A stretch of DNA of 64,000 bases, taken from assembly GCF_015354405.1 (NCBI RefSeq), contig NZ_JADKYP010000006.1:173853-237852 (forward strand), in the 5' to 3' direction. The notes beneath the pieces were generated by a model. It saw only the letters and a program-made list of their open reading frames with translations. It was not told the origin of the DNA and did not search any database. This stretch comes from Nocardia sp. BSTN01 (GTDB taxonomy: Bacteria; Actinomycetota; Actinomycetes; Mycobacteriales; Mycobacteriaceae). This document shows, in pieces, positions 1 to 64,000 of the stretch. Position 1 is the stretch's first letter. Every line of letters begins with the position of its first letter. Made by a program: the position numbers and the translations under genes.

Positions 1-133
1 GGGTCACCTCGTCGGCCTGGGCGGGGATTCGTCGCGTTCGTCCCGGCGCGAGGGAGGCGACTGCGACCAGTGCGCTCGCCCCCAGCGCGGCGGCCAGCGG
101 CACCAGGGCGTTCGCGGTCAGCGGAAGGGCCAT
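1..133 (-). CDS. hypothetical membrane protein, 5' part only
   Basis: The start ATG is at 133 on the minus strand and is preceded by a strong GAGGAGG ribosome site. The reading frame stays open to the left window edge, giving 44 residues. They contain one hydrophobic Ala/Leu/Val-rich stretch (about residues 5-28) followed by an Arg-rich turn, like an N-terminal membrane anchor. The rest of the gene is outside the window, so no function can be assigned. It is divergent from the serine hydrolase at 299. Confidence 0.5.
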   Translation of the reverse strand, partial: MALPLTANALVPLAAALGASALVAVASLAPGRTRRIPAQADEVT

Positions 134-298
134 GACTGCCTCCTCGTCGTCGGGTCGACAGAGCACACGACCGCTTCGCACGTTATCGGGTGATCGAGGC
201 TCACGGCAGGGCGACACGCCGCCGCGCATTTCGCCCGGCGCGCCGAGGTTCCGCGGCGAACACCGGCCATGCTCTCTGTAACGTGTTCTAATTTCGGC

Positions 299-1450
299 AT
301 GACCGACGTGCAGGGATGGGTGGATCCGGCCTTCGAGGCGGTCCGGGAGGTGTTCGCGGCCAACCTGGCCGAGGGACGTGATCTGGGCGCCTCGGTGGCG
401 GTGTGTGTGGACGGACGACCCGTGGTGGATCTGTGGGGCGGCGTCGCGGACGAACGCACTGGGCGACCGTGGGAGCAGGACACGGCATGCGTGGTCTTCT
501 CGTGCACGAAAGCGCTCACCGCGACGGCGGCCCTCGCCGTCGCGCAGGACGTCGGCATCGACCCGGATGAGCCGGTCGCGCGGTGGTGGCCCGAATACGC
601 GGTCGCCGGTAAGGAATCCACGACACTCACCGACATGCTGACCCACCGGGCCGGACTGCCCGTCTTCGAGCGGCCCATCACCGTCGCCGAGGCCGCCGAT
701 CCGGAACTGATGGCACGCACTCTCGCGGCGCAGCGCCCGATCTGGCGGCCGGGCGACGAACACGGTTATCACGCATTGACTTTCGGCTGGCTCGTGGGCG
801 AATTCGTTCGCCGCCACGCGCATTCGACGGTCGGCGAGTATGTGCGCGGCCACTTCGGCGCGGATCTGCGCATCGGCGTCTCCGCGGAGGCGGCCGCGCA
901 GGCGGCGCGTCTGGCCCGCCCGCCCGCTGCCGAGATGGTGTGGACGGACGACAGCGGGCCGATCGATGCGGCCGCGGCGGCCCGGTTGGTGGAGGCGTAT
1001 CGCGATCCGGATTCGCTGCTGATGCGCTCCTCGTCCAATCCTGCTGCCGCATACAACAATTCGGAGGTCCTGGCGGGCGGGTGGCCGGCGTCCGGTCTGG
1101 TCGTCACGGCTCGTGCTCTCGCCGGCTTCTATCGCGACCTCGTCGCGGGAACGCTGCTACCGCGGGCGGTCCTCGCGGAGGCCACACGAGAGCGGGTGCG
1201 CGGGGTGGACGCGGTGCTGCAACTCGAGACGGCCTTGGGCTGGGGATACATGCTGCCGTCGCAGAATTTCGTGCTGCCGGATACCGCGGCACCCACCGCG
1301 TTCGGGCATCCCGGCGCGGGTGGCTCGATCGGCATGGGCGATCTCGACAACCGGGTCGCGATCGCCTTCGTGCCGAATCTGCGCCGTGACTGGCTCGCCG
1401 GTGACCGGCGAGCCTACGAGCTGGTCGCCGCCGTCTACGATTGCCTCTGA
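299..1450 (+). CDS. serine hydrolase, beta-lactamase/EstB esterase family
   Basis: A 383-residue class C beta-lactamase-fold hydrolase, probably an esterase or lipase rather than a beta-lactamase. The nucleophile motif is SCTK (Ser68, Lys71), the second motif is YHA in GYHALTFGW, and a C-terminal HPGAGGS strand matches the HxG motif of EstB/LipL-type enzymes. No signal peptide is seen, so it is probably cytoplasmic. An in-frame ATG at 269 exists, but MTDVQGW at 299 begins the conserved helix and follows an AT-rich TTCTAATTT promoter-like stretch. It stands alone and its substrate is unknown. Confidence 0.85.
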   Translation: MTDVQGWVDPAFEAVREVFAANLAEGRDLGASVAVCVDGRPVVDLWGGVADERTGRPWEQDTACVVFSCTKALTATAALAVAQDVGIDPDEPVARWWPEYAVAGKESTTLTDMLTHRAGLPVFERPITVAEAADPELMARTLAAQRPIWRPGDEHGYHALTFGWLVGEFVRRHAHSTVGEYVRGHFGADLRIGVSAEAAAQAARLARPPAAEMVWTDDSGPIDAAAAARLVEAYRDPDSLLMRSSSNPAAAYNNSEVLAGGWPASGLVVTARALAGFYRDLVAGTLLPRAVLAEATRERVRGVDAVLQLETALGWGYMLPSQNFVLPDTAAPTAFGHPGAGGSIGMGDLDNRVAIAFVPNLRRDWLAGDRRAYELVAAVYDCL

Positions 1451-1471
1451 TATCTCCGGGGTCTCGCGGAT

Positions 1472-1867
1472 TCAGGCGAATGCGGCCGCTCTGCGGAGGG
1501 CGTCGAGGGTGGTTTCGGGTGAAGTGTTGAAGCAGAACCGGATTCCCGGCGCTGCCGCGGCGACGAGATTGACGACGCGTTCGAACAACAGGGTGTGCTC
1601 GGGGACGGCTCGCACCGCCCCGCCCACCATGACGAGGTCGAACGATCGGTCCGCCAGCACCGCGCGGAGGTCGTTCTCGGCTTCGTCGGGCGAGGCGGAG
1701 ACCAGGCACGGTGTGATGTCGAATTCGGTGTCCCGGAGGGCGGCGTTGGCGGCGTCGACCCGGGCTGTGAGTTGCTCCTCGTCCAGATCGGGAAAGCGAC
1801 TGTAGTCCAGCGCTCGTGGATGCAGTCCGATGGTCAGTGCGCGGAGGCGGGCGGCGGGATCGGTCAT
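1472..1867 (-). CDS. conserved hypothetical protein, divergent from a MarR regulator
   Basis: A 131-residue protein starting at MTDPAARL, chosen because AGAGGAG lies just upstream; a longer frame to 1975 would run through the promoter region. The C-terminal half alternates beta-rich VMVGG and helical segments ending FCFNTSPETT, resembling a Rossmann-like single-domain protein. No catalytic motif is recognised. It is divergent from the MarR gene at 1969 across about 100 bp containing a small palindrome, so it is a likely MarR target. Function unknown. Confidence 0.65.
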   Translation of the reverse strand: MTDPAARLRALTIGLHPRALDYSRFPDLDEEQLTARVDAANAALRDTEFDITPCLVSASPDEAENDLRAVLADRSFDLVMVGGAVRAVPEHTLLFERVVNLVAAAAPGIRFCFNTSPETTLDALRRAAAFA

Positions 1868-1934
1868 CGTGTCTCCTCTGGGAAAGGGAATGAGAGCTTG
1901 TGCACGTGGGACGATGGGCCTGCTCGGCGATTTA

Positions 1935-1949
1935 GCTTTGAAAGCAAAG
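1935..1949. promoter_or_regulatory. candidate MarR operator palindrome
   Basis: GCTTT-G-AAAGC is a perfect 5-bp-arm palindrome at 1935-1945. It overlaps a second inverted repeat, CTTTG-aaag-CAAAG, at 1936-1949. The site is about 20 bp upstream of the MarR start and between two divergent genes, the usual place for MarR autoregulation. Binding is inferred. Confidence 0.4.
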
Positions 1950-1968
1950 GTATTTGAGGGAGAAAGGT

Positions 1969-2427
1969 ATGTCAACGGAGAACGACGGCCTGTCCCTGGA
2001 CGACAGCGTCCGGGCGATGGTGCTACTCATGCCGCGACTGGTCGGCCGGGCCAAACGCCTGCCGGTTCCCGAAGCCCTGCGATCATTCGATCTGGCACCG
2101 CGCCACCTGTCGTTGTTGACATATGTGCTGTTCGACGGGCCGCTCCCGGTCAACGAACTGGCGAGGCGACTGGAGGTGGCGCCGACCACCGTGAGCCTGA
2201 TGATCGGCGACCTCAGCCGCCAAGGTGTCCTGGAGCGCCGCACCGACGACAACGACCGGCGGCGCACCCTCGTCGCGATCGCCGACGCGCACCGAACGGC
2301 CGTGGCGGACTGGCTCGGCGGTGCGGATCGGGGGTGGCGCGCCGCGCTGGGCCCGCTGACCGCGGAGCAGCGGGCCCTGGTCATCACGACACTGCGCGCC
2401 TACGAGGAAGCCGTCTCAGCCGGCTGA
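1969..2427 (+). CDS. MarR-family transcriptional regulator
   Basis: A 152-residue winged-helix regulator. The recognition helix region is LPVNELARRLEVAPTTVSLM (about residues 56-75), followed by a wing with DDNDRRRTLVAIAD, the conserved DxRxxxxxLT-type loop of MarR. The start is the ATG preceded by AGAAAGG; an upstream TTG in frame has no ribosome site. MarR proteins bind palindromes as dimers and are released by small phenolic or oxidant ligands. The divergent gene at 1472-1867 and its own promoter are the likely targets. Confidence 0.88.
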   Translation: MSTENDGLSLDDSVRAMVLLMPRLVGRAKRLPVPEALRSFDLAPRHLSLLTYVLFDGPLPVNELARRLEVAPTTVSLMIGDLSRQGVLERRTDDNDRRRTLVAIADAHRTAVADWLGGADRGWRAALGPLTAEQRALVITTLRAYEEAVSAG

Positions 2428-2443
2428 CACCGCGGAAGCCCGG

Positions 2444-2911
2444 TCAGGGTTCGAGATCGACGACGCCTGTGCCGCGGGCGATGTCGAACGGCACCGACAC
2501 CTGGTCGTGCGCGATCAGCCAGACGCCGTCGATCTTTCGCATTCCGTAGGTGACGCGGACCCACATACCGCTGGTGGCCACCCCGTTCTTCATCGTGCCG
2601 TGCAGTCGCGCGAACCCGTGCCCGAATGCCACGTCCTCGCCCACGGTGAACGTCAGGTCGCGAATCTCGTAGTTCACGTCCTCGAAGAACAGGAACACCT
2701 TGGCCCAGTTGTCCAGTTTCGCCGCGATGCCGACGTGCTGGAGTGGCGGCTCGACATCGAAGGACACGACGTCGGTCGCGTACGCCTGCCGCACCGCGTC
2801 GAGATCCTTGGCGCGCAGTCCGTCGATCACCCGGTCGATCTGCCGGCGGATCTCGGCTTCCTCGGCCGCGATGCGGTCGGCGCGGGACTGAAAGTCGTTG
2901 GATACGGTCAT
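2444..2911 (-). CDS. SnoaL-like / NTF2-fold protein
   Basis: A 155-residue cone-fold protein of the NTF2/SnoaL/ketosteroid-isomerase superfamily. It has an N-terminal helix (RADRIAAEEAEIRRQIDRVIDGL), a DVVSFDVEPPLQHVG strand-turn typical of the family, and a C-terminal GMRKIDGVWLIAHDQVSVPF sheet. Family members are small isomerases, cyclases or binding proteins, and the substrate cannot be read here. It starts 12 nt after the stop of the FMN reductase upstream and has a GAGGAG ribosome site, so the two form an operon. Confidence 0.75.
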   Translation of the reverse strand: MTVSNDFQSRADRIAAEEAEIRRQIDRVIDGLRAKDLDAVRQAYATDVVSFDVEPPLQHVGIAAKLDNWAKVFLFFEDVNYEIRDLTFTVGEDVAFGHGFARLHGTMKNGVATSGMWVRVTYGMRKIDGVWLIAHDQVSVPFDIARGTGVVDLEP

Positions 2912-2922
2912 GTTTCGACTCC

Positions 2923-3507
2923 TCAGGAATTGGCGAGAGTGGTTTCGGCGCCGGCCCGCAGCGAGGCCAGCGCGGTGCTCCAGGCGATGACTTGGCCCAG
3001 TGTCTTGTCCAGCGCGGCGCCGTGATGGTCACGCGGGGTGAAGGTGGTGTGGTTCTCGAAATCGGTGAGCACCGAGATGGCGACCTGATAACCCACATCG
3101 GCCATGCCCAGCGACCCGCAGACGGCCCGCAGTTGCACGACCGCGCGGGCGCCGCCGTTCGCGCCGTAGGAGACGAATCCGACCGCCTTGTCGACCCACT
3201 CGGCGAACGCGTGATCGAGGGCGTTCTTCAGCACCCCCGGCATTCCACCGTTGTATTCGGGCGTCACCAGGACGAAACCGTCGAACGGTGCGATCCGTTC
3301 TGCCCAGGCCCGGGTGTGCGCATGCACCGAGGGGCCGAACATCGGCGGCACCGGCTCGTCCAGATGCGGCAGCGGGTGATCGCGCAGATCGATCAGGTCG
3401 AACTCGGCGTCGCCGCGACGCGATGCCGAGTCCAGAACCCACTGCGCGATCTGGGCACCGTTGCGGTTGGGGCGGGTACTGCCGAGGATGATGCCGATTC
3501 TGGTCAT
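2923..3507 (-). CDS. NADPH-dependent FMN reductase
   Basis: A 194-residue flavodoxin-like reductase. The phosphate-binding loop GSTRPNRNGAQIAQWV (residues 9-24) and the TPEYNGGMPGVLKNALD motif near residue 85 are diagnostic of the ChrR/YwqN FMN-reductase family, which reduces flavins, quinones, nitro compounds or chromate with NAD(P)H. ATG is preceded by AGGAG. It is the first gene of a two-gene operon with the NTF2-fold gene. The physiological acceptor is unknown. Confidence 0.88.
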   Translation of the reverse strand: MTRIGIILGSTRPNRNGAQIAQWVLDSASRRGDAEFDLIDLRDHPLPHLDEPVPPMFGPSVHAHTRAWAERIAPFDGFVLVTPEYNGGMPGVLKNALDHAFAEWVDKAVGFVSYGANGGARAVVQLRAVCGSLGMADVGYQVAISVLTDFENHTTFTPRDHHGAALDKTLGQVIAWSTALASLRAGAETTLANS

Positions 3508-3652
3508 TTCCGGAACTCCTGGATGGCTGAAAACCTGTACGTCCTTCCGACGACGCAGCCGCCCGGAATGTCAGGCGGTGGGTGTGCCCGGCGGCTCGCG
3601 GTCGCGACGGTGGGTCGGGACCTGGTTGCGCGGTGTGCGGATCGGCGCTGGT

Positions 3653-3658
3653 TACGAT
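3653..3658 (+). promoter_or_regulatory. -10 element of the VanY-type gene, leaderless
   Basis: TACGAT lies 7 nt before the ATG at 3666, so transcription probably begins at the start codon. Confidence 0.45.
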
Positions 3659-3665
3659 CGTTTTC

Positions 3666-4154
3666 ATGCTGCGAGGACTTGCTGGTACAGCCGTGGTGGT
3701 CGGTGTGGCTCTGGCCGGGGCCGCGGGGCCGGGGCTGGCCGAACCCACCCCCACCGCATTCGCCGCCGGCACCGAAGGACTGGATCCGCTGCTGGCCGCC
3801 GCCTACACGATGGCCGAACGCCAGGCTCATCAGCAGGGCGTGCCGCTCGAGATCGTGTCCGGTCACCGCACGCGCGACGAGCAGGAACAGCTGTGGGAGC
3901 AGGGCATCGCCACCTACGGCGGCCCCGACGCCGCGCGGCGGTGGGTGCTGCCGCCGGACGAATCCACGCACGTGAGCGGCAAGGCGATCGACGTCGGCCC
4001 GCAGCAGGGGGCGCAGTGGTTGCAGGACAACGGAAATCGGTGGGGGTTGTGCCGGACATTCGACAACGAGTGGTGGCACTTCGAGTTGCAGACCTTCCCC
4101 GGCGCCGCCTGCCCGCCCCGGTGGCCTGACGCCAGTGTCCGTCCGCACCGATAG
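3666..4154 (+). CDS. secreted D,D-carboxypeptidase-like protein, VanY/peptidase M15 family
   Basis: A 162-residue protein with a signal peptide (MLRGLAGTAVVVGVALAGAA, cleavage near GLAEP) and an M15B VanY domain. Visible motifs are SGHRTRDEQ, the zinc-site HVSGKAIDVG (His and Asp ligands) and the C-terminal WWHFE (catalytic Glu region and third ligand). VanY enzymes remove the terminal D-Ala from peptidoglycan stem peptides. The protein is short and ends soon after the domain, in a Pro-rich tail. It is likely exported to act on the wall. It has no ribosome site, and a -10 hexamer sits 7 nt upstream. Confidence 0.85.
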   Translation: MLRGLAGTAVVVGVALAGAAGPGLAEPTPTAFAAGTEGLDPLLAAAYTMAERQAHQQGVPLEIVSGHRTRDEQEQLWEQGIATYGGPDAARRWVLPPDESTHVSGKAIDVGPQQGAQWLQDNGNRWGLCRTFDNEWWHFELQTFPGAACPPRWPDASVRPHR

Positions 4155-4322
4155 CGCGAAACTCGCGAATCGGATAGCTACCAACCGGTATTCAGCAAAC
4201 TTTCGGAGACACGCCGATTGTCCTGTCCAATACCGGTGTGGCGCACTCGCGGATGGGGCACTGTAAATGTCTGGCGGTTTCCCGGCAGACGGGCCGGGAC
4301 GCTCGAAGCGATGGAGGTTCGG

Positions 4323-4616
4323 GTGCGAGGGCGGGTTCCGGTACGGCGGAGCGGTGCGATACGTGGCAATGCGGTGCACAGCGAGACCGGGCCGGAGATA
4401 CCCACGGTCCAGCTGATCCCCGAGACCGGTCTGGCCTCGATTCCGTGCGGATGGCTGCTGCCGGAACTGCCCACCGCACTGCTCATCGCGGTCTTCGTCG
4501 GCACCGGCTGGGTCGGCTACGCCGCCTCCGACCGGCCGATTCCCGATCCGCCGCTGACCGTCGTGGTCGCACCCGGCGACCGGGATTCGTTGTCGGTCAC
4601 CTTCGGCGATCGGTGA
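4323..4616 (+). CDS. small single-span membrane protein, unknown function
   Basis: A 97-residue protein starting at GTG with GGAGG five nt upstream; an ATG 12 nt earlier is the alternative start. One hydrophobic helix (about residues 36-56, containing PTALLIAVFVGTGWVGYAA) is followed by a short Pro/Asp-rich tail ending VTFGDR. Third-position GC is high, as in neighbouring true genes. It is convergent with the SMC-like gene and separated from it by a hairpin. Not recognised. Confidence 0.5.
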   Translation: MRGRVPVRRSGAIRGNAVHSETGPEIPTVQLIPETGLASIPCGWLLPELPTALLIAVFVGTGWVGYAASDRPIPDPPLTVVVAPGDRDSLSVTFGDR

Positions 4617-4618
4617 GC

Positions 4619-4646
4619 CGCGCCGGGAGCGAATATGCCCGGCGCG
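4619..4646. terminator. bidirectional hairpin terminator after the SMC-like operon
   Basis: Perfect 9-bp stem CGCGCCGGG / CCCGGCGCG with a 10-nt loop, in the 43-bp gap between convergent stops. There is no U-tract. It marks the end of the operon directly after the TIGR02680 gene. Confidence 0.55.
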
Positions 4647-4659
4647 CAACCGGTTACGC

Positions 4660-7600
4660 TCAGCTGGTCGGTTCCAGTGCCTCGTCGAAGGTGATGCCTC
4701 CCTCGACGGTGTGCGGGGTGCGGCGCCGGTTGGGCGAGCCCAGGGCGGTGGTCAGATCGGAGCCGTCGTGCTCGGCAAGCAGCGCCGAGGAATCCCAGAC
4801 CAGCAGGGTCGCGCTGACGGTGTTCTCGGCCGCCGAATGGGCGAGATCGTAGTGCGCGCACGCGGGCACGTGATCGTAGGTGATCCACAGGTCGTAGCCG
4901 GTCATGAACAGGTCCAGATCGAAATCGACCGAAAGGCCGAGCAATTCGCTGCGACCGTTGTCGTCGACGCCGGCGAACGCCTCGTCCAGCGCGAGCAGTC
5001 GCGGCGCCTGCGGATCGGCCGAATCCAGCATCACGTGCGCGGCGGCGAACAGCGGAAGATGCAGCGACACCGACTGTTCGCCACCCGAGAGCGCGCTGTG
5101 CCGCGCCACGGTGAGCCGATCCTCGGAGCCGTCGGCGGTCACCAGGGTGAACGAGAACACCCGCCAGGTGCGATAGTCCAGGGTGGTCGCCAGGATCTCC
5201 GGATAGGACCGTTCCGGATGGGCCGCGCGCGCCGCACGGATCTCGGCGGCGAAATGCGCACGCACCGTGGCCAATTCGCCGGGTCCCAGGTCGGCAGCGG
5301 CCCGGTCGAGCAGCTTGCACACCGCGCGCGCCGACTCCGACAGATTGTCGGCCAGCACCCAGTGCACGCCGATGGTGTTACCCGAGGACATGCGCCGCTG
5401 CTTCATCTCCGCGCCCATCCGGGCGATGAGATCGCGGGCATCGCAGGTGCGTTCGTGGATCTGCTGCGCGAGTCCGGTCAGCAGCGCGTCCTCGAGAATG
5501 CGGCGCTCGGCATCGGTGAGCAACAGTTCCTGATCGGCGCGGGCCGCGGCGATGCGGTCGGCGAAGTCGGCCAGCGCCGCCATCCCGTTGTCGTCGTGCA
5601 CCTGCACCACGGTCAGGCCGTCGGCGGCATCCCACTGCAGGCGGTAGTCCTGGCGCGCGGAGGCCAGTGCGGCGTCGAATTCCTGCAGTGCCGCGGTCAC
5701 CGCGCTGCGGGTCGACTTGCGGGCCGACTCCCCGGCGCGCACGGAAGCGGTGGCGGCGCGGAGGTTGTCGAACAACTCGTGCACCTCGACGGGCAGGACA
5801 GCGGTCTCACCCTCCGGCCCGCCGGATTCGATGCGATACAGCAGCTGATCGGCGGTCGACCAGGCCGCCGGTGAACTCGGCCACCGGCTCTCGGTGGGCG
5901 CGCCCAGCAGCGAGAGCAGATCGGCCCGCGCGTAGGGGGCGAGTTGGCGGACGTCGCTGAGCAATTCGGTCAGCGCCGTGCCGAGGGACTCGTGAGCGGC
6001 GCGATAGGCGCCCTCGGCCGATCCGACCGCTTCGATCGCCTCGGCGGCGGCCTTGCGGGCGGCGCGCTGTTCGGCGCGGGCGGCGTCGATGCGCTCGCGG
6101 GCCTGCTCGAGTTCGCGGTCGATATCGGCGGCGTCGGCGCCCAACGCCTCGCGCAGCGTCTCGAGTTTGCGCGACTGCTCCTCGTAGCCGGCTCGGGCGG
6201 CCTCGGCCTCCTCGGCGAAAGCCTCGGCCAGATCCCGGGATTCGGCGAGCCGGTCGTTCGCCTCACGGGCGCGTTCGGCCTCACGCTGCTGGTCGCCGCG
6301 CAGCCGCAGCAGCGCGGTGCCGGTGTTCTCGAAATGGCGGACCGCCGCGGCGAGCGCGTCCAGTTCCGCGGGGTCGCGAGGCGCGTTGCGGGCGGCGGCG
6401 ACCGCGCGCACCTTCTTGTCGGCCGCGGTGAACGCCGAGACGGCCTGGTCCAGATCATGTTCGGCCTGCGCGGCCGCCTCGGTATGCGAGCGCAGCACCC
6501 CCGCCGCCTCGGAGACCGACCGCAGCGCCGCGATCACCGCACTGCTGCGCGGCAACTCCTTCGCGGCGGCCGCCAGCCGGGCCAATTCGCCGGAGGCCTC
6601 GTCGGCGTCCGCGCGGGCGCTCTGTTCGGCCTGTTCGGCGGCGGTGATCTCCTCGGTCAGCTCGGCCAGGCGCCGTTCCCGGCGCCGGGCCCGCGCGGTG
6701 GCGCCGATGAATTCCGCCTGCGGCTTGTGGTGGCGGCCGAGTTGCACACCCTGCCGGAAACTCCCGTCGCCACCGACCGCGACGAGGTTCTCGGACACAT
6801 GAGAGTCGTTGTCGCTCAGCGCGATCGAGGCCAGGATGTCGGCGAGATGGATGCGCGAGACCGCGGCGATCGGCGAATCGGAATCGTCGCCGACACCGTC
6901 CTCGACGACCAGCAGTTGCGCGAGCGTGGGACCGACGGGCCGTGCACTGGGCGGGAGCGGCGTCAGGAAGACGTCCGAATCAGTCTGCGGCGCTTGGTCG
7001 TTCGCCGCGACCCAGGCGTCGAGCAAGCCCGCGGCCTGCACGGCGGCCTCGATCCCAGCGGCGCGCTCGGCGTCGACGTCGTCGGCGAAGCGCACCAGCC
7101 GCCACAGTGGCGCACCGGCACGGGTGGCCCGGGAGTCGGTGCGGCTCTGCGGTGCCGGGGGCGCGTCGTCCTGTTCGGCCGCGACCCGCTGGCGTTCGGC
7201 ACGCAGCGCCGCGGCGCGGTCGCGCGCCTGATCGGCGGCCGCGCGAGCCTGACGGCGGCGGTCCCGCAGCGTTTCGGTGAGCGATTCGCTGTGCTCGGCC
7301 AGCACCTGCGGCAGCGGCGGCGCATCGTCACCGCCGGACTCTGCGAGTGCGGCGTCGAGCGCCTCGAACAATCCGGCGGCCACGGGGGAGTGCAGGTCGC
7401 GATGGATGTCCCACCAATTACGCAGGGACGCGGCGGTATTCGCGCGCGCCAACGCCACCGCGGCCTCCGCCTCGGCCAGTTCGGCGGTGGCGGTATCACG
7501 GTGGCGGCCCGCGCGTTCGACGGCGCGTTCCGCGCGGGTGCGGTCGGCCGCGGCGGCATCGGCCACCGTCAGCGCCTGGCGCACCGCGCGCACATCGGCG

Positions 7601-8883
7601 TCGCGTTCCTCGGCGTGACTGCGCACGGTAGTGGTGAGCTGTTCGGTGCGGGCCTGTTCCGGCAGCGCGGCCCAGGCGATTCCGGCTTCCTCGGCGGCCG
7701 CGCGCAGTTCGTCCTCACCTCGGGCCAGAGCCGCGGCGGCGGTGGTGACCGCGGCGGCGGCGCGTTCGTATTCGTCGCCGCGCTGGTCGGCCGCCTGCTG
7801 GGCCTTGGTCGCCTTGTCGCGGTGGACCGCCGCCGAGGTCTCCAGCCGCCGCACCGCATCGGCCAGATCGTCGAGCTGCTGCTTGCCCTCGTAGGCGTTG
7901 GAACGCTGCAGCGTCTCCCGATCGGTCAGGGCCTGCTCGTAGGCGCGATCGGCCTCCTCGGCTCGATGCTCGGCCGCGGTGCGCTCGGTCTCGCGTCGCT
8001 GCCGCAGTGCCGCGGCCGCGAACAGCGCCGTGCTGCCGTGGGTCACCGCGTCCAACCTTGAGCGCACCTGGTCCACATCCGACTTTGCCTGCACCGCAAG
8101 GTATTTACGATAGACGTCGACGAAGGTGCGAGTGGCGGAATCGGCGGCGACCAACCCCTCGAGCGTGCGGCCGACCTCCTCCATATCGCTGAACGAGCGG
8201 GCGGCGTCGAGGATCAGCTGATCGTCGAGCGGACGCAGACCGTCGGTCAGCGCCTGCGACAGTCCGCGCGGATCGAGGTTCTTGGCCAGCTGCGGGCGGC
8301 GCAGGGTCAGAATCAGATTGATCAACTGGTCGTAGCGCTGCACACCGAGACCGAACATGCGCGCGTCGATCGCGGCGCGATAGTCGACCGGGCGGTCCAC
8401 GATCGCGTCGGTGCCGATCTGCTCGGCCAGCTGTTTGCGGGTGAAGGGCCGATCGTCGGGACCGATCAGCGAGAAGTCCACGCCCACCCGGCCGTCGGCC
8501 ACGAAATACCACCGCGTCACCTTGTCCGAGGACCGGGTGGCACGCATCCCGATGCCGACGGTCACCACCTCGGGCTCCGACCAGCGCCCGCGCGCGAATT
8601 CCATCCAGACGTAGGAATAGGCCGAATCCTGTTTGCGATACAGCAGATTCGACTTCATCGTGCGCTCTTCACCGGCGAACGGATTCAACCGGCGCGGCTC
8701 GATGCGGCCGTCGAAGACGAAGGGGAACAACACCTCCAGCGCCTTGGTCTTGCCGGAGCCGTTCGGCCCGCGCAGCACCAGCCGTCCGTCCGCGAAGCAG
8801 AATTCCTGATCCCGGTAGTCCCACAGGTTGACGATCCCGGCGCGGGTGGGAATGAAGCGGACACCACCGTGAATGAGGTCCAT
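4660..8883 (-). CDS. jetC: SMC-like coiled-coil ATPase, TIGR02680 family (Wadjet JetC / EptC-like)
   Basis: A 1407-residue ATPase with split ABC halves: Walker A GPNGSGKT (residues 39-46) at the N-terminus, and signature SGGEQ (from residue 1266) and Walker B LLALDEAF (1296-1303) at the C-terminus. Between them are roughly 1000 residues of Ala/Glu/Arg-rich coiled coil (about 260-570 and 700-1150) around a globular hinge-like part near 590-700. TIGR02680 proteins are the MukB/SMC-type motor of systems that recognise and restrict plasmid DNA, including mycobacterial EptABCD. It starts 3 nt after the DUF2398 gene, in one operon. All ATPase motifs are intact, but no nuclease gene follows. Confidence 0.88.
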   Translation of the reverse strand: MDLIHGGVRFIPTRAGIVNLWDYRDQEFCFADGRLVLRGPNGSGKTKALEVLFPFVFDGRIEPRRLNPFAGEERTMKSNLLYRKQDSAYSYVWMEFARGRWSEPEVVTVGIGMRATRSSDKVTRWYFVADGRVGVDFSLIGPDDRPFTRKQLAEQIGTDAIVDRPVDYRAAIDARMFGLGVQRYDQLINLILTLRRPQLAKNLDPRGLSQALTDGLRPLDDQLILDAARSFSDMEEVGRTLEGLVAADSATRTFVDVYRKYLAVQAKSDVDQVRSRLDAVTHGSTALFAAAALRQRRETERTAAEHRAEEADRAYEQALTDRETLQRSNAYEGKQQLDDLADAVRRLETSAAVHRDKATKAQQAADQRGDEYERAAAAVTTAAAALARGEDELRAAAEEAGIAWAALPEQARTEQLTTTVRSHAEERDADVRAVRQALTVADAAAADRTRAERAVERAGRHRDTATAELAEAEAAVALARANTAASLRNWWDIHRDLHSPVAAGLFEALDAALAESGGDDAPPLPQVLAEHSESLTETLRDRRRQARAAADQARDRAAALRAERQRVAAEQDDAPPAPQSRTDSRATRAGAPLWRLVRFADDVDAERAAGIEAAVQAAGLLDAWVAANDQAPQTDSDVFLTPLPPSARPVGPTLAQLLVVEDGVGDDSDSPIAAVSRIHLADILASIALSDNDSHVSENLVAVGGDGSFRQGVQLGRHHKPQAEFIGATARARRRERRLAELTEEITAAEQAEQSARADADEASGELARLAAAAKELPRSSAVIAALRSVSEAAGVLRSHTEAAAQAEHDLDQAVSAFTAADKKVRAVAAARNAPRDPAELDALAAAVRHFENTGTALLRLRGDQQREAERAREANDRLAESRDLAEAFAEEAEAARAGYEEQSRKLETLREALGADAADIDRELEQARERIDAARAEQRAARKAAAEAIEAVGSAEGAYRAAHESLGTALTELLSDVRQLAPYARADLLSLLGAPTESRWPSSPAAWSTADQLLYRIESGGPEGETAVLPVEVHELFDNLRAATASVRAGESARKSTRSAVTAALQEFDAALASARQDYRLQWDAADGLTVVQVHDDNGMAALADFADRIAAARADQELLLTDAERRILEDALLTGLAQQIHERTCDARDLIARMGAEMKQRRMSSGNTIGVHWVLADNLSESARAVCKLLDRAAADLGPGELATVRAHFAAEIRAARAAHPERSYPEILATTLDYRTWRVFSFTLVTADGSEDRLTVARHSALSGGEQSVSLHLPLFAAAHVMLDSADPQAPRLLALDEAFAGVDDNGRSELLGLSVDFDLDLFMTGYDLWITYDHVPACAHYDLAHSAAENTVSATLLVWDSSALLAEHDGSDLTTALGSPNRRRTPHTVEGGITFDEALEPTS

Positions 8884-8886
8884 GGG

Positions 8887-10332
8887 TTACTCCGTCCCCT
8901 TTCCTGAGGTCCTGGATCCCGCCGCGCCGGCCGATGCGGTCGCCGGTTCCCCGGTGGCGTGCGCGCCCAGCGATCGCGCCGAGGCGAACAATTCGGATTC
9001 GGCCCGCGTGCGCACGGTGACCACCGCGCCACGGTAGCGAGCGAGCGCGGGCAGGGCCAGGACACCGCCGTCGACCGTCTCCACGAGGGACAACCGCGCC
9101 AGCAGACCGACCACCTCGGTGGTGAGCCCGCCCACATCGGCCTGCCACTGGGCGGCGAAGGTCGAACCGTACCGCTCGGTGAGCGCGTGCACCGTCGCGC
9201 GAATCCACTCGTCGTCGACGAACGGATGGGTGATCGGCTCGGGGCCTTCTTCGTCGTCGGCCGGATCTTCGGCGTCGACGGGTTCCTGCGGCGCCGTGAC
9301 CAGGGGCGCGAAGACCGTGGCCGCCGGAATGGCGGCATCGAGGCCGTCGGCGATGCCGGTGGCGGCGGGCGGGCGCGGTCGGCGTGGCAGCGGATCATCG
9401 ATGTCGAGGACCCGGTCGGCGATCTCACCGATCAGCAGCAGCGCCACCTGCGCGAGCGTTCCGGTGCCGGGGAAGCGCACATCGGAGAACCGCCCCGAGG
9501 TGTCGATCAGGGCCACGCCCTCACCGCGGCGTTCGGCGCGCAGCCCGGTCAGCAACTCCACCTCCGCCACGATCTTCTCGCTGCCCAGCGCGGATTGCTC
9601 GGCCGCACCGAGGGTTTCGGTATAGACGACCGGCAGTTCGATCAGCGCCCGCCGTACCCGGCGCGCGGCCGCGGCCCGCGACGGCACGGAAGTCGTTGCG
9701 GCGGAATCGGTGTCGTCGGCGAGCAGCGTACGCACACTGTGCAGATGCTGCAACGCGCGCGGTGGCCGGAAGATCGCGAACACCACCGAGCGGTCGATGT
9801 CGTAGAGGGCCTCACCCGCTTCCGGGTCGGCCGCCCAGCCGCCGGCGTCGCCGTCGGCGAGGGACAACGCGCCGCGGGCGGCCAGCCACGCCACCGCGTC
9901 CACGAACGCGTCCCGGTCGGCGGCCCGTTCGGTCGACAGTTCCAGCCCCTCCACCCGCACGGCGTAGGCGGCGACCTGATCGGCCAACTCCGACAGCGTG
10001 ATCTGGTCACCGGCGCGACCGAGCGCGGCCAGGGCGAGCGACAGATAGGCGTAGCGGCGCCGGTCGAAGACGCGATCGGCGGGGGTGCGGGCGGGCCGGC
10101 CGGTGTCGAGCCGGTCGGAGATCGGGAACAGCCGCGCCGTGGTCTCGGTGACCTCGAGCCGGTAGCCGAGCAGTTCGGCCATATCCTCGCGCAGTTCGGT
10201 GGCCCAGCGCCGAATCAGCGGCAGCGCAATGCGATCCGGGAAGGTCCGCGTCACCAGATGATTGGCCAGCATTACCCGGGCGGCGCGCTGGTAGCTGTCC
10301 AAGGCCAGCGGGTCGATGGTTGTCGCGTGCAT
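8887..10332 (-). CDS. jetB: TIGR02678 / DUF2398 protein, second subunit of the SMC-like system
   Basis: A 481-residue protein matching the TIGR02678/DUF2398 pattern: an N-terminal QRAARVMLANHLVTRTFPD helix, a conserved LRAEDMAELLGYRLEV-like segment (ELREDMAELLGYRLEVTETT), then FDRRRYAYLSLALAAL and winged-helix-like repeats. It is a presumed accessory (KITE-like) subunit that bridges the kleisin-like and ATPase subunits; this role is inferred from Wadjet architecture. ATG at 10332 overlaps the upstream stop (TGATG), indicating translational coupling; a GTG three nt earlier is possible. The C-terminal part is acidic and low in complexity near residues 330-370. Confidence 0.85.
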   Translation of the reverse strand: MHATTIDPLALDSYQRAARVMLANHLVTRTFPDRIALPLIRRWATELREDMAELLGYRLEVTETTARLFPISDRLDTGRPARTPADRVFDRRRYAYLSLALAALGRAGDQITLSELADQVAAYAVRVEGLELSTERAADRDAFVDAVAWLAARGALSLADGDAGGWAADPEAGEALYDIDRSVVFAIFRPPRALQHLHSVRTLLADDTDSAATTSVPSRAAAARRVRRALIELPVVYTETLGAAEQSALGSEKIVAEVELLTGLRAERRGEGVALIDTSGRFSDVRFPGTGTLAQVALLLIGEIADRVLDIDDPLPRRPRPPAATGIADGLDAAIPAATVFAPLVTAPQEPVDAEDPADDEEGPEPITHPFVDDEWIRATVHALTERYGSTFAAQWQADVGGLTTEVVGLLARLSLVETVDGGVLALPALARYRGAVVTVRTRAESELFASARSLGAHATGEPATASAGAAGSRTSGKGTE

Positions 10333-11939
10333 CACGACCGCCCGGAGGCGGTACGGGCGCGGGAATTCTCGCGCACCTCGAGCCGGCGGTGATCGAGATA
10401 CAGCAGACCCTGGGCGGTACGCACCACCGTGGACCCGGGATGTTCGCGGACCGTCAGCGTGACGCCGCTGTCGGAGCCGGTCGTGCTCACCCGGCCGCTC
10501 ACCGGAACCCAGGCGGTGGAGGCGGCGTCGAGCAGTCGCAGCAAAACTTCGGTTTCACGTTCGTCCAGGACCCGATCGTGCACGTTGGCGGCGGCCAGCG
10601 ACATCGCGGCCGCCGCGCGGGCCCGCTGCGTCTCCAGTTGTGCCTGGCGCAGCCGCCGCACCCCGGCGTCGTTGCGCACGAGCCGCGCGGGCGCGCCCGG
10701 AGTGGGCTGGCGGCCGGTTTCGGCGAGCGTGCGCGCGATCTCCAGCGGCGCTGCCTCCCACCAGGATCGGTGAGCGGGAATGATGTCGGCGTCGGGATGC
10801 TCCATCGACAGATGCCGCGGTTTGCCCAATCCGAATACGACGTCGAACAGGGCGTGCGCGCTGTCGGTGGTGGGCGCGGCGGCGAACCAGCCGGCCAGAT
10901 GCCGCAGCGCCGACTCCCGGCTCACCCCGCCCTTGCGCGTTTCGGTCACGCGGCGCAGCAGCGACAGCACCGCGGCGATCGCGCTCATGGTCGCCTCCCG
11001 CAACCGTTCGGCCTCGGTCGCCGGCGCGGATTCGGCGCCGGGGTCGGGCGCACCGCGATCGCGGACCGCGACGAACCATCCGCGCAGCCCCTGCCAGCGG
11101 GCCCGCCAATCCGCCTCGCGCGCCGCGACGTCGAGCAACACCCGCTCGTCACAGGACGCGGCCCGGCTGATCAGCGACTCGGCGCCGGTGTCGTCGACCT
11201 CGGCGATCGCGGCCGCCAGCCGGGGCGCGTAGCGAGCCAGATCCATACTGAATTCGCGCATATGCGCCAGCAGCGCATCCTTGTGTGCCAGAAAGGCTTC
11301 CGGCGTGGCCTCGGTCGTGCGGACCAGATCGCCGAGGGTCAGATAGAAATGCGCCGCGCGGTCGGCCAATTCGGACAGCGCGGTGTCGAGCCGCTTCAGG
11401 ATCCGATACACCCGCTCGGCGTCGCCGTCGCGATTGGCCTGCGCCAGCGCCTGCAGATCGGCCAGCAGTTCCGGAAGCACCAGCCGCGAGAGTGAGGCCT
11501 CGTCCAGGCGCGCGCCCAGTACCTCGTTCACCGCCCGATACGCCTGAAATCCGGCCTGCGAGAACTGATAGACGTAGTGCCGGTTGCGATATTCGGCGAG
11601 CGTCGCCGCGCGGGTGCCGTCGTAACTGCGTTCCAGCACACCCCAGGTGTGCAACTGCTCGAGCAGCGGACCGATCTCGGTGGCGGTGGAATGCGGGGCA
11701 TCCGGCATCCGAGCCAGGGTGTCGGCCACATCGGAGGCGTGCAGCAGCACCACATAGGCGGCGCGGGCGTGGTCGAATGCGCGCAGCACCCACAGATAGT
11801 CGTTGCGTTTGTCGGCGGTGGCGAAGGAGAACAACCGCAGCCGGTCCGCGCCCTCGATCACGGTCTCACCCCGGGTGGGGGAGACGCCGTCGAACAGTGC
11901 GGGTTCGGCCGGCAGCAATCGGTCAGCGGACTCGGTCAC
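10332..11939 (-). CDS. jetA: TIGR02677 / DUF2397 protein, first subunit of the SMC-like system
   Basis: A 535-residue protein with the DUF2397 opening LRLFSFATADKRNDYLWVLRAFDHA and an internal LLEQLHTWGVLERSYDGTRAATLAEYRNRHYVYQFSQAG block, both typical of TIGR02677. By analogy with Wadjet JetA it is the kleisin-like bridge of the ATPase dimer. Start: GTG at 11939 is chosen because TACGCT is placed 7 nt upstream and no ribosome site exists; GTG 11945 is the alternative. It is first of three overlapping or abutting genes and lies 60 nt downstream of the DUF2127 stop. Confidence 0.85.
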   Translation of the reverse strand: MTESADRLLPAEPALFDGVSPTRGETVIEGADRLRLFSFATADKRNDYLWVLRAFDHARAAYVVLLHASDVADTLARMPDAPHSTATEIGPLLEQLHTWGVLERSYDGTRAATLAEYRNRHYVYQFSQAGFQAYRAVNEVLGARLDEASLSRLVLPELLADLQALAQANRDGDAERVYRILKRLDTALSELADRAAHFYLTLGDLVRTTEATPEAFLAHKDALLAHMREFSMDLARYAPRLAAAIAEVDDTGAESLISRAASCDERVLLDVAAREADWRARWQGLRGWFVAVRDRGAPDPGAESAPATEAERLREATMSAIAAVLSLLRRVTETRKGGVSRESALRHLAGWFAAAPTTDSAHALFDVVFGLGKPRHLSMEHPDADIIPAHRSWWEAAPLEIARTLAETGRQPTPGAPARLVRNDAGVRRLRQAQLETQRARAAAAMSLAAANVHDRVLDERETEVLLRLLDAASTAWVPVSGRVSTTGSDSGVTLTVREHPGSTVVRTAQGLLYLDHRRLEVRENSRARTASGRS

Positions 11940-11946
11940 CGGCACG

Positions 11947-11952
11947 AGCGTA
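11947..11952 (-). promoter_or_regulatory. -10 element of jetA, leaderless
   Basis: TACGCT on the minus strand ends 7 nt before GTG 11939. It supports that start and an independent promoter for the three-gene operon. Confidence 0.45.
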
Positions 11953-11999
11953 ATACCTGCCCGCGCGCCGCGGCGGCGCACCCGGGCCTCGGCGTGCCG

Positions 12000-12764
12000 T
12001 CACCCCGCCTCGGTGGCGACCGCGGAGCGTTCCACGGTCAGCAGGCTCTCCTCGCTGTGCTCGCGGTGGTAGGCGGCGCCACCGCCGTTGAGGCCGAACA
12101 ACCGCTTCGACCACAGCAACCAGAGCACCGCGGCGACATTGATCACCAGGGCACCGGCGCGGACGACGGTGATGCGCTCGGTGAGCTCATAGATCTCGAG
12201 CGGCAGGAACAGCGAGGTGGCGATCACCGCGAAATACTCACCCCAGCGCTGCACGTACCACAGGCCCACGGCCTCCACGAATTCGATGACGGCATACGCC
12301 AGCAACCCCACCGCGATCCAGGTGAGCACGGTCGGTGACAGCGTCCAGCCCTTCTCGATGAACGCGACGATCTTGGAATTGTCGGGATTCCAGCCGATCT
12401 GGTCGGCGAGCGGGCGGATCAGCGGCAGCTCCCGATCGAATGCGGCATGCAGTTGCTCCTGCGAATTGCGTACCTTGAACACCCCGGCGGCCAGCACCAC
12501 GAACACCAGCCCGCGGATCACCCGTTCGGCGGCCAGCAACCGCATGATCAGCCGGTCGCGCAGCAGCCGCCCACGCGGCACCTCGGGCGCCGCATCGGCC
12601 GGGCCGCGCCCGCGCGGCTCGCCGATCACGAAATTCCCGCAGCGCAGACACCGCCAGGCCTCACCGGCGGCCGTCGAAACATGCAGGCGCGCAGCCAGTT
12701 CCGCTTCGTCGGGGGCGTAGGTGGCGTGCCCGTGCCACGAGCAGCTGCGCAGACTGAAGTCCAT
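12000..12764 (-). CDS. DUF2127 integral membrane protein
   Basis: A 254-residue protein. The N-terminal part (about 1-60) is soluble with a CxxC pair (WRCLRCGNF), possibly a small zinc ribbon. The DUF2127 membrane part has four hydrophobic segments: around RLLAAERVIRGLVFVVLAAG, LTWIAVGLLAYAVIEFVEAV, YFAVIATSLFLPLEIYEL and ALVINVAAVLWLLW. Function of DUF2127 is unknown. It precedes jetA on the same strand, but each gene has its own -10 hexamer, so co-function is only a possibility. Confidence 0.8.
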   Translation of the reverse strand: MDFSLRSCSWHGHATYAPDEAELAARLHVSTAAGEAWRCLRCGNFVIGEPRGRGPADAAPEVPRGRLLRDRLIMRLLAAERVIRGLVFVVLAAGVFKVRNSQEQLHAAFDRELPLIRPLADQIGWNPDNSKIVAFIEKGWTLSPTVLTWIAVGLLAYAVIEFVEAVGLWYVQRWGEYFAVIATSLFLPLEIYELTERITVVRAGALVINVAAVLWLLWSKRLFGLNGGGAAYHREHSEESLLTVERSAVATEAG

Positions 12765-12771
12765 TCGTCGC

Positions 12772-12777
12772 AGCGTA
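12772..12777 (-). promoter_or_regulatory. -10 element of the DUF2127 gene, leaderless
   Basis: Minus-strand TACGCT lies 7 nt before the ATG at 12764. A 13-bp tandem repeat occupies the region expected for the -35 and upstream operator. Confidence 0.45.
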
Positions 12778-12797
12778 CAACCCCGGCGGCACCCTGC

Positions 12798-12823
12798 AAT
12801 TCAGCGGCGCAATTCAGCGGCGC
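12798..12823. repeat. perfect 13-bp tandem repeat upstream of the DUF2127 promoter
   Basis: AATTCAGCGGCGC occurs twice head to tail with no mismatch, at -34 to -59 relative to the predicted leaderless start of the DUF2127 gene. The position suits a dimeric regulator or a recent slip duplication. Confidence 0.7.
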
Positions 12824-12835
12824 AACGCCATCCGC

Positions 12836-14068
12836 TCAGCTCATCGACAGCACCCGCAACTGCTCGAGATAGGTGCGGGTGCGGGGATCGGACGGATAGC
12901 GTTCGATCATCTCCCGCGCCGCCTCGCCCGCGATCCACAGCAGCGACGGCAGCGAGCGGCGCTTGCCCTCGAACGCGCGCATCGCCTCGTCGACCGCGAG
13001 CTCCAGATCGCGATCGCGAACCGCCACCACGGCCAGGGTCAGCTGTGCCTCGGAGACGCGCATCGGCTGACGGACCGAACCGTCGAGGCCCGTGGCGCTG
13101 CGGATCACCTGGCGGGCATAGGCTTCCGCCGGGCGATTGTCACCGGCGACCCGGGAGCAATCCATGGCGTAGAAATCGAATTTCTGCGCGTCGACGACGA
13201 AATGGTTGTCCAAATTTGCCGGATTGTCCAATTGTCGCAAGATATCTCGGCCGCGTTCGAGCGCGCGTTCCATCGCCTCGCGATCGCCGATGCGCGCCCA
13301 CGCCTTGGCCTGCTGCGCGGCCAGTTGCACGCCGACACCCATACCGCGGCAATTGTCGAGGGCGGACTCGGCCACCTCGATCGCGCCGCGGTAATTGCCC
13401 TGGGTGATGGCGAACCACGCCGCCATTTCCGCACCCCAGCCGACGATTTCGGGATGTTCGGCCTCCTGGCCCAGCGACAGCGCCGCGCGGCGGGTCGCCT
13501 CCGCGGCGGTGCGCCGGCCCAGGTCGTAGTCGACGCATCCGACCAGCAACGCCACCCAGCCGGCGAGGACCAGCACTTCGCGATGCTGCGCCAGGGTCAG
13601 CCGCCCGTCGAGCAGCGAGGTGATGCGCCGCAGCCACGCGGTGCCCTCGGTATGCAGTTCGTGCGGGTCGGCGAAGGGATATTCGCAGCACAGCCGCTCG
13701 GCGGTGATGCGAATGGCATCCAATGTGGCCGAAGAGATGTCGGACATCCGCAGCCGGCCGATGAACTCCAGCGTGTCCATTCCCGTTGACGACAGAAGTT
13801 CGTCGTCCCGATTGGGGCGCGCCTTGGGGAAAAACGCCGCGGTGACGGTGTCGAATGCCGCGGCGATGATCGGCGCGTAGAAATCGTCCGGGCGCGACTC
13901 GCCCGATTCCCAACGGCGCCAATTGCGTAGGAGGGTACTGTCTGTCGGCAGGTTGTGGGATGACTTCGCGCGCATCGCGCGGACGGCATCCGCTTGGGAC
14001 CACCCCCGCGCGTCTCGTTCGGAGCGCATCCTGACAGCCCAGACGGGTCGATCGTCACTCACGGCCAC
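12836..14068 (-). CDS. XRE-type helix-turn-helix regulator with TPR-like domain
   Basis: A 410-residue regulator. The N-terminal HTH (about residues 8-60, RSERDARGWSQADAVRAMR and LLRNWRRWESGESRP) is followed by about 300 residues of paired helices, a TPR-like sensor as in actinobacterial proteins that act beside small signalling genes. The GTG start at 14068 has no ribosome site, and GTG at 14062 is equally possible. It is divergent from a resolvase-like small protein, with a 24-bp inverted repeat between them that is its probable operator. Targets are unknown. Confidence 0.8.
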   Translation of the reverse strand: MAVSDDRPVWAVRMRSERDARGWSQADAVRAMRAKSSHNLPTDSTLLRNWRRWESGESRPDDFYAPIIAAAFDTVTAAFFPKARPNRDDELLSSTGMDTLEFIGRLRMSDISSATLDAIRITAERLCCEYPFADPHELHTEGTAWLRRITSLLDGRLTLAQHREVLVLAGWVALLVGCVDYDLGRRTAAEATRRAALSLGQEAEHPEIVGWGAEMAAWFAITQGNYRGAIEVAESALDNCRGMGVGVQLAAQQAKAWARIGDREAMERALERGRDILRQLDNPANLDNHFVVDAQKFDFYAMDCSRVAGDNRPAEAYARQVIRSATGLDGSVRQPMRVSEAQLTLAVVAVRDRDLELAVDEAMRAFEGKRRSLPSLLWIAGEAAREMIERYPSDPRTRTYLEQLRVLSMS

Positions 14069-14132
14069 GTCTGTAGTATCCCACCAGTTAACGCCGGTGG
14101 ACCCGATAGGGCACGCGGTTGTCCGTCATTGA

Positions 14133-14156
14133 CATCTGCAATTGCATTTGCAGATG
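14133..14156. promoter_or_regulatory. 24-bp inverted repeat, candidate XRE operator
   Basis: Perfect 9-bp arms CATCTGCAA / TTGCAGATG with a 6-nt spacer that itself forms the palindrome TGCAATTGCA with the arm edge. It lies 65 bp upstream of the XRE gene and 106 bp upstream of the divergent gene, in AT-richer DNA than its surroundings. Confidence 0.6.
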
Positions 14157-14190
14157 ACGGATGCTCGATTCGGGCGGTTTTCCCGTCCAC

Positions 14191-14220
14191 AGCAGGTGAT
14201 CCGCAAGCAGGTGATCCACA
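14191..14220 (+). repeat. 15-bp tandem repeat in the leader of the resolvase-like gene
   Basis: AGCAGGTGATCCGCA is followed immediately by AGCAGGTGATCCACA, with one mismatch, 41 bp upstream of GTG 14262. It may be a protein-binding array or a slippage product. Confidence 0.65.
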
Positions 14221-14261
14221 ACAGAACAGCGAGTCCCTTACACATCCAAACGGAGGTTCGG

Positions 14262-14567
14262 GTGGAAGCGTTGATCTATGGATACGTGCGTGACGACTTA
14301 GCCGACGGTCACGCCGCCGAGCTGGAGGATGCGATGTGCACCCTGGCCAGCGAAGTCGGCCTCTGCTTCGCCGCGACGTTCCATGAATCGACCCAGGGTG
14401 ACGGCGCCGCGTTCGCCGAGCTCACGGCCGAGCTGAAGCGGGCCGAGGCACACCATGTGGTGGTTCCGTCGCTCGATCATCTTGCGGGCCAGACCATTCC
14501 GCGCGACGTGCTGATCGCGAAGCTGGCCCACGACGCGGAAGCCCAGGTGCTGACCATCGAGACCTGA
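14262..14567 (+). CDS. resolvase-like small protein without catalytic serine
   Basis: A 101-residue protein beginning VEALIYGYVRDD, which matches the first strand (YxRVS) of serine-recombinase N-terminal domains. The catalytic serine position is occupied by Asp in YGYVRDD, so recombinase activity is not expected. The remaining sequence (LVVPSLDHLAGQ-like VVVPSLDHLAGQTIPRD) follows the resolvase domain strand order, and no DNA-binding tail is present. GTG is preceded by GGAGG at 5 nt. It is divergent from the XRE-TPR regulator, a pairing common in actinobacteria. The role is probably regulatory and is unknown. Confidence 0.65.
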   Translation: MEALIYGYVRDDLADGHAAELEDAMCTLASEVGLCFAATFHESTQGDGAAFAELTAELKRAEAHHVVVPSLDHLAGQTIPRDVLIAKLAHDAEAQVLTIET

Positions 14568-14582
14568 CCGAGGGTGGCCGGT

Positions 14583-14630
14583 CGCCGGACACGCCTCCGC
14601 GGGCCTCGCCCGCCGGCCGAGTGTCCGGCG
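14583..14630. terminator. two-level hairpin between convergent genes
   Basis: Perfect 10-bp outer stem CGCCGGACAC / GTGTCCGGCG encloses an inner GCGGGC-ctc-GCCCGC hairpin. It lies in the gap between the resolvase-like gene and the PAC2 gene and can serve both strands. No U-tract. Confidence 0.6.
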
Positions 14631-14640
14631 CCGCCACCGG

Positions 14641-15531
14641 TTACAGGCCGAATCCGCCCTTGCCGCCGCCACGCCGGCGCAGATACTTCTCGAATTCCGC
14701 TGCGATCGCGTCGCCGTCGATCTTGGCCATCGCGTCGTCGAGGTCGACCGCGGCATCGCCGCGCTCCTCCAGCGATCGCACGTATTCGGTGACCTCCTCG
14801 TCACCCTCGGTCATCTCGTCGACCGCGGACTCCCAGTCCTCGGCCTGCGCGGGCAGCTCGCCCAGCGGCACCTCGATATCGAGCACGTCCTCGACCCGGC
14901 GCAGCAGCGCGATGGTCGCCTTCGGATTCGGCGGCTGGGAGACGTAGTGGGGAACCGCCGCCCAGAACGAGATGGCCGGCACGCCCGCTCGCACACATGC
15001 GTCCTGCAACACGCCGGTGATGCCGGTCGGTCCCTCGTAGCGGGTTTGTTCCAGACTGAACTGTTCGGCCGCTTCCTTGCTGTAGGCGGTGCCGGTGACC
15101 GGGACCGGCCGGGTGTGCGGGGTGTCCGCGAGCAGTGCTCCCAGAATCACCACCGTCGTCACCTGCAGTTGCTCGATCAGCTCGATGATGTCGGAGCAGA
15201 ACGCTCGCCAGCGCATATTCGGCTCGATGCCGTGCAGCAACACGATGTCGCGCTCGCTACCGGGAGGTGAGCACACCGACAGGGTGGTCGAGGGCCACTG
15301 GATCTCGCGGGTCACGCCGTCGACCTGGCGTACGGTCGGCCGATTGACCTGGTAGTCGTAGTAGTCTTCGGAATCCAGTTCGGCCAGCGGTTCGGCGTCC
15401 CAGATCAGTTCCAGATGTTCGACGGCGCCGCTGGCGGCGTCGGCCGCGTCGTTCCAGCCTTCGAAGGCGGCGACGAGAACCGGATCACGCAACGTCGGCA
15501 TTGCCGGATCGGATGAGGCACTGGGGTTCAC
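14641..15531 (-). CDS. PAC2 family protein (Rv2125-like)
   Basis: A 296-residue PAC2-domain protein with PVLVAAFEGWNDAADAASGAVEHL at the N-terminus, the VVILGALLADTPHTRPVPVTG strand-loop, and GPTGITGVLQDACVRAGVPAISFWAAVPHY. The C-terminus is acidic and then RGGGKGGFGL. PAC2 proteins resemble proteasome-assembly chaperones, but bacterial members are not firmly tied to the proteasome. It is divergent from metH, as Rv2125 is from Rv2124c in M. tuberculosis. GTG at 15531 has TAGGCT 6 nt upstream. Confidence 0.85.
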   Translation of the reverse strand: MNPSASSDPAMPTLRDPVLVAAFEGWNDAADAASGAVEHLELIWDAEPLAELDSEDYYDYQVNRPTVRQVDGVTREIQWPSTTLSVCSPPGSERDIVLLHGIEPNMRWRAFCSDIIELIEQLQVTTVVILGALLADTPHTRPVPVTGTAYSKEAAEQFSLEQTRYEGPTGITGVLQDACVRAGVPAISFWAAVPHYVSQPPNPKATIALLRRVEDVLDIEVPLGELPAQAEDWESAVDEMTEGDEEVTEYVRSLEERGDAAVDLDDAMAKIDGDAIAAEFEKYLRRRGGGKGGFGL

Positions 15532-15537
15532 CCGGTC

Positions 15538-15543
15538 AGCCTA
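15538..15543 (-). promoter_or_regulatory. -10 element of the PAC2 gene, leaderless
   Basis: Minus-strand TAGGCT is 6 nt before GTG 15531, with no ribosome site. Confidence 0.45.
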
Positions 15544-15649
15544 CGGCGTGGCGGCGGTATCGTTCACCGCATATTGCGGGATATCGCGTGTCGAGGGCGA
15601 TGTGGTGTGGCCGCCCGGTCCGGTGGTCAGGATTGTCGGGGCCGCCCAC

Positions 15650-15655
15650 TACTCT
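15650..15655 (+). promoter_or_regulatory. -10 element of metH, leaderless
   Basis: TACTCT is 7 nt before the ATG at 15663. The 130-bp divergent gap shows no recognisable cobalamin riboswitch. Confidence 0.45.
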
Positions 15656-15662
15656 GGGGTAC

Positions 15663-18600
15663 ATGTCTGTGTCCTCCCGCGCCGAGTTCGATACCACGTT
15701 GCTCGACACGCTTGCCCGGCGTGTCGTGATCGGCGACGGTGCGATGGGCACCATGTTGCAGGCCGCGGATCTGACGCTCGACGACTTCCGCGGCCTCGAA
15801 GGATGCAACGAGATCCTGAACGAGACCCGCCCGGACGTGCTGCGCGGCATCCACCGCGCCTATTACGAGGCCGGCGCCGACGCGGTCGAGACCAATACCT
15901 TCGGCTGCAATCTGCCCAACCTGGCCGACTACGACATCGCCGACCGGATCCGCGATCTGTCCGAACGCGGCACCCGGCTCGCCCGCGAGGTGGCCGACGA
16001 GATGGGCCCTTCCGGCGACGGCACGCCCCGCTACGTGCTGGGATCGATGGGCCCCGGCACCAAACTGCCCACCCTGGGCCACGCTCCCTTCGTCGCGCTG
16101 CGCGATGCCTACACCGAGGCCGCGCTGGGCATGCTCGACGGCGGCGCGGATGCCATCCTGATCGAGACATGCCAGGACCTGCTGCAGGTGAAGGCCGCGG
16201 TCACCGGCAGCCGCCGGGCGATGGAGCGGGCCGGGCGGCGCATTCCGATCATCACCCACGTCACGGTCGAGACCACCGGAACCATGCTGGTCGGCAGTGA
16301 GATCGGCGCGGCGCTGACCGCGATCGAACCGCTCGGTGTCGACATGATCGGTCTCAATTGCGCCACCGGCCCGGACGAGATGAGCGAACATCTGCGCCAT
16401 CTGTCCAAGCACGCCCAGCTGCCGGTATCGGTGATGCCGAACGCGGGGCTGCCGGTGCTGGGGGCCAACGGCGCCGAATATCCGCTCACCCCGGGCGAAT
16501 TGGCGAGCGCCCTGCACGGCTTCGTCACCGAATTCGGCCTCGCGCTGGTCGGCGGCTGCTGTGGCACCACCCCGCAGCACATCCGCGAGGTCGCCGACGC
16601 GGTCGCGAATGTGGCTCCGGCCCAGCGCAATCCGGAGCACGAGCCGAGTGTGTCCTCGATGTACACCTCGGTGCCGTTCGAACAGGACGCCTCGATCATG
16701 ATGATCGGCGAGCGCACCAACGCCAACGGCTCCAAGGCTTTTCGTGAGGCGATGCTGGCCGGTGATTGGCAGAAATGCCTCGACATCGCCAAGGATCAGA
16801 CCCGCGACGGCGCGCACATGCTGGATCTGTGTGTCGACTACGTCGGCCGCGACGGCAGCGTCGACATGGCGGAGCTGGCGGGCCGGCTCGCCACCGCCTC
16901 GACGCTGCCGATCATGCTCGACTCCACCGAGCCGCCGGTGCTGCAGGCCGGTCTGGAACATCTGGGCGGGCGGTGCGCGGTCAACTCGGTGAACTACGAG
17001 GACGGCGCCGGGCCCGATTCGCGCTTCCAGCAGATCATGCGCCTGGTCGCCGAGCACGGCGCCGCCGTGGTCGCGCTGACCATCGACGAGAACGGCCAGG
17101 CCCGCACGGCGGAGCATAAGGTGGAGATCGCCGAGCGGCTGATCGCCGACATCACCGGCAACTGGGGACTGGCCGAGAGCGACATCATCGTCGACTGCCT
17201 GACCTTCACCCTGGGTACCGGACAGGAGGAATCGCGTCGCGACGGCATCGAGACCATCGAGGCCATCCGCGAGCTCAAACGCCGGCACCCGCAGGTGCAG
17301 ACCACCCTCGGCCTGTCGAACATCTCCTTCGGCCTCAACCCGGCCGCGCGGCAGGTGCTGAACTCGGTGTTCATGCACGAATGCGTGGAGGCGGGGCTGG
17401 ATTCGGCGATCGTGCACGCATCGAAGATCCTGCCGATCAGCCGGATCCCGGAGGATCAGCGCACGGCCGCGCTGGATCTGGTCTACGACCGGCGCCGCGA
17501 GGGTTACGACCCGCTGCAGACGCTGATGGCCATGTTCGAGGGCGTCTCAGCGGCCTCGGCGAAAGCCTCGCGCGCCGACGAGCTGGCCGCTCTGCCGCTG
17601 TTCGAACGCCTGGAGCGGCGCATCGTCGACGGCGACCGCAACGGCCTCGAGGAGGATCTGGACGCGGCGATGCAGGACGTGCCGCCGCTGCAGATCATCA
17701 ACGAAACCCTGCTCGCGGGTATGAAGACCGTCGGTGAGCTGTTCGGCTCGGGTCAGATGCAGTTGCCGTTCGTGCTGCAGTCCGCGGAGGTCATGAAGAC
17801 CGCGGTGGCGCACCTGGAACCGCATATGGAGGCCACCGACGACTCGGGCAAGGGCCGCATCGTGCTGGCGACGGTCAAAGGCGATGTGCACGACATCGGC
17901 AAGAACCTGGTCGACATCATCCTGTCCAACAACGGCTACGAGGTCGTGAATCTCGGTATCAAACAACCGATTTCGGCGATCCTGGACGCGGCGACCGACA
18001 AGAAGGCCGATGTGATCGGCATGTCCGGCCTGCTGGTCAAGTCGACGGTGGTGATGAAGGAGAACCTCGAGGAGATGAACACCCGCGGGGTCGCCGACCA
18101 GTTCCCGGTGCTGCTGGGCGGCGCGGCGCTGACCCGCGCCTACGTCGAGAACGATCTCACCGACGTCTACGCCGGCGATGTGCACTATGCCCGTGACGCG
18201 TTCGAGGGCCTGCGCCTGATGGACGACATCATGACCCGCAAGCGTGGCGGCGCGGTCGATCCGGACAGCCCCGAGGCCGAGGCCGAACGCGCCAAGGCCG
18301 CCGAGCGCAAGGCCCGCCACGAGCGGTCCAAGCGCATCGCGGCCGAGCGGCGCGCCAAGGAGGTACCCGTCGAGGTGCCCGAGCGCTCGGACGTGGCCGC
18401 CGACCTGCCGGTGCCGGTGCCACCGTTCTGGGGCACCCGGGTGATCAAAGGCCTTGCGGTGGGCGAATACTCGGGCCTGCTCGACGAGCGCGCGCTGTTC
18501 CTGGGCCAGTGGGGTCTGCGTGGACAGCGCGGCGATGAGGGACCCAGTTACGAGGATCTGGTCGAATCCGACGGCCGCCCGCGGCTGCGGTACTGGTTGG

Positions 18601-19241
18601 ACCGGTTGTCCACCGAGGGCGTGCTGCAGCACGCGGCGGTGGTCTACGGCTACTTCCCGGCCGTGTCCGAAGGTGACGACGTGATCGTTCTCACCGAACC
18701 GGATCCCGCTGCGCCGCAACGGTATCGGTTCACCTTCCCGCGTCAGCAGCGCGACCGGTTCCTGTGCATCGCCGACTTCGTGCGCTCGCGGAAGCTGGCC
18801 ACCGAGCGTGGCCAGGTCGACGTCCTGCCTTTCCAGCTGGTCACCATGGGGCAGCCGATCGCCGATTTCGCCAATGAGCTGTTCGCGGCGAACAACTACC
18901 GCGACTACCTCGAGGTGCACGGCATCGGGGTGCAGCTCACCGAGGCGCTGGCGGAATACTGGCATCGCCGGATCCGGGAAGAGCTTGTGCTGGAAGGACA
19001 TTCGGTTGCCGACGAGGACCCCGCCGAGGTGACGGATTACTTCAAACTCGGCTACCGTGGCGCACGCTACTCCTTCGGTTACGGCGCCTGCCCCGAACTC
19101 GAGGACCGCGCGAAGCTCGTGTCGCTGCTCGAGGCGGACCGGATCGGCGTATCGCTGTCGGAGGAGTTGCAGCTGCATCCGGAACAGTCGACCGACGCCT
19201 TCGTTCTGCTGCATCCGGAAGCCAAGTACTTCAACGCGTAA
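15663..19241 (+). CDS. metH: cobalamin-dependent methionine synthase
   Basis: A 1192-residue MetH that transfers the methyl of 5-methyltetrahydrofolate to homocysteine through cob(I)alamin. Domains in order: homocysteine-binding barrel with zinc cysteines (GLNCATGP, then VGGCCGTTP), pterin-binding barrel (MIGERTNANGSKAF), helical cap, B12-binding Rossmann domain with DVHDIGKN (His743 ligates cobalt), and a C-terminal reactivation (AdoMet) domain with RGARYSFGYGACPELEDR. A charged Ala/Glu/Arg linker near residues 860-910 separates the last two. Full length for the family. The window also encodes CobL of B12 synthesis. Confidence 0.97.
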   Translation: MSVSSRAEFDTTLLDTLARRVVIGDGAMGTMLQAADLTLDDFRGLEGCNEILNETRPDVLRGIHRAYYEAGADAVETNTFGCNLPNLADYDIADRIRDLSERGTRLAREVADEMGPSGDGTPRYVLGSMGPGTKLPTLGHAPFVALRDAYTEAALGMLDGGADAILIETCQDLLQVKAAVTGSRRAMERAGRRIPIITHVTVETTGTMLVGSEIGAALTAIEPLGVDMIGLNCATGPDEMSEHLRHLSKHAQLPVSVMPNAGLPVLGANGAEYPLTPGELASALHGFVTEFGLALVGGCCGTTPQHIREVADAVANVAPAQRNPEHEPSVSSMYTSVPFEQDASIMMIGERTNANGSKAFREAMLAGDWQKCLDIAKDQTRDGAHMLDLCVDYVGRDGSVDMAELAGRLATASTLPIMLDSTEPPVLQAGLEHLGGRCAVNSVNYEDGAGPDSRFQQIMRLVAEHGAAVVALTIDENGQARTAEHKVEIAERLIADITGNWGLAESDIIVDCLTFTLGTGQEESRRDGIETIEAIRELKRRHPQVQTTLGLSNISFGLNPAARQVLNSVFMHECVEAGLDSAIVHASKILPISRIPEDQRTAALDLVYDRRREGYDPLQTLMAMFEGVSAASAKASRADELAALPLFERLERRIVDGDRNGLEEDLDAAMQDVPPLQIINETLLAGMKTVGELFGSGQMQLPFVLQSAEVMKTAVAHLEPHMEATDDSGKGRIVLATVKGDVHDIGKNLVDIILSNNGYEVVNLGIKQPISAILDAATDKKADVIGMSGLLVKSTVVMKENLEEMNTRGVADQFPVLLGGAALTRAYVENDLTDVYAGDVHYARDAFEGLRLMDDIMTRKRGGAVDPDSPEAEAERAKAAERKARHERSKRIAAERRAKEVPVEVPERSDVAADLPVPVPPFWGTRVIKGLAVGEYSGLLDERALFLGQWGLRGQRGDEGPSYEDLVESDGRPRLRYWLDRLSTEGVLQHAAVVYGYFPAVSEGDDVIVLTEPDPAAPQRYRFTFPRQQRDRFLCIADFVRSRKLATERGQVDVLPFQLVTMGQPIADFANELFAANNYRDYLEVHGIGVQLTEALAEYWHRRIREELVLEGHSVADEDPAEVTDYFKLGYRGARYSFGYGACPELEDRAKLVSLLEADRIGVSLSEELQLHPEQSTDAFVLLHPEAKYFNA

Positions 19242-19314
19242 ACTTTGAGCGTTTCCGTGCGTCACACATAGTGGTGGGGTGCTCGGCGTGTGAGCGCAGG
19301 AGGGGTTCGACACC

Positions 19315-20952
19315 ATGACTTCAGATCGGCTGATCGCCGGGCGGTACCGACTGGCCGATCCCATCGGCAGCGGAGCCATGGGCGTGGTGTGGCGCGCCAG
19401 TGACGTTCGGCTGCGACGCACCGTCGCGGTCAAGCAGCTGTTGCTGGCGCCCGGACTGACCAAGGCGCAGGCGCTCGAAGCGAAGATGCGCGCCATGCGG
19501 GAGGGACGCATCGCGGCACGGCTGCACCATCAGAACGCGGTCACCGTCTTCGACGTCGCGGAGGAGGACGGCCAGCCCTGGCTGGTGATGGAGTACGTCG
19601 ACGCGCAGAGCCTGGCGGCGCTGATGCGCGACAAAGGCCCGCTCGAACCGCGCGAAGTGGCCCGGATCGGGGCGAAGGTCGCCGCGGCGCTCGCGGCCGC
19701 GCACGACGCCGGCATCGTGCACCGGGACGTGAAGCCCGCGAACATCCTCGTCGCCGACAACGGGACGGTGAAGATCACCGACTTCGGCATCTCGCGCGCC
19801 GTCGGCGACGTCACGGTCACCTCGACCGGATTCCTGGCCGGCACCCCGGCGTATCTGTCGCCGGAGATCGCGCGCGGTGAGGATCCGGAACCGTCGTCCG
19901 ACGTGTTCGCGCTGGGGTCGACGCTGTATGCCGCGGTCGAGGGCGCGCCGCCGTTCGGTGAGGGCGACAACCCGCTCGCGGTGCTGCATTCGGTGGTCAG
20001 TGCCAAGGTGCCCGAGCCGAAGCGCGCCGAATCGCTGGGCCCGGTGCTGATGAGCCTGCTGGCCGCCGACGGCGCCGACCGGCCCACCATGCGGGAAGCG
20101 CAACAGGCGCTCGAGGCCGTCGCCGACGGCCGAACGGCCGCGTTGGTCCCCGCGGCCACCAATGTGCTCCCGCAACCGGGCGCCGACGCCGCCGCGACCA
20201 CGGTGCTGTCCACGCCCGAGAAGACCACGGCCGCTGCCGCCCCCACCCCAGGCGCGACCACCGCGAAAACGCCCGCGCCGCAACCGAAACCGGGCCCGCT
20301 GCGCGACCGGCGGATCTGGGCGGCGGCCGCTGCGGCCGTTCTCGTGGTCGCGGTGATCATCGGATTGGTGGCGACGTCCGGGTCCGATGACAACCACACC
20401 GCGGCGGCGGGGAACGGCACCACCTCGGCGCCGGAGCAGCCCTCGGCGACCGCCTTCGCACCGCCCGGCGCCGCGACCCCGGATGCGCCCGGCGGATCCT
20501 CGTCCAATGGTGCGGGTGGCAGCGCATCGCTCGGTAGCCCCGTGCCCAGCGGACAGACCCCGCCCCCGGCGCCGAACGGCGTCCCGGCGCCCGGTGCGAG
20601 CGCGTCCCGGACGGCCCCGCCCGGAACCAGCGCTCCCTACGGCCCGGCCCAGTCGGCCGACGTCGCGGGCTTCATCTCCGGCTATTACGGCATGCTGCCC
20701 GGTAACACCAGCGGCGCCTGGGCCGAACTGGCACCGTCGTACCAGTCCCAGACCGGCGGCTACGCGCAGTACTCGAATTTCTGGTCGACGGTGTCGTCGG
20801 TGCGGGTCGGCGGGGTGACGCAGAGCGGTCCCGGGCGGGCGGTCGCGACGCTCACCTATACCCTGAAGAACGGGACCGTCACCTCCGAGAGCCGCTGGTT
20901 CACGGTGGATACGGCCACCGGCCGGATGCTCATCACCGCGTCGGGAACCTGA
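19315..20952 (+). CDS. transmembrane serine/threonine protein kinase
   Basis: A 545-residue Hanks-type kinase. The cytoplasmic domain (about 1-275) has the Gly loop GSGAMGVV (18-25), catalytic Lys40, HRDVKPAN with Asp138, DFG (156-158) and TPAYLSPE. An Ala/Pro/Thr linker leads to one transmembrane helix near residues 330-350. The outer region is rich in Pro, Ser and Gly and ends in a compact domain of about 100 residues (QSADVAGFISGYYGML onward) of the type found in actinobacterial PknX-like kinases. The ATG has AGGAGGGG upstream. A HAD phosphatase gene follows by 25 nt. Confidence 0.92.
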   Translation: MTSDRLIAGRYRLADPIGSGAMGVVWRASDVRLRRTVAVKQLLLAPGLTKAQALEAKMRAMREGRIAARLHHQNAVTVFDVAEEDGQPWLVMEYVDAQSLAALMRDKGPLEPREVARIGAKVAAALAAAHDAGIVHRDVKPANILVADNGTVKITDFGISRAVGDVTVTSTGFLAGTPAYLSPEIARGEDPEPSSDVFALGSTLYAAVEGAPPFGEGDNPLAVLHSVVSAKVPEPKRAESLGPVLMSLLAADGADRPTMREAQQALEAVADGRTAALVPAATNVLPQPGADAAATTVLSTPEKTTAAAAPTPGATTAKTPAPQPKPGPLRDRRIWAAAAAAVLVVAVIIGLVATSGSDDNHTAAAGNGTTSAPEQPSATAFAPPGAATPDAPGGSSSNGAGGSASLGSPVPSGQTPPPAPNGVPAPGASASRTAPPGTSAPYGPAQSADVAGFISGYYGMLPGNTSGAWAELAPSYQSQTGGYAQYSNFWSTVSSVRVGGVTQSGPGRAVATLTYTLKNGTVTSESRWFTVDTATGRMLITASGT

Positions 20953-20977
20953 TGCGGAATCGGAAGGAGAGCTCCGG

Positions 20978-21643
20978 ATGACCGTGGCCGCCGTGCTGTG
21001 GGATATGGACGGCACCCTGCTGGATTCGGAGAAGCTCTGGGATATCGGTGTGCGCGAACTCGCCGCAGAGCTCGGCGGCCGGATGACCGACGCCATCCGG
21101 CACGCGCTGATCGGCGCCGACGCCCGCAACGCGCTGCGGATCCTGTTCGACGGGCTCGGCCTGGAACTCGACCCGGCGGCGATGCTCGCGGCGGGACAGT
21201 GGCTCGAGCGCCGGGTCACCGAACTGATGGCCGGGCCCATTCCGTGGCGGCCCGGTGCGCAGGACGCGCTGGCCACGCTGCGGGCGGCGGGCCTGCCGGC
21301 CGCGCTGGTGACCAACACCAAACGATCGATCACCGAGTTGTGCCTGGAAACGCTGGGCCGTCACATGTTCGACGTCTCGGTCTGCGGCGACGAGGTCGAC
21401 AGCGGCAAACCCGCGCCCGATCCCTATCTGCGCGCCGCGGGGCTGCTCGGCGTCGCCCCGGAAGATTGTGTGGCCGTGGAGGATTCGCCGACCGGTTCGG
21501 CCGCCGCGCTGGCCGCTGGTTGCCGGGTGCTGGTGGTGCCGTGTGAGATCGCCGTCCCGTCGCGGCCCGGACTGGAATTTCGCGAATCGCTGGTGGGTCT
21601 CACCGTCGACGAGCTTGCCCTGGTTCACGCCGGCGCGCGCTGA
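20978..21643 (+). CDS. HAD-superfamily hydrolase, beta-phosphoglucomutase-like
   Basis: A 221-residue subfamily IA phosphohydrolase. Motif I is DMDGTLLDSE (nucleophile Asp10), motif II is VTNT, motif III is the lysine in GKPAPDPY, and motif IV is VEDSPTG. A helical cap lies between motifs I and II. Substrate is probably a small sugar or nucleotide phosphate. It has an AAGGAGA ribosome site and is cotranscribed with the kinase. Its stop is 6 nt from the stop of the convergent LuxR gene. Confidence 0.88.
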   Translation: MTVAAVLWDMDGTLLDSEKLWDIGVRELAAELGGRMTDAIRHALIGADARNALRILFDGLGLELDPAAMLAAGQWLERRVTELMAGPIPWRPGAQDALATLRAAGLPAALVTNTKRSITELCLETLGRHMFDVSVCGDEVDSGKPAPDPYLRAAGLLGVAPEDCVAVEDSPTGSAAALAAGCRVLVVPCEIAVPSRPGLEFRESLVGLTVDELALVHAGAR

Positions 21644-21649
21644 CCCGCG

Positions 21650-24151
21650 TCACGGAGTTCGCGCTGCGGGCACGGCACGGAGCCGGCGTGGCCGCGGTTG
21701 GCCGACGTCCCGGGACTCGCGCGGCACCCGCGGTGCGATCTCGGCGCGCGAGACGACCGCGAGCTTCCGCAGGACGGCCGCGATCTGCGCGTCCACCGTG
21801 CGCGCCGAACTGCCGCGATGGGCGGCGATGGCGCTGTTGGTCCACCCGGCCGCGGCCAGCGCGGCGACCTCCTGCTCGGCCCGGGTCAGCAGATCCCATT
21901 CCGGCGCGTGCGGTGTCACCGCGTCCTCGTCCGGCACGGCGATGTCGCAGGCGAGCCGGCTGATCTCCCGCAGCGTCGTGCACACCTCGGTGCCCTCGCG
22001 ATACGCCGCGTCGAAGGTGCGCCCGCCCAGGAGCTGGCGGATCCTGTCGGCCGCGCGGTCGGTCTCCGCTACGAAGGGCCGCAGCTGCGCGATGTCGACG
22101 CCGAGCCGGCGGCGCAGCGCCGCGGCGGCGCCGAGCAGTCGCGCGATCTCCACGGCCGTGGTGTGCGGCGCGGCCGCAGGTGGCGCGTCGAGGGTGAGCC
22201 GCGCCAGTGCCCACGCCCGCGCGTGGACCGACCACACCACCCCCCAGGTGTCGCGGGTCGCGACCTGCCGCGCCAGGGTGGTGGGCGCGGCCGCCGCGGC
22301 CCGCCGCGCGTCGCCGTGCAAGGTTTCGGCGATGATGCGCGCGATCTCGGCCCACGACTTCGCCCAGTCCGCACCCGAATCCGCCGCCTCGAGGTGGCGG
22401 GCGGTCACGGCGAGGGCCTGCTCGGGCGTCCCGAGGAAGGCGGCGGCGAGTGCCTCGAACAGCGCGCTGATCGCCGCGTGCCCGTAATCCGCTGCGGTGG
22501 TGAACATTTCGCGAGCGCGGGACAGTAGTACCAGCGCGCGCACATCCTGGTCGACGAGCATCAGCCGGCAGCCCAGGGTGAAGACCACCGGCGCCGGCAG
22601 CGGCACGTCGGCGGTGGGGTCGGCGGCCAACCGTGCCCGTGCCGCCGGATCGGGCACCGCGGCCGCCACACAGCGATCGAGCAACTCCTCCGCCTCACCG
22701 GGCAGACCCTGGCACAGGCAGATCCAGGCGATCGTCGCCATCGCGCGGATCCGCAGCGGCTCGGGCGCGGATTTGGCGGCGGCCAGTGTCTTCTCGGCAC
22801 GGCGCCGTGACTCGCGCAACGAACCCCGGAAGAAGGGCACGTGCAACGCGATCATTCCCAGCGCGATCTCCAGCCCCGCCACCGCGTCGTCGGGCGAGTC
22901 CAGGCTGCGGTCGATCGCGATCAGCAGGTTGTCCCACGACGCGCGCGCCCACTGCGGCAAGCGGCCGTCGCCGTCGTCGGAACTGGTGATCCGGTCGAGG
23001 TAATAGCGGCGATGCCGGTCCGCCAGCCGCCGCGGCTCCCGCGAATCGCGTTCGGCCAGGCGCTCCCGGGCGAACAGCCGCAGACTCTCCAGCAGCGAAT
23101 AACGCACCTCACGGGCGCTCAGATGCACGGTGACCAGCGATTGGTCGGCCAGCCGTTCGAGCAGTTCCTCGACCTCCGCGGCGGCCGGCCCCGCCGCGGA
23201 ACCGTCGGAGCCATCGGGCCCGGCACAGACGGCTACGATCGCGTCGAGGTCGGCGCCCACCTCGAGGCCCGAATCGTCCTCGGCGTCGGCGGGATTGACG
23301 TCGTATCCGGGTGCGAAGACCGACATCCGCTCGAACAGCAGCCGTTCGCGCGCGTCGCACAGTTCGAACGACCACGCGATCACGTCGGTGATACCGCGAT
23401 GCCGGGTGTCCGCGCCGACCAGAGTGGCGGGCGGCCAGTGCAGGCGGGTGTCGCCGGCGCGGCCGTCGAGATCGCGCAGGATCACGGCCGGCGGTCGCCG
23501 CCGCAGCCGCGCCGCGGCGAGCCGGATGCGCAGTGGGTAATGGTGCAGATGCCGGCAGATGGAGGCCACGGTGCCGGCGCTGTCGGGGCTCAGCACGGTA
23601 CCGGTCAGGGCCGCGCGCTTGTGGAACAACTCCACGGCCTGGGCTTGCGTCAACGGCGGGAGCGGCAGGAGTTGCTCGTCGATCCAGCCGAGGGGTCGAC
23701 GGCTGGTAGCCAGCACCGTCAGGCCCGGCACCGTCTCGATCAACTCGGCGATCACCTGCCCCGCGCCGTCGGTGACGTGTTCGCAGTTGTCCATGACCAG
23801 CACCGGGGGCGCGGCGGCGGCAGCGAGGGTGTCGCTCAGGGCCGGCCAGGGATCCCGCCCGGAGAAGTCGTGGTCGGCGACCGCGCGCACCACTTCCTCG
23901 GCCACTCCGGCCGCGTCCGTCCCCGCCGCCAGGCGCGCCAGGCGCACCCAGTGCACGCGTCGCTCGCCGGTCCTCGGCAACCGGTGCACGGCCTCGGTGA
24001 CCAGGCGGGTCTTACCCAGACCACCCGCACCGATCACGGTGATCAGTCGCGCGGGCCCGGACAGCAGGGTCGCCAGCCGCCCCAGTTCGGGTTCGCGGCC
24101 GATGAATTCGTCGGAGGTGGTCGGGACGGTGCCCACCCGCAGTGGCGCCAT
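21650..24151 (-). CDS. large ATPase-type LuxR family transcriptional regulator
   Basis: An 833-residue regulator of AfsR/LAL layout. N-terminal NTPase has Walker A GAGGLGKT (41-48) and Walker B PVLVMDNCEH (Asp121), with the CSRRPLG-like TSRRPLGWIDEQLLPLPPL sensor loop. The middle is about 400 residues of Ala-rich helical repeats, and the C-terminus is a LuxR HTH (about 765-825, LTRAEQEVAALAAAGWTNSAIA). It is divergent from the oxygenase-methyltransferase-acyltransferase operon and is the obvious candidate to control it; this is inference from position. ATG has TAGGGT 6 nt upstream. Confidence 0.9.
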   Translation of the reverse strand: MAPLRVGTVPTTSDEFIGREPELGRLATLLSGPARLITVIGAGGLGKTRLVTEAVHRLPRTGERRVHWVRLARLAAGTDAAGVAEEVVRAVADHDFSGRDPWPALSDTLAAAAAPPVLVMDNCEHVTDGAGQVIAELIETVPGLTVLATSRRPLGWIDEQLLPLPPLTQAQAVELFHKRAALTGTVLSPDSAGTVASICRHLHHYPLRIRLAAARLRRRPPAVILRDLDGRAGDTRLHWPPATLVGADTRHRGITDVIAWSFELCDARERLLFERMSVFAPGYDVNPADAEDDSGLEVGADLDAIVAVCAGPDGSDGSAAGPAAAEVEELLERLADQSLVTVHLSAREVRYSLLESLRLFARERLAERDSREPRRLADRHRRYYLDRITSSDDGDGRLPQWARASWDNLLIAIDRSLDSPDDAVAGLEIALGMIALHVPFFRGSLRESRRRAEKTLAAAKSAPEPLRIRAMATIAWICLCQGLPGEAEELLDRCVAAAVPDPAARARLAADPTADVPLPAPVVFTLGCRLMLVDQDVRALVLLSRAREMFTTAADYGHAAISALFEALAAAFLGTPEQALAVTARHLEAADSGADWAKSWAEIARIIAETLHGDARRAAAAAPTTLARQVATRDTWGVVWSVHARAWALARLTLDAPPAAAPHTTAVEIARLLGAAAALRRRLGVDIAQLRPFVAETDRAADRIRQLLGGRTFDAAYREGTEVCTTLREISRLACDIAVPDEDAVTPHAPEWDLLTRAEQEVAALAAAGWTNSAIAAHRGSSARTVDAQIAAVLRKLAVVSRAEIAPRVPRESRDVGQPRPRRLRAVPAARTP

Positions 24152-24157
24152 CTCGCG

Positions 24158-24163
24158 ACCCTA
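24158..24163 (-). promoter_or_regulatory. -10 element of the LuxR regulator gene, leaderless
   Basis: Minus-strand TAGGGT is 6 nt before ATG 24151. The 159-bp divergent gap also holds the short palindrome GCGA-ata-TCGC at 24216-24226. Confidence 0.4.
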
Positions 24164-24310
24164 CCGCCCGTGAGCGCCGGAGGGACGGGCAGCGGTGCGT
24201 CGTGGCGTTGTGGTCGCGAATATCGCTGGCGCACACGGTTACTCGAGGGTTTGTGAGGTTTCCCAACGATATCGGGGAATCCGCTGTGGATCGGCGTCCG
24301 GCAGGTCACA

Positions 24311-25279
24311 ATGATCTTCATGGCGGCGACAGGGGGTTGTGGCGACGTGGGTGAAACGGTCCGGGTGAACGGCGAAACGGCTGGGGGAGAAGGGGCTTCG
24401 GCAGGGGCTCGCGGCGCGGTGGACGGACCCTCCCTCGCTGCCGTCGTCGATACCGAGCGTTATCCGCTCGACGCGCCCGGCAGCGCGCGGTGGGACGAGG
24501 TGGTGCGCCGAGCGCGCGACGACCTCGCCGCCGACGGCTGCACCGTGCTACCCGGATTCGTGCGCCCGGACCTGCTGGCCACGCTGCGCGACGAGGGCGC
24601 CGAACTCGCCCCGCACGCCTACTACACGGTCGAGAAGGTCAACGCGTACAACATTCCGCTCGACAGCGACCTGCCTCCCGACCACCCGGCCACGATCGTG
24701 CTCGAGCGCGGAAACGCCTTCGTCGCGCGGGATCTCATTCCCCGGACCGCGGTGATCCAGGTGCTCTACACGAGTGCGGCGTTTCAGCGATTGGTCGCCG
24801 AATGCTTCGGTCTGCCGCAATTGCACGAATACACCGATCCGCTGGCGGGGTTGTGCCTCAATGTGGTCGCGCCCGGGATGTCGCATCCGTGGCATTTCGA
24901 CACCAACGAATTCACGGTCTCGATGCTGACCCAGGAGCCGGACGCGGGCGGGGTCTTCGAATACTGCCCGCGCATCCGGACGCCGGAATCGGAGAATCTG
25001 GCCGATGTGCGGGCGGTGCTCACCGGATCGGGCGAGCCGCTCGTCCGGCGGCTCACACTGCGCCCTGGCGATCTGCAATTGTTCCAGGGCCGTTTCTCCC
25101 TGCACCGGGTCTCACCGGTGGAGGGCGCCACCCAGCGTCACAGCGCGATCTTCGCCTACAGCGACCGCCCGGGCATCGTGGGCGCGGTCGAACGCACCCG
25201 GCAACTGTTCGGGCGGGTTCTGCCGGACCATCTGGCCGCGGCGGGCAATGCCGTACGCGGCGACCGACTTCTCGACTGA
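24311..25279 (+). CDS. 2-oxoglutarate/Fe(II) oxygenase, ArpA/BesD-like
   Basis: A 322-residue double-stranded beta-helix oxygenase. The iron facial triad is visible as HFD (His195, Asp197) in PWHFDTNEF and His265 in SLHRVSP; Arg276 is placed to bind 2-oxoglutarate. Because the Asp ligand is present, hydroxylation is expected rather than the halogenation of BesD, where it is Gly. Relatives act on free amino acids such as lysine. The first 40 residues are low in complexity, so the real start may be later (GTG 24347 has a purine-rich upstream). First gene of a three-gene operon. Confidence 0.85.
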   Translation: MIFMAATGGCGDVGETVRVNGETAGGEGASAGARGAVDGPSLAAVVDTERYPLDAPGSARWDEVVRRARDDLAADGCTVLPGFVRPDLLATLRDEGAELAPHAYYTVEKVNAYNIPLDSDLPPDHPATIVLERGNAFVARDLIPRTAVIQVLYTSAAFQRLVAECFGLPQLHEYTDPLAGLCLNVVAPGMSHPWHFDTNEFTVSMLTQEPDAGGVFEYCPRIRTPESENLADVRAVLTGSGEPLVRRLTLRPGDLQLFQGRFSLHRVSPVEGATQRHSAIFAYSDRPGIVGAVERTRQLFGRVLPDHLAAAGNAVRGDRLLD

Positions 25280-25307
25280 TCACCCGTTCGACTCAGGAGG
25301 ATCGCCC

Positions 25308-26117
25308 GTGACGGTTTCGATGCACAGCACCGGAAAAGCCTCGTTCGACGACATCTACGACCGCCCCGATCCGAGCGCCTACTGCCGCCGGATGGCCGAA
25401 TTGGACTACTGCATACCGGAATTGGCGAAGCCCGCTTTCCTCGAACTGTTCGCCGACTACGAGGCGCACACCGGTACCGCGCCCACCGTCCTGGATCTGG
25501 GTTGCTCCTACGGGGTGAACGCGGCGCTGCTGCGCTTCGGCACCACCGTCGCCGATCTGGCCGAGCACTACGGTGACGCCGACACCGCCACCTGCATCGC
25601 CCGCGACCGCGCCCGCCTGGCCGCCGACGACCGGCTGCCCGAGATCCGCTTCATCGGCATGGACGCCTCCGCGCCGGCGTTGGACTACGCGGCCGCCACC
25701 GGACTGCTGCACGAGACCGTCCACGCCGATCTGGAGGCGGGCGATCCCACCGAGGCGCAGCGCAAGATCATCGGGTCGGCGGATCTGGTGATCTCCACGG
25801 GCTGCGTCGGTTACGTCACCGGCCGCACCCTCACACGGGTGGCCCGCGCGCACGGTACCCGGCTACCGTGGATGGCACACTTCGTCCTGCGGATGTACGC
25901 CTTCGAACCGATCGCGCGCGAACTCGCCGCCCTGGGGTACCGGACCGAGCGCCGTCCCGGCACCTTCCGGCAGCGTCGCTTCGCCTCCGCCGCCGAACAG
26001 CAACAGGTTTCGAATACGCTGACCGCCAACGGAATCGATCCGACCGGCTACGAATCCGACGGCTGGCTGCACGCCGAACTGTATATATCCACACCGACCC
26101 CCGAGGACCGCCCGTGA
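25308..26117 (+). CDS. class I SAM-dependent methyltransferase
   Basis: A 269-residue methyltransferase with motif I VLDLGCSYGVN (61-71), an acidic post-motif GMDASAPAL and a STGCVGYVTGRTLTRVAR helix. GTG has a perfect AGGAGG at 7 nt. The sequence does not match a well-known N- or O-methyltransferase group, so the acceptor is unknown; the context suggests the product of the upstream oxygenase. The stop overlaps the next start (GTGA), so translation is coupled to the acyltransferase. Confidence 0.85.
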   Translation: MTVSMHSTGKASFDDIYDRPDPSAYCRRMAELDYCIPELAKPAFLELFADYEAHTGTAPTVLDLGCSYGVNAALLRFGTTVADLAEHYGDADTATCIARDRARLAADDRLPEIRFIGMDASAPALDYAAATGLLHETVHADLEAGDPTEAQRKIIGSADLVISTGCVGYVTGRTLTRVARAHGTRLPWMAHFVLRMYAFEPIARELAALGYRTERRPGTFRQRRFASAAEQQQVSNTLTANGIDPTGYESDGWLHAELYISTPTPEDRP

Positions 26118-27928
26118 CCGACCGTACCTTCGCCTTCGACGATCAGCTGCCGCGCGTGCCGCTGCCCACGCTCGACGACAGCTGTGCGCGTTTCCTGCAG
26201 TGGTCGCGGCCGCTGCTGTCGGAGGACGAATACGCCGATACCGAGCGCGCCGTGGCCGATCTGCTGCGCGCCGACGGTCCGGCCCGGATCCTGCACGCCG
26301 ATCTGGAGCGGTTCGACAGCAGTCCCGGCGTCGGCAGCTGGCTCGACGAGTTCTGGCCCTCGCGCTATCTGGGCCGGCGCGACCGGATCGCGGTCAACGC
26401 CAACTTTTTCTTCCTGTTTCGCAACGACACGCCACTGGCGCAGTCCACCTCGGACCAGCAGGCCGATCGCGCCGCCGCGTTGATCACCGCCGCGGTGAAC
26501 TACAAACTGCTGCTCGATCGGGAGGAGATCCCGCCGGTCGTGCAACGCGGAGCGCACTTTTCGATGGCGCAGAACAAATTCCTGTTCTCCGAGACCAGGA
26601 TTCCGGGCGATCCGCAGGACAGCGTGCGGGTGCCCTACAGCCACGACTGGCCCGGACCGTCGCAGGCGCGCCACATCGTGGTCTTCCACCACGGCGCCAT
26701 GTTCCGGATGGAGGTCATCGGCGCCGGCGGTGCGCCGCACGCCCCGGAGGACCTGGCCGACGGGCTGCGGGCCGTGCTCAAGGCGGCGCCCGATCAGCTG
26801 CCGGTCGACTCCTCCGCCGGGCATCTGACCACTATGGCGCGGGCCGAATGGGCCGGTGTGCGTGGCCGTCTGCTCGAGGATCCGGAGAACGCGGCGGCGC
26901 TCGAGGTGATCGAAACCGCGCTGTTCTGCGTCTGTCTCGACGATGTGAGCCCGGCCGATCAGCTCGCGGCCAGTGATCAGCTGCTGCACGGTGACAGCGG
27001 TAACCGGTGGTTCGACAAGGCGGTCTCGCTGATTGTCTTCGCCGACGGCAGCGCCGGTATCAATGTGGAGCACTGCGGGCTCGACGGCACCACCATCCTG
27101 TCGTTCGTCGACCGGCTGCTCGAGACGCCGGCCGCCGAACATGCCGCGCAGTCGGGTGCGCAGCCGCAGGGGTTGCCCTCGGTGGAGCCGATCGAGTTCC
27201 GGCTCGACGATCGGTTGCGTGGTGAGATCTCCTCGGCCGCAGCCGCATTCGCTCAGTTCGTCGCCGACAATGCCACCACCACGGTGTCGTTCGACCACTT
27301 CGGCACCGGCCGCGCCAAGCAGCTCGGCATTTCGCCGGACGCCTTCGCGCAGTTGAGCTATCAGCTCGCGCATCAGCGCAGCAAGGGAATGGTCGGGGCC
27401 ACCTACGAATCGATCGCGACCCGGCAGTATCGCAACGGCCGCACCGAGGCCATGCGCGTGATCACCCCGCAGATCCTGGATTTCGTTGCCACCATGGACG
27501 ATTCGTCGGCCGATGCGGCGACGAAGCTCGCCGCCGCCCGGGCGGCCGCGACCGCCCACGTGGAGCGGGCCAAACAGTGCCAGCGCGGTGAGGCGCCGGA
27601 GCAGCATCTATGGGAGCTGCAGTGGGTGCAGCGCCGGCGCGGCGCCGAACTGGGCGCCACCGAGCCGATGCCGTTCTTCGACAGCCCGGGCTGGATCATC
27701 ACCCGAGACGACTATCTGAGCACGAGCTCGGCGCCCTCGGCGAACATCGAATACTTCGGTTTCGGCTGCACCAGCCCCAAGTGCATCGGCATCGCCTACG
27801 TCCTGCTGCCGGATCGCTGGAACATCTATCTCGCGACACCGAAAGCGGTGGCGGAGCAGATGTATCGGTTCGCCGACGAACTGCGGACCGCGGTGTCGGA
27901 GCTGGAGGAGCTGCTCGCCTCGGCCTGA
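26114..27928 (+). CDS. choline/carnitine O-acyltransferase family protein
   Basis: A 604-residue member of the carnitine/choline acyltransferase family, which moves acyl groups between CoA and a hydroxyl of a quaternary-ammonium alcohol. The catalytic histidine is His320 in NVEHCGLDGTT; the C-terminal ATYESIATRQYRNGRTEAMR block matches the substrate- and CoA-site TYE...R.GRTE motif. Family members are about 600 residues, so this one is complete. Bacterial examples are uncommon. It overlaps the methyltransferase by 4 nt. The exact alcohol and acyl donor cannot be read from sequence. Confidence 0.9.
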   Translation: MTDRTFAFDDQLPRVPLPTLDDSCARFLQWSRPLLSEDEYADTERAVADLLRADGPARILHADLERFDSSPGVGSWLDEFWPSRYLGRRDRIAVNANFFFLFRNDTPLAQSTSDQQADRAAALITAAVNYKLLLDREEIPPVVQRGAHFSMAQNKFLFSETRIPGDPQDSVRVPYSHDWPGPSQARHIVVFHHGAMFRMEVIGAGGAPHAPEDLADGLRAVLKAAPDQLPVDSSAGHLTTMARAEWAGVRGRLLEDPENAAALEVIETALFCVCLDDVSPADQLAASDQLLHGDSGNRWFDKAVSLIVFADGSAGINVEHCGLDGTTILSFVDRLLETPAAEHAAQSGAQPQGLPSVEPIEFRLDDRLRGEISSAAAAFAQFVADNATTTVSFDHFGTGRAKQLGISPDAFAQLSYQLAHQRSKGMVGATYESIATRQYRNGRTEAMRVITPQILDFVATMDDSSADAATKLAAARAAATAHVERAKQCQRGEAPEQHLWELQWVQRRRGAELGATEPMPFFDSPGWIITRDDYLSTSSAPSANIEYFGFGCTSPKCIGIAYVLLPDRWNIYLATPKAVAEQMYRFADELRTAVSELEELLASA

Positions 27929-27941
27929 TGGGTGGACTACA

Positions 27942-27992
27942 CCCGAGCCGACCGACACCCGGACCGGGAGACAGGCGGCTCGGGTGTCGGTC
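27942..27992 (+). terminator. two overlapping, mutually exclusive hairpins after the acyltransferase
   Basis: CCCGAGCCG (27942-27950) pairs with CGGCTCGGG (27976-27984), and GACCGACACCC (27950-27960) pairs with GGGTGTCGGTC (27982-27992). The arms are interleaved, so only one simple hairpin, or a pseudoknot, can form. It is probably the operon terminator. The rest of 27993-28134 shows no gene. Confidence 0.5.
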
Positions 27993-28134
27993 GTATCGGG
28001 GGATGGTCGCGGCGAATCGCTGTCGCGCGAGACTGTCTCGGCCGCACCGAGTTTCGGTCCGCAGGTACCGTCACCGGAGCGCAGGCGCCGTGCCGGGTCG
28101 GTCTCGAGCCGAGATGGGCGTGCACTCGGATTGA

Positions 28135-28140
28135 TAGTCT
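28135..28140 (+). promoter_or_regulatory. -10 element of the GNAT gene, leaderless
   Basis: TAGTCT lies 7 nt before GTG 28148, which fixes the start. Confidence 0.45.
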
Positions 28141-28147
28141 CGTTCCC

Positions 28148-28735
28148 GTGGCCGACTCGGTGATGCCGCTGTTCGCCTGGCGTCGGGTGACACCGGCGGA
28201 TTTCGCGCTGCTGGGACATTGGCTGGCGCAACCGCATGTGCGGCGGTGGTGGCATCACGACTTCGACGCCGCATCGATCGAACGCGATTTCGGCCCGACC
28301 GCGCGCGGGGAGGTGGCCGCCGAGGATCTGCTCGTCAGCGCCGACGGCGAACCCGTCGGGCTGGTGCAGCGGATCCGCTGGGCGGACTGGCCCGAGTACG
28401 TGGAGCAGATGCGGCCGATCCTCGACGTGCCCGGCGAGGCCGTGTCGCTGGACTATTTGATCGGCGAGCCGGGGCGAGTGGGCCGCGGTCTGGGTTCGGC
28501 GATGCTGCGCGCGGTCGTCGCGGCGAGTTGGGGCGACTATCCGCGCGCCGACTGCATCGTCATCCCCGTCGCGTCCGCCAACCGCGCGTCCTGGCGGGCG
28601 CTGGAGAAGGCCGGTCTGCGCCGAGTCGCGGCAGGAGAGCTGCCGCCGGACAACCCGATCGACGATGGATGGCATTACATCTATCGCATCGATCGTCCCC
28701 GCGAGGCTCCGGCATCGACGACCGCCGGACGGTGA
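28148..28735 (+). CDS. GNAT acetyltransferase, AAC(6')-like
   Basis: A 195-residue GCN5-related acetyltransferase. The opening [15 protein letters not shown] and the [25 protein letters not shown] block (acetyl-CoA pyrophosphate loop RGLGSA) follow the layout of aminoglycoside 6'-N-acetyltransferases and of siderophore acyltransferase (IucB-like) relatives. C-terminal [20 protein letters not shown] is the usual GNAT motif B. The substrate is unproven: it could be an aminoglycoside, a hydroxylamine or another amine. It is a monocistronic gene between the acyltransferase operon and hisE. Confidence 0.8.
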
Positions 28736-28820
28736 CCACGCGCACACCCGCGGCAACCGCGGCGCCCGCGCCGATAACCGATTGCGGGACATATGCGGTC
28801 GTCTGAAAGAATGGCCTCCC

Positions 28821-29084
28821 GTGAAGACTTTCGAAACCCTGTTCGCCGAGCTGCAGGATCGTGCGGCCAACCGTCCGGAAGGTTCCGCAACCGTGGCGGC
28901 ATTGGACGCCGGGGTCCATGCGCAGGGCAAGAAGGTGATCGAAGAGGCCGGTGAGGTGTGGATCGCCGCCGAACACGAGACCGACGAACAGCTGGCCGAA
29001 GAGATCTCGCAGCTCCTGTACTGGGTGCAGGTGCTGATGGTGGGCCGCGGTCTGCGGCTCGAGGACGTGTACCGACATCTGTGA
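28821..29084 (+). CDS. hisE: phosphoribosyl-ATP pyrophosphohydrolase
   Basis: An 87-residue MazG-like HisE, the second step of histidine synthesis, hydrolysing phosphoribosyl-ATP to phosphoribosyl-AMP. The metal site is in [17 protein letters not shown], with downstream [17 protein letters not shown] start [11 protein letters not shown] is as in mycobacterial HisE. hisG follows 92 nt later, as in Rv2122c-Rv2121c. Confidence 0.95.
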
Positions 29085-29092
29085 CGGGTGAG

Positions 29093-29117
29093 GCCCGAGC
29101 CGCCACGGCTCTCGGGC
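29093..29117 (+). terminator. hairpin between hisE and hisG
   Basis: GCCCGAG / CTCGGGC, 7-bp perfect stem with inner CC/GG pairs and no U-tract, in the 92-nt intergenic leader. It may partly terminate or attenuate hisG transcription. Confidence 0.35.
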
Positions 29118-29176
29118 GACACGGTTCGACCGTTCCCTGACACATCTGTCCGCCACCCGTCCCGAAAGGACACACC

Positions 29177-30028
29177 ATGCTTCGCGTCGCAGTCCCCAAC
29201 AAGGGCTCACTGTCCGAATCGGCCGTCGAAATTCTCACCGAGGCCGGCTACCGCAAACGCAGCGATTCGCGCGACCTGTCGGTGATCGACAACGCCAACC
29301 AGGTCGAATTCTTCTTTCTCCGCCCGAAGGACATCGCGATCTACGTCGGGTCGGGACGCCTCGACCTCGGCATCACCGGCCGCGATCTGGCCCTGGATTC
29401 CGGCGCCCCGGTGCAGGAACGCCTCAGTCTCGGTTTCGGCCGCTCCACCTTCCGCTACGCCGCCCCCGCCGGGCGCGAATGGAAGGTCGAGGACCTCTAC
29501 GACAAACGGATCGCCACCAGCTACCCGAATCTGGTGCTGCGGGATCTGCAGCGCCGGGGCATCGAGGCCGAGGTGATCCGGCTCGACGGTGCGGTGGAGA
29601 TCTCCATCCAGCTCGGCGTCGCCGATGCCATCGCCGATGTGGTGGGCTCCGGCCGCACCCTGCGCCAGCACGATCTGGTCGCCTTCGGCGATTCGCTGTG
29701 CGATTCGGAGGCCGTGCTGATCGAGGCCACCGGTTCCGATCGCGGCGACAAGGCCCGCAACCAGCTCATCGCCCGGGTCCAGGGCGTGGTCTTCGCTCAG
29801 CAGTACCTGATGCTGGACTACGACTGCCCGAAGGATCTGCTGGACCGCGCCGCCGCGATCACGCCCGGGCTGGAGTCGCCGACCGTCTCCCCGCTGACCG
29901 ATCCCGACTGGGTCGCCGTGCGCGCGCTGGTGCCGCGCAATCAGGGCAACGACGTGATGGATCAGCTCGCCGAACTCGGCGCCAAGGCGATCCTCGCCAC
30001 CGATATCCGTTCCTGCCGCGCCTTCTGA
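29177..30028 (+). CDS. hisG: ATP phosphoribosyltransferase, long form
   Basis: A 283-residue HisG, the committed step of histidine synthesis (ATP plus PRPP). Two periplasmic-binding-like catalytic lobes contain [29 protein letters not shown] and the PRPP loop [11 protein letters not shown] ([12 protein letters not shown]). The C-terminal about 75 residues form the ACT-like regulatory domain that allows histidine feedback, so HisZ is not needed. ATG is preceded by GAAAGGA. Confidence 0.96.
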
Positions 30029-30049
30029 CGTCGACGGACGGCGCCGCGG

Positions 30050-30913
30050 TCACGGGTGCGGCACCGTCGCCGCGGCATCGTCCGGCCAGCCCGGATACGG
30101 CGGCGGAGTACCGCCGTAGGCCGGGCACAGGGAGCGGTACTCGCAGAACTTGCAGCTCCACCCGGGCCGCGGCGGGAAATCTCCGTCGCGGCCGGCGGTG
30201 GTGATCGCCGCCCACAGGGCCGACACGATGCGCTCGAACCGGACCAGTTCGTCCGCGTCCGGCGCATAGGTCAGGATCTGCCCGTCGCGCAGGTACAGCA
30301 GCCGCAGCTGGGCCGGCGCCACGCCGCGGGTGCGGTACATGATCAGCGCGTAGAACTTCAGCTGGAACAGCGCCTTCTGCTCGGCATCGGGCGCGGGAGT
30401 GCGGCCGGTCTTGTAGTCGACGACGCGCAACCGGCCGTCCGGCGCGATATCGATGCGGTCGACATATCCGCGCAGCGGCGATCCGTCCGCCAGCCGGACC
30501 TCCACCAGCGATTCGCAGGATTCCGGGTCGAATCCGGTGGGGTTCTCGAGGTGGTAGTAGCCGCGGACCAGGCGGCTCACCTCATCGAGAAACGGTGGGA
30601 GACCGCCTTGTTCGAGCACCACCTCGATCTCGGGGCGATCTGCCAGCAAACGCTGCCAGGCCGGCTCCACCAGCGCCGCGGCCCGCTCCGGAACGCGTTC
30701 ACCACTGGGTAGCCGGTACAGCGATTCCAGCACCGCGTGTACCACCGTTCCGCGTACGGCGTCGCGGCCGGGAGTTTCCGGAATGCGGTCGATCGCGCGT
30801 AATCGGTATTTGAGCGGACATTGTTTGAAATCGATTGCCCGCGAGGGCGACAACGCCGGTCCGCGGGAAACGGCCGGTAATTCGGGCGGGGTCGCCGTCG
30901 GTGGTGCGGACAT
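30050..30913 (-). CDS. RecB-family PD-(D/E)XK nuclease with Fe-S-type cysteines (Rv2119-like)
   Basis: A 287-residue nuclease of the Cas4/AddB/RecB superfamily. Active-site motifs are GTVVHAVLE (His), GYVDRID (Asp) and VVDYKTG (Asp, Lys). One cysteine near residue 33 (FKQCPLKYR) and three at the C-terminus (CKFCEYRSLCP) form the four-cysteine Fe-S pattern of this group. Probably a single-strand DNA exonuclease. ATG 30913 is leaderless (TAGCCT at 7 nt); a GTG at 30943 is less likely. It ends 21 nt from hisG and is divergent from trmI, as in M. tuberculosis. Confidence 0.9.
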   Translation of the reverse strand: MSAPPTATPPELPAVSRGPALSPSRAIDFKQCPLKYRLRAIDRIPETPGRDAVRGTVVHAVLESLYRLPSGERVPERAAALVEPAWQRLLADRPEIEVVLEQGGLPPFLDEVSRLVRGYYHLENPTGFDPESCESLVEVRLADGSPLRGYVDRIDIAPDGRLRVVDYKTGRTPAPDAEQKALFQLKFYALIMYRTRGVAPAQLRLLYLRDGQILTYAPDADELVRFERIVSALWAAITTAGRDGDFPPRPGWSCKFCEYRSLCPAYGGTPPPYPGWPDDAAATVPHP

Positions 30914-30920
30914 ACCTGGC

Positions 30921-30926
30921 AGGCTA
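30921..30926 (-). promoter_or_regulatory. -10 element of the RecB-like nuclease gene, leaderless
   Basis: Minus-strand TAGCCT lies 7 nt before ATG 30913. Confidence 0.45.
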
Positions 30927-30975
30927 TCGGCGGGTACCGACACATTCCGCGGCGCGTTACCGCCGCCGGAAATGA

Positions 30976-31830
<855 letters not shown>

Positions 31831-31901
31831 GCGGGCGACTCAGGCGTCGTCCCTCCGTTTCGCTGTGCTCGGCTCGATCGGCAGCCCCCTACCGACGATG
31901 C

Positions 31902-31933
31902 GGCCCCGGTTCGCGCCTGGCGAAACCGGGGCC
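31902..31933. terminator. hairpin between trmI and the lipoprotein gene
   Basis: GGCCCCGGTT / AACCGGGGCC, 10-bp perfect outer stem with a further CGC/GCG pair after one bulged base, between convergent genes. No U-tract. Confidence 0.65.
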
Positions 31934-31948
31934 GGTGTCATGCCTCGA

Positions 31949-32536
31949 TCAGGGCTGGCAGGGCGCCATACCCATGGCCAGGATCTGGCACGCGGAGGCG
32001 TCCGACAGCTGCCAGCCGGCGGCCGAGTGCTGCCAGGTCATCGGCATCGGGCCCGCCGGGCCGTGCGGGGAGGTGATGGTGACCTGGCCGGTGGCCTGGT
32101 CGCCCTCGGTCTTGATGTCGGCGACGGTGAAGGTGATGGTGCCGTAGTTGGCCAGCCCCTTGGTCATGGTGTCGATGTTGGCGGCGCGCTTGTCCCCTCC
32201 GACCACCAGTTTTTCCTTCTCGGTGGTCGGCTTGGCCGGATCCACGAAACCGTTGAGGGTGGCCTGCAGTTCCTCGGCGGTGGGGGCGGGCGCGGCGGCG
32301 GCGCTCGTCGCGGCGGCCGAGGCCGAGGTGGCCGTGGTGGCGTTCGTCGGCGTGGAGTCCTGGGAATTGTCGGACCCGCATGCTGTCATAGCGGTAACGG
32401 CGAGCGCGGCGAACGCGGTAGCCGTAGCAAGACGCAACCGGCGCGAACCGGAAACACCGGCGGTCCGCGTGGCGTTGCTCCCGGTGCGGGTACTGCCGCC
32501 GAAGGGAGTAACGCTGTGGCGGGTAGGAAGGAGCAT
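31949..32536 (-). CDS. MTB12-like secreted lipoprotein (LppK position)
   Basis: A 195-residue exported protein. A long N-region with RR leads to the hydrophobic stretch LATATAFAALAVTAMTAC, and the MTAC cysteine is a plausible lipobox. A Thr/Ala/Ser linker follows, then a domain of about 110 residues (TAEELQATLNGFVDP to the end) resembling MTB12/CFP-2, with a C-terminal cysteine pair (ACQILAMGMAPC) probably disulfide-bonded. It occupies the position of lppK between trmI and mpa. Start ATG has AAAGG at 8 nt. An IdeR-like box lies 50 bp upstream. Confidence 0.8.
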   Translation of the reverse strand: MLLPTRHSVTPFGGSTRTGSNATRTAGVSGSRRLRLATATAFAALAVTAMTACGSDNSQDSTPTNATTATSASAAATSAAAAPAPTAEELQATLNGFVDPAKPTTEKEKLVVGGDKRAANIDTMTKGLANYGTITFTVADIKTEGDQATGQVTITSPHGPAGPMPMTWQHSAAGWQLSDASACQILAMGMAPCQP

Positions 32537-32585
32537 CGACTAGACCTTTCGGTTCGGTCCGGCGAAATCGCTCGCCGAATGCAGG

Positions 32586-32604
32586 TTAGGGCAGGCTAAC
32601 ATGG
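32586..32604. promoter_or_regulatory. IdeR/DtxR-like iron box between the lipoprotein and mpa genes
   Basis: A 19-mer beginning TTAGG and containing AGGCTAAC at its centre agrees at 14 of 19 positions with the DtxR/IdeR consensus. It includes the inverted repeat GTTAG-ggcagg-CTAAC and overlaps possible TAACCT and TAGCCT -10 hexamers of the lipoprotein gene, so part of the similarity could be promoter sequence. Confidence 0.35.
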
Positions 32605-32718
32605 TGGCCCGGGCCGGTAGACCGCAGCTGAGATGTGATCACGACGAAACCATGTCGGAAAGCGAGAACGGTTCGCGCCCGGTAGCGTTGATAGACCGGG
32701 ACTGGGAGGAGCAGCATC

Positions 32719-34479
32719 ATGAGCCCCATCGAGAATTCGGATTCGGCGGCCTGGAGAGAACTCGAGGTGGTACGCGCCGAGGCGGCTGCACTCCGTAGGC
32801 AACTCGCCGACTCGCCGGATCGTTCAAGGGAATTGGAAGCTCGTATCGATTCGCTGACGATTCGCAACACCAAACTGATGGACACCCTCAAGGAGGCTCG
32901 TCAGCAGTTGGTGGCGCTGCGTGAGGAGGTCGATCGGCTGGGCCAGCCGCCCAGCGGCTACGGCGTGCTGATCGGTGTGTACGAGGATCAGACGGTCGAT
33001 GTGTTCACTTCCGGACGCAAGATGCGCCTGACGTGCTCGCCGAACATCGACACCTCGGAACTGCACTACGGACAGACCGTGCGCCTGAACGAGGCGCTCA
33101 CGGTCGTCGAGGCCGGCACCTTCGACCGGACCGGTGAGATCGGCACCCTGCGTGAGGTCCTCGACGACGGCCGTCGCGCCCTGGTCGTGGGTCATGCCGA
33201 CGAAGAACGTGTCGTCTGGCTGTCGGGCCCGCTGTCGGCGCTGGTCGACGCGGACGACGTCGAAGATCCGAACGCGCCCGTGCGGCGGTTGCGCCCGGGT
33301 GATTCGCTGCTCGTCGACACCAAGGCCGGGTTCGCGTTCGAGCGCATCCCCAAGGCCGAGGTCGAGGATCTGGTGCTCGAAGAGGTGCCCGATGTCGGTT
33401 ACGAGGACATCGGTGGCCTGGGCCGCCAGATCGAGCAGATCCGCGACGCGGTGGAGCTGCCGTTCCTGCACAAGGATCTGTTCCGCGAATACGCGCTGCG
33501 CCCGCCCAAGGGTGTGCTGCTCTACGGTCCGCCGGGCTGCGGTAAGACCCTGATCGCCAAGGCGGTCGCCAACTCGCTGGCGAAGAAGATTGCCGAGGCG
33601 CGCGGTGAGGACGCCAAGGAGGCCAAGTCCTTCTTCCTCAACATCAAGGGTCCCGAGCTGCTGAACAAGTTCGTCGGCGAGACCGAGCGCCACATCCGGA
33701 TCATCTTCCAGCGGGCTCGTGAGAAGGCCTCCGAAGGCACCCCGGTGATCGTGTTCTTCGACGAGATGGACTCGATCTTCCGAACTCGTGGTTCGGGTGT
33801 GTCCTCGGATGTGGAGACCACGGTCGTGCCGCAGCTGCTGTCGGAGATCGACGGTGTGGAGGGCCTGGAGAACGTCATCGTGATCGGTGCGTCCAACCGC
33901 GAGGACATGATCGACCCCGCGATCCTGCGGCCGGGCCGTCTGGACGTGAAGATCAAGATCGAGCGTCCGGATGCCGAAGCGGCACAGGACATCTTCTCCA
34001 AGTACCTCACCGAGCAGCTGCCATTGCATGCCGACGACATCGCCGAATTCGCCGGCGATCGGCCCAAGTGCGTCAAGGCGATGATCGAGCGGGTCGTGGA
34101 CCGGATGTACGCCGAGAGCGAGGACAACCGCTTCCTCGAGGTCACCTACGCCAACGGTGACAAGGAAGTCCTGTACTTCAAGGACTTCAACTCCGGCGCC
34201 ATGATCCAGAACATCGTGGACCGTTCCAAGAAGTACGCGATCAAGTCCGTGCTGGAGACCGGCAATCCCGGTCTGCGCATCCAGCACCTGTTCGATTCGA
34301 TAGTCGACGAGTTCTCCGAGAACGAGGACCTGCCCAACACCACCAATCCGGATGACTGGGCACGTATTTCGGGTAAGAAGGGCGAACGGATCGTCTACAT
34401 CCGGACGCTGGTTACCGGTAAGAACGCTTCGGCGAGCCGGGCGATCGATACCGAATCCAATACGGGTCAGTACCTCTAG
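32719..34479 (+). CDS. mpa: proteasome-associated AAA ATPase Mpa/ARC
   Basis: A 586-residue hexameric unfoldase that captures pupylated proteins through its coiled coil and feeds them into the 20S core. N-terminal coiled coil (about 5-75), tandem OB domains (about 76-230), AAA domain with Walker A GPPGCGKT (270-277) and Walker B FFDE (Asp348, Glu349), sensor [16 protein letters not shown], and the C-terminal QYL tail that docks on PrcA. AGGAG sits before the ATG, and TAGCGT at 32683-32688 is a possible -10. About 10 kb of other genes separate it from dop-pup-prcBA here. Confidence 0.97.
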
Positions 34480-34496
34480 GAGTACCGCACACACAC

Positions 34497-34529
34497 GAAG
34501 GCCGCGCCCGCATCGCGAGCGCGGCCTTC
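34497..34529. terminator. intrinsic-type hairpin between mpa and the cyclophilin gene
   Basis: Perfect 11-bp stem GAAGGCCGCGC / GCGCGGCCTTC with an 11-nt loop between convergent genes. The AAG/CTT base gives short T runs on either strand. Confidence 0.75.
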
Positions 34530-34542
34530 GCCGTATCCGGTG

Positions 34543-35274
34543 TCAGCGCCGGGCAGTGGCCACCGAGTCGAGCACAATATCGGTGGCCGGTGCGCCGTCG
34601 CCGGATCCGTCCTTCACGCCGCCCGCGGCGATGTTCTGCAGCACATCCATACCGCCGGTGATCCGGCCGAACGGGGTGTAGTTGGGCGGCAGTTTGCTGT
34701 CGGAGTAGACCAGGAAGAACTGGCTTCCGTTGGTGTTGGGGCCGGAGTTGGCCATCGCGACCGTTCCCGCCGGGTAGGTCGCACCGGCCAGGTTCTCGTC
34801 TCCGAACCGGTAGCCGGGACCGCCGGTGCCGGTGCCGGTCGGGTCACCGCACTGCAGCACGAAGATGCCCTCGGTGGTCAGGCGGTGGCAGCGGGTGTGG
34901 TCGAAGTACTGCTCGCCGGCGAGGAAGGCGAACGAGTTGACCGTATGCGTCGCCCGTGCGGAGTCGAGGGCGACGGTGATGGTTCCGCAGTTGGTTTCCA
35001 GCGTCGCGGTGTAACCGGCGTTGGGGTCGATGGTCACCGCGGGTTCGGCCGGCCACTGCTTGCCGTTGGGCTGAGCGTCGCCGGGTGTCATGCAGCCGGG
35101 AGCCTGGGTGTGCAGTGGCAGCGGGGCAGCCACCGCAGTGGTGCCGCCGGCCAGCAGCGCGATCGCCGCACCCGCCGCCGCCAGGCCGCTGCGCACCGGC
35201 AATCTGCGCGATCTGCGGTCGCGTCGGGCGGAGTGGTCGAGATCGGACTGCGAGTGTGGGATATCGATACGCAC
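34543..35274 (-). CDS. secreted cyclophilin-type peptidyl-prolyl isomerase
   Basis: A 243-residue protein starting at GTG 35274, supported by GGAGG nine nt upstream; the frame extends further upstream but without a ribosome site and toward the divergent AIM24 gene. It has a basic N-region, one hydrophobic segment (GLAAAGAAIALLAGGTTAVAAP) as signal or anchor, and a cyclophilin domain (about 85-243) with YFDHTRCHRL, GDPTGTGTGGPGY, and NSGPNTNGSQFFLVY. It catalyses proline isomerisation, here likely in the cell envelope. Confidence 0.88.
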   Translation of the reverse strand: MRIDIPHSQSDLDHSARRDRRSRRLPVRSGLAAAGAAIALLAGGTTAVAAPLPLHTQAPGCMTPGDAQPNGKQWPAEPAVTIDPNAGYTATLETNCGTITVALDSARATHTVNSFAFLAGEQYFDHTRCHRLTTEGIFVLQCGDPTGTGTGGPGYRFGDENLAGATYPAGTVAMANSGPNTNGSQFFLVYSDSKLPPNYTPFGRITGGMDVLQNIAAGGVKDGSGDGAPATDIVLDSVATARR

Positions 35275-35381
35275 CGGGGCGGGCCTCCGAGTTTCGTCTC
35301 GTGATTCGGTTCGGTCGCCCGGCATCATCGCATGCCCGGCCGCCGGGTGCGGGTGAATGAACATCCCGCCCCCGGCGCTGC

Positions 35382-35387
35382 TAACGT
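35382..35387 (+). promoter_or_regulatory. -10 element of the AIM24 gene, leaderless
   Basis: TAACGT is 7 nt before ATG 35395. Confidence 0.45.
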
Positions 35388-35394
35388 CGCGGCC

Positions 35395-36075
35395 ATGCAG
35401 GTGGTGTTGCGGCATAATCCGTCGTCCACGGTGGCACGGTGTTTTCTCGCCGGTGGGGAGCCGTTGCGTGCGGAAACCGGTGCGATGGTGGCCCATTCGG
35501 CCGGAGTGAGCCTGGCCGCGAAGGCCGAGGGCGGATTTCTGGCGGGGCTGAAGCGTTCCGTGCTGGCCGGTGAGTCGTTCTTCGTGTCCACGTTCACCGC
35601 GCCTCCGCAGGGCGGCTGGGTCGATGTCGCGCCGGCGTTACCCGGTGACATGCTGGCGCTGCCGATCGCGCCGGACCGCCCGTACTTCATCAGCCGCGGC
35701 GGCTGGATCGCCAATTCCCATGGCGTGCAGGTGGAAGCGAAATGGGGCGGTTTCGCGAACATGTTCGGCGGCGAGGGCGGATTCGGCCTGCGCGCCCGGG
35801 GGCAGGGCGAGGTCGTGGTCGGTGTCTTCGGCGCGATCGACGTGATCGATCTGCAGCCGGGTGAGTCGGTGACCATCGACTGCGGCCACGTGGTGGCCTA
35901 CGACCTCGCACTGAAATTCGGTATCCGCCGGGCGGTTTCGGGTCGTTCGCTGCAATCGATCACGTCCGGCGAGGGGCTGGTGTTCGACTTCACCGGTCCG
36001 GGCCGGGTGCTGCTGCAGACCCGCAACCCGGGTGCGTTCGCGGCCTGGGCCGGTGCGGTCACCTCGTCCGGTTAG
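35395..36075 (+). CDS. AIM24 family protein (TIGR00266-like)
   Basis: A 226-residue beta-rich protein of the AIM24 family. Visible family motifs are ETGAMVAHSAGVSLAAKAEGGFLAGLKRSVLAGESFFVSTFTA and the C-terminal GPGRVLLQTRNPGAFAAW. These proteins fold as tubby-like beta barrels; the bacterial function is unknown. Its stop overlaps the stop of the convergent Nudix gene by 4 nt. Confidence 0.88.
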   Translation: MQVVLRHNPSSTVARCFLAGGEPLRAETGAMVAHSAGVSLAAKAEGGFLAGLKRSVLAGESFFVSTFTAPPQGGWVDVAPALPGDMLALPIAPDRPYFISRGGWIANSHGVQVEAKWGGFANMFGGEGGFGLRARGQGEVVVGVFGAIDVIDLQPGESVTIDCGHVVAYDLALKFGIRRAVSGRSLQSITSGEGLVFDFTGPGRVLLQTRNPGAFAAWAGAVTSSG

Positions 36076-36599
36076 GCCCGATTACGCGGGTGCAGCAGGT
36101 CGCCGATCAGAACTCGGGTGTCGGGGACGAACGGCCAGCCGGGATCGCTCAGATGCTCCCACAGCTGGGCGTCGGTCCACCACCAGCCCGCGGCGATCTC
36201 CTCCGCCTGCACGGTGATCGGCCCGTCGGAGCGGATCTCATAGGCGAACAGGTGGCACCGCATCGGGCGGCCCGCCCAGCTGCCGTCCCAGGACACCCGG
36301 GCCAGCGGCCGCGGGTCCGCCGGAGCCGCAACGATTCCCAGCTCCTCACCCAGCTCGCGCGCCGCCGCGGCGGCGGGATCCTCCCCGGGGGCCAGCACGC
36401 CGCCGGCCAGGCAGTCGTGCATTCCGGCGAACACCATCTTCGTATCGGTACGCCGATGCACGTAGATGCGGCGCCCGTCGAGCGATCGCACCAGCACGCC
36501 GGCGCTGGCATGCCACAATCCTTCGGCATACACCTCGGCGCGTTCGGCACTGCCGGTCTCGTTGCCGCGGCCGTCGTAGACGGCGATGACCTCACCCAT
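36072..36599 (-). CDS. Nudix hydrolase
   Basis: A 175-residue Nudix protein. The Nudix box runs GGVLAPGEDPAAAAARELGEELGI with the metal-binding REL-EE residues intact. Upstream EVYAEGLWHASAGVLVRSLDGRRIYVHRR resembles the isopentenyl-diphosphate isomerase/YfcD-type subgroup, so the substrate may be a diphosphate ester rather than a nucleotide. ATG 36599 is leaderless. Substrate is uncertain. Confidence 0.87.
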   Translation of the reverse strand: MGEVIAVYDGRGNETGSAERAEVYAEGLWHASAGVLVRSLDGRRIYVHRRTDTKMVFAGMHDCLAGGVLAPGEDPAAAAARELGEELGIVAAPADPRPLARVSWDGSWAGRPMRCHLFAYEIRSDGPITVQAEEIAAGWWWTDAQLWEHLSDPGWPFVPDTRVLIGDLLHPRNRA

Positions 36600-36606
36600 T
36601 CCCGCC

Positions 36607-36612
36607 ACCCTA
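36607..36612 (-). promoter_or_regulatory. -10 element of the Nudix gene, leaderless
   Basis: Minus-strand TAGGGT is 7 nt before ATG 36599. Confidence 0.45.
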
Positions 36613-36705
36613 GGCGGTGGGCGGGGGAGAATGCGCCCACGGTGGCGCATCGGCGGCCAGCGCGGACGATGGTGGTAGGACAACGGCGAGGCGAGGTGAT
36701 GCTCC

Positions 36706-37455
36706 GTGGTGATCGATCTGAACAGCGATCTCGGGGAGGGGTACGGTCCGTACACGATGGGCGACGACGAGGCGCTTCTCGACGTCGTGACCAGCGCCAA
36801 TATCGCCTGTGGCTTCCACGCCGGGGATCCGGTGATCATGCGGCGCACGTGCGATCTGGCGGTCGCGCACGGGGTGCGGATCGGCGCGCACATCTCCTAT
36901 CGCGACCTCGCCGGATTCGGCCGCCGCGAGATGGCGGTGTCCCCGGCCGAGCTGACAGCCGAGTCGATCTATCAGATCGGCGCGCTCGACGGCTTCGCCC
37001 GGGCGGCCGGTGATCGGGTGCGCTATGTGAAACCCCATGGTGCGCTGTATCATTCGGCGGCGTCCGATCCCGCTGCGGCCGCGGCAGTGGTGGTGGCGCT
37101 GGTCGCCTTCGGCCAGTTGAGCCTGCTCGGGCCCGCCGATTCGGAGCTCGCTCGCGCGGCGGAGGCGGCCGGAATCCCGTTCCACGCGGAGGGTTTCGCC
37201 GACCGCGCCTACACCCCCGAAGGCAGGCTGGTGCCGCGCGGGCACGCCGGTGCGGTGCTGGCCGCGGAAGCGGCGCTGGGACAGGCGGTGTCGATCGCCG
37301 TGGACGGACACGCCCACACGGTGGCCGGCGACCCGGTGCGCGTCGAGGTGCGCAGCCTGTGCGTCCACGGCGATTCGCCCGATGCCGTCCGGATGGCACA
37401 CTCGATCCGGCAGTCGCTGCTGGACAAGGGCGTCGAACTGCGGAGCTTCACATGA
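36706..37455 (+). CDS. pxpA: 5-oxoprolinase subunit A (LamB/YcsF family)
   Basis: A 249-residue PxpA, the subunit that with PxpB and PxpC hydrolyses 5-oxoproline to glutamate using ATP. Family signature: MVIDLNSDLGEGYGPYTMGDDEALLDVVTSANIACGFHAGDP-type opening, RYVKPHGALYH and EGFADRAYTPEGRLVPR. GTG start with AGG nine nt upstream. Overlaps pxpB by ATGA. Confidence 0.94.
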   Translation: MVIDLNSDLGEGYGPYTMGDDEALLDVVTSANIACGFHAGDPVIMRRTCDLAVAHGVRIGAHISYRDLAGFGRREMAVSPAELTAESIYQIGALDGFARAAGDRVRYVKPHGALYHSAASDPAAAAAVVVALVAFGQLSLLGPADSELARAAEAAGIPFHAEGFADRAYTPEGRLVPRGHAGAVLAAEAALGQAVSIAVDGHAHTVAGDPVRVEVRSLCVHGDSPDAVRMAHSIRQSLLDKGVELRSFT

Positions 37456-38084
37456 GCGCGGTGACCGTGCGGCCCGCGGGCGACCGCGCGCTGCTCCTCG
37501 AACCGGCCGACGCCGCCCAGCTGCCGCTGCTGCTCGACCACCTTCGGCGCACGCCGATCGACGGGGTGGCCGACTTCCTGCCCGCCGCTCGGACCGTCCT
37601 GCTCACGCTGTGTCCCGGTATCGACCCGGCGGTGATCGAATCCCATGTGCGCGCACTGGATCTCGCGCCGGGCGCCGATTCCGACAGCCTGGCCGCCGCG
37701 GAGACGGTCACCGTCCCGGTGTGCTACGACGGTCCCGACCTCGCCGATGCCGCCGAACTGCTGGGCATCACACCCGGGCAACTGATCGAGCGGCACACCG
37801 GTGTGCCGTGGCGATGCGCCTTCATCGGTTTCGCCCCCGGATTCGGCTATCTGCATGCACCCGACGCCGAGCTGTCGGTGCCACGACGCCCGCAGGCCCG
37901 CACCGCGGTCCCGGCAGGTTCGGTCGCGCTGGCGGGGGGATACAGTGCCGTCTATCCGCGTAGTTCGCCGGGCGGCTGGCAGCTCATCGGCCGTACCGAC
38001 CTGGTCCTGTGGGATGCGGCGCGGCCGGAACCGGCGCTGTTGCGCGCGGGTACGCGGGTCCGGTTCGTGGCGGTGGATCGGTGA
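37452..38084 (+). CDS. pxpB: 5-oxoprolinase subunit B (KipI-like)
   Basis: A 210-residue cyclophilin-like PxpB. Conserved VTVPVCYDGPDLADAAELLGIT, FIGFAPGFGYL and GSVALAGGYSAVYPRSSPGGWQLIGRT. ATG overlaps the pxpA stop and its stop overlaps pxpC, so the three are translationally coupled. Confidence 0.94.
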   Translation: MSAVTVRPAGDRALLLEPADAAQLPLLLDHLRRTPIDGVADFLPAARTVLLTLCPGIDPAVIESHVRALDLAPGADSDSLAAAETVTVPVCYDGPDLADAAELLGITPGQLIERHTGVPWRCAFIGFAPGFGYLHAPDAELSVPRRPQARTAVPAGSVALAGGYSAVYPRSSPGGWQLIGRTDLVLWDAARPEPALLRAGTRVRFVAVDR

Positions 38085-38962
38085 GAGCCCGGGCGGCGCG
38101 GATGCGCGTTCTCGAGCCGGGAGCGCTCAGCACCGTGCAGGATCTCGGGCGGCCGGGCTGGTTCCACGCCGGGGTCGGGGTCTCCGGGGCCCTGGACCGC
38201 CGGGCGCTGCGTCTGGCGAACAGGCTGGTGGGCAATGCCGAATCGGCGGCGGCCATCGAGTGCGTGCTGGGCGGGCTGAGCGTGGAATTCGACGCCCCGG
38301 TCGTGGTGAGCGTGACGGGCGCACCGGTGCCGATCAGCGTCGGCCGCCGCGCCGAACCGCCGGCGTCGGTGCTGTTCGTCGCGGCAGGGCAGCGGGTGCG
38401 GATCGGTACGGCCGAGACGGGGCTGCGGTGCTATCTGGCGGTGCGCGGCGGCGTCGCGGTGGAGCCGGTACTCGGATCTCGCAGCCGGGACACGATGGCG
38501 TGCCTGGGCCCCGAACCGCTGCGCCGGGGAGACACCCTGCCGGTCGGCGCTCCGCCGCGTGGCTGGCCGACCGTCGAGCTCGCTCCGGTCGTCCCGCCCA
38601 CCGGGGGAACGCTGCGGGTGCGGGCCGGGCTCGGGCCGCGCGCGGACTGGTTCCACAATCCCGCCGATCTGTTCACCGGCGCCTGGGAGGTCTCCACGGA
38701 CACCGACCGGATCGGCGTACGCCTGGACCGCCACGGTGAGGCCCCGCCGCTGCGGCGGGCGAACGATGCCGAATTGCCCACCGAGGGAATGGCTTTGGGT
38801 GCAATTCAAGTGCCACCCGCGGGCCGCCCGGTGGTCCTGCTGGCGGACCGGCCGATCACCGGGGGGTACCCCGTGGTGGCCACGGTGATCGACGCCGACG
38901 TGGATCTGCTCGGTCAGGCCCGGCCCGGCCAGCTGATCGAATTCCGTTGCTGGCAGCGCTGA
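38081..38962 (+). CDS. pxpC: 5-oxoprolinase subunit C (KipA-like)
   Basis: A 293-residue PxpC with the biotin-dependent carboxylase-like fold: LEPGALSTVQDLGRPGWFHAGVGVSGALDRRALRLANRLVGN at the N-terminus and TEGMALGAIQVPPAGRPVVLLADRPITGGYPVVATV at the C-terminus. GTG start (GTGA overlap) or ATG 38102. Last gene of the operon. Confidence 0.93.
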   Translation: MRARAARMRVLEPGALSTVQDLGRPGWFHAGVGVSGALDRRALRLANRLVGNAESAAAIECVLGGLSVEFDAPVVVSVTGAPVPISVGRRAEPPASVLFVAAGQRVRIGTAETGLRCYLAVRGGVAVEPVLGSRSRDTMACLGPEPLRRGDTLPVGAPPRGWPTVELAPVVPPTGGTLRVRAGLGPRADWFHNPADLFTGAWEVSTDTDRIGVRLDRHGEAPPLRRANDAELPTEGMALGAIQVPPAGRPVVLLADRPITGGYPVVATVIDADVDLLGQARPGQLIEFRCWQR

Positions 38963-39017
38963 TCCGCCGCACGGACGGGTCGGAACACCTCTCGAGGGGG
39001 GACAGCGGATTGGTCTG

Positions 39018-39032
39018 CGGGGCGACGCCCCG
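39018..39032. terminator. short GC hairpin in the gap after pxpC
   Basis: CGGGGC-gac-GCCCCG, 6-bp stem with 3-nt loop, between convergent pxpC and the monooxygenase gene. The 232-bp gap holds no credible gene. Confidence 0.35.
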
Positions 39033-39194
39033 GCGGCCGGAAACCGGGCCGGGTCGACACCCGGCTCGGCTTCGTCGGCAACACGCGCGATGTCACGATC
39101 TTCGGCTGCACCGGCCCGACGCAGCCGTGGTCGCGGATATGGCCGGAGTGGATGCACCTGTGACGCCGATGCGCGACCGCACCGCGGGTGGGCC

Positions 39195-40796
39195 TCACTG
39201 GGTGTGGGCCGGGATCGGCGCGGGACCGAACCAGCGGGTGAGCGCGCGAGGCAGACCGCCGGCTGTTGCATCGTCGGTAGCCCATGCGACGTACCCATCG
39301 GGACGCAGCAGAATCGCTGCCGGTGTACTTGCTGCGGCCGCGGTGTCGACGGCCTGGTTCGAGGAGGGACCCGGATCGAGAGTGAGTGTGCCGGAGACGA
39401 TGTCGACCCGCGCACGCCACCCGTGCGCCGAGGCGGCCGCTGTGCCCGTGGCGTCGATCAGCAATGGCCGCGCGGGGTGCAGCAGCTCGGCAACCCGGGT
39501 GGTGCCGCCGTCGGTGGTGACCGTGTAGTCGGGCACCAGATATCCGGACAGGCGATGGTCGTCGCCGACGTCGTAGCGGATGTCGGATCCGGCCAGGAGC
39601 TGGGCGAGGTGTAAAGCGACCTCCGGGATCCGTACCAGCTCCCCGAAGAGGTCGCGCAATCCGGTGACCTCGGGCCCCGGTGCCATCAACGCGCTTTGCG
39701 CGAGACTGTGCATCATCACTCGCTCGGCCACCGGGCGGCGTTCGCTTTCGTAGGTGTCCAGCAGTCCGGCCGGTGACCAGCCGTTGACCTCCGCCGCCAG
39801 TTTCCAGCCCAGGTTGACCGCGTCCTGCAGTCCGAGATTCAGTCCCGGGCCACCCATCGCGGAGTGGACGTGCGCGGCGTCTCCGAGCAGGAAGATCCGG
39901 CCGTCGCGATACCGCTGCGCCACCCGGGTGTTCTGACCGACGTTGCGGCGCAACGCATGCGGACCGGCGCCGGCCGGCGGTTCGATCGGCACGTCGGCTC
40001 CCAGCACCCGCTCGACGCTCTCCCGTAGCTCCGTGAAGGTAACGGGTTCGTCCTCGGCCGGACAGTGGTCGGTGCCGTATTCGCTCACCCCGATCATCGG
40101 CCGCCCGGGCATCAGCTCGGCGAAGAGGAACATGCCCTTCTCCACGCGGTTGTGGCCGAAGTGGAACCGCCCCACGTCGGGAATGTCGATGCCGCCGTCG
40201 GGTGTGCGCAGCCGGTCCGGGACGGTGGCATGGCCGAATCGGGACACGCGGTCGGTCACGGTGCAGCCGGGGAAGTCGATGCCGGCCAGCTTGCGCACCG
40301 TACTCTTCCCGCCGTCCGCGGCGACCAGGTAGCGGGTGCGGATACGATAGCCGCCGTCGGGACCGTCGACGGTCGCTACGACATGGTCGGGATGGGATTC
40401 GAGATCGCGCAGGCTGTGCCCCCACCGCACCGCCACGCCCAGTTCCCGCGCGCGGGCGGCGAGCAGCGCGAGCAGGTACGGTTGCGGAATGGGCAGGCCG
40501 TATATCGGATTGTCCGCCAGTCCGGCCAGGTCCAGCCGCAAGCCGCTGAACGAATATCCCGGCAGCGGTGCGGGGCTCGTGGGCGCACGGTCGCCGACGG
40601 CGGGCTGGTACAACCCGCGCATATCCATCAGCCGCACCACCTGCCCGATGAGACCGTTGGCCTTGGGTTCGGTGCTGGGTTCGGGCAGCTTGTCCAGGAC
40701 CGCCGCCGTGATCCCGCCAAGAGCGAGTTCGCAGGCCAGCATCAGCCCGTTCGGCCCGGCACCGGAAATCAGGACATCACAGGTGTTTTCGGACAT
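39195..40796 (-). CDS. FAD-dependent class A monooxygenase, Rox/PheA-TfdB-like
   Basis: A 533-residue group A flavoprotein hydroxylase. Dinucleotide motif GAGPNG (Gly12-Gly17), DG motif YLVAADGGKSTVRKLAGIDFPG, and GD motif GRIFLLGDAAHVHSAMGGPGLNLGLQDAVNLGWKLAAE are all intact, and a C-terminal thioredoxin-like part follows. The family hydroxylates aromatic rings and includes rifampicin monooxygenase, to which the N-terminal layout is similar; the true substrate is unknown. It lies 51 nt downstream of a TetR gene on the same strand, a likely two-gene autoregulated unit. Confidence 0.9.
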   Translation of the reverse strand: MSENTCDVLISGAGPNGLMLACELALGGITAAVLDKLPEPSTEPKANGLIGQVVRLMDMRGLYQPAVGDRAPTSPAPLPGYSFSGLRLDLAGLADNPIYGLPIPQPYLLALLAARARELGVAVRWGHSLRDLESHPDHVVATVDGPDGGYRIRTRYLVAADGGKSTVRKLAGIDFPGCTVTDRVSRFGHATVPDRLRTPDGGIDIPDVGRFHFGHNRVEKGMFLFAELMPGRPMIGVSEYGTDHCPAEDEPVTFTELRESVERVLGADVPIEPPAGAGPHALRRNVGQNTRVAQRYRDGRIFLLGDAAHVHSAMGGPGLNLGLQDAVNLGWKLAAEVNGWSPAGLLDTYESERRPVAERVMMHSLAQSALMAPGPEVTGLRDLFGELVRIPEVALHLAQLLAGSDIRYDVGDDHRLSGYLVPDYTVTTDGGTTRVAELLHPARPLLIDATGTAAASAHGWRARVDIVSGTLTLDPGPSSNQAVDTAAAASTPAAILLRPDGYVAWATDDATAGGLPRALTRWFGPAPIPAHTQ

Positions 40797-40847
40797 GACG
40801 AATCAGACCCCTTGTCGGATAAGCGGTTTCGAGGGAGGGAGAAAAGT

Positions 40848-41456
40848 TCAGTGGGGTTCGGGCAGGCCGGCCGCGACCAGTTCCAATGCCTGGCTCGTGA
40901 GCGCGGTGATCGAGGTCGGAGGATCGCACCGGGGATAGACCTCGATCGCCGACACCAGCGCCGCGAGCACGGCTTCGGCGACCAGCCGTGGGTAGAGCGT
41001 GCCGGGGTCGGTGCCGGTGCGTTCGGCGATCACCTCGGCGAAGGCGTCGGCGGTGGTGCGGGTCAGCACTGCCTGCGCCTCGGGGCTGGCGATGAGCTTG
41101 CGCACCTCGGCCTGCCGGTCGCGCGGCGGGGGATCGGCGTCGAGCCCGTCGACCCGCAACGGTTCCAGCATCGCCTCGGTGATCGCGGTCCACAGCGGCT
41201 CGCCGGCGGGCCGGGCCCGCAACAGTTCGATCCCCCGGTGGATGCGGTCGATCTGCCGGTACGCCAGCGCCTCGTATTTGCTGGCGAAGTAGTTGGTGAA
41301 CGTGCGCACCGATACGCCCGCGCGGGCGGCGATATCCTCACGCAGCACCTGGTCCAGACCGCGTTCGAACATCAGCTCCAGTGCCGCATCGCTGAGCGCA
41401 CGCCGGGTATCGAGCTTCTTGCGTTCCCGCAGCCCCCGAGCCGGGTCCCTGGTCAT
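40848..41456 (-). CDS. TetR-family regulator, probable repressor of the monooxygenase
   Basis: A 202-residue regulator with HTH (about 15-62): RALSDAALELMFERGLDQVLREDIAARAGVSVRTFTNYFASKYEAL. The C-terminal ligand domain is helical. ATG 41456 was chosen because residues before it run into the promoter and operator region. It is first gene of the operon with the FAD monooxygenase, and two inverted repeats lie 18-70 bp upstream. It probably represses itself and the monooxygenase until an aromatic ligand binds. Confidence 0.87.
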   Translation of the reverse strand: MTRDPARGLRERKKLDTRRALSDAALELMFERGLDQVLREDIAARAGVSVRTFTNYFASKYEALAYRQIDRIHRGIELLRARPAGEPLWTAITEAMLEPLRVDGLDADPPPRDRQAEVRKLIASPEAQAVLTRTTADAFAEVIAERTGTDPGTLYPRLVAEAVLAALVSAIEVYPRCDPPTSITALTSQALELVAAGLPEPH

Positions 41457-41473
41457 GATCTCAGTATCGAGGA

Positions 41474-41488
41474 AAGTGGGAGACACTT
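41474..41488. promoter_or_regulatory. inverted repeat AAGTG-n5-CACTT upstream of tetR
   Basis: Perfect 5-bp arms, 18 bp upstream of the TetR start codon. A candidate secondary operator or core-promoter site. Confidence 0.35.
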
Positions 41489-41509
41489 CAATAGTGCACG
41501 ACGAGAAAC

Positions 41510-41526
41510 TTTGCCTTTCAGGCAAA
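41510..41526. promoter_or_regulatory. 17-bp palindrome, candidate TetR operator
   Basis: TTTGCC-tttca-GGCAAA, perfect 6-bp arms, in the 114-bp gap between the TetR gene and the divergent ArsC-like gene. Size and position are typical of a TetR dimer site. Confidence 0.55.
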
Positions 41527-41558
41527 AATATTACCCCGCCGCTATCGGCCGGGCGCGC

Positions 41559-41564
41559 TAGGGT
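41559..41564 (+). promoter_or_regulatory. -10 element of the ArsC-like gene, leaderless
   Basis: TAGGGT is 6 nt before ATG 41571. Confidence 0.45.
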
Positions 41565-41570
41565 TCGGCT

Positions 41571-41939
41571 ATGACATCCGGACAGACGCAGATCTGGCAC
41601 AACCCCCGCTGCTCGAAGAGCCGCGCGGCCAAAGCCGCGCTGGACGAGGCCGGTGTGGACTACGTCGAGCTGCGATATCTCGATGATCCGCCGACCGCCG
41701 ATGATCTGCGGAAGGTGCTGGCACAGCTCGGCCTTGAGCCGTGGGACATCACCCGCACCGGTGAACCGGACGCCAAGGAGCTCGGCATGCCGGGCTGGTC
41801 GCGTACGGAGGCCGACCGCGAGCAGTGGATCGAGACACTGGCGAGCAATCCGAAGCTGATTCAGCGACCGATCGTGGTCACCCCCGACGGCCGGGCCGTC
41901 GTCGCGCGGGACGAACAATCGCTGAAATCGGTGCTGTAG
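41571..41939 (+). CDS. ArsC/Spx-fold protein, arsenate reductase-like
   Basis: A 122-residue glutaredoxin-fold ArsC family protein. The single active cysteine is in HNPRCSKSRAAK, followed by YLDDPPTADDLRKVLAQLG and the KLIQRPIVV cis-Pro region with the arginine that binds oxyanions. No arsenic-resistance partners are nearby, so it may be a general thiol reductase (YffB-like). Confidence 0.85.
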   Translation: MTSGQTQIWHNPRCSKSRAAKAALDEAGVDYVELRYLDDPPTADDLRKVLAQLGLEPWDITRTGEPDAKELGMPGWSRTEADREQWIETLASNPKLIQRPIVVTPDGRAVVARDEQSLKSVL

Positions 41940-41989
41940 ACCTCCATCCGGTGCGGGGCCGGAGAACGACCGGCTGCGCGGCAACCACT

Positions 41990-42127
41990 TCGGTGTGCCG
42001 CGGCATTACCCGACGGACGCTGGGGACTCCCGGCGCCGAGCCGCTGATCGTCGGCTTCGACGTGGTCGTTCTCGACGGTGATCGCATTGCCCGCGTGCAC
42101 GGATTCCTGGACAAGATTCCGGGCTGA
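41990..42127 (+). pseudogene. 3' remnant of an NTF2/SnoaL-fold gene
   Basis: The last about 35 codons read PGAEPLIVGFDVVVLDGDRI then a short tail ending GFLDKIPG, which matches the C-terminal strand pair of SnoaL-like proteins. No NTF2-fold sequence or start codon with a ribosome site precedes it in any frame, so it looks like a decayed gene end. The left boundary is approximate. Confidence 0.45.
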
Positions 42128-42139
42128 CCGTCCGCAGTG

Positions 42140-43030
42140 TCAATGAATGCCGTTGTCCGCCAGGGGAAAAGGCGGCCGCCCAATTCCGGCGATCCGCAGA
42201 TTTCCCCACGGGTCGCGCTCCTGCAGCCGGCCCGCGGCGGGCTCGCCGCCCGCGATCCGCAGCGACACCGCACCGCGTCCGGGGTCGGGCAGCAGGTCCG
42301 CCTCCGTCGCGGTGAGACGGCCGTACCAGTGGTAGTGACCGTCGATCGGGTCCGGATGCCCGTTCAGCGCGACCGTCACCGCGAGTTCGGCGCCCGGTCC
42401 GTCGAGTACCGCGGGACCGGCGTACTCGCAAGCGGGCGCGCGATCGGCGGCGACGGTCGTATCGAAGTGACGGCGATCCGGTCGCGGCAACCTCCGGCCG
42501 AGGCGGGGATTCGCTGCCCAGCGACGTGCCGATTCGTGCTGCACGGCACGTCGCAGCTGGATTCGGGTAGCGCCGGTTCGGCACATCGCCACGATGCAGC
42601 GCGCGGCGTATTCGGCGCGGACCTGCACCGGATGGTGCGGCCAGTGCGCGCCGGCGGGGGAGTGTGTCCAGAACAGGTTGGGCATCTCGTGCATCGTCGT
42701 GCCGAGATGGGCCACCCGGCCGTCGCTCAGCAGCGTGTGCAGGTCGGCGCCGATTCCGGTGATGCGGCGGGTATCGAGGTCGGCATCGGCCAGGATCACC
42801 ACCGACGCCGTGGTCGTGCCGTCGTCCGAGCGCAGCCGCCAGCGGTCGTGTGCGCCGTCGAATTCCATGGTGTGCACCGCGGCCGGTGGCCGATCGGCCG
42901 CGAGCGCGGTCGAGCCCAGGACGGCGATGTCGCGAATTCCGTTGCGCCGCAGCGTCGCCGCGACGACCGGCGCCGACGGCCGGGCCGCGACGACAGCCAC
43001 GCCGCCCGCGCCGTGCCGGTCCGGCCTCAT
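42140..43030 (-). CDS. DUF4873 protein with degenerate flavin-monooxygenase-like N-terminus
   Basis: A 296-residue protein. The C-terminal about 95 residues (GPGAELAVTVALNGHPDPIDGHYHWYGRL to RPPFPLADN) form a DUF4873 domain, usually found fused to FAD monooxygenases. The N-terminal 190 residues have Rossmann-like strands ([30 protein letters not shown]) but no GxGxxG, so flavin binding is doubtful. ATG overlaps the stop of the diiron oxygenase (ATGA), implying a partnership. Confidence 0.7.
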   Translation of the reverse strand: MRPDRHGAGGVAVVAARPSAPVVAATLRRNGIRDIAVLGSTALAADRPPAAVHTMEFDGAHDRWRLRSDDGTTTASVVILADADLDTRRITGIGADLHTLLSDGRVAHLGTTMHEMPNLFWTHSPAGAHWPHHPVQVRAEYAARCIVAMCRTGATRIQLRRAVQHESARRWAANPRLGRRLPRPDRRHFDTTVAADRAPACEYAGPAVLDGPGAELAVTVALNGHPDPIDGHYHWYGRLTATEADLLPDPGRGAVSLRIAGGEPAAGRLQERDPWGNLRIAGIGRPPFPLADNGIH

Positions 43031-43926
43031 GCGAGCAACCCCCGCCGCCGCCAGAGTAGCTTGCCGATCGGGCCGAGCAGCCCGTTCTCGTCCAGGAACG
43101 CACCCAGGTCGGCGCCCCCGGCCGCGAGCATGCGGTGCGCGTGCGGATTGGCCAGCGCCGCGCGCACGGCCGCGCGCCCGTCCAATCCGGCGCGAATGTA
43201 CATGTGCCGGTTGGTGATCAGCCGGACGAACAGCGGAGCGGCCACCGCGACACACGTCCGCACGTAGGCGCGTTCCGCGCGCGACATCGCCGGTACGCGC
43301 CGGGCGAGGGCGTCGCGGGCGAAGCCGATGTGGCGCGCCTCCTCGGTGACGTGCACGCGGAACGTGCGCGCCACCACCGGCTGCAACTGCGGATCGTCGA
43401 TCGTGCGGCGTTGCAGCGCGTCGAAGATCTCCTCGCCCACCAGCGCTCCCACCCACACCATCGGTCCGTGCAGAAGCAGTTGCAACGACGAGATCGCCAG
43501 CCGGGCAGGGGCTTTGGGCCAGTAGGGCCGGGCGTCGATGCGGTCGATCAGTTTGCCGAACATGGTCATGTGGCGGCATTCGTCGCCCATTTCGGTCAGC
43601 GTGTAGTGCGAGCGGTGCGAGGTGGGATCGCCGTTCATCAACTCCCGCAACAACAGCCGGTTCAGGATGTTCTCGAACCAGATGCCCACCGACAGGATGT
43701 TCGCGAGTTCCTGCCGCGACAGCTCGCGCCGCTGCTCGGGTGACATCGCGTTCCACAGGTCGGTGCCGTAGAGGGAGACCACCTCCGGTGGCAGGAAGAA
43801 TTTGTCCGGATCCAGCGGGGCGTCCCAGTCCAGATCGACGACCGGGTCGTAGGACTTGCGGACCGAACCGAGCAGCAGGCGCTGCGCGAAGGTATCCCGC
43901 GGGAGCAGGGTGGCGTCGTTGCCCAT
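43027..43926 (-). CDS. AurF-like diiron oxygenase
   Basis: A 299-residue ferritin-like protein of the p-aminobenzoate N-oxygenase AurF family. Probable metal ligands are in SRQELANILSVGIWFENIL, LTEMGDECRHMTMF, VGEEIFDALQ and VTEEARHIGFARD (ExxxH-type motifs). AurF oxidises arylamines to nitro compounds; mycobacterial relatives may be lipid desaturases or hydroxylases, so the substrate is open. ATG has GGAG at 7 nt. First gene of a pair with the DUF4873 gene, divergent from a TetR regulator. Confidence 0.85.
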   Translation of the reverse strand: MGNDATLLPRDTFAQRLLLGSVRKSYDPVVDLDWDAPLDPDKFFLPPEVVSLYGTDLWNAMSPEQRRELSRQELANILSVGIWFENILNRLLLRELMNGDPTSHRSHYTLTEMGDECRHMTMFGKLIDRIDARPYWPKAPARLAISSLQLLLHGPMVWVGALVGEEIFDALQRRTIDDPQLQPVVARTFRVHVTEEARHIGFARDALARRVPAMSRAERAYVRTCVAVAAPLFVRLITNRHMYIRAGLDGRAAVRAALANPHAHRMLAAGGADLGAFLDENGLLGPIGKLLWRRRGLLA

Positions 43927-43991
43927 GACTGCGCTCCAAACGAATCGAATTACCGAGACAGGCTGTAACATCAAGGTTAGTGAGACGAGGT

Positions 43992-44018
43992 GTATCGGTC
44001 AATACCGCATGAGTATTG
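43992..44018. promoter_or_regulatory. overlapping inverted repeats, candidate TetR operator
   Basis: CAATAC-cgcatga-GTATTG (44000-44018) has perfect 6-bp arms; an extra GTAT half-site at 43992 pairs with ATAC at 44002, giving three regularly spaced half-sites between the diiron oxygenase and TetR starts. Confidence 0.5.
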
Positions 44019-44025
44019 TTGACAT

Positions 44026-44781
44026 GTGAGTGAAACCGGTGGACAACGGCCCCCGCGGCGTGCGGAACGGTCCGTGGCGGCCGGTGTGGACGGTCGCAGT
44101 ACCCGCTGGAACGGGCACAAACAGCGGCGGCGTGCCGAGGTGATCGAGGCCGCGGTCGCGGTGATCGAGGAGAACGGCGCCGAGGTGTCGGTCCAGCAGA
44201 TCGCCGACCGGCTGGGCCTGCCGCGTCCGGTGGTGTACCGCCATTTCGACGGGCGGACCGATCTGGACGAGCAGATTCGCGGCCGCATCCTGGAATCGCT
44301 GCTGACTCAACTACTTCCGACGCTCCGGGCGGACGGAACCGTCAAGGACGCGGTGCGCGGAGCGGTCGGCACCTATGTCGGCTGGGTGGACTCGCATCCG
44401 CAGCTGCACCGATTCCTGGCGGCGAGTGCCCCGCAAGGGGATTCGTCGCTCGCGCTGGCCGGGGCACGCGACCGCATCGGCGCCCGGCTCGCGGATCTGT
44501 TCGCCACCGCCGCCGCACGCGTCGGCATCGACCCGGTGCGGGCCCGGCCGATGGCCTTCGGGATCGTCGGATTCGTCGACGGGGTGGTCAACAGCTGGCG
44601 CGCCGACACCGCCTCGGCGCTGGGGTCGGAGCAGATCGAGGCGATCGTGACCGAATCGGTGCTCGGGCTGCTGGAGAGCAATGCACGCAGTCTGGGGGTT
44701 CCGCTGGACCGCGACGCCACCGTCGCCGACCTGGTCGCACGGTCCGAGGCGGCGGCCCCGGACCCACTGGCCGTCAACTGA
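44026..44781 (+). CDS. TetR-family regulator
   Basis: A 251-residue regulator. A basic N-terminal extension of about 30 residues precedes the HTH (AEVIEAAVAVIEENGAEVSVQQIADRLGLPRPVVYRHFDGRTDLDEQ). The C-terminal domain is helical and large for the family. GTG 44026 lies 7 bp beyond a palindrome that it probably binds. It is divergent from the AurF-like/DUF4873 pair, the likely target. Confidence 0.87.
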   Translation: MSETGGQRPPRRAERSVAAGVDGRSTRWNGHKQRRRAEVIEAAVAVIEENGAEVSVQQIADRLGLPRPVVYRHFDGRTDLDEQIRGRILESLLTQLLPTLRADGTVKDAVRGAVGTYVGWVDSHPQLHRFLAASAPQGDSSLALAGARDRIGARLADLFATAAARVGIDPVRARPMAFGIVGFVDGVVNSWRADTASALGSEQIEAIVTESVLGLLESNARSLGVPLDRDATVADLVARSEAAAPDPLAVN

Positions 44782-44851
44782 ATTCGCGACGCCGCACGGC
44801 GCGGTGACGGGCCACCGCACCCGGGCGGCCCCGGGGATCGTGCGCGTCGCC

Positions 44852-44857
44852 TAGGCT
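44852..44857 (+). promoter_or_regulatory. -10 element of dop, leaderless
   Basis: TAGGCT is 6 nt before ATG 44864. Confidence 0.45.
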
Positions 44858-44863
44858 CGACCC

Positions 44864-46363
44864 ATGCAGCGCATCATCGGAATCGAGGTCGAGTACGGCA
44901 TCTCGACACCGACGGAACCTTCGGCGAACCCGATTCTCACGTCCACCCAGGCGGTGCTGGCCTACGCGGCGGCCGAGGGCGTACCCCGGGCCAAGCGCAC
45001 GCGCTGGGACTACGAGGTGGAGTCGCCGCTGCGCGATGCCCGCGGCTTCGACCTGGGCCGGCTCAACGGGCCGGCGCCGGTGATCGACGCCGACGAGGTC
45101 GGCGCGGCGAACATGATCCTCACCAACGGCGCCCGCCTCTACGTCGACCACGCGCACCCCGAATATTCGGCTCCCGAGGTCGTGGACCCGCTGGACGCGG
45201 TGATCTGGGACAAGGCGGGTGAGCGGGTCATGGAGGCCGCCGCCCGCTATGCCTCCAGTGTGCCGGGTGCGCCGCGTATGCAGCTCTACAAGAACAACGT
45301 CGACGGCAAGGGTGCCTCCTACGGCACCCATGAGAACTATCTGATGAACCGCGATACGCCGTTCAACCAGATCATCGTCGGCCTGACGCCGTTCTTCGTC
45401 TCCCGCCAGGTCGTCACCGGGTCGGGGCGGGTCGGCATCGGGCAGTCCGGCGACCACGCGGGTTTCCAGCTGTCGCAGCGCTCGGATTACATCGAGGTCG
45501 AGGTGGGCCTGGAGACCACCCTCAAGCGCGGCATCATCAACACCCGCGACGAACCGCACGCCGACGCGGACAAGTACCGGCGGCTGCACGTGATCATCGG
45601 CGACGCCAACCTGGCGGAATGGTCGACCTACCTCAAGGTCGGCACTACCGCGCTGGTGCTGGATCTGATCGAGGCCGGCGAGGACCTGTCGGACCTGCAG
45701 CTGGCGCGTCCGGTCACCGCCGTGCACACCATCAGCCACGATCCCAGCCTGCGCGCCACCGTCGCGCTGGTCGACGGCCGCGAATTGACCGGCCTTGCGC
45801 TGCAACGGATCTACCTCGACCGGGTGGAGAAGTTCCACGACCGCGAGGGCACCGACGACGCCCGCGTGACCGATGTGCTGGAGAAGTGGGCGCATGTGCT
45901 CGACCTGCTCGAACGCGACCCCATGGACTGCGCGCACCTGCTCGACTGGCCGGCCAAACTGCGCCTGCTCGAGGGTATGCGCAGCCGCGAGGGCCTGGGC
46001 TGGGCGGCGCCGAAACTGCATCTGATGGATCTGCAGTACTCCGACGTGCGCCTGGACAAGGGGCTCTACAACCGCCTGGTGGCCCGCGGTTCGATGGAGC
46101 GCCTGGTCTCCGAACAGCAGGTCACCGACGCGATGACCAACCCGCCGACCGACACCCGCGCCTACTTCCGGGGCGAATGCCTGCGCCGCTTCGGCGCCGA
46201 TATCGCGGCGGCGAGCTGGGATTCGGTGATCTTCGATCTCGGCGGTGACTCGCTGGTCCGCATTCCCACCCTGGAGCCGCGCCGTGGGACGAAATCCCAC
46301 GTCGGCAAGTTGCTCGAGGGCGCGGGTACGGCCGCCGAACTGGTCAAGCAGCTCACCTCCTGA
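44864..46363 (+). CDS. dop: depupylase / Pup deamidase Dop
   Basis: A 499-residue carboxylate-amine-ligase-fold enzyme that deamidates the C-terminal Gln of Pup to Glu and removes Pup from substrates. The nucleotide-site IGIEVEYG (Glu8, Glu10), the catalytic Asp95 in [15 protein letters not shown], and the Dop-specific loop (about residues 38-80, absent from PafA) identify it as Dop rather than the ligase. HPEYSAPEV and [19 protein letters not shown] are conserved in both paralogues. It has its own leaderless promoter; pup follows after 182 bp. Confidence 0.97.
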
Positions 46364-46458
46364 GCGGGTGGCCGGGCCGCCGGCGGCGCGCTCGTGCCGG
46401 GGTGGCCCGGCGTGCTGTGACGTTGCGGCGGGGGCACATTGCGAGGTAATCCGGCATG

Positions 46459-46481
46459 TTGTCACCGTCGCTGGGTAGTGT
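46459..46481 (+). promoter_or_regulatory. RecA-NDp-like (PafBC-type) promoter upstream of pup
   Basis: TTGTCACCG, then exactly 8 nt, then TAGTGT. The mycobacterial PafBC-dependent promoter is TTGTCRGTG-N8-TANNNT, so spacing and hexamer are exact and 7 of 9 upstream bases match. Transcription would start near 46488, 58 nt before pup. Confidence 0.5.
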
Positions 46482-46488
46482 TGAGGGA

Positions 46489-46514
46489 CGAGCATCGGAG
46501 GTTTCCGATGCTCG
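46489..46514 (+). promoter_or_regulatory. 11-bp hairpin in the pup 5' leader
   Basis: CGAGCATCGGA / TCCGATGCTCG with a GGTT tetraloop, perfect. It begins at the predicted transcript start and ends about 16 nt before the ribosome site of pup. It could stabilise the mRNA, or be the dop terminator if transcription starts later. Confidence 0.55.
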
Positions 46515-46545
46515 CCGATGATCAGTACAGAGGAGGTCGGCTGCT

Positions 46546-46740
46546 ATGGCACAAGAGCAGACCAAGCGCGCCGGTGGTGGCGACGAGGACGACGACGCGG
46601 CCGGTGTCGAGGCCGCGGGACAGGAGCGCCGCGAAAAGCTGGCCGAGGAGACCGACGACCTGCTCGACGAGATCGATGACGTGCTCGAGGAGAACGCGGA
46701 GGACTTCGTGCGTGCCTACGTCCAGAAAGGCGGCCAGTGA
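46546..46740 (+). CDS. pup: prokaryotic ubiquitin-like protein Pup
   Basis: A 64-residue, acidic, largely disordered tag. The central helix ([22 protein letters not shown]) binds the Mpa coiled coil, and the C-terminal YVQKGGQ ends in Gln, so Dop must deamidate it before PafA can ligate it to lysines. ATG is preceded by GAGGAGG. GTGA overlap with prcB couples translation to the core protease. Confidence 0.98.
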
Positions 46741-47585
46741 CAAAAGGTGACCCCTTGCGGCTCCACATGGGGTACGCCCTCTCGTCATTCTCCGAATATC
46801 TGCGGGAAAACGCGCCGGAACTGTTGCCGGGCAACGGTTTCGGGCGCGCCGCCGGCGGTAACGGCTCGGCCGGGGATCTGGCGCCGCACGGCACCACGAT
46901 CGTCGCGGTGACCTACCGCGGCGGTGTGCTGATCGCCGGTGACCGCCGGGCCACTCAGGGCAACCTGCTGGCCAGCCGCGATATGGAGAAGGTGTACATC
47001 ACCGACACCTTCTCCGCGGCCGGTATCGCCGGCACCGCGGGCGTGGCGGTCGAGATGATCCGCCTGTTCGCGGTGGAGCTGGAGTACTACGAGAAGATCG
47101 AGGGCGTGCCGCTGACCTTCGACGGCAAGGCCAACAAGCTGTCGAAGATGGTCCGCGACAATCTGCCCGCGGCACTGCAGGGTTTGGCGGTGGTGCCGAT
47201 CCTGGTCGGTTACGACCTCGAGGCCACCGATCCGGAGCGGGCCGGCCGCATCGTGTCCTACGACGTGGTCGGCGGCCGCAGTGAAGAGCGCTTCGGCTAC
47301 ACCGCCACCGGTTCGGGCTCGATGTTCGCCAAGTCGTCGTTGAAGAAGACCTACAGCCGCGATATGGACGAGGACCGCGCACTGCGCATCGCCGTCGAAT
47401 CGCTGCTGGACGCCTCGGACGACGACACCGCCACCGGCGGCCCGGATCTGCAGCGCGGTATCTTCCCGACGGCGATCGTCATCAATGCCGAAGGGGCGCT
47501 GGAGGTTTCGGACGAGCGGCTCGAGCAGATCGCGCGCTCGATCGTCGACGAGCGGGTGGCCGAAGAAGGGAGTGCGCGTCCATGA
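46737..47585 (+). CDS. prcB: 20S proteasome beta subunit
   Basis: A 282-residue N-terminal-nucleophile protease subunit. A 52-residue propeptide is cut between Gly52 and Thr53 ([10 protein letters not shown]), exposing catalytic Thr53; Asp (AGDRRAT) and Lys (MEKVY) complete the active site. GTG start overlaps the pup stop and its stop overlaps prcA. Confidence 0.97.
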
Positions 47586-48364
47586 CACTGCCGTACTACG
47601 CGTCGGCCGAACAGATCATGCGCGACAAGACCGAACTTGCGCGCAAAGGCATCGCCCGGGGACGCAGTGTCGTGGTGCTGGTGTACGACAAGGGTGTGCT
47701 GTTCGTCGCCGAGAATCCCTCGGCGACGCTGCACAAGGTGAGCGAGCTCTACGACCGCATCGGATTCGCCGCGGTCGGCAAGTACAACGAGTTCGAAAGT
47801 CTGCGTCGTGGTGGAATCCTGCAGGCCGACCTGCGTGGATACCAGTACGACCGGCGCGACGTGACCGGGCGGGCGCTGGCGAACATGTACGCCTCCACCC
47901 TGGGCACGATCTTCACCGACCAGCTCAAGCCCTACGAGGTCGAGATCTGCATCGGTGAGGTCGGCTATCCGGAGCAGGAGTCGAATTCGGTCCTGTACCG
48001 GATCAACTTCGACGGCTCCATCGTCGACGAGCGCGACTTCGTGGTGATGGGCGGCAATACCGACCCGATCAGCACCGCGCTCAAGGACACCTTCCAGCCG
48101 GGCCTGGAGTTGCGGGCCGCGATCCGCACCGCCGTGGACGCCCTGCAGAAGGGTTCGCCCGACAACAGCGACAAGGACAAGCGCGGTATCGCGGTGTCCT
48201 CGCTGGAGGTGGCGACGCTGGAGCAGGCCCGCCCGCGCCGGGCTTTCCGCCGCATTCCGCACGCCTCGCTGGAGACGCTGCTCTCCGCCGACGGCGCGGC
48301 GAGTGCGGGGGAGGAGAACGCCGAGCCGGAGACTCCCTCCGCCGGAGATCCCTCCAACCCGTAA
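47582..48364 (+). CDS. prcA: 20S proteasome alpha subunit
   Basis: A 260-residue alpha subunit forming the outer rings and gate. The N-terminus ([27 protein letters not shown]) is the gating segment plus H0 helix; Lys in [14 protein letters not shown] is conserved for docking of the Mpa QYL tail. The last 35 residues are Glu/Pro/Ala-rich and disordered. Followed by a strong hairpin. Confidence 0.97.
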
Positions 48365-48386
48365 CCGCTGGTAGCGGGCTCGAATC

Positions 48387-48433
48387 AGCCGCCCGGCCCC
48401 ATCCTGTGATCGTGAGGATGGGGCCGGGCGGCT
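48387..48433 (+). terminator. 19-bp hairpin after pup-prcB-prcA
   Basis: Perfect arms AGCCGCCCGGCCCCATCCT and its complement, with a 9-nt loop; the longest perfect stem found in the window. No U-tract, as is usual in this group. It separates the core protease operon from pafA. Confidence 0.8.
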
Positions 48434-48564
48434 GTCGTCTGCGGGGAGTACCCGCACCACGAACCCGGTGCTGCCGGCGGCGTCGCGGCCGGTAGAGCCC
48501 ATATTGTTGTGAACCCGTATGCAACCGCTTGCTCGCACAGCCACTTTCGCCGTTCGCTTTGCCG

Positions 48565-48570
48565 TAATGT
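48565..48570 (+). promoter_or_regulatory. -10 element of pafA, leaderless
   Basis: TAATGT lies 7 nt before GTG 48578 and fixes the start at [12 protein letters not shown]. Confidence 0.5.
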
Positions 48571-48577
48571 CGATGGT

Positions 48578-49936
48578 GTGCAGCGACGAATTATGGGGAT
48601 CGAGACCGAGTTCGGGGTGACGTGCACGTTCCACGGTCACCGTCGGTTGAGTCCTGACGAGGTGGCCCGGTATCTGTTCCGCCGGGTGGTGTCCTGGGGC
48701 CGTAGTTCGAACGTATTTCTCCGCAACGGAGCGCGGCTCTATCTCGATGTCGGTTCCCATCCGGAGTATGCGACGGCCGAATGTGACTCGCTGGTTCAGC
48801 TGGTCACCCACGATCGCGCGGGTGAGCGGGTGCTCGAGGAGTTGCTGATCGATGCCGAGCAGCGCTTGGCCGAGGAGGGGATCGGCGGTGACATCTATCT
48901 GTTCAAGAACAACACCGATTCGGCGGGTAACTCCTACGGCTGCCACGAGAACTTCCTCGTGGTGCGGGCCGGCGAGTTCTCCCGGATCTCGGATGTGCTG
49001 TTGCCGTTCCTGGTGACCAGGCAGCTGATCTGCGGTGCCGGAAAGATCCTGCAGACGCCGAAGGCGGCCACGTTCTGCCTGTCACAGCGGGCCGAGCACA
49101 TCTGGGAAGGGGTGTCGTCGGCGACCACGCGGTCGCGGCCGATCATCAACACGCGCGACGAGCCGCATGCCGACGCGGAGAAGTACCGCCGCCTGCATGT
49201 GATCGTCGGCGACTCGAACATGGCCGAACCCACCACGATGCTGAAGGTGGGTACCGCGGCGCTGGTGCTGGAGATGATCGAGGCCGGGGTGTCGTTCCGC
49301 GATTTCGCGCTCGACAATCCGATCCGCGCGATCCGCGAGGTCAGCCACGACCTGACCGGCCGCCGACCGGTGCGGCTGGCGGGCGGCCGGCAGGCCAGCG
49401 CGCTCGACATCCAGCGCGAGTACTACGCCCGCGCGGTCGAGCATCTGCGTAATCGCGAGCGCGATCCGCAGGTGGACGCCGTGGTGGACCTGTGGGGTCG
49501 CACGCTCGACGCGGTCGAGGCGCAGGACTTCGCGAAGGTCGACACCGAGATCGACTGGGTGATCAAGCGCAAGCTGTTCCAGCGCTACCAGGATCGGTAC
49601 TCGATGGAGTTGTCGGATCCGAAGATCGCCCAGCTGGATCTGGCCTATCACGACATCAAGCGCGGCCGTGGAGTGTTCGATCTGCTGCAGCGCAAGGGTC
49701 TGGTCAAGCGGATCACCGAGGACGAGGCGGTCGATGCCGCGGTGACAACTCCGCCGCAGACGACACGGGCTAAACTGCGCGGTGATTTCATCACCGCGGC
49801 GCAGGAGGCGGGCCGCGATTTCACCGTCGACTGGGTGCACCTGAAGCTGAACGATCAGGCGCAGCGCACGGTCTTGTGCAAGGACCCGTTCCGGTCCGTG
49901 GACGAGCGCGTGGATCGGTTGATCGCCTCGATGTGA
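48578..49936 (+). CDS. pafA: Pup ligase PafA
   Basis: A 452-residue ligase that activates deamidated Pup with ATP and joins it to substrate lysines. The start [15 protein letters not shown] holds the nucleotide-site Glu; Asp57 in [17 protein letters not shown] is the catalytic base; [19 protein letters not shown] binds ATP/Mg. It lacks the extra loop seen in Dop. The C-terminal small domain runs from about residue 390. A hairpin separates it from pafB. Confidence 0.97.
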
Positions 49937-49944
49937 GGGCCGAC

Positions 49945-49968
49945 GGCCCCGCGGCGGTTCGCGGGGCC
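49945..49968 (+). terminator. hairpin between pafA and pafB
   Basis: GGCCCCGCG / CGCGGGGCC, 9-bp perfect stem, 6-nt loop. With the separate pafB promoter it divides ligase and regulator transcription units. Confidence 0.65.
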
Positions 49969-50043
49969 GGTCGATCCGGCTGCCGGCGGCGATATCCCGG
50001 CGCGGATCGGTGCGGTGGTGCACCGTCGTTCCGGGAGTCCGAT

Positions 50044-50049
50044 TACTCT
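50044..50049 (+). promoter_or_regulatory. -10 element of pafB, leaderless
   Basis: TACTCT is 7 nt before GTG 50057. Confidence 0.45.
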
Positions 50050-50056
50050 GTGTCGG

Positions 50057-51052
50057 GTGGCGATTTCCAAGGTCGAGCGGCTGATGAATCTGGTGATCGC
50101 GCTGCTGTCGACCCGGCAGTTCCTGACCGCGGAGCGCATTCGCGACAGCGTTGCCGGCTACGAGGAGTCGGCCAGCGACGAGGCGTTCAGCCGGATGTTC
50201 GAGCGCGACAAGAACGAACTGCGGGATCTGGGGATCCCGCTCGAGGTCGGCCCGGTGGGCCGGTTCTCCGGGCAGGAGGGCTATCGCATCAATCGCGATG
50301 CCTACGAACTGCCCGATATCGATCTGACCAGCGCGGAAGCGGCGGCGGTCGCGGTGGCGGTGCAGTTGTGGGAGTCCCCGGAGCTGGCCAGCGCCGCGGA
50401 GAGTGCGGTGCTCAAGCTGCGGGCCGCCGGGGTGCATGTCGACGCGGACGCGGCCTCGGCGTCGGTGCCCGCGGTTCCGGCCCGCACCCGGGGCTCGGAG
50501 GCCGCGCTGGGCAAGCTGCTGGCGGCCATCGACGCGGGGCGGGCGGTGCGATTCGAACATCGCGTCACGCACAACGCGCCCTACGCCACACGCGATGTGG
50601 AGCCGTGGGGTGTGGTGACCCGGCACGGACGCTGGTATCTGGTGGGCCACGACCGCGACCGGGACGCCGTGCGGACCTTCCGGTTGTCGCGGATCGGGGC
50701 CGACGTCGAGGTGTACGGGCCCGAGAACGTGGTGCACAAACCGGCGGATGTGGATCTGCGTCAGATCGTGGCGCGGGTGACGGGTGCGGCGCCGGTGACC
50801 GGATCGGCGACGGTATGGGTGGCGCAGGAGCGCGGGCAGGAGATCCGCCGGCTGGGCGTGGTGATCGCCGAGGAGACGGTCGCCGGTCGCCCGGGTTCGG
50901 TGGTGGAGGTGCCGGTGCGGTCGCGGGACTGGCTGGCGCGGCTGATCACCGGTCTCGGCCCGGATGCGCTGGTGCTGGCCCCGGAGGATCTGCGGGCCGA
51001 TGTGATCGCGCGGTTGCGGTCGGTACTGGAACGGACGGAGGTGTCGGCATGA
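50057..51052 (+). CDS. pafB: WYL-domain transcriptional activator PafB
   Basis: A 331-residue regulator: N-terminal winged HTH (KVERLMNLVIALLSTRQFLTAERIRDSV), central WYL domain (about 145-215, RHGRWYLVGHDRDRDAVRTFRLSRI) and C-terminal WCX domain. With PafC it forms the PafBC heterodimer that activates the LexA/RecA-independent DNA-damage response in mycobacteria. GTG start fixed by the leaderless -10. Confidence 0.95.
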   Translation: MAISKVERLMNLVIALLSTRQFLTAERIRDSVAGYEESASDEAFSRMFERDKNELRDLGIPLEVGPVGRFSGQEGYRINRDAYELPDIDLTSAEAAAVAVAVQLWESPELASAAESAVLKLRAAGVHVDADAASASVPAVPARTRGSEAALGKLLAAIDAGRAVRFEHRVTHNAPYATRDVEPWGVVTRHGRWYLVGHDRDRDAVRTFRLSRIGADVEVYGPENVVHKPADVDLRQIVARVTGAAPVTGSATVWVAQERGQEIRRLGVVIAEETVAGRPGSVVEVPVRSRDWLARLITGLGPDALVLAPEDLRADVIARLRSVLERTEVSA

Positions 51053-51092
51053 GACGCGCGAGCGTCGCAACGGCCCGGGCGGGGGTGCGGCG

Positions 51093-52097
51093 ATGAGCAG
51101 CCGATTGTCGACGCGGCTGTCCCGGTTGCTGAATATGGTTCCGTACTTCCTCGCGAATCCGGGGATCAGCGCGCCCGAGGCGGCCGCGGAACTCGGGGTC
51201 AGCACCAAACAGCTGATGAGCGACCTGAATCAGCTCTGGATGTGCGGTCTGCCCGGTTACGGTCCAGGCGATCTGATCGACCTGTCGTTCTCCGAGGAGA
51301 GCATCGAGGTCACCTTCTCCGCCGGTATCGACCGTCCGCTGCGGCTGACCTCGATCGAGGCGACGGCGCTGCTGGTGGCCCTGCGCTCGATCGCGGATCT
51401 GCCAGGCATGGTCGATCCGACCGCCGCCCGGTCGGCGACCGCCAAGATCGAATCGGCCATCTCCGGTGAGGCCGGGCATCGCAGCGAACCCGACACCGCG
51501 GAGCCGGTCGAGGCGCCGGCGGTGACCACGGTGCGTTCCGCACTGGCCGACGGGCGTGCGCTGCGGCTGGTGTACTACTCGGCGAGCCGGGATGTGGTGT
51601 CCGAGCGTGTCGTCGATCCGATCCGAATCGTGCTGGTGGACAACAACTCCTATCTGCAGGCGTGGTGCCGGCAGGCGGAGGGGGTGCGGCTGTTCCGGTT
51701 CGACCGGATCGAGGAGGCCACCGAACTCGACGAGCCGGCGAACCCGCCCCGCCACGCCACCGAGGAGTCCGCGGGGCTCGACCTGTTCTCCGACGATCCG
51801 GCGGTTGCCTTGGCGCGCTTGCGCATTCGTGGCGACTACGGGTGGGTGCTGGATCAGTATCCGATGCATCCGGTGGTGGTCCATCCCGACGGCAGCGTCG
51901 AGGCGACGATGCGGTTCGCCACGCTGGGCTGGATCGCGCGACTGCTGCTCGGCTTCGGTTCCGGTGTCACCGTGCTGGGGCCGCCGGAGCTGGTGAGCGC
52001 GGTGCGGGAACGGTCGGCCGCGGCACTGGCCGCCTACGACGAGGTCGGCGACCTCGGTTACGACCGGAACATGGTCGAGGAGGTCGGGCCCGCGTGA
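51093..52097 (+). CDS. pafC: WYL-domain transcriptional activator PafC
   Basis: A 334-residue partner of PafB: HTH (SRLSTRLSRLLNMVPYFLANPGISAPEAAAELGVSTKQL), WYL domain around NNSYLQAWCRQAEGVRLFRFDRIEEA and C-terminal WCX (DYGWVLDQYPMHPVVVHPDGS). It starts 40 nt after pafB. Its stop overlaps the GTG of the reductase gene (GTGA), tying that gene to the regulator operon. Confidence 0.95.
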   Translation: MSSRLSTRLSRLLNMVPYFLANPGISAPEAAAELGVSTKQLMSDLNQLWMCGLPGYGPGDLIDLSFSEESIEVTFSAGIDRPLRLTSIEATALLVALRSIADLPGMVDPTAARSATAKIESAISGEAGHRSEPDTAEPVEAPAVTTVRSALADGRALRLVYYSASRDVVSERVVDPIRIVLVDNNSYLQAWCRQAEGVRLFRFDRIEEATELDEPANPPRHATEESAGLDLFSDDPAVALARLRIRGDYGWVLDQYPMHPVVVHPDGSVEATMRFATLGWIARLLLGFGSGVTVLGPPELVSAVRERSAAALAAYDEVGDLGYDRNMVEEVGPA

Positions 52098-53137
52098 CGT
52101 TCCGGGTGACGGTGCTGGGCGCCGGAAGTATCGGTCTGTTCGTCGGCGGCAAACTGGCCGCCGCCGGTGCCGAGGTGACCTTCGTCGGGCGCCCGCGGTT
52201 GCTGGACGAGATCGGCGCGCACGGGCTGCGGCTGACCGATCTGGACGGCGGCGACGATCGCGTCGCGGCGGGCGGTTTCCGCACCGAGACCGAACCGGAC
52301 AGCGCCGCCACCGCCGATCTGGTGCTGGTCACCGTGAAGTCGGCGCAGACCGCCCAGGCCGCCGCGCAACTGCGCCATCGGGTGCGCGCGGACACCGTGG
52401 TGGTCAGCCTGCAGAACGGCATCGGCAACGATGCGGCGATCCGGGAGGTGCTGCCGACCGCGGTGGTCTCGGCCGGCATGGTGATGTTCAACGTCGTGCA
52501 CAGCGGTCCCGGCCATTTCCATCGCGGCACCGACGGCACCGTCGCGGTGGCCGACGACCCGGCGCTGTCCCGATTCGCGCCGCTGTTCGAACGGGCCGGG
52601 CTGCCCCTGGACCGGCATCCGGATCTGCGCTCGGTGCAGTGGGCCAAACTGCTGCTCAACCTCAACAACGCGATCAACGCGCTGTCGGGCCGGCCGCTGC
52701 GCGAGGAGCTGGCCACCCGCGACTACCGGCGGTGTCTGGCGCTGGCGCAGGACGAGGCGCTCGCGGCGATGCGGCGCGCCCGGATCCGTCCCGCGCGGCT
52801 GACCGTGCTGCCACCGCGCGTGATGGCCCGCCTGCTGACGGTTCCCGATGCCGTCTTCGAGCGGGTGGCCGGCCGGGTGCTCGCGGTGGACCCGATGGCG
52901 CGCTCGTCGATGGCCGACGATCTGGCCCTGGGCCGGCGCACCGAAATCGATTGGCTCTGTGGGGAAATCGTCGAGCTGGGCCGGATGGTGACGGTGCCTA
53001 CCCCGGTGAACGCACGGCTGGTCGACCTGATCCGGGCCGCGGAGAACGGCGACGAACGCCGCTGGACCGGCCCCGACCTGCTCGCGGAGCTGCGCGGAGC
53101 GGTCGCTCGCGATGCGACGCGGCCGGTGTCGAGCTGA
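52094..53137 (+). CDS. ketopantoate reductase family protein (PanE/ApbA-like)
   Basis: A 347-residue NADPH-dependent reductase of the PanE family, with VTVLGAGSIGLFVGGKLAAAGAEVTFVGR, VKSAQTAQAA, SLQNGIGNDAAI, the catalytic Lys in QWAKLLLNLNNAINAL and C-terminal Glu region GRRTEIDWLCGEIVELG. It could supply pantoate for CoA or be a paralogue with another 2-keto acid. It is inserted between pafC and tatA, where M. tuberculosis has no gene, and is translationally coupled to pafC. Confidence 0.87.
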   Translation: MTFRVTVLGAGSIGLFVGGKLAAAGAEVTFVGRPRLLDEIGAHGLRLTDLDGGDDRVAAGGFRTETEPDSAATADLVLVTVKSAQTAQAAAQLRHRVRADTVVVSLQNGIGNDAAIREVLPTAVVSAGMVMFNVVHSGPGHFHRGTDGTVAVADDPALSRFAPLFERAGLPLDRHPDLRSVQWAKLLLNLNNAINALSGRPLREELATRDYRRCLALAQDEALAAMRRARIRPARLTVLPPRVMARLLTVPDAVFERVAGRVLAVDPMARSSMADDLALGRRTEIDWLCGEIVELGRMVTVPTPVNARLVDLIRAAENGDERRWTGPDLLAELRGAVARDATRPVSS

Positions 53138-53167
53138 CCTGCGGCACCGTCTCGCCGATTCCCGGGT

Positions 53168-53183
53168 GACGACGCGCGTCGTC
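53168..53183. promoter_or_regulatory. 16-bp perfect palindrome upstream of tatA
   Basis: GACGACGC / GCGTCGTC with no spacer, 17 bp upstream of the TAGCAT hexamer (53201-53206) that is the likely tatA -10. Possible operator or the panE terminator. Confidence 0.4.
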
Positions 53184-53236
53184 GCCGGATCGGGGTCCGG
53201 TAGCATCGGACATACCACAGTCTTGGGAGGTTTTCG

Positions 53237-53527
53237 ATGGGTTCATTGAGCCCGACGCACTGGCTCATCATTGCGTTGGTGATCCTGCTGCTGTTCGGCG
53301 CCAAGCGGCTGCCCGACGCCGCCCGGGGTCTCGGACGTTCGTTGCGCATCTTCAAGAGCGAGATGAGCGAGATGCAGTCCGAGGGCTCGGCGAACGCGGG
53401 TTCTGCGAACACGGGGTCGCCGAGCGTGTCCGGCACCGCACAGCAGTCGGCGCCCGCGGCCGAGCTGCCGCCTGCTCAGCCGGTGAATCCGGCGCCGCAG
53501 GCCGACAAGGATCGTCACACGGCCTGA
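53237..53527 (+). CDS. tatA: Sec-independent translocase subunit TatA
   Basis: A 96-residue TatA: one N-terminal transmembrane helix ([21 protein letters not shown], with the conserved FG before the hinge), an amphipathic helix [19 protein letters not shown], and a disordered Ser/Ala/Pro tail. It polymerises into the export pore for folded twin-arginine substrates. GGGAGG lies upstream of the ATG. Confidence 0.96.
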
Positions 53528-53544
53528 TCCGGCCCGTCTCGAGG

Positions 53545-53576
53545 CCGCCACCCCGGTAACGCCCGCGGGGTGGCGG
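53545..53576 (+). terminator. hairpin between tatA and tatC
   Basis: CCGCCACCCC / GGGGTGGCGG, perfect 10-bp stem with 12-nt loop, within the 111-bp gap. It could reduce read-through so that TatA is made in excess of TatC. Confidence 0.6.
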
Positions 53577-53638
53577 TGCGATGGCGGTTGGGCGTTGCAT
53601 CCGGATCCGGCCAGGTGATCAGCGAGGCAGTCACATCC

Positions 53639-54628
53639 ATGCGCATTCCGTTCGACCCCCGCCGTAGCCGGCGCAGGACGAATCCCGACGGCACCATGTC
53701 GTTGGTCGAACATCTGCACGAGTTGCGTTCGCGACTGTTGAAGTCGCTGCTGGCGGTGGCGCTGACCACGGTGCTCGGCTTCCTCTGGTACTCGCATTCG
53801 TTCCTGGGCATCGAAAGCCTGGGCGATCTGCTGCGTGGGCCGTACTGTTCGCTGCCGCCGGAACATCGTGCGCAACTGACCACCGACGGCGCCTGCCGGC
53901 TGCTGGCCACCGCGCCGTTCGAACAGTTCATGCTGCGGTTCAAGGTCGCCTTCACCGCGGGCGTGGTGATGGCCTGCCCGATCTGGCTCTACCAGCTGTG
54001 GGCGTTCGTGACGCCCGGCCTCTACGCCAAGGAGCGCAAGTACGCGGTCAGCTTCGTCGCCTCCGGTGTGGTGCTGTTCGTCACGGGCGCGGTGCTGGCG
54101 TACTGGGTGGTGGCGCATGCGCTGAGCTTCCTGATGGGGATCGGCAGCAATGTGCAGATCACCGCGTTGAGCGGTAGTCAGTACTTCGGGTTCATCATCA
54201 AGCTGCTGATCATCTTCGGGGTGAGCTTCGAGACACCGCTGCTGATCATCGGGCTGAACATGGTCGGCGTGCTGACCTACGAGCGGCTCAAGAAGTGGCG
54301 TCGCGGCATGATCTTCGGGCTGTTCGTCTTCGCCGCGATCGTCACCCCCCAGGATCCCTTCTCGATGCTGGCGCTGGCCGCCGCGCTCACCGTGTTGTTC
54401 GAGGTGGCTGTGCAGGTCGCCCGGCTCAACGACCGGCGCCGCGCTCGCCGGGGCGACAACTGGGGTGCGCTGTCGGATGACGAGGCCTCCCCGCTCGGCG
54501 GACCGGACGATCTGGACGGGGTGAGCCCGGTGGAGCCCGCCCGGCCGGTGACGGCGAGCGGACCGGTCTCGGCCGAGCCCGCGGCGAAAACTCCGCGCCC
54601 GGTGTCGGACTACTCCGATACCCTCTGA
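53639..54628 (+). CDS. tatC: Sec-independent translocase subunit TatC
   Basis: A 329-residue six-helix protein that binds the twin-arginine signal. [17 protein letters not shown] at the N-terminus, [35 protein letters not shown] and SYFGFIIK-type [25 protein letters not shown] are diagnostic. The C-terminal 80 residues are a charged Pro/Asp tail. ATG 53639 is chosen; a GTG at 53570 would lie inside the hairpin. Confidence 0.95.
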
Positions 54629-54630
54629 GC

Positions 54631-57321
54631 GTGGGACAACCGTCGCTGACTGGCGAACTCGCGGCATTCGCCGCCGACCTGAAATTCTCCCTGGACCCGT
54701 TCCAACAGCAGGCCTGCGCGGCGCTGGAGAACGGGCACAGTGTGCTGGTGTGCGCGCCGACCGGCGCCGGTAAGACCGTCGTCGGGGAATTCGCCGTGCA
54801 CCTGGCCCGTGCGGCCGGTGGGAAGTGCTTCTACACCACCCCGATCAAGGCGCTGTCGAATCAGAAGTACTCCGATCTGGTGGACCGCTACGGCCGCGAC
54901 GCGGTCGGACTGCTGACCGGTGACCAGTCGATCAATCCGGACGCCCGGGTCGTGGTCATGACCACCGAAGTGCTGCGCAACATGCTCTACGCGGGCTCGG
55001 ACGCGCTGCACGGGTTGTCGTTCGTCGTCATGGACGAGGTGCACTATCTGGCCGACCGGTTCCGCGGTGCGGTGTGGGAAGAGGTCATTCTGCATCTGCC
55101 GCCGGAGGTGCGCCTGGTGAGCCTGTCGGCGACGGTCAGCAATGCCGAGGAGTTCGGTGCGTGGATGGAGACCGTGCGCGGCGACACCGCGGTCATCGTC
55201 GACGAGACGCGGCCGGTGCCGCTGTGGCAGCACGTCATGGTCGGGCGGCGGCTGTTCGATCTGTTCGACACCAAGTCCAGTGATCAGAAGATCCTCGTCG
55301 ACGAGGATCTGGTGCGCTACATCAAACACCGCGAGGCCGCCGACCGGATGAACGGCTGGTCCGCACCGCGCCACCGCGGTGGCCCGCGTCGCGACTTCCG
55401 CCCGCTGCCGCGCCCGGAGATGCTCGCCCGCCTCGACGAGGAAGGGCTGCTGCCGGCGATCACGTTCATCTTCAGCCGGGCCGGCTGCGACGGCGCCCTC
55501 GCCCAATGCTTGCGCTCACGCCTGGATCTGAGCCGTCCCGACGACGCGGTGGAGATCGAGGCGGTGATCGAGCGCCACACCGGTGATCTGCCGCGCGCCG
55601 ATCTGGATGTGCTCGGCTACTGGGAATGGCGTGAGGCGCTCTTCCGCGGCCTGGCCGCCCATCACGCCGGTATGCTGCCCGCGTTCCGCCACACCGTGGA
55701 GGAGTTGTTCGTCCGCGGGCTGGTGCGGGCCGTATTCGCCACGGAGACACTGGCTCTCGGCATCAACATGCCGGCACGCACGGTGGTGCTGGAACGGCTG
55801 GTGAAGTTCAACGGCGAAACCCATGCCGAGCTGACTCCCGGCGAATACACACAGCTGACCGGCCGCGCCGGACGCCGCGGTATCGACATCGAGGGCCACG
55901 CGGTGGTGATGTGGCATCCCGACGTCGACACCAGCGCCGTCGCGGGCCTGGCCTCGACCCGCACCTATCCGCTGCGCAGCTCGTTCCGGCCCGGTTACAA
56001 CATGTCGATCAACCTGATCGACCGGATGGGCGCCGCGCAGTCGCGGGAACTGCTGGAGCGCTCGTTCGCGCAGTTCCAGGCCGACCGATCGGTGGTGGGC
56101 CTGGTCCGTGGCATCGAGCGCAACGAGGCACAGGTGCGGAAACTGCGATCGCAGATCGGTGACGACGGATTCCTCGAATATCTGTCGCTGCGCGAGCGGA
56201 TCAAACAGCGCGAACGCGAACTGGAACGGCAGGGGCGGGCCGATCGGCGCGGGGCGTCGGTCGAGTCGCTGACTTCGCTGCGCCGCGGTGACGTGGTGGC
56301 CATCCCGACCGGGCGCCGCCAGGGACTCGCGGTGATCCTCGAACCGGACGCGAGTCCGGGCGATCCCCGCCCGCTGGTGCTGACCGCCGACACCTGGGCC
56401 GGTCGGGTCTCGGCCGCCGATTTCCCGACTCCCGCTCAGCCGCTGGGCCGGATGCGGCTGCCCCGCCACGTCGACCACCGCACCGCGCGGGCGCGCCGCG
56501 ATCTGGCATCGGCGTTGCGCAGCACCGGAATCGCGGTCCCCGGACGAGGCCGGCGCGGGGGTCGGGCGCGCGCGGCCGACGATCGGGAACTGGCGACGCT
56601 GCGGCGTGCGCTGCGCGCCCATCCCGCCCACACCCGGCCCGACCGGGAGCAGCTGGCCCGGCTGGGGGAGCGCTACAACCGGCTCGAGCGCGAGACCGAG
56701 TCGATGCGCCAGAAGGTCGCTGCGACAACGAATTCGCTGGCGCGCACCTTCGATCGGATCGTCGCGCTGCTGAGTGAGCGCGGCTATGTCGACGGCGGGG
56801 AGGTCACCGCCGACGGCCGGCGGCTCGCCCGGATCTACACCGAAGCGGATCTCGTTGTGGCCGAATGCCTTCGGCAGGGCCTGTGGCGCGGGCTCGGTGC
56901 CGCCGAACTCGCGGGCGTGGTGTCGGTGCTGGTCTTCGAATCGCGGCAGGAGGGCGGCTACCTCGGCCCGGCCGGGCCGACCGAACCGGTGCGGCGCGCG
57001 GTCGGCGCCACCATCGGCGTGTGGAGCCAGCTGCGCACCGACGAGGCACGGCACAAGCTGCCGCCGACCCGGGAACCGGATCTGGGCTTCGTCACCGGCA
57101 TCTACAAATGGGCCCGCGGCGACGGATTGGCCGAATCGTTGCTGGCCAGTGGTGATCAGGGCAGTGCGTTGTCCGCGGGTGACTTCGTGCGCTGGTGCCG
57201 GCAGGTGATCGATCTGCTCGACCAGATCCACCAGACCGCCGACGACACCGAAATCGCCGCCACCGCCGCCAAGTCGGTGCGTGCCATCCGGCGTGGCGTT
57301 GTGGCGGTGGACGCCGCGTAG
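54631..57321 (+). CDS. helY: DEAD/DEAH-box helicase HelY (Ski2/Mtr4-like)
   Basis: An 896-residue superfamily 2 helicase. Walker A APTGAGKT (42-49), motif II DEVH (135-138), motif III SATVSN, motif VI QLTGRAGRRGID, then a DSHCT-like C-terminal domain (about 740-896). Such enzymes unwind RNA or DNA; HelY sits directly after tatC in M. tuberculosis as well. GTG starts 2 nt after the tatC stop, so they share a transcript. Confidence 0.94.
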   Translation: MGQPSLTGELAAFAADLKFSLDPFQQQACAALENGHSVLVCAPTGAGKTVVGEFAVHLARAAGGKCFYTTPIKALSNQKYSDLVDRYGRDAVGLLTGDQSINPDARVVVMTTEVLRNMLYAGSDALHGLSFVVMDEVHYLADRFRGAVWEEVILHLPPEVRLVSLSATVSNAEEFGAWMETVRGDTAVIVDETRPVPLWQHVMVGRRLFDLFDTKSSDQKILVDEDLVRYIKHREAADRMNGWSAPRHRGGPRRDFRPLPRPEMLARLDEEGLLPAITFIFSRAGCDGALAQCLRSRLDLSRPDDAVEIEAVIERHTGDLPRADLDVLGYWEWREALFRGLAAHHAGMLPAFRHTVEELFVRGLVRAVFATETLALGINMPARTVVLERLVKFNGETHAELTPGEYTQLTGRAGRRGIDIEGHAVVMWHPDVDTSAVAGLASTRTYPLRSSFRPGYNMSINLIDRMGAAQSRELLERSFAQFQADRSVVGLVRGIERNEAQVRKLRSQIGDDGFLEYLSLRERIKQRERELERQGRADRRGASVESLTSLRRGDVVAIPTGRRQGLAVILEPDASPGDPRPLVLTADTWAGRVSAADFPTPAQPLGRMRLPRHVDHRTARARRDLASALRSTGIAVPGRGRRGGRARAADDRELATLRRALRAHPAHTRPDREQLARLGERYNRLERETESMRQKVAATTNSLARTFDRIVALLSERGYVDGGEVTADGRRLARIYTEADLVVAECLRQGLWRGLGAAELAGVVSVLVFESRQEGGYLGPAGPTEPVRRAVGATIGVWSQLRTDEARHKLPPTREPDLGFVTGIYKWARGDGLAESLLASGDQGSALSAGDFVRWCRQVIDLLDQIHQTADDTEIAATAAKSVRAIRRGVVAVDAA

Positions 57322-57362
57322 CGTGCCCGGCTGTGATTGGATGACTACCGGTACCGACCGTG

Positions 57363-57383
57363 GTGAGGGCCTGATCACCTCAC
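57363..57383 (+). promoter_or_regulatory. inverted repeat in the leader of the DUF4333 gene
   Basis: GTGAGG-n9-CCTCAC, perfect 6-bp arms, midway in the 104-bp gap after helY. Weak terminator or operator. Confidence 0.3.
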
Positions 57384-57425
57384 GCGGGGGGATGTGAGAC
57401 GACGAGTGCGAGTGGAGGCAGGCAC

Positions 57426-58154
57426 ATGAGCGGCCCGTACGGACCGAACGAGACCCCTGGCCCAGGGGAGGGCCACAGCAGCGATCCGACCCAGCAGTGG
57501 TCGGGCCAGCCGCAGCCCGGCCAGTCCGGACCGGCGCCGCAGTGGGGTGGCCAGCAGCCGCAGCAGCCGCAGTGGGGCCAGCCCGCACCGTCGCAGCAGC
57601 AGTGGCAGCCCCAACCGCAGCAGCCGCAGTGGGGTGGTCAGAGTCAGCCGTCCTGGCCGCAGCAACCGCCGGCGCAGGCGCAGCCGTGGGAACCGACCCA
57701 GCAGCAGTGGGGTCAGCCGCCGCAGCCGTCGCAGCAGCAATGGGCGCAGCAGCAGCCCACTCAGCAGGGTTGGGCGCCGCAGCCCGACCAGTCGCAGCAG
57801 CAGTGGGGGATGCAGGAACCGCAGCTGAGCACCACGCCTGCCAAGAAGTCGAAGAAGGGCCTGCTCTTCGGCGGTATCGGCGTGCTGGTCGTGGTGGTTG
57901 TCGCCGTGGTCCTCGCCTTCGTCTTCCTGGGCAGCGACAAACTGGACAACAAGGCCGTGCAGGACGGTGTGCAGAAGGTCCTCAAGGATTCCTACGGCAT
58001 CGACGACGTCCAGAGCGTCAGCTGCCCCTCGGGTCAGAAGGTCGAGGTCGGTGGCACCTTCGACTGCACCCTGAAGGTCGGCGGCGAGCAGAAGAAGGTC
58101 ACCGTCAAGATCACCAAGGACGACGGCACCTACGAGGTCGGCCGCCCCAACTGA
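57426..58154 (+). CDS. DUF4333 membrane protein with Gln/Pro/Trp-rich N-terminus (Rv2091c-like)
   Basis: A 242-residue protein. Residues 1-135 are a low-complexity cytoplasmic region with about ten QQW/PQW repeats (QQQWG, QPQWGQP). One transmembrane helix follows (LLFGGIGVLVVVVVAVVLAFVFLG, about 152-175). The outer C-terminal DUF4333 domain has two cysteines (SVSCPSG and FDCTLKV) likely to form a disulfide. Function is unknown. ATG has GGAGG at 7 nt. The following gap to 58281 holds only a short open frame. Confidence 0.85.
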   Translation: MSGPYGPNETPGPGEGHSSDPTQQWSGQPQPGQSGPAPQWGGQQPQQPQWGQPAPSQQQWQPQPQQPQWGGQSQPSWPQQPPAQAQPWEPTQQQWGQPPQPSQQQWAQQQPTQQGWAPQPDQSQQQWGMQEPQLSTTPAKKSKKGLLFGGIGVLVVVVVAVVLAFVFLGSDKLDNKAVQDGVQKVLKDSYGIDDVQSVSCPSGQKVEVGGTFDCTLKVGGEQKKVTVKITKDDGTYEVGRPN

Positions 58155-58280
58155 GTGCCGTGCGCGTGATACAGACCGACGGCCGCGCGAATGCCATCGT
58201 GTTCGACGGCCGCCGGGACCTCACAGTCACGGGAGCGTTCGACAGCCAGTACTTTTCGCGACGGTGACGAACACCGGGCG

Positions 58281-59246
58281 TCAGGCGTTCGCAGCGAGGG
58301 CCGCGGTCAGTCGCTTGACGGGGCTTTCGGCGTTGTAGGCGGTGGCGAGCGCGTGCAGCCCGTCCGGGTCGGCCGGTTCGGCGCGCAGTAGGTCAGGTCC
58401 GGACAGTTCGACCTCCGCATCGCGGACGACCCGCACCACGGGCGCTGCCGCCTTCAGATAGTCTTCGGCCGCAACCAGTTTCGCGCGCACGCCGCGCGCC
58501 AGATCGGAGGCGGGGTCGGCGACGGCGGCCACGAGCGCTTCGAGCGAGCCGTACCGTGAGATCAGCGTGGCGGCGGACTTGTCACCGATCCCGGCGACGC
58601 CGGGCAGGCCGTCGGACGCATCGCCCCGCAGCGTCGCCATATCGGCGTAGGCCGGGCCCGCATTCTCTTGCGGCACACCGTATTTGGCGGCTACCTCGGC
58701 GGGGCCCCAGAGTTCGGCCTTGGCCAGCCCGCGGCCCACGTAGAAGACGTGGACGGGCGGTGCGTCGGCGCGCACCACCTGCAGCAGATCGCGATCACCG
58801 CTGACCACGATCACCTCGTTGTCGCGTTCGCGGGCGGCGAGGGTGCCGATCACATCGTCGGCCTCCAGGCCGGCCGCACCCGCGGTCGCGATCCCGGCCG
58901 CCGCGAGCACCTCGGCGATCATGTCGACCTGCGGGGTGAGGGTGTCGGGCACCTCCTCGGCGCCGGGCTGGGCGTCGGCGGTGGTGTCGAGCCGGTGGGC
59001 CTTGTAGGAGGGCACCAGATCGACCCGGAAGGCCGGGCGCCAGTCGAGATCCAGGCACACCACGAGGCGGCCCGGATTGTGGCGGGTGATCAGCGCGGCG
59101 ACCATATCGGTGAAGCCGCGCAGTGCGTTCACCGGGCGGCCGTCGGGCGCGGTGATCTTTTCCGGGATGGCATAGAACGCCCGGAACCACAGGCTCGCGC
59201 CGTCGAGCAGCAACAGTGGCCGGTCACTCGCACTGGAGGTGAGCAT
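58281..59246 (-). CDS. 5'-3' exonuclease, FEN-like (Rv2090-like)
   Basis: A 321-residue stand-alone homologue of the PolA 5' nuclease domain. Metal-site residues appear in [51 protein letters not shown] and [12 protein letters not shown]; the helix-hairpin-helix is [26 protein letters not shown]. It removes flaps or RNA primers from DNA. ATG 59246 is leaderless. Confidence 0.93.
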
Positions 59247-59253
59247 GGCGCAG

Positions 59254-59259
59254 ACGCTA
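59254..59259 (-). promoter_or_regulatory. -10 element of the exonuclease gene, leaderless
   Basis: Minus-strand TAGCGT lies 7 nt before ATG 59246. Confidence 0.45.
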
Positions 59260-59335
59260 CCGGGCCGCACCGACAATCCGGCCACGACCCGGTCGCGAAC
59301 GTCGTGATCGTCGGGACCGTGTCCGCGGTGACGGG

Positions 59336-59341
59336 TAACGT
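59336..59341 (+). promoter_or_regulatory. -10 element of the Xaa-Pro peptidase gene, leaderless
   Basis: TAACGT lies 8 nt before ATG 59350, back to back with the exonuclease promoter. Confidence 0.4.
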
Positions 59342-59349
59342 CGTATCGC

Positions 59350-60477
59350 ATGAGCGCGCATACGGAGTCACGATTCGGTGCCGAGATCTACGGCAAGCGG
59401 CTGGAGCGGGCGGCGGAGCTGACCCGCGCGGCACATCTGGACGCGCTGCTGATCACGCCCGGACCGGATCTGCGATATCTGCTGGGGTCGGCCGCGCAAT
59501 CCTTCGAGCGGCTCACCTGCCTGGTCATCCCGGCCAGCGGCGAAACCCCGTCGGTGGTGGTGCCGAAACTGGAGTTGGCCGCGCTGGACGGCTCGGCCGC
59601 CGGTGAGCTCGGATTGCACATGGTGTCGTGGGTGGACGGCGTGGACCCGTACGGGGTGGTGAAATCGACGCTGAACGCGGGCGCCCGGGTGGCGGTCGAC
59701 GATGCCATGCCCGCCCTGCATCTGCTCCCGATCGCCGACGCGCTGACCGCCCTGCCGGTGTCGGCGACCCCGATCATCCGGGAGTTGCGCATGATCAAGG
59801 ATGCCGCCGAGATCGACGCGTTGCGGCGCGCGGGTGCCGCCATCGATCGCGTGCACGCCCGGATGGGTGAGTGGTTGCAGCCGGGCCGCACCGAGGCCGA
59901 GGTCGCCGCCGACATCACCGCCGCGATCGTAGCGGAGGGGCACGACCGGGCCGATTTCGTGATCGTCGGCAGTGGGCCCAACGGCGCCAACCCGCACCAC
60001 AGCCATTCCGACCGGATCATCGAAGCCGGTGACGTGGTGGTCATCGATATCGGCGGTCCCGTCGAACCCGGATATTTCTCCGATTCCACCCGCACGTACG
60101 TGCTGGGCGAGCCCGATCCGGAGATCGCCGAACGCTACGTCGCGCTCGAACGCGCGCAGGCCGCCGCGGTGGCCGCCGTTCGCCCGGGCGTCACCGCCGA
60201 ATCGGTCGACGCCGCGGCTCGAAACCTGTTGTCGGAGGCCGGTTTCGGTGAGGCGTTCATTCACCGCACCGGCCACGGCATCGGGCTGTCGGTGCACGAG
60301 GAGCCCTACATCGTGGCGGGCAACGAGACCGTGCTGCGGCCGGGGATGGCGTTCAGCATCGAGCCGGGCATCTACTTCGGCGGTGAATGGGGAGCCCGCA
60401 TCGAGGACATCGTGGTCGTCACCGAGGGCGGCGGCGAGTCGATGAATCAGCGTCCGCACGGTTTGACGGTGCTGTGA
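59350..60477 (+). CDS. pepQ: Xaa-Pro dipeptidase/aminopeptidase, M24 family
   Basis: A 375-residue pita-bread metallopeptidase. The N-terminal creatinase-like domain (1-150) precedes the catalytic domain with metal ligands in [19 protein letters not shown] (two Asp), [15 protein letters not shown] (His), FSIEPGIY (Glu) and [12 protein letters not shown] (Glu). It cleaves X-Pro bonds. It corresponds to Rv2089c (annotated pepE), next to the exonuclease in M. tuberculosis too. Confidence 0.93.
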
Positions 60478-60486
60478 GTGTCCCGG

Positions 60487-60511
60487 GCGGCTGACCGGCC
60501 GGCTCAGCCGC
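60487..60511. terminator. hairpin between convergent pepQ and PPOX genes
   Basis: GCGGCTGA / TCAGCCGC, perfect 8-bp stem and 9-nt loop; the right arm includes the PPOX stop codon. Confidence 0.55.
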
Positions 60512-60914
60512 GCAGGGTGCTGCTCGACAGCACCCGCGCGACGCGTACCGCGATGACCACGCGCTGCGGGTTCTCGCGCGGGGTGCGGTAGCGCCCGGCG
60601 TAGCGGGCTTCCGCCTCGGCGACCCGGTCGCGGTCGGTCCAGACCTCGGCCGGGCCTTCGAGGGTGAGCCAGCGCGGGCCGTCGACCTGACTCAGCGCGG
60701 CGTATCCGCGCCGGTCCGCGTTGCGGGCCTTGGTGGTGGGACCGCCGGTGATCACCCGCGCGATACCGGCGTCGGGATCCCAGGTGAAGCCGACCGCGAC
60801 GACGTGCGGTGTACCGTCCGCGCGCAGGGTGGTCAGCGTGGCCAGATGCCGTTCGGTCACGAATTCCAGCGCGCTGGGGGACAGGTCGATGCGCGCGGCC
60901 GCGGTACTCGTCAT
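60504..60914 (-). CDS. PPOX-fold F420-dependent reductase, Rv2074-like
   Basis: A 136-residue split-barrel flavin/deazaflavin protein. The sequence [55 protein letters not shown] and [14 protein letters not shown] follows Rv2074, the F420H2-dependent biliverdin reductase, almost segment by segment. The same activity is inferred. ATG 60914 is leaderless, and an upstream ATG at 60959 is rejected. Confidence 0.88.
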
Positions 60915-60921
60915 GGCTGCG

Positions 60922-60927
60922 ACGCTA
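60922..60927 (-). promoter_or_regulatory. -10 element of the Rv2074-like gene, leaderless
   Basis: Minus-strand TAGCGT lies 7 nt before ATG 60914. Confidence 0.45.
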
Positions 60928-60957
60928 GCAACCGGCGCCGATGGCAGACTATGCGCC

Positions 60958-61713
60958 ATGGGTGTGCGTGAGGTAGACGACGGGGTGATCGTGCTGTTCG
61001 GCGGGCGCAGCGAGATGGGACTCGAGGTCGTCCGCCGGATCTGCGCGGGCCGCGAGGTCGTGCTCGCGGCGCGCCGCAGTGAACAGTTGACGGAGGAGAC
61101 CGCGATGGTGCGCGCGGCCGGTGCGCGCGGAGTCCACCCGGTGGAGTTCGACGCCGACGAGCTGAGCAGCCATCAGCCGCTGCTGGAGAAGCTGGTCGCC
61201 GATCACGGCCGGCTCGGGGCGGTGGTCCTCGCCTTCGGTGTGCTGGGTGATCAGGCTCGTGCCGAACAGGACCCGGCCGCAGCGGTGGCGGTGCTGCACA
61301 CCGATTTCATCGCTCAGGTGAGCCTGCTGACCGTACTGGCGAATCTGCTCCGCGCCCAGGGCAGCGGGCAGCTGGTGGTGTTCAGTTCGATCGCCGGAGC
61401 GCGGGTGCGGCGTGCCAACTACGTCTACGGGTCGGGTAAGGCAGGGTTGGACGGATTCGCCTCGGGACTGTCGGATGCGTTGCACGGCAGTGGGGTTCAC
61501 CTGTTGCTCGTCCGGCCGGGTTTCGTGATGGGGCGGATGACCGAGGGGATGAGCCCGGCGCCCCTGTCGAGCACGCCGCAGCAGGTGGCCGATGCCGTGG
61601 TCGCCGCCCTGCACCGACGTACCGCCCGGATCTGGGTGCCGCGGGCTCTCGGGTTCGGCGCTGCGGTGGCCCGGCTCCTGCCGCAGGCGATCTGGCGCCG
61701 GATGCCCCGCTGA
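60958..61713 (+). CDS. short-chain dehydrogenase/reductase (Rv2073c-like)
   Basis: A 251-residue SDR. The cofactor loop is [14 protein letters not shown], a GGxSxxG variant shared with DprE2-like reductases; the catalytic Ser is in VFSSIAG and the YxxxK pair in VYGSGKAG. The C-terminal [10 protein letters not shown] is basic and amphipathic. Substrate unknown, possibly a cell-wall sugar or lipid ketone. Divergent from the Rv2074-like gene; cobL follows after 76 nt. Confidence 0.88.
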
Positions 61714-61789
61714 TGCGCGTGCCCACCCGGTCTGCGCGGCCGAAAGGCTGGCTCAGTGCCGAACCTGTGCGACAGCGGCCGGTGACGAT

Positions 61790-63073
61790 ATGACAGGCGA
61801 ACACGAAAAACTCGGTCCCGCGCCCGGTGACACCCAGCACGCACCGGAAATCAGGCACGCGATCGCGGTGGTGGGCATCGGCGCGGACGGCTGGGCGGGA
61901 CTGAGCCCGCGCGTGCGCGACGAGATCGCCACGGCTCAGGTGCTTTTCGGATCGCGCCGCCAGCTGGATCTGGTTCCCGCCGACGCGAGCACCGCGGAGC
62001 GCCGAGCGTGGCCGACCCCGTTGCTGCCCGCGCTGCCGGAGCTGCTTGCCGCGCATCGCGATTCGCGGATCTGCGTTCTCGCCAGCGGTGACCCCATGTT
62101 CTACGGCATCGGCGTCACGCTGGCGAAACTGCTCGGACCGCAAGCCATCCGGGTCTATCCGCAGCCGTCGTCGGCCACGCTGGCCTGTGCCCGGCTGGGC
62201 TGGGCGAGCGCGCACACACCGGTGGTGAGCGTCGTCGGCCGCCCCCTCGAAACGGTGCTGGCCGAACTCGCCGACGGCCGGCGGTTGTTGGTGCTCAGCG
62301 CCGACCAGCATTCTCCGGCGCGGGTCGCGGAACTCTTGCGGCGCAACGGCTTCGGTGAGTCGCGGCTGACCGTGCTGGAACAGCTCGGCGGACCTGGCGA
62401 ACGGATCGTCGCCGCGACGGCGGCACAGTGGTCGCGACCTCCCGGGGATCCGCTGAACATCGTCGCCGTCGAGGCGGTCCGTGATCCCGCCTCACCCCGG
62501 CTCACCCGGTTGCCGGGCCTGCCCGATGCCTCCTACGGCGGCGACGGACAGCTGACCAAGGCCGAGGTCCGCACCCTGTCGATCGCCGCGCTCGCCCCCG
62601 CGCCCGGCGAACTGCTGTGGGATGTGGGCGGGGGATCGGGCACCATCGCTATCGAGTGGTGTCGCACCCATTCCGACTGTCGCGCAATCACTTTCGAACG
62701 CAGTGCCCCGCGCCGCGCACAGATCGCCGCCAACGCCGCGGCGCTCGGGGTGCCCACGATCGTCGTGCGTGGCGAGGCGCCGGCCGATCTGCCCGCGGCA
62801 GGGGATCCGGCGCCCGACGCGATCTTCCTCGGCGGCGGCCTCACCCAGGAGGGTCTGTTCGAGGCGTGCTGGGATCGGCTGCGGCCGGCCGGACGACTGG
62901 TCGCCAACGCCGTCACCGCCGAATCGGAGGCGCTGCTGCTGCGCTGGGCCGCGGCGCACGGCGGCGACCTGCGGAAATTCCAGATCTACCGGGGCGAGCC
63001 GCTCGGCGGATTCACCGCTTGGCGCCCGCATCTGCCGGTGGCGCAGTGGATTGCGGTGAAGCCGGCCGAGTAG
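61790..63073 (+). CDS. cobL: precorrin-6Y C5,15-methyltransferase (decarboxylating)
   Basis: A 427-residue bifunctional enzyme of aerobic cobalamin synthesis that methylates C5 and C15 of precorrin-6B and decarboxylates the C12 side chain. The N-terminal CbiE-like half (about 22-215) has VVGIGADGWAGL and LASGDPMFYGIG; the C-terminal CbiT-like half (about 235-427) has LTKAEVRTLSIAAL and the SAM loop LLWDVGGGSGTIAIEW. Its product pathway feeds MetH. The ribosome site is weak. Orthologous to Rv2072c. Confidence 0.94.
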   Translation: MTGEHEKLGPAPGDTQHAPEIRHAIAVVGIGADGWAGLSPRVRDEIATAQVLFGSRRQLDLVPADASTAERRAWPTPLLPALPELLAAHRDSRICVLASGDPMFYGIGVTLAKLLGPQAIRVYPQPSSATLACARLGWASAHTPVVSVVGRPLETVLAELADGRRLLVLSADQHSPARVAELLRRNGFGESRLTVLEQLGGPGERIVAATAAQWSRPPGDPLNIVAVEAVRDPASPRLTRLPGLPDASYGGDGQLTKAEVRTLSIAALAPAPGELLWDVGGGSGTIAIEWCRTHSDCRAITFERSAPRRAQIAANAAALGVPTIVVRGEAPADLPAAGDPAPDAIFLGGGLTQEGLFEACWDRLRPAGRLVANAVTAESEALLLRWAAAHGGDLRKFQIYRGEPLGGFTAWRPHLPVAQWIAVKPAE

Positions 63074-63709
63074 GTGTCGAGCTGGGCCGCCGCCACCCCG
63101 CTCGGTGTGGCGACCGCCCTGCTTCTGCTCACCGACGCCGGCCGCTTCACCGCGGGGGATACGGTTCTGGTGCACTCCGCCGCCGGCGGTGTCGGCGGCG
63201 CGGTGGCACAGCTGGTGGCGCTGCTCGGCGGCGGCCGTCTCCTGGGGACGCTGAGCCGCGACCGCGGGCCGGTACCCGGCTATGACACCGTCCTCGTCCG
63301 CGGTGCCGGCCTGGCCGACGAGATCCGCGCGGCGACCGATGGCCGCGGGGTGGGCCTCGTGCTCGACCCGCTCGGCACCGAGGCACTCGATCTGGATCTC
63401 GAGGTCACCCGCCCCACCGGCCGAATCGTCTTGTTCGGCAACGCAGGTGGCGGCGCCCCCGCCCCGCTCCCGCCGTTCGGTCGCCTGCTGGGCGGCAACC
63501 TCACCCTCACCGGTTTCAGCCACCGCGGCCTCGTCGCCGGCGCGCCGTCGAAGGTCGCCGCCGCTACCCGCCGGGTGCTGGATTACCTTGCCGGAGGCGC
63601 ACTCTCGCTTCCGGTCACCGAAGTGGCGTCGCTGGAGGAGGTGATCACCGCGCATGACCTGCTGGCGTCCGGACACGGCACGGGCAAGTACGTCGCCCGT
63701 ATCCGCTGA
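63074..63709 (+). pseudogene. 5'-truncated zinc-binding/quinone oxidoreductase (MDR family)
   Basis: A 211-codon open frame that begins directly after the cobL stop and corresponds to the C-terminal two thirds of an MDR-family reductase of about 320 residues. The NADPH loop is VLVHSAAGGVGGAVAQL, and the end ...VITAHDLLASGHGTGKYVARI is the normal terminus. The whole N-terminal GroES-like catalytic domain is absent. It is either a remnant joined to cobL by a deletion or a still-translated Rossmann fragment (GTG 63074). Confidence 0.65.
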
Positions 63710-63737
63710 TGACCGGGGCGAGGCGCTGGGGTCATCC

Positions 63738-64000
63738 TCACCCCAGGGTTTCCGGTAGCGCGTTTCGCGCTCGGGCAAGCTCGCGGTAGTCCTGGAGGAT
63801 GCGGCGAATGGAGGGAGTCACGCGGAGGTCGCCGTCCAGTGGCGCCCAGGTGTAGGCGGTGTGGGCGGACAGGCGGATGGGATACGTGGCGGCGACGTCG
63901 ACGGCGAAGTGCAGGCGGCGGACCGGTTTACCGTTGGGGGACAGGTAGTCGAAATAGCCTACGTGGCTACGGATTCGGGTGACGAGCAGACCTGTCTCGG
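63738..64000 (-). CDS. Nudix hydrolase, C-terminal part
   Basis: A minus-strand frame open to the right window edge, 86 codons to the TGA. It starts ETGLLVTRIRSHVGYFDYLSP and continues RRLHFAVDVAATYPIRLSAHTAYTWAPLDG, the strands that follow the Nudix box in MutT-type proteins, where EEtGL is the end of the box. The catalytic box itself lies beyond the window. Confidence 0.7.
   Translation of the reverse strand, partial: ETGLLVTRIRSHVGYFDYLSPNGKPVRRLHFAVDVAATYPIRLSAHTAYTWAPLDGDLRVTPSIRRILQDYRELARARNALPETLG

Follow-up and report, generated by a model that had tools for sequence, protein, structure and literature searches.

A type II Wadjet core without jetD at one chromosomal locus of Nocardia and its relatives: a candidate nuclease-free SMC complex

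Many Mycobacteriales of one GTDB family carry at one chromosomal locus an intact, vertically kept core of Wadjet type II, jetABC. We think it probable (roughly 0.6) that this core, descended from a type II Wadjet, is an SMC motor that acts without a nuclease in the manner of MksBEF/MukBEF. That JetABC forms a functional complex without a nuclease is highly likely; that its role is specifically chromosomal is argued by analogy and is favoured with less assurance.

The operon was studied in a window of 64,000 nucleotides from Nocardia sp. BSTN01, in which the trio occupies 4660-11981 of the minus strand, with jetA, jetB and jetC intact and no jetD (Table 1). The TIGR02677-, TIGR02678- and TIGR02680-type assignments of a first-pass annotation were borne out, and the top PADLOC models for the three proteins are JetA2, JetB2 and JetC2, which places them in the JetA, JetB and JetC families of type II. 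Among the models listed for the three proteins, MukB, MksB and type I JetA/JetB are all missing, and JetC1 models match only at E 2e-10 and 2.5e-5; by sequence family the trio is thus type II Wadjet, not MukB or MksB. JetC has the Walker A, signature and Walker B motifs of an SMC ATPase, as annotated. In the PDB, JetC matches by sequence the JetC of 9qe0 (9qe0_A, E 1.6e-69), the Neobacillus vireti Wadjet-II structure, and JetA matches the JetA of that entry. The predicted models of JetA and JetB are of low confidence (mean pLDDT 64 and 54) and served fold matching only. The JetA model matches 9qe0_E and MukF in fold, which together with the sequence match points to a kleisin fold for JetA, at a model pLDDT of 64. 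JetB has no match among PDB sequences, and for its model only 9qe0_D, the JetB chain of that entry, passes E 0.001 (Foldseek E 2e-6).

Table 1. Features of the trio locus in the Nocardia sp. BSTN01 window
Feature	Position	Strand	Evidence
jetA, kleisin-like subunit (DUF2397/TIGR02677)	10332..11981	-	TIGR02677 E 1.3e-70, PF09660 E 9e-143
jetB, KITE-like subunit (DUF2398/TIGR02678)	8887..10335	-	TIGR02678 E 1.7e-40, PF09661 E 2.6e-68
jetC, SMC-type ATPase	4660..8883	-	TIGR02680 E 3.2e-229, profile positions 1-1352 of 1356
Hairpin just 3' of jetC, possible terminator	4611..4652	-	z -0.56, no better than chance
jetC-to-VanY gap, expected place of jetD	4155..4659	.	no jetD, no room for one
VanY-like gene, convergent with jetC	3582-4154	+	

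Several details of the operon differ from the annotation. Its overlapping starts hold for jetA and jetB (4 bp) but not for jetB and jetC, which are 3 bp apart. Its leaderless promoter is unsupported, because no sigma-70-like promoter was detected in 4000-12200 and jetA may start at a GTG at 11981, 11945 or 11939. The hairpin described as a terminator 14 bp past the last stop begins about 8-13 nt past it, is equalled by 55 of 200 composition shuffles, and is not among the calls of the terminator scan. The absence of a nuclease gene, on the other hand, was confirmed: the gap of about 0.5 kb between the jetC stop and the convergent VanY-like gene leaves no space for jetD (about 1.2 kb), and a JetD profile has no match in the window's first 20 kb. 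The locus therefore lacks the operon JetD of Wadjet type II, a Toprim nuclease (DUF2399/TIGR02679).

The same arrangement is widespread. Orthologous jetA occurs in 126/149 Nocardia genomes (identity 72-100%), and across the GTDB family an orthologue is found in 145/401 genomes and 9/31 genera. A jetD of the type proper to this locus adjoins the orthologous jetA in just 33 of these 145 genomes: 29/37 in genus g6, 2/26 in g23, 1/4 in g16 and 1/17 in g27 (where genome G361 is ambiguous), and none in Nocardia (0/39), g10 (0/14), g22 (0/6), g25 (0/1) or g28 (0/1). At the level of loci, 112/133 extend past jetC, and the JetD profile matches 18 of them at E<1e-20, 8 within the family and 10 outside; weak matches (E 0.1-0.7; L067, L205, L206 and one second frame each in L117 and L246) were treated as chance. 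None of the 64 Nocardia loci extending past jetC has a match to this profile at that threshold, and all ten orthologous loci outside the family that do so have jetD. A fourth gene is thus normal after the trio outside the family, as the annotation had it, but not inside. L103 and L182 are one and the same Antrihabitans locus. The 40 inspected regions were chosen by hand and under-represent jetD-bearing g6 genomes, and the family-wide counts are preferred.

In many members of the family the trio is kept at one locus, metH-PAC2-mshC. What follows jetC depends on lineage: in Nocardia it is VanY, at variable distance, and several other genera have mshC there; therefore no adjacent replacement nuclease is conserved, and a nuclease next door was ruled out. 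The upstream regulator, of the NsdA family, is kept in all 19 inspected trio-less genomes and was for that reason rejected as a member of the system. The sister genomes G284, with jetD, and G367, without it, have identical bases immediately past the jetC stop, after which G367 passes directly into a hairpin and then mshC.

The history of jetD was traced with trees of JetD and of JetABC. JetDs of the trio locus form a single clade (support 100/99), in which those of the family (99/96) are sister to those from outside (97/93), and 28 JetDs from elsewhere in Nocardia fall apart from it. This separation suggests that jetD was probably ancestral at the locus and was repeatedly lost. The sampled JetABC tree, whose alignment left out 26/133 loci (mostly contig ends inside the operon and a few short frames), requires at least four changes of jetD state, or 12 losses if jetD was never regained. 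For the JetDs of the family an AU test rejects the branching order of JetABC (p 0.028), and the deep JetD/JetABC distance ratio there is 1.7-2.0, compared with 0.5-1.7 outside; family members may therefore have exchanged or regained jetD.

Loss of jetD could have left jetABC as a decaying relic. The trio is missing from 23/149 Nocardia genomes and is thus dispensable, and five loci have a short JetB or JetC frame away from contig ends (L068, L077 and L113 in the family, L241 and L243 outside), possibly through assembly errors. Against decay, median dN/dS is 0.087-0.195 in three Nocardia groups, indicating purifying selection, and the Walker A, signature and Walker B motifs are kept in 91/91 jetD-less and 16/16 jetD-bearing JetCs, apart from A/G exchanges next to them. 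Against the nuclease-free reading itself stand the dispensability of the trio and the rates of JetABC, which are somewhat above those of PAC2 and mostly above those of metH. Presence of the trio is all or nothing: the 19 inspected trio-less genomes hold no jetABC remnants, and in 18 of them regulator and VanY lie within 222 bp. The relic reading is thus largely refuted and retains a very small probability; with the 126/149 distribution, the same evidence rules out the recent local deletion or decay against which the annotation had set its own proposal.

JetABC might instead recruit a nuclease in trans, which could be the JetD of another Wadjet in the same genome or a nuclease of unrelated type from a different locus. 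The genome-wide TIGR02679 search that the annotation had called for returned one full JetD, on another contig (C121:95419-96540), in an operon that includes a separate JetA and JetC; it falls in a different JetD clade from those of the trio locus. A search for type I/III JetD, which covered the source Nocardia genome, adds JetD3 on contig C130, part of a third, type III-like system. The JetD-facing surfaces of JetABC show no obvious degradation: differential conservation gave no clear signal of a lost JetD interface, since few JetABC positions differ between jetD-bearing and jetD-less Nocardia (11, 5 and 14 columns) and the N-terminus of JetB is almost invariant. Both the resident JetDs and these surfaces would suit recruitment, but 85/126 trio-bearing Nocardia have no TIGR02679 match at all (E<=1e-3), with a model that recognises the JetDs of the trio locus at E 2e-53. 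Where a match in the remaining 41 shares a contig with the trio, the two are at least 480 kb apart; all others are on different contigs. Moreover, the JetDs elsewhere belong to other clades and to other systems, with their own JetC adjoining in 20/20 regions, JetB in 19/20 and JetA in 15/20, and the trio has no conserved neighbour gene. The C121 JetD is ruled out as a general supplier by the genomes lacking TIGR02679 and the separate JetD clades, and supply in trans as a whole is improbable.

Defence without cutting is also unlikely, though a little less so. JetABC would here extrude small circular DNA fully and compact or silence it or hinder its partition, in the way suggested for Smc5/6 and circular viral DNA. 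A review's total-extrusion model assigns sensing to JetABC and execution to JetD, and the review describes Smc5/6 silencing as well (PMC10586767); the sensor half is what is conserved here. The same review, however, has restriction in B. subtilis depending on all four genes (PMC10586767), and the trio holds a fixed chromosomal locus in most Nocardia species, unlike the patchy TIGR02679 JetD (49/149 genomes).

The annotation had left three options, a nuclease in trans, a replacement nuclease or action without cleavage, and the evidence favours the last. In the nuclease-free SMC reading, an ancestral jetABCD would have settled at the metH-PAC2-mshC locus and then lost jetD repeatedly. The remaining core, with JetC as motor, JetA as kleisin and JetB as putative KITE subunit, would work without JetD, using ATP to form DNA loops on the chromosome of the cell itself, like MksBEF/MukBEF. 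It would help to organise or segregate that chromosome alongside the canonical SMC, which is encoded in the same genome and could make that role redundant. The pattern suggests that the motor now has another job, which may be that of a condensin or a silencer. A wider claim, to which we give an even chance, is that in the whole family a type II Wadjet immune motor has become a resident SMC complex that handles the chromosome, through many nuclease losses at one locus, a second MukBEF-like origin independent of MksBEF.

If so, a nuclease-free condensin of the MukBEF kind would have arisen from a defence system a second time, with ancestral and derived states still coexisting. Between close relatives jetD is the sole difference at this locus, which makes the step from immune motor to nuclease-free motor directly testable. 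Tools scoring three genes as Wadjet would then count such loci as plasmid defence, and surveys of Wadjet in Actinobacteria may be affected; an enrichment there of 42% vs 7% is reported in one paper (PMC10482375), and a Rhodococcus erythropolis Wadjet_II is tabulated with three proteins in another (PMC12915292). In the open PMC literature, as far as its accessible text extends, we found no description of a jetD-less type II Wadjet. A route from immune to nuclease-free system is already proposed for type I, MksBEF, in the review, which calls descent of MukBEF-type condensins from Wadjet tempting but unresolved (PMC10586767).

Among known systems, Wadjet type II (JetABCD) has the same core subunits by family models, PADLOC JetA2/B2/C2 and 9qe0, but has JetD, whereas the trio lacks its gene and sits at a conserved chromosomal locus. 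MksBEFG/EptABCD of Corynebacterium glutamicum and Mycobacterium smegmatis is likewise an accessory SMC complex of mycolic-acid bacteria. It keeps the nuclease MksG and restricts plasmids, and the function described for C. glutamicum MksB is limited to plasmid defence (PMC10123090). The trio has no nuclease, and the MksB result counts against a chromosomal role. MksBEF/MukBEF combines an SMC protein, a kleisin and a KITE subunit without a nuclease, as the trio would with JetB as its putative KITE subunit, and the window JetA model resembles MukF; its subunits, however, are of other families (type I), whereas those of the trio are type II. Unlike in MksBEF/MukBEF, the loss of jetD from the trio falls within one family in which jetD-bearing sisters still live, and the chromosomal role is putative.

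Nocardia sp. BSTN01 (genome size 7.79 Mb; the window lies on its contig NZ_JADKYP010000006.1) carries three intact genes whose products family models assign to TIGR02677 (JetA), TIGR02678 (JetB) and TIGR02680 (JetC). This bears out the first-pass annotation, as do Pfam (DUF2397, DUF2398 and an SbcC-type Walker B domain) and PADLOC (JetA2, JetB2 and JetC2). Judged by these models, the trio is the core of a type II Wadjet system. JetA (by profile, E 3e-18) and JetC (E 1.6e-69) show sequence matches to the JetABC structure solved for Neobacillus vireti Wadjet-II (9qe0); JetB resembles it in fold only, with a poor predicted model as the source. The leaderless promoter and terminator hairpin also named in that annotation are unsupported. 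The nearest relatives of the strain are N. mikamii, N. aobensis, N. kruczakiae and N. nova (JetA identity 97-99%). An NsdA-family regulator lies within 2.5 kb upstream of jetA in 67 of the 85 Nocardia loci with enough sequence; since it is also present in 19/19 inspected trio-less genomes, it is a neighbour and no part of the system. The DUF2127 gene is so placed in the window and in one other Nocardia (G133), and not in six others compared.

Features of the trio locus and of other Jet loci in Nocardia
Feature	Location	Strand	Remark
jetA, jetB, jetC, all intact	window, 11981 to 4660	-	family models
DUF2127 membrane protein gene	window, 12000-12764	-	between regulator and jetA
NsdA-family TPR-like regulator	window, 12836-14068	-	upstream of jetA in Nocardia
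Full TIGR02679 match (JetD)	BSTN01, C121:95419-96540		
Third Jet system of BSTN01	L007 (G000:C130:314000-326000), 337-8178		matches JetA3, JetC3 and JetD3 models
JetC and JetD homologues	L140 (G146), 4941-8629		trio-less Nocardia

No nuclease gene follows jetC, as had been claimed: about 0.5 kb separates it from a convergent VanY-like gene, with no JetD match found between them. A genome-wide TIGR02679 search also found none at the trio, but the genome does hold one full JetD, on contig C121, with a TIGR02677 gene, a TIGR02680 gene and, where jetB would be expected, an open frame of 418 aa; this JetD sits in an operon of its own, arranged D-A-B-C. The second TIGR02679 match is weak (E 0.087) and is JetD3 of the third Jet system; no PADLOC model fits the second frame (244 aa) of that system. 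A canonical SMC is also encoded. Action of a nuclease in trans with JetABC is the second-ranked rival to our reading of a motor working without JetD; the one full JetD of BSTN01 has its own JetA and JetC.

The three-gene form is no accident of one genome. Some JetA match occurs in 132 of 149 Nocardia genomes; six with weak matches alone (G021, G051, G064, G089, G098 and G111) were left out, and a jetA orthologue (72-100% identity) is present in 126. TIGR02679 matches occur in 49/149 (above the curated cut-off in 30), and 41 of these 49 carry the trio, so 85 of the 126 trio-bearing Nocardia have no TIGR02679 match at all. The model does detect JetDs of this locus, a Rhodococcus one scoring E 2e-53 and 181.8 bits, below the 196-bit curated cut-off. 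The closest match on the same contig as the trio is at least 480 kb away (compared by hand); the rest are on other contigs, which in draft genomes is by itself no proof of separation. Near the JetDs of 20 regions fetched from Nocardia, a JetC homologue was found in 20, JetB in 19 and JetA in 15. The L140 region, in which JetA and JetB were not found, is perhaps a broken type II system.

Across the GTDB family, a JetA orthologue (E<=1e-60) occurs in 145/401 genomes and 9/31 genera. With the locus's Rhodococcus JetD as query, a close relative adjoining jetA was found in 33 of the 145, 29 of them in a single genus (g6), and in 0/39 Nocardia; G361, a doubtful case, has pieces on another contig. 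Among the 112 of 133 loci that extend past jetC, 18 have jetD (five named Rhodococcus, three further family genomes and ten from outside the family) and 94 lack it, 64 of them Nocardia and two (L189 and L198) with less than 0.8 kb of sequence after jetC. Twelve orthologues are listed outside the family (46-58% identity); ten extend past jetC, and jetD is present in 10/10. Within the family, the locus often has metH and PAC2 close by on its upstream side and mshC on its downstream side; these neighbours were not found at the outside loci. A Rhodococcus erythropolis paper lists a Wadjet_II of three proteins (PMC12915292), which may be the same locus.

Mapped onto a phylogeny of 59 loci (16 with jetD) built from the concatenated JetABC proteins, jetD status changes at least four times, with 12 losses if the root had jetD and no regain is allowed; jetD-bearing and jetD-less sisters stand at short distance twice (L191/L193; L174 and kin/L173). 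When 46 JetD sequences were placed in a tree, the 18 belonging to this locus grouped as a single clade (100/99), in which the eight from the family (99/96) and the ten from outside it (97/93) each cluster together; the 28 from elsewhere in Nocardia stand apart. These clades fit a history in which jetD descended alongside jetABC and was later lost. Two results speak against its simplest version: the JetD tree rejects the JetABC branching within the family (AU p 0.028), and deep JetD distances there are 1.7-2.0 times those of JetABC (0.5-1.7 times outside); fast JetD evolution or exchange of jetD inside the family would explain both. The jetC-mshC gap is about 1.2 kb when jetD is present and 14-74 bp in eight of ten jetD-less loci examined (the other two measure 562 and 1087 bp). 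G284 and G367 have the same seven bases following the jetC stop; in G284 these run into jetD, whereas G367 has no jetD. A perfect-looking palindrome (GTGAGTACTT..TTAACC), nearly identical in the two, lies in the jetC-mshC gap of the jetD-less loci L187 and L193 and may be a shared two-way terminator; L190 has a related one.

Decay of jetABC, which the first-pass annotation had named as part of a refuting case, finds no support. In simple pairwise estimates for three Nocardia groups, median dN/dS is 0.087, 0.191 and 0.097 for JetA, 0.195, 0.187 and 0.131 for JetB, and 0.138, 0.142 and 0.110 for JetC (about half its codons in the third group), as against 0.038, 0.012 and 0.040 for PAC2 and 0.065, 0.129 and 0.103 for metH. 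JetABC is thus clearly constrained, less so than PAC2; jetD-bearing Rhodococcus have lower values (JetA 0.047, JetC 0.057). GPNGSGKTK, LSGGEQS and LDEAFAG are kept in 107/107 JetC proteins (91 jetD-less, 16 jetD-bearing). PAC2 was found in 22 of 23 trio-less Nocardia; none of the 19 regions fetched contains a JetABC match, and VanY follows the regulator within 222 bp in 18 of them, which indicates that the trio is present whole or absent.

Homology to 9qe0 and MukF suggests that JetC would build the ATP-driven arms, with JetA as kleisin and JetB as the KITE subunit. A review (PMC10586767) gives JetABC of Wadjet the part of sensor and JetD that of executor. A motor minus JetD would still be able to grip and move DNA. 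This is what MukBEF and MksBEF do, and we infer that the target is the chromosome. The main rival is that the jetD-less complex silences small circles without cutting. A relative at E<=1e-20 occurs in 11 of 72,556 plasmid records (8 Streptomyces, 2 Pseudonocardia, 1 Cupriavidus), every one below 60% identity and none from Nocardia or Rhodococcus. For type I (MksBEF), such a route to a nuclease-free complex has been put forward in the same review (PMC10586767); our search of open PMC papers found no description of a nuclease-free form of type II Wadjet. The trio has the core families of that type in common with it and differs in lacking JetD; its mode of working is plausibly like that of MksBEF.
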